From Nitrospinae bacterium RIFCSPLOWO2_12_FULL_45_22 (lineage in GTDB: Bacteria > 2-12-FULL-45-22), in contig MHDQ01000076.1 in NCBI GenBank assembly GCA_001803565.1, positions 1 through 7,443 on the forward strand: a stretch of 7,443 nt of DNA. Reading direction: 5' to 3'. A program made the translations under genes and the position numbers. Positions 1-7,443 of this stretch are shown one piece after another (the first letter of the stretch is position 1; each line of letters begins with the position of its first letter). Below the pieces are notes generated by a model that saw only the letters and a program-made list of their open reading frames with translations, searched no databases and had not been told where the DNA came from.

Positions 1-1088
1 TGACCATTGATCCTGAATCGAAGAGGGTAACGATTGGCCCTGGAAGCACCGGTTCGGACCCCGGTCCGGTTAGCTACAATATGGGGAACGATATTCCTAC
101 CGTGATGGATTGTGTCCTTATACTGGGATTCCTCAATCCGGACAACTACCTGGGCGGCAAGGTGAAATTGGATAAAGAGCTTGCCTTAAAAGCTATACAG
201 GAAAAATGCGCATCGGTTATCGGGGTTGATCCATACCACTTCTCCGAAGGAGTCATAGACCTGATCAATGACAGGATGCGGGAACATATAAAAACCGTCC
301 TCTCGGTTCGGGGATACTCCCCCATGGATTACTACCTTATTGGATACGGAGGGGCGGGGCCCCTTTTTCTTGCCGGATATTCCCATGGGCTTCCCTTTAA
401 AGGGATCTTTACAGTTCCCTGGGCAGCGGCTTTTTCCTCTTTCGGAACAACTGTTATAGACTACATTCATCGGTATCAAAAATCAACCATTATCCAAATT
501 CCCCCGGCCCTGGATGAAAAGGCAAAAGTACAAATAGGCTCCGTTATCAACGGAATATGGGGGGAGCTAGAGAAGAAAGCCCTGCAAGAAATGAAGGAGG
601 AAGGGTTCAGAGAAGAGCAAATAACCTATAACCAGGTGGCTTACTTACGGTTTATGGGTCAACTGGAAGACCTTGAGGTCATATCACCAGTGAGAAGGAT
701 TCAATCGGGTGACGATCTGGATAAACTGCTACAATCCTTCGAAAATCTTTACACAAAGGTCTACACCCATGGGGCTAAGCACTCTGAAGCAGGATACCAG
801 ATACTGGAGCTGGGACTGATAAGTTCAGTACCCAAGCCAAAACCCGTGCTCAAGAAATACCCCCTTGCAGGAAAGAAACCGCCTGAAGGAGCAGAGAAAG
901 GATATAGAGATGTGTATGTAAAGGGCTCCTGGAAGAAAGCTAAGCTGTATGATCTCGATAAACTCGTACCGGGAAATGAGCTAGAGGGACTCGCAATACT
1001 GGAAGCGGCCGCAACGACCATGCCTATACCTGAAGGGAAAAAAGTCGTTATTGATGAATTTATAAGATTCTGGCTAAAGGAGGATTAA
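1..1088 (+). CDS. acxA: Acetone carboxylase beta subunit (HyuA family), C-terminal part, cut by window start
   Basis: The reading frame is open from base 3 with no stop, so the ATG at 81 is internal and the gene begins upstream of the window. About 361 codons are visible, roughly the C-terminal half of a HyuA/acetone carboxylase beta subunit (about 700 residues in known members). Visible family hallmarks are the IGPGSTGSDPGPVSY segment at bases 33-77, the GYGGAGPLFLAGYSHGLPF stretch around bases 342-399 that forms part of the nucleotide-binding fold, and AAAFSSFGTTVIDY just after it. In known acetone carboxylases this subunit binds ATP and phosphorylates the ketone and bicarbonate, working in a cytoplasmic (alpha beta gamma)2 complex. 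The gene is followed after 2 bp by acxB, so the two are surely co-transcribed. Family assignment is firm. The acetone rather than hydantoin or oxoproline call rests on the gamma subunit and CoA-transferase downstream. Confidence 0.9.
   Translation, partial: TIDPESKRVTIGPGSTGSDPGPVSYNMGNDIPTVMDCVLILGFLNPDNYLGGKVKLDKELALKAIQEKCASVIGVDPYHFSEGVIDLINDRMREHIKTVLSVRGYSPMDYYLIGYGGAGPLFLAGYSHGLPFKGIFTVPWAAAFSSFGTTVIDYIHRYQKSTIIQIPPALDEKAKVQIGSVINGIWGELEKKALQEMKEEGFREEQITYNQVAYLRFMGQLEDLEVISPVRRIQSGDDLDKLLQSFENLYTKVYTHGAKHSEAGYQILELGLISSVPKPKPVLKKYPLAGKKPPEGAEKGYRDVYVKGSWKKAKLYDLDKLVPGNELEGLAILEAAATTMPIPEGKKVVIDEFIRFWLKED
1076..1083 (+). promoter_or_regulatory. Ribosome binding site of acxB
   Basis: AAAGGAGG lies inside the last codons of acxA, 7 bases before the GTG at 1091. 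It decides the GTG start of acxB and shows translational coupling with acxA. Confidence 0.8.
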
Positions 1089-1090
1089 GG

Positions 1091-3307
1091 GTGAAGCTAA
1101 CAAAAGAATCCACACAGGGAATCGCCTATAATGGGAAAACCATCAAGGAGCTACTTGAGGAGAGGGATAAAAGAACGGCCAAAAGTGGGTACTACTATGG
1201 CCTTAAGGAACTTGAATTGTACAAAGGAGACCCGATGAAGCTGGAACTTTTTTTTTCACGCCTCCTTGCGGCAACCATCGCGGGAAGGGAGACTACACGG
1301 ATGATATCGGGCTCACCTCAGATCAGGGAGGTAGCAGAGCTGGCTACGGGTCTCTATACTGCCGAGGGGGACTGTGTACTCCAATCTACCGGGATCATCA
1401 TCCATATACCCCTCATGGGAGAGGTGATTAAATGGATGATAAACCAGGATTATGAACATGAGGAAGGAATACATGACGGTGATATCATCACCAGCAACGA
1501 CAACGTTATTGCCGGTATGCATCCCCCGGATGTATATGACATAATCCCTATATTTTACCATGAGAAGCTAGTTGGCTGGGCCGCAACAGTTATCATGGAG
1601 GCAGAGTTAGGGGCGGTTGCCCCGGGGGCCATGTCTTCTGCTGCATCAGAGAGGTTTCTTGACGGGATACGGTTTTCTGCTGAGAAGACCGGGGAGAATG
1701 ATGTTCACTACAAATCCTTTGAGCGGAGGGTGCGCTCCGGGGTACGTTTGCCCGATCTCTTTCTCCTTGACCGGAAAGGCGCTTTGGCAGCCAATATAAA
1801 GGTCCGGGAGGATATAAGAAGGATTATCGAAGAGTTTGGTCTGGATTATTTTATTGAGGCCCAAAGAGAATTGATCGAAATAGAACGTCGGGCGCAACTG
1901 GAACGGGTGAAGAGGCGGACCGTCCCGGGTAAATTTCACGTGCCAGTTACCTTTGAGAACTACATGACCAAAACCTTCGTTCCTCCTCACCATGCCATAG
2001 ATCAGATCAGGTTAGTCCCCATGGATTTCATTATCCAACCCGATGGCAAGTACTTTCTTGATCTTGATGGAGCTGGACCGTGGGGCTGGCATCCATCAAA
2101 CACAACCCCTTCATCCATGAGGGGGGCTATGTGCCTGCTCCTATCTCAGACCATTGCTTATACCGGGGCAGCCAACGAAGGGACCATGATGTGTGTTGAC
2201 ATGAACCTCCCTTATGACTCTTATGTGAACCCCAGTTCCAAAAACATTGCCACTGGTAACCTTTTCAGTTTTCCCATAAACGGAGGTGGGGCCTGGTTGA
2301 GGTTACAATCCATGGCCTTTTTTTCTCGGGGTTTTGTGGAGGAATGTATTGCCGGTTCCCCAACTTCTGCCACTTTTGGCATGTCCGGTAAAGACCATTA
2401 CGGCAACGATTTTGGGTTCCTCATGACAGATATAGCCGGAACCTGTGGAAGCGGGGCCTTTGCCATAAGGGATGGGCTTACCGGGCACGCACCCTGGCAA
2501 CCAGTAAGTGATATGGGAAATGTGGAGGTGTGGGAACTCTTCTTACCCCTATCCTGGACCGGAAGGGGGTTGCTCCCCAACTCCTGCGGTTGGGGAAAAT
2601 ACCGGGGTGGATTCTCCATCATGGCTACCTGGATGGTTTATAAGAGCCAACTCCTGGGTTTAGACATCACACCCGTTGTACTACTGGATAAAATTTATCC
2701 TAACTCCGGTATGTTTGGCGGATACACCGGGACAGGACCCTTCTACAAGATGGTCGAGGGCGCAAATACCGAAACGTTATTACAGGAAAAACTTCCTCTC
2801 CTGCACCACTATGGACATCCCTTAAATCCAGATATGGAGAAAAATATCCAGGGAAGACATTTGCTGGAAACCTCCCGGGGAGTCTCCATACCGGGTGTTT
2901 TCCGGCATGGCGACTGGCTTCAGGTACACTATGGCCAGCAAGCAGGGGGATTTGGCGACCCCATAAAAAGAGATACCGGATTAATCAAGAAAGACCTGGA
3001 CAGTGGCCTGATCACCCTTGAAATCTCCGGGAAGATATTCGGCATGGCTGCTTCCTATGACGAACATAGAGAGGAATGGATAATAGATCAGGATAAAACC
3101 ATTAAACTCAGGGAGGAAAAGAAGAAGGAAAGACTCAGGAAGGGTATACCGGTTAAGGAATGGTGGAAAAAGAGGAGAAAAGACCTCCTTCAGGGAAAGA
3201 TGCCGGAACTCATGAAGGATATGTATAACTGTTCCCTGGACAAAGGTGAACACTGGTCGAGGAACTTCAAATCGTTCTGGATGCTCCGGGATGATTTCAC
3301 TTTTTAA
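1091..3307 (+). CDS. acxB: Acetone carboxylase alpha subunit (HyuB family), divergent metal site
   Basis: 738 residues with a GTG start set by AAAGGAGG 7 bases upstream. Length and end-to-end pattern fit acetone carboxylase alpha: TIKELLEERDKRTAKSGYYYGL near the N-terminus, GDIITSND (residues 130-137), GMHPPD (142-147), KYRGG in the C-terminal third, and an ending WMLRDDFTF typical of the family. In the published Xanthobacter enzyme this subunit holds the Mn site, using two His and one Asp (His150, Asp153, His175 as I recall them), where phosphorylated acetone and carboxy-phosphate react to acetoacetate. Here His144 and Asp147 match the first two ligands, but the third position, 25 residues after the first His, falls on Met169 (VIMEAELGA), and the neighbouring conserved Asp is Glu172. 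The gene may therefore be a variant with another metal, substrate or chemistry. A run of nine T at 1248-1256 lies within the frame. The family call is firm; exact substrate is inferred. Confidence 0.9.
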   Translation: MKLTKESTQGIAYNGKTIKELLEERDKRTAKSGYYYGLKELELYKGDPMKLELFFSRLLAATIAGRETTRMISGSPQIREVAELATGLYTAEGDCVLQSTGIIIHIPLMGEVIKWMINQDYEHEEGIHDGDIITSNDNVIAGMHPPDVYDIIPIFYHEKLVGWAATVIMEAELGAVAPGAMSSAASERFLDGIRFSAEKTGENDVHYKSFERRVRSGVRLPDLFLLDRKGALAANIKVREDIRRIIEEFGLDYFIEAQRELIEIERRAQLERVKRRTVPGKFHVPVTFENYMTKTFVPPHHAIDQIRLVPMDFIIQPDGKYFLDLDGAGPWGWHPSNTTPSSMRGAMCLLLSQTIAYTGAANEGTMMCVDMNLPYDSYVNPSSKNIATGNLFSFPINGGGAWLRLQSMAFFSRGFVEECIAGSPTSATFGMSGKDHYGNDFGFLMTDIAGTCGSGAFAIRDGLTGHAPWQPVSDMGNVEVWELFLPLSWTGRGLLPNSCGWGKYRGGFSIMATWMVYKSQLLGLDITPVVLLDKIYPNSGMFGGYTGTGPFYKMVEGANTETLLQEKLPLLHHYGHPLNPDMEKNIQGRHLLETSRGVSIPGVFRHGDWLQVHYGQQAGGFGDPIKRDTGLIKKDLDSGLITLEISGKIFGMAASYDEHREEWIIDQDKTIKLREEKKKERLRKGIPVKEWWKKRRKDLLQGKMPELMKDMYNCSLDKGEHWSRNFKSFWMLRDDFTF

Positions 3308-3323
3308 TTCTATAAAAAAAGAT

Positions 3324-3329
3324 AGGGAG
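3324..3329 (+). promoter_or_regulatory. Ribosome binding site of acxC
   Basis: AGGGAG sits 7 bases before the ATG at 3337, in the 29-bp gap after acxB. The gap shows no terminator hairpin, so acxC belongs to the same transcript. Confidence 0.6.
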
Positions 3330-3336
3330 ATAAACG

Positions 3337-3891
3337 ATGTCCAAGATTACGTATAACAAAGAAATAATAGGCGATCTCATGGATGGGAAGCTAGACTGGC
3401 ATAGGACGAAAGCAATCATAAGTGGTCACAAAGATGAAGACCGCTTTGAGAAACACCTCGAAGCCCTTAGTGAAAGGACTCCCTGGAAAGAGAAAATCCT
3501 TCTCCCGCTCACCGATGAGCTTTTTATCGTGGCGAAGGGGACGGAAAGAATTATAAAATGCCGTTGCGGTTATGAATATGGCGATTACAGAGAAAACTGG
3601 AAACTAAGTGCTCTGATCCATGTCAGGGAAACAGAGGAAGAGATAAACGAACTCTATCCCTATCCCAGTAAGCCAGATCCCCAGTATTGTGAAATAAGGG
3701 AGTTCTACTGTCCCGGCTGTGGCACCCAGTTGGAGGTAGAAACGGTTCCCTTTGGTTATCCTTTAGTATTTGATTTCCTCCCTGATCTGGACACTTTCTA
3801 CCGCGAATGGCTTAAAAAACCCCTGGATAATGAGAAAGAGTTCAAGGACCTTACTTACGATGTCATTAAATGCTGGGCCAAGGAAGGATAG
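3337..3891 (+). CDS. acxC: Acetone carboxylase gamma subunit
   Basis: 184 residues, close to the usual size (about 170) of the small gamma subunit of acetone carboxylase and related ketone carboxylases. Two cysteine clusters are visible: CRC at residues 75-77, and Cys118 plus CPGC at 125-128. These would form the structural zinc site known for this family. The segment GYPLVFDFLPDLDTFYREWL (140-159) is a typical family C-terminal signature. In the known complex the gamma subunit bridges alpha and beta and has no separate catalytic role. Its presence is the main evidence that the HyuA/HyuB pair upstream is a ketone carboxylase and not a hydantoinase or 5-oxoprolinase, which lack this subunit. 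It starts 29 bp after acxB, and 50 bp separate its stop from the start chosen for the CoA-transferase A gene. Confidence 0.88.
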   Translation: MSKITYNKEIIGDLMDGKLDWHRTKAIISGHKDEDRFEKHLEALSERTPWKEKILLPLTDELFIVAKGTERIIKCRCGYEYGDYRENWKLSALIHVRETEEEINELYPYPSKPDPQYCEIREFYCPGCGTQLEVETVPFGYPLVFDFLPDLDTFYREWLKKPLDNEKEFKDLTYDVIKCWAKEG

Positions 3892-3941
3892 ATGAAGGGC
3901 TATGGGATCGGGAATATAATAACGGAGGGAGAACCACGGGG

Positions 3942-4664
3942 ATGACAAGCAAAGTATTTTCGAGTTTTGCAGAGGCCATTTATGATATCGGTGATGGAGC
4001 GACTATTGCGATTGGTGGGTTTGGTGGATCGGTCGGAATGGCACAAAATCTTATTTTGGCCTTACGTGACAAAGGATCCAAAGATCTCACCCTTATTAGT
4101 AATACCGGGGGATTATGTGAGCTATCCCTGGGAGGATTTATTGCAGGAACTTATGTCGATCATGCAATCTTGTTTCAGAATAAGCAGGTAAAAAAAATGA
4201 TCGGCTCCTATCTTGGTTCACCTTCACCCACTACCCTGAGTTCTCTCGAAAAACAATGGCAGGCGGGAGAAGTGGAAGTAGAGACCTTGCCCCAAGGAAC
4301 ACTTTCGGCAAGAATGTTAGCGGGGGGTGCCGGTTATGGTGGTATTTACATACCGACTGGTGTAGGGACAATTGTAGAAAAGGGAAAAGAAAAGAGGATT
4401 ATTCATGGGAAGGAATATATCCTTGAGTTTCCTCTTAAACCAGAGTTTGCCTTTGTCAGGGCTTATAAAGCAGATACCACAGGCAACTTGATCTACCGTT
4501 TAGCTGCCAGAAATATGAACCCCATAGCAGCTAAAGCAGCTAGCGTCACTATCGTGGAGGTAGATGAAATTGTTGATCCAGGAGGACTTGATCCGGATAT
4601 TATTGTTACACCCGGTATATACGTCCATCGCATGGTCAAGATACCAAAGGGAGGAAAAAAATGA
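3942..4664 (+). CDS. scoA: 3-oxoacid CoA-transferase subunit A
   Basis: 240 residues from the ATG at 3942. The frame is open back to 3870, but the family N-terminus (MTSKVFSSFAEAIYDIGDGA) begins at 3942, and the upstream codons overlap the end of acxC and look non-coding. The ribosome site is less ideal than its neighbours: GGAGG lies 13 bases upstream, with GGGG immediately before the start. Family features are ATIAIGGFGG near the N-terminus, DLTLISNTGG, VKKMIGSYLG, a glycine-rich GGAGYGGIYIPTGVGT stretch, ADTTGNLIYR and a closing IVTPGIYVHRMVKI. With subunit B it would move CoA from succinyl-CoA or acetyl-CoA to acetoacetate, giving acetoacetyl-CoA from the carboxylase product. The donor cannot be told from sequence, so atoD would be an equally fair symbol. 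The segment after GGFGG (SVGMAQNLI) departs from the common LCGIPENLI form. Confidence 0.88.
   Translation: MTSKVFSSFAEAIYDIGDGATIAIGGFGGSVGMAQNLILALRDKGSKDLTLISNTGGLCELSLGGFIAGTYVDHAILFQNKQVKKMIGSYLGSPSPTTLSSLEKQWQAGEVEVETLPQGTLSARMLAGGAGYGGIYIPTGVGTIVEKGKEKRIIHGKEYILEFPLKPEFAFVRAYKADTTGNLIYRLAARNMNPIAAKAASVTIVEVDEIVDPGGLDPDIIVTPGIYVHRMVKIPKGGKK
4646..4654 (+). promoter_or_regulatory. Ribosome binding site of CoA-transferase subunit B
   Basis: AAAGGGAGG ends 6 bases before the ATG at 4661 and lies inside the end of subunit A. With the ATGA stop/start overlap this indicates coupled translation, giving equal subunit amounts. Confidence 0.75.
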
Positions 4665-5332
4665 AGAGGACCCTTGATAATGAGACAATGGCAAAGAGAG
4701 TAGCCCAGGAGTTTGAAGATGGAATGGTCGTCAACCTGGGATTTGGTATGCCAATTTTAGCCGCTAATTTTGTCCCCGAAGGAAAGAGAATATTTTTTCA
4801 TGCTGAAAACGGGATTCTCGGGTATGGCTCTATTATCCAGGAAGGGCAAGACATAGACCCTGATCTGATAAATCCCGGCGGGCTATATGTAAGACCCCTT
4901 CCCGGCATGTCTGTGTTCAATCATGAAGAGGCATTTGACATGATACGGGGAGGACATGTTGACCTGGTAGTATTGGGTGCCCTGCAGGTCTCTAAAAATG
5001 GTGATCTGGCTAACTGGTTCAATCCAGCCAAAGGGATAGGCAACATCGGGGGAGCAATGGATTTGGCAGTGGGAGCCAAAAAAGTCATTGTGGTCATGGA
5101 ACACACAACCAAGGATGGAAAGTCCAAAATTTTAAATGAATGTACCTTTCCTCTTACTGCCAGGGAATGTGTTGATATGATAATATCTGATATTGCTACT
5201 ATTGAGCTGACCCCTGGGGGAATGATTCTCAAGGAGGTTGCTCCTGGCTGGTCCTCCGAAGAGGTTCAATCGCTGACTGAGCCCCACCTGATAGTCGCCG
5301 ATGATTTGAAGGAAATGGACCTCAGGGTATGA
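4661..5332 (+). CDS. scoB: 3-oxoacid CoA-transferase subunit B
   Basis: 223 residues, typical for subunit B (about 215). Its ATG overlaps the TGA of subunit A by 4 bp. The catalytic glutamate, which forms the covalent glutamyl-CoA intermediate in this family, is Glu49 in the HAENGILGYG motif (the SENG/AENG box). Other family marks are VVNLGFGMP, DLINPGGLYVRPLPGMSVFN, RGGHVDLVVLGALQVSKNGDLANW, GIGNIGGAMDLAVGAKKVIVVMEHTTKDG and LTPGGMILKEVAPGWS. It forms the active CoA-transferase with subunit A and completes conversion of the carboxylase product to acetoacetyl-CoA. It is the last gene of the operon. No clear hairpin-plus-T terminator follows; instead, sequence matching a thiolase in antisense begins directly at its stop codon. 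Confidence 0.92.
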   Translation: MKRTLDNETMAKRVAQEFEDGMVVNLGFGMPILAANFVPEGKRIFFHAENGILGYGSIIQEGQDIDPDLINPGGLYVRPLPGMSVFNHEEAFDMIRGGHVDLVVLGALQVSKNGDLANWFNPAKGIGNIGGAMDLAVGAKKVIVVMEHTTKDGKSKILNECTFPLTARECVDMIISDIATIELTPGGMILKEVAPGWSSEEVQSLTEPHLIVADDLKEMDLRV

Positions 5333-5482
5333 ACCCGAATTAATATCTTCTCTAACCTTACCCCGGGGACTAAATTGCAAGTCCTCCATGAAAATGGCCT
5401 CAGTAATGGAAAAACAATCATGCACCTCTGCCATACTGATCTCTTCTCTGGGGAAGTGGTTGCACATAGGTTGCATTTTTGC
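5333..5482 (-). pseudogene. Fragment of an SCP-x type thiolase (acetyl-CoA acetyltransferase-like)
   Basis: Read on the minus strand, this stretch encodes EEISMAEVHDCFSITEAIFM followed by EDLQFSPRGKVREDINSG. The AEVHDCF box with a following TE...EDL.F...G pattern is characteristic of SCP-x type thiolases, where HDCF supplies an active-site histidine. Only about 45-50 codons remain of a protein of about 390. The recognisable part runs to the base after the CoA-transferase stop codon (5332), and upstream of about 5482 similarity fades and a stop (5510-5512) appears. There is no ribosome site before the ATG codons at 5476 or 5434. I read it as a remnant left by recombination or deletion. A thiolase would be the natural next enzyme after acetoacetyl-CoA formation, so the scrap may come from a related catabolic locus. 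The identification is by motif memory only. Confidence 0.55.
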
Positions 5483-5488
5483 TAATAT

Positions 5489-5516
5489 TTTACTAGTTTT
5501 TAATAAGATTTATACC
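5489..5516 (+). promoter_or_regulatory. Weak candidate promoter for the tRNA-Ser(CGA) gene
   Basis: TTTACT (5489-5494) and TATACC (5511-5516) are spaced 16 bases in an AT-rich tract, each matching four of six consensus bases. If the tRNA region was cut off from its original upstream promoter by insertion, something here must drive tRNA-Ser(CGA). The match is weak and could be chance. Confidence 0.2.
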
Positions 5517-5552
5517 CTGAAACTCTTGAGGATATTGATATTCCTGATTTCC

Positions 5553-5602
5553 GAGACGGATTGCGGATCCGTAGGTCAGAGGTTCAAATCCTCTTGGGCG
5601 CG
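5553..5602 (+). pseudogene. 3' half of a tRNA-Arg gene (probable attachment-site scar)
   Basis: A complete anticodon arm is present: stem ACGGA (5556-5560) pairing TCCGT (5568-5572), loop TTGCGGA with anticodon GCG (5563-5565). It is followed by a 5-base variable loop, a perfect T arm (AGAGG, TTCAAAT, CCTCT; 5578-5594), the 3' acceptor strand TGGGCGC (5595-5601) and discriminator G5602. The expected partner GCGCCCA/G and the D arm are absent upstream; the sequence turns AT-rich just before the anticodon stem. No CCA follows directly, the next bases being CTACACCA. The acceptor sequence and the Arg anticodon point to tRNA-Arg. A 3' fragment starting at the anticodon arm is what remains at the distal end of an element that integrated into a tRNA gene by a tyrosine recombinase, so 5553-5602 may be an att core. 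Confidence 0.75.
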
Positions 5603-5622
5603 CTACACCAATAATGACAGGC

Positions 5623-5711
5623 GGAGAGATGGCCGAGTGGTTGAAGGCGGTTGATTCGAAATCAATTGAGCGGTTAATCCTGCTCCGGGGGTTCGAATCC
5701 CTCTCTCTCCG
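5623..5711 (+). tRNA. tRNA-Ser(CGA)
   Basis: The acceptor stem GGAGAGA (5623-5629) pairs fully with TCTCTCC (5704-5710), and G5711 is the discriminator. The anticodon arm is GTTGA, loop TTCGAAA, TCAAT, with anticodon CGA at 5657-5659, reading UCG. A long variable arm (GAGC...GCTC) marks a class II serine tRNA. The T arm is GGGGG, TTCGAAT, CCCTC with one G-U pair. The 3' CCA is not encoded (bases after the discriminator are TCAA), so it must be added after transcription. It lies 20 bp after the tRNA-Arg fragment and would originally have been co-transcribed with it. Confidence 0.95.
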
Positions 5712-5718
5712 TCAATAA

Positions 5719-5892
5719 AAGAATTTGGGTGTGGCTATTCCCTGTCAAAATCCAATTAATGGATTGCTGACAGAAGCTGTGGTGATTAAACGCAAGCCTA
5801 AAGGCATTGCCCTACAATGCTTTGCAATGAAGCTTGCATAATTCGGGGATAACTTACCACGCGAGGAAGAGGCAAAATTGGAGTTGGGGTAA
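5719..5892 (+). pseudogene. Possible decayed reading frame between the two tRNA-Ser genes
   Basis: In one frame this stretch reads NLGVAIPCQNPINGLLTEAV, then VIKRKPKGIALQCFAMKLA, stop, then FGDNLPREEEAKLELG, stop. The composition looks protein-like, and the two parts share one frame separated by a single TAA (5839-5841). There is no convincing start or ribosome site. I do not recognise the protein. It could be the C-terminal remnant of a lost gene, or chance. The rest of the interval up to 6029 shows nothing I can name. Confidence 0.22.
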
Positions 5893-6029
5893 CTAGCTCA
5901 ATAATAAAGAGGGATTTGATTTAGGCCTTCAAAAAAGTAAAGAGTATATCCTAACAATTGGGTGGATTTAAGAAAAAATTACCATAAAACGTTAATCGTT
6001 ATACGTCATAAGTTATTAGTTAATTTCGT

Positions 6030-6122
6030 GGAGAGGTGCAAGAGCGGTTTAATTGGCACGCCTGGAGAGCGTGTGGGCGGCTAAAACCTGCCCCGTGGGT
6101 TCGAATCCCACCCTCTCCGCCA
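6030..6122 (+). tRNA. tRNA-Ser(GGA)
   Basis: The acceptor stem GGAGAGG (6030-6036) pairs with CCTCTCC (6112-6118); discriminator G6119 is followed by an encoded CCA (6120-6122). The anticodon arm is CACGC (6057-6061), loop CTGGAGA, GCGTG (6069-6073), with anticodon GGA at 6064-6066 reading UCC and UCU. The long variable arm GGGCGG...CCTGCCC is that of a class II serine tRNA. The T arm is GTGGG, TTCGAAT, CCCAC. The D arm is short, CAA pairing TTG. Unlike the serine tRNA gene upstream, this one encodes its CCA. Confidence 0.96.
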
Positions 6123-6130
6123 TCTTAATA

Positions 6131-6188
6131 GTAAGCAACGAGGAGTAAGCAGTTAACTGCTCACGGCTTACTGGTCACTACTCACTCC
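6131..6188. repeat. Degenerate inverted and direct short repeats after tRNA-Ser(GGA)
   Basis: GTAAGC occurs at 6131-6136 and 6145-6150 and inverted as GCTTAC at 6166-6171. A perfect 14-bp palindrome AGCAGTTAACTGCT lies at 6148-6161, and further degenerate copies (TCACGG, GGTCACTACTCACTC) follow. The array could fold and may serve as a terminator for the tRNA, but no T run follows. It looks like one of the dispersed intergenic repeat families common in Firmicutes. Confidence 0.5.
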
Positions 6189-6249
6189 CTTAACCCTTAT
6201 CGCTATTATCTACAACTAGCGATTACTATACAAAATTTAAAGTCTTTTC

Positions 6250-6274
6250 CTGAACCCTGTTAGCTGAACCCTGT
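6250..6274. repeat. Two direct copies of CTGAACCCTGT
   Basis: Identical 11-bp copies at 6250-6260 and 6264-6274, separated by TAG, with a partial third unit (GAACTG) after them. They lie just past the end of the convergent peptidase gene. Their function is not apparent. Confidence 0.6.
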
Positions 6275-6287
6275 GAACTGTTATTTT

Positions 6288-7238
6288 TTAACCCTCCCCA
6301 TAATTGGGTATATAAAGGAAGGGGTTAACATACTTTCCTTTTACCACAACCTCGTAATGTAAGTGGGGTCCGGTAGTGCGGCCTGAGTTTCCTACCCGGG
6401 CTATAGTTTGACCTCTGCTTATCCGTTCTCCTTTCTTTACTAAATTTTTCTTATTATGTCCGTATCGGGTAACAACACCATTGCCATGGGTAATAGTAAT
6501 GTAATTACCCAATCCCGGCATAGTACCTACTTCGGTAACTAGGCCATTGGCCGCTGCTTTGACAGAGGTACCGGCCCTCGCCAGGATATCTATTCCTCTA
6601 TGCATCTCGGTCTCTCCTGTAAAAGGTGAAACCCTTTTGCCAAAGCCCGATGCCACCAATCCCTTAACCGGCCAGATAGAAGGGGTAGAGAGTAAACGGT
6701 TTCTTTGTCTTTTTAAAGCCTTTTCTATTTCTTGGAAACTTTGTTCTTGTATAACAATCTGGACCGTTAAATCTTCTATACTAGTTGAGGCACCATCCTG
6801 CCCCTCTTTTAGAAATGACCCCAGGGAAGCAGCATCCTCCCATAAATCTTCCGCCCCCTCTAGCGGGCCTCCTAACCCGTATTTGGAATTAGGTTTTTCA
6901 CTGGTTTTGACCGGCTCCAATGAAGTCATTACCCGTAATTTTTGGCCAAACTCTTTTAATTTGCCTACCTGCTCCTCCAATCCCTTTAAATTATCAGTAA
7001 AATAAGCTATTTGTTCTTGCTGCTTCTTATTCTCTTCCTTTAGGCTATCTAAGGCCGCTACTCTTGTTTTCATGGTTTTGTATCTTGCTGTAAGGGTAAT
7101 AAGTAGAGTGGTTATTCCAATAGCGCCGGTTAATAAGGCTAATATTGTCAGCTTAATCACGGTATGATGCAAGGTAAGGCTATGGACTTTCCTATAAATA
7201 TCTGGTGCAATCCAAATAGTGAGGGACTTTCTTCTCAT
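6288..7238 (-). CDS. Membrane-anchored M23 family metallopeptidase (LytM-type) with coiled coil
   Basis: 316 residues from the ATG at 7238. A GTG at 7241 is in frame directly before it, but AAAGGAGGT (7252-7244) is spaced better for the ATG (6 versus 3 bases after GGAGG). The order is a short basic cytoplasmic stretch, one membrane segment (about residues 28-51, ILALLTGAIGITTLLITL), a coiled coil rich in Lys, Glu and Gln (about 56-102), a linker, a second helical part (about 155-180), and a C-terminal M23 domain (about 188-310). Zinc and catalytic residues are all present: His213 and Asp217 in HRGID, His261 in RYGH, and His292 and His294 in HLHYE. The protein should sit outside the membrane and cut peptidoglycan cross-links, in growth, division or sporulation. 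It is convergent with the tRNA genes and has no visible operon partner. The family call is firm; the specific role is unknown. Confidence 0.93.
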   Translation of the reverse strand: MRRKSLTIWIAPDIYRKVHSLTLHHTVIKLTILALLTGAIGITTLLITLTARYKTMKTRVAALDSLKEENKKQQEQIAYFTDNLKGLEEQVGKLKEFGQKLRVMTSLEPVKTSEKPNSKYGLGGPLEGAEDLWEDAASLGSFLKEGQDGASTSIEDLTVQIVIQEQSFQEIEKALKRQRNRLLSTPSIWPVKGLVASGFGKRVSPFTGETEMHRGIDILARAGTSVKAAANGLVTEVGTMPGLGNYITITHGNGVVTRYGHNKKNLVKKGERISRGQTIARVGNSGRTTGPHLHYEVVVKGKYVNPFLYIPNYGEG

Positions 7239-7243
7239 CACTT

Positions 7244-7252
7244 ACCTCCTTT
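7244..7252 (-). promoter_or_regulatory. Ribosome binding site of the M23 peptidase gene
   Basis: AAAGGAGGT on the minus strand, close to the full consensus. Its spacing favours the ATG at 7238 over the adjacent in-frame GTG at 7241. Confidence 0.8.
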
Positions 7253-7364
7253 CTTCTATTAGTAAAAGAGGTGAAAGTGCTACCAAATAACCTTGACCAA
7301 AAAAACGGTGTTAAGTTATCATAATGTCTAAGATCAAGTCAAGTATTTTTATCATGGTGTCAAG

Positions 7365-7412
7365 CCAAAATAGAAATGTCCGGTTTTTACCAAAATAGAA
7401 ATGTCCGGTTTT
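7365..7412. repeat. Tandem pair of a 23-bp repeat, possible insertion-sequence terminus
   Basis: Two identical 23-bp copies lie at 7365-7387 and 7390-7412, a 25-bp period. Each starts CCAAAATAG, contains AAATGTCC and ends GGTTTT. Arrays of this AAATAGAAATGTCC type resemble the repeated terminal sequences of some integrase-type insertion sequences (IS21 or IS481/ISNCY-like), where they bind the transposase. No transposase lies in the window; it would have to start to the right of 7443. An operator-like protein-binding array is the alternative. The remaining upstream region (7253-7364) holds no gene that I can support. Confidence 0.5.
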
Positions 7413-7443
7413 AAGGTACTGGAAGTATCCGTTCTCTCTCCTT

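Follow-up and report, generated by a model that had tools for sequence, protein, structure and literature searches.

An orphan tRNA-Arg 3′ half beside an acetone carboxylase-type operon as the probable end of an integrated element in a Nitrospinae draft genome

Results

Positions 5454-5602 of contig MHDQ01000076.1 from Nitrospinae bacterium RIFCSPLOWO2_12_FULL_45_22 are best explained as one end of a prophage or genomic island integrated in a tRNA-Arg(GCG) gene, a reading to which we give a probability of about 0.85. That the junction is the scar of a mobile-element integration, with the 3′ half of the tRNA gene displaced by crossover in the anticodon loop, is held with high confidence. Support for the scar reading, as put forward in the original prediction, comes from a repeated terminus, from junctions of the same kind in a phage contig as well as in other genomes, and from the neighbourhood of tRNA-Arg and tRNA-Ser genes elsewhere. 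The event is ordinary in kind and is documented from one end; what is unusual is the likely cargo and the little-known lineage.

The window, i.e. the whole stretch of 7,443 nucleotides that was analysed, is a complete contig (C76) of a draft genome (G000) comprising 321 contigs and 3.67 Mb and estimated to be 85% complete. Base 1 is the contig end, which cuts into hyuA. The comparison set contained one other genome of the same phylum, G001, which belongs to the same order as the source genome. C numbers denote contigs, and L numbers the loci or contigs that were compared. The features of the junction, all on the plus strand, are as follows.

5454..5551, plus strand: presumed terminus of the integrated element (one attachment-site arm), 79% identical to C258:6434-6532
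5458..5475, plus strand: GGTTGCA repeat pair with an 11-base period (GGTTGCACATAGGTTGCA), putative integrase arm-type sites, the same 18-mer being present in C258, L113 and L120
5556..5602, plus strand: displaced 3′ part of tRNA-Arg(GCG), from the sequence, the likeness to G001 and Infernal
5561..5567, plus strand: anticodon loop TTGCGGA with anticodon GCG (Arg), by direct reading
5622..5713, plus strand: intact tRNA-Ser(CGA), right chromosomal flank (ARAGORN; Infernal 59.1 bits)
6030..6122, plus strand: intact tRNA-Ser(GGA), right chromosomal flank (ARAGORN; Infernal 50.1 bits)

The tRNA-Arg fragment and its right flank

By direct reading, the fragment consists of an anticodon arm, a variable region, a T arm, the acceptor 3′ strand and the discriminator. 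The anticodon stem is formed by ACGGA (5556-5560) and TCCGT (5568-5572) and the T stem by AGAGG (5578-5582) and CCTCT (5590-5594) with the T loop TTCAAAT; the acceptor 3′ strand TGGGCGC (5595-5601) is followed by the discriminator G at 5602. The 3′ end reads CTA, compared with the CCA encoded in the relative. The fragment had been predicted to span 5553-5602, which held for 5556-5602, whereas the three bases 5553-5555 are not clearly of tRNA character. Aligned end to end with the intact tRNA-Arg(GCG) of G001, 44 of 50 bases were identical, and a BLAST search of the source genome with that gene as query yielded a match of 45 bases at 93% identity (E 5e-13). This likeness to tRNA-Arg(GCG) is far beyond chance. 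ARAGORN called no gene at 5556-5602, and the Infernal score of 25.6 bits lies below the gathering score of 29 bits. No trace of a 5′ half could be observed in the adjoining 41 bases upstream, where 78% of shuffles scored as high against the tRNA-Arg 5′ half, indicating that the break at the fragment is sharp, and BLAST revealed no tRNA-Arg 5′ half elsewhere in the source assembly. Both direct reading and BLAST thus confirmed an orphan tRNA-Arg 3′ half that lacks its 5′ half and is followed by an intact tRNA-Ser.

The discriminator of the fragment is separated from the start of tRNA-Ser(CGA) by 19 bases. An uninterrupted pair of these tRNA genes, which the prediction had proposed to look for in related genomes, was found as neighbours in three genomes, none of them closely related to the source genome. 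In G018, tRNA-Arg(GCG) and tRNA-Ser(CGA) lie 11 bases apart on one strand, and in G058 and G022 a tRNA-Arg (GCG or ACG) is located less than 1 kb upstream of tRNA-Ser(CGA). This order indicates that the 3′ half of the window is in its natural place and that the change is on its left. A stretch of about 23 bases (ccaaaatagaaatgtccggttt), resembling an insertion sequence end, was also observed in two copies at 7360-7413, near the right end of the contig.

A second copy of the terminus

The 98-base stretch 5454-5551 has one other match in the genome, at C258:6434-6532 (79% identity, E 1.3e-16); the alignment scored 94, and the best of 2000 shuffles reached 30. The C258 copy runs into a second orphan tRNA 3′ half, which is tRNA-Val(TAC)-like (anticodon loop CTTACAA) and is followed by an intact tRNA-Asp(GTC). 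Such breakage of two different tRNAs beside one and the same non-tRNA sequence points to two related integrated elements and not to random deletion or misassembly. Several kb of metabolic and regulatory genes adjoin the C258 terminus, as in islands. The interior of this further junction, from the same family of elements (L088, C258:590-6572), carries PqqD-like and radical-SAM-like genes, a sigma-54-type regulator and a transposase-like fragment, all named by reading. An exact 25-mer of the terminus had no match in the viral contigs, and a search of the phage collection with 5440-5625 gave tRNA matches only.

Paired arm sites and matching junctions

The candidate integrase arm-site stretch of the window is GGTTGCACATA, and the GGTTGCA repeats are a putative pair of integrase arm-type binding sites. 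The distance from GGTTGCACATAGGTTGCA to the anticodon loop is 103 bases in the window, 104 in C258 and 93 in L113 (IMGVR_UViG_3300015370_000504), where it leads to an orphan tRNA-Gly(TCC) 3′ half. The 18-mer is present in five IMG/VR contigs. L113 is a phage-like contig of 9.9 kb with genes for a terminase, a capsid/protease, a portal and a tyrosine integrase. Its att repeats of 45 bases lie near both ends and extend from the anticodon loop to the CCA, with a GGTTGCA pair inside each. No tail gene was seen between positions 1 and 9854 of this contig, which is bounded by the tRNA-Gly repeats; a satellite that forms capsids is one possible identity. The reading frame of the L113 integrase runs on across the arm sites and the tRNA core.

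A search pattern covering the entire junction (GGTTGCANNNNGGTTGCA, then 80-110 bases, then a T arm) matched three viral and six genome loci. The same junction as in the window was shown by L113, L118 and L120, and a tRNA 3′ end by L117. The junction of L118, from a deltaproteobacterium, holds an orphan tRNA-Thr(CGT)-like half, and that of L120, from an alphaproteobacterium, an orphan tRNA-Ser(GGA) half. L120 is two-ended: an intact tRNA-Ser(GGA) is followed by an arm pair, 1.4 kb, a further arm pair and the orphan 3′ half, with a repeat of 65 bases. Among 386 genomes the pattern occurred only in the source genome, twice, and a control pattern with reversed arms gave no matches in the viral collection. 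The tiny 1.4-kb island of L120 (3382-4890), with arm pairs at both ends, contains small membrane-protein frames and no integrase and is possibly a minimal passenger element.

Several of the remaining matches may well be due to chance. L116 and L121 are without a convincing tRNA, and in L110 the pattern matched within a gene. In L119 (6790-6925), L122 (6761-6908) and L123 (4116-4259), from Duganella, Nocardioides and a Chloroflexi draft, the GGTTGCA pair stands just upstream of an intact tRNA-Leu, -Ser and -Gln, respectively; these pairs may be chance occurrences, empty sites or mirror-type ends. A tandem array of 11-base GGTTGCAC(A/C)TA units was observed at 518-656 of viral contig L112, with no integrase detected nearby; in that contig the unit may have a different function.

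The anticodon loop 5561-5567 is the probable site of strand exchange, by analogy with C258 and L113, in which tRNA identity starts at this point. In these two junctions the 5′ and 3′ strands of the anticodon stem are not complementary, which marks the 5′ strand as DNA of the element. The stem of the window, by contrast, is fully paired, so that either the shared core is five bases longer or the element sequence happens to match. The junction anatomy shared with the phage contig and other genomes supports a crossover in the anticodon arm, as had been proposed, and both the terminus repeated to the left of the fragment and the matching junctions place the element on that side, again as proposed.

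Comparison with known systems and other tRNA integration sites

Lambda-type integrases use paired arm sites around a core, and crossover in tRNA genes commonly takes place at the anticodon loop (PMC10865867, PMC8371274, PMC4383910). The anatomy of the window, with the core at the anticodon loop, the arm pair about 100 bases inside and the 3′ half outside, fits integration of this type. In the Islander collection (PMC4383910), a 3′ fragment was found in 3760 of 3919 islands and the anticodon site in 2083, 5′ fragments being a minority (159 of 3919). The window resembles these islands in a displaced fragment that starts at the anticodon loop and runs to the 3′ end, with the element on its 5′ side and a chromosomal tRNA cluster opposite; it differs in showing one end only and in the ketone-catabolism operon as its likely cargo. 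With L113 it shares the identical GGTTGCACATAGGTTGCA pair before an orphan 3′ half and the anticodon-loop crossover. However, L113 uses tRNA-Gly(TCC) and the window tRNA-Arg, and the terminase, capsid, portal and integrase genes belong to L113, whose integrase reached 27% identity at best with the integrases of the source genome.

The integration would have proceeded as follows. The target would be a chromosomal tRNA-Arg(GCG) standing just before tRNA-Ser(CGA). A lambda-type tyrosine recombinase, its N-terminal domain holding the GGTTGCA pair about 103 bases inside the junction, would exchange strands within the anticodon loop or next to it. The gene would be rebuilt at the far (left) end with the tRNA 3′ half that the element brings along, and the original 3′ half would be pushed to the right end, where it is now presumably non-functional. 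Everything to the left of the crossover, including the operon, would then lie inside the element, barring later deletion. The rebuilt tRNA-Arg and the integrase are expected parts of this scheme. No intact tRNA-Arg(GCG) was found in the 85%-complete assembly, no integrase gene was present in the window, and none of the integrase loci of the source genome has GGTTGCA arms. Phage or transfer genes were likewise not found in the window. The tRNAs typed in this draft also lacked tRNA-Val(TAC), tRNA-Arg(TCT), tRNA-Arg(CCT), tRNA-His and tRNA-Phe; since His, Phe and other tRNAs are missing too, the absence of tRNA-Arg(GCG) is weak evidence.

Further traces of integration were observed at other tRNA genes. 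An orphan 5′ half of tRNA-Gly(GCC), a mirror-type integration, lies on the minus strand of C123 (L084, 10539-10602) beside genes that include a D5-type primase/helicase, and on C222 (L083, 113-1276) an integrase gene immediately precedes an intact tRNA-Gly(GCC). The ends of both contigs have a common block consisting of the upstream flank and the tRNA-Gly(GCC) 5′ half. An integrase of the same type stands directly upstream of tRNA-Arg(CCG) in C80 of the source genome (L052, 2978-4138), and in G001 tRNA-Arg(GCG) is immediately preceded by a truncated one of 112 aa (L055, C31:4375-4767). Same-type integrases at tRNA-Gly and tRNA-Arg genes indicate that elements often integrate into tRNA genes in this lineage. 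The C80-type integrase was ruled out as the integrase of the window's element, as its arms differ.

The operon to the left of the junction

The following genes lie between the left contig end and the terminus.

3..1088, plus strand: acetone carboxylase beta-type subunit (hydantoinase A family), truncated at its 5′ end by the contig boundary (Pfam PF19278/PF01968; best solved relative 5m45_B)
1091..3307, plus strand: acetone carboxylase alpha-type subunit (hydantoinase B family) (Pfam PF02538; 5m45_A, E 8.5e-114)
3337..3891, plus strand: acetone carboxylase gamma subunit (Pfam PF08882, E 9.8e-41; 5svb_C, E 2.4e-44)
3942..4664, plus strand: 3-oxoacid CoA-transferase subunit A (TIGR02429, above cut-off)
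4661..5332, plus strand: 3-oxoacid CoA-transferase subunit B (TIGR02428, above cut-off)
5335..5440, minus strand: thiolase remnant (C-terminal domain), immediately next to the terminus (Pfam PF22691, E 1.7e-6, 39 residues)

In sequence comparison, all three carboxylase subunits are closest to the acetone carboxylases 5m45 and 5svb, which they match better than acetophenone carboxylase. They are distant in sequence from these solved enzymes, and acetone is their predicted substrate. The carboxylase genes are followed by those of a 3-oxoacid CoA-transferase, as in an acetone carboxylase operon. Acetone is converted to acetoacetate, then to acetoacetyl-CoA and finally to acetyl-CoA, and the carboxylase, the CoA-transferase and the thiolase remnant presumably represent these steps. 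No N-terminal continuation of HyuA was found at contig ends of the source genome; one weak match lay in a 1425-aa frame.

The operon probably lies inside the element, and we lean, with less assurance, towards its having arrived together with it. This assignment as cargo, which the prediction had also made, is based on position and on the rarity of the operon in relatives: the genes stand on the element side of the scar, and a search of 385 other genomes detected HyuB in only 2, at 34% identity. The prediction as a whole was partly borne out. The GC content of the operon is like that of the rest, so that composition is neutral, and no mobile gene is present in the window. A single-protein search of the genome contigs yielded no relatives of HyuB. 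Among the best matches on plasmids, mostly rhizobial megaplasmids, identity was 35-37%, and no link to the window was seen. The thiolase remnant touching the terminus indicates that rearrangement has occurred here.

Discussion

The reading of 5454-5602 as one end of an integrated element has to be weighed against several alternatives. The attachment scar may be real and the operon nevertheless not cargo, if the element was mostly deleted or rearranged and a short terminus was joined to chromosomal genes. The broken, opposite-strand thiolase remnant directly against the terminus would agree with this, as would the neutral composition and the window devoid of mobile-element genes; however, the C258 terminus also adjoins several kb of genes of the kind seen in islands, and the rarity of the operon in relatives speaks against it as well, so that we regard this alternative as unlikely. 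Very unlikely is a tRNA-Arg that was broken and never rebuilt, its replacement being supplied by the element, as in tRNA-dependent lysogeny (PMC10865867). Fionnbharth and other phages of that kind have a lambda-like integrase and paired arms flanking a core in the tRNA gene, a core of only about 10 bases that leaves the tRNA not rebuilt, whereas the long shared cores of L113 and L120 rebuild the 3′ half. The intact forms of both interrupted types, tRNA-Arg(GCG) and tRNA-Val(TAC), are indeed missing from the assembly, but so are the essential His, Phe and Arg TCT tRNAs in this 85%-complete draft. A speculative extension, to be read as a long shot, is that related elements with one arm system have brought metabolic sets, one of them for acetone to acetyl-CoA, into different tRNAs of this phylum, with at least one tRNA unrebuilt and the host dependent on the element.

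Explanations that dispense with a mobile element fare worse still. A decayed tRNA-Arg pseudogene, or deletion of a 5′ half, would agree with the missing CCA that the relative encodes, but it leaves unexplained why the same terminus stands beside a second broken tRNA and why arm pair and spacing are common to the phage junctions; we consider it highly improbable. A chimera in which two unrelated sequences were joined at the tRNA during assembly is conceivable in a draft of 321 contigs, yet a second, diverged copy of the junction exists on another contig and the same anatomy recurs in other genomes, which makes an assembly error scarcely credible. A functional half of a tRNA that is split or contains an intron would agree with the complete anticodon arm. 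The chance of this is, however, close to nil, as the 5′ half is nowhere in the assembly and none lies downstream in the window, and as the break falls before the anticodon arm and is accompanied by attachment-site anatomy.

The one-ended signature found here, a GGTTGCA pair followed after about 80-110 bases by an orphan tRNA 3′ half, locates element ends in fragmented drafts and works where the usual two-ended test fails. If the operon is indeed cargo of the element integrated in tRNA-Arg(GCG), the use of acetone or ketones would be a transferable trait in this sparsely sampled bacterial lineage.
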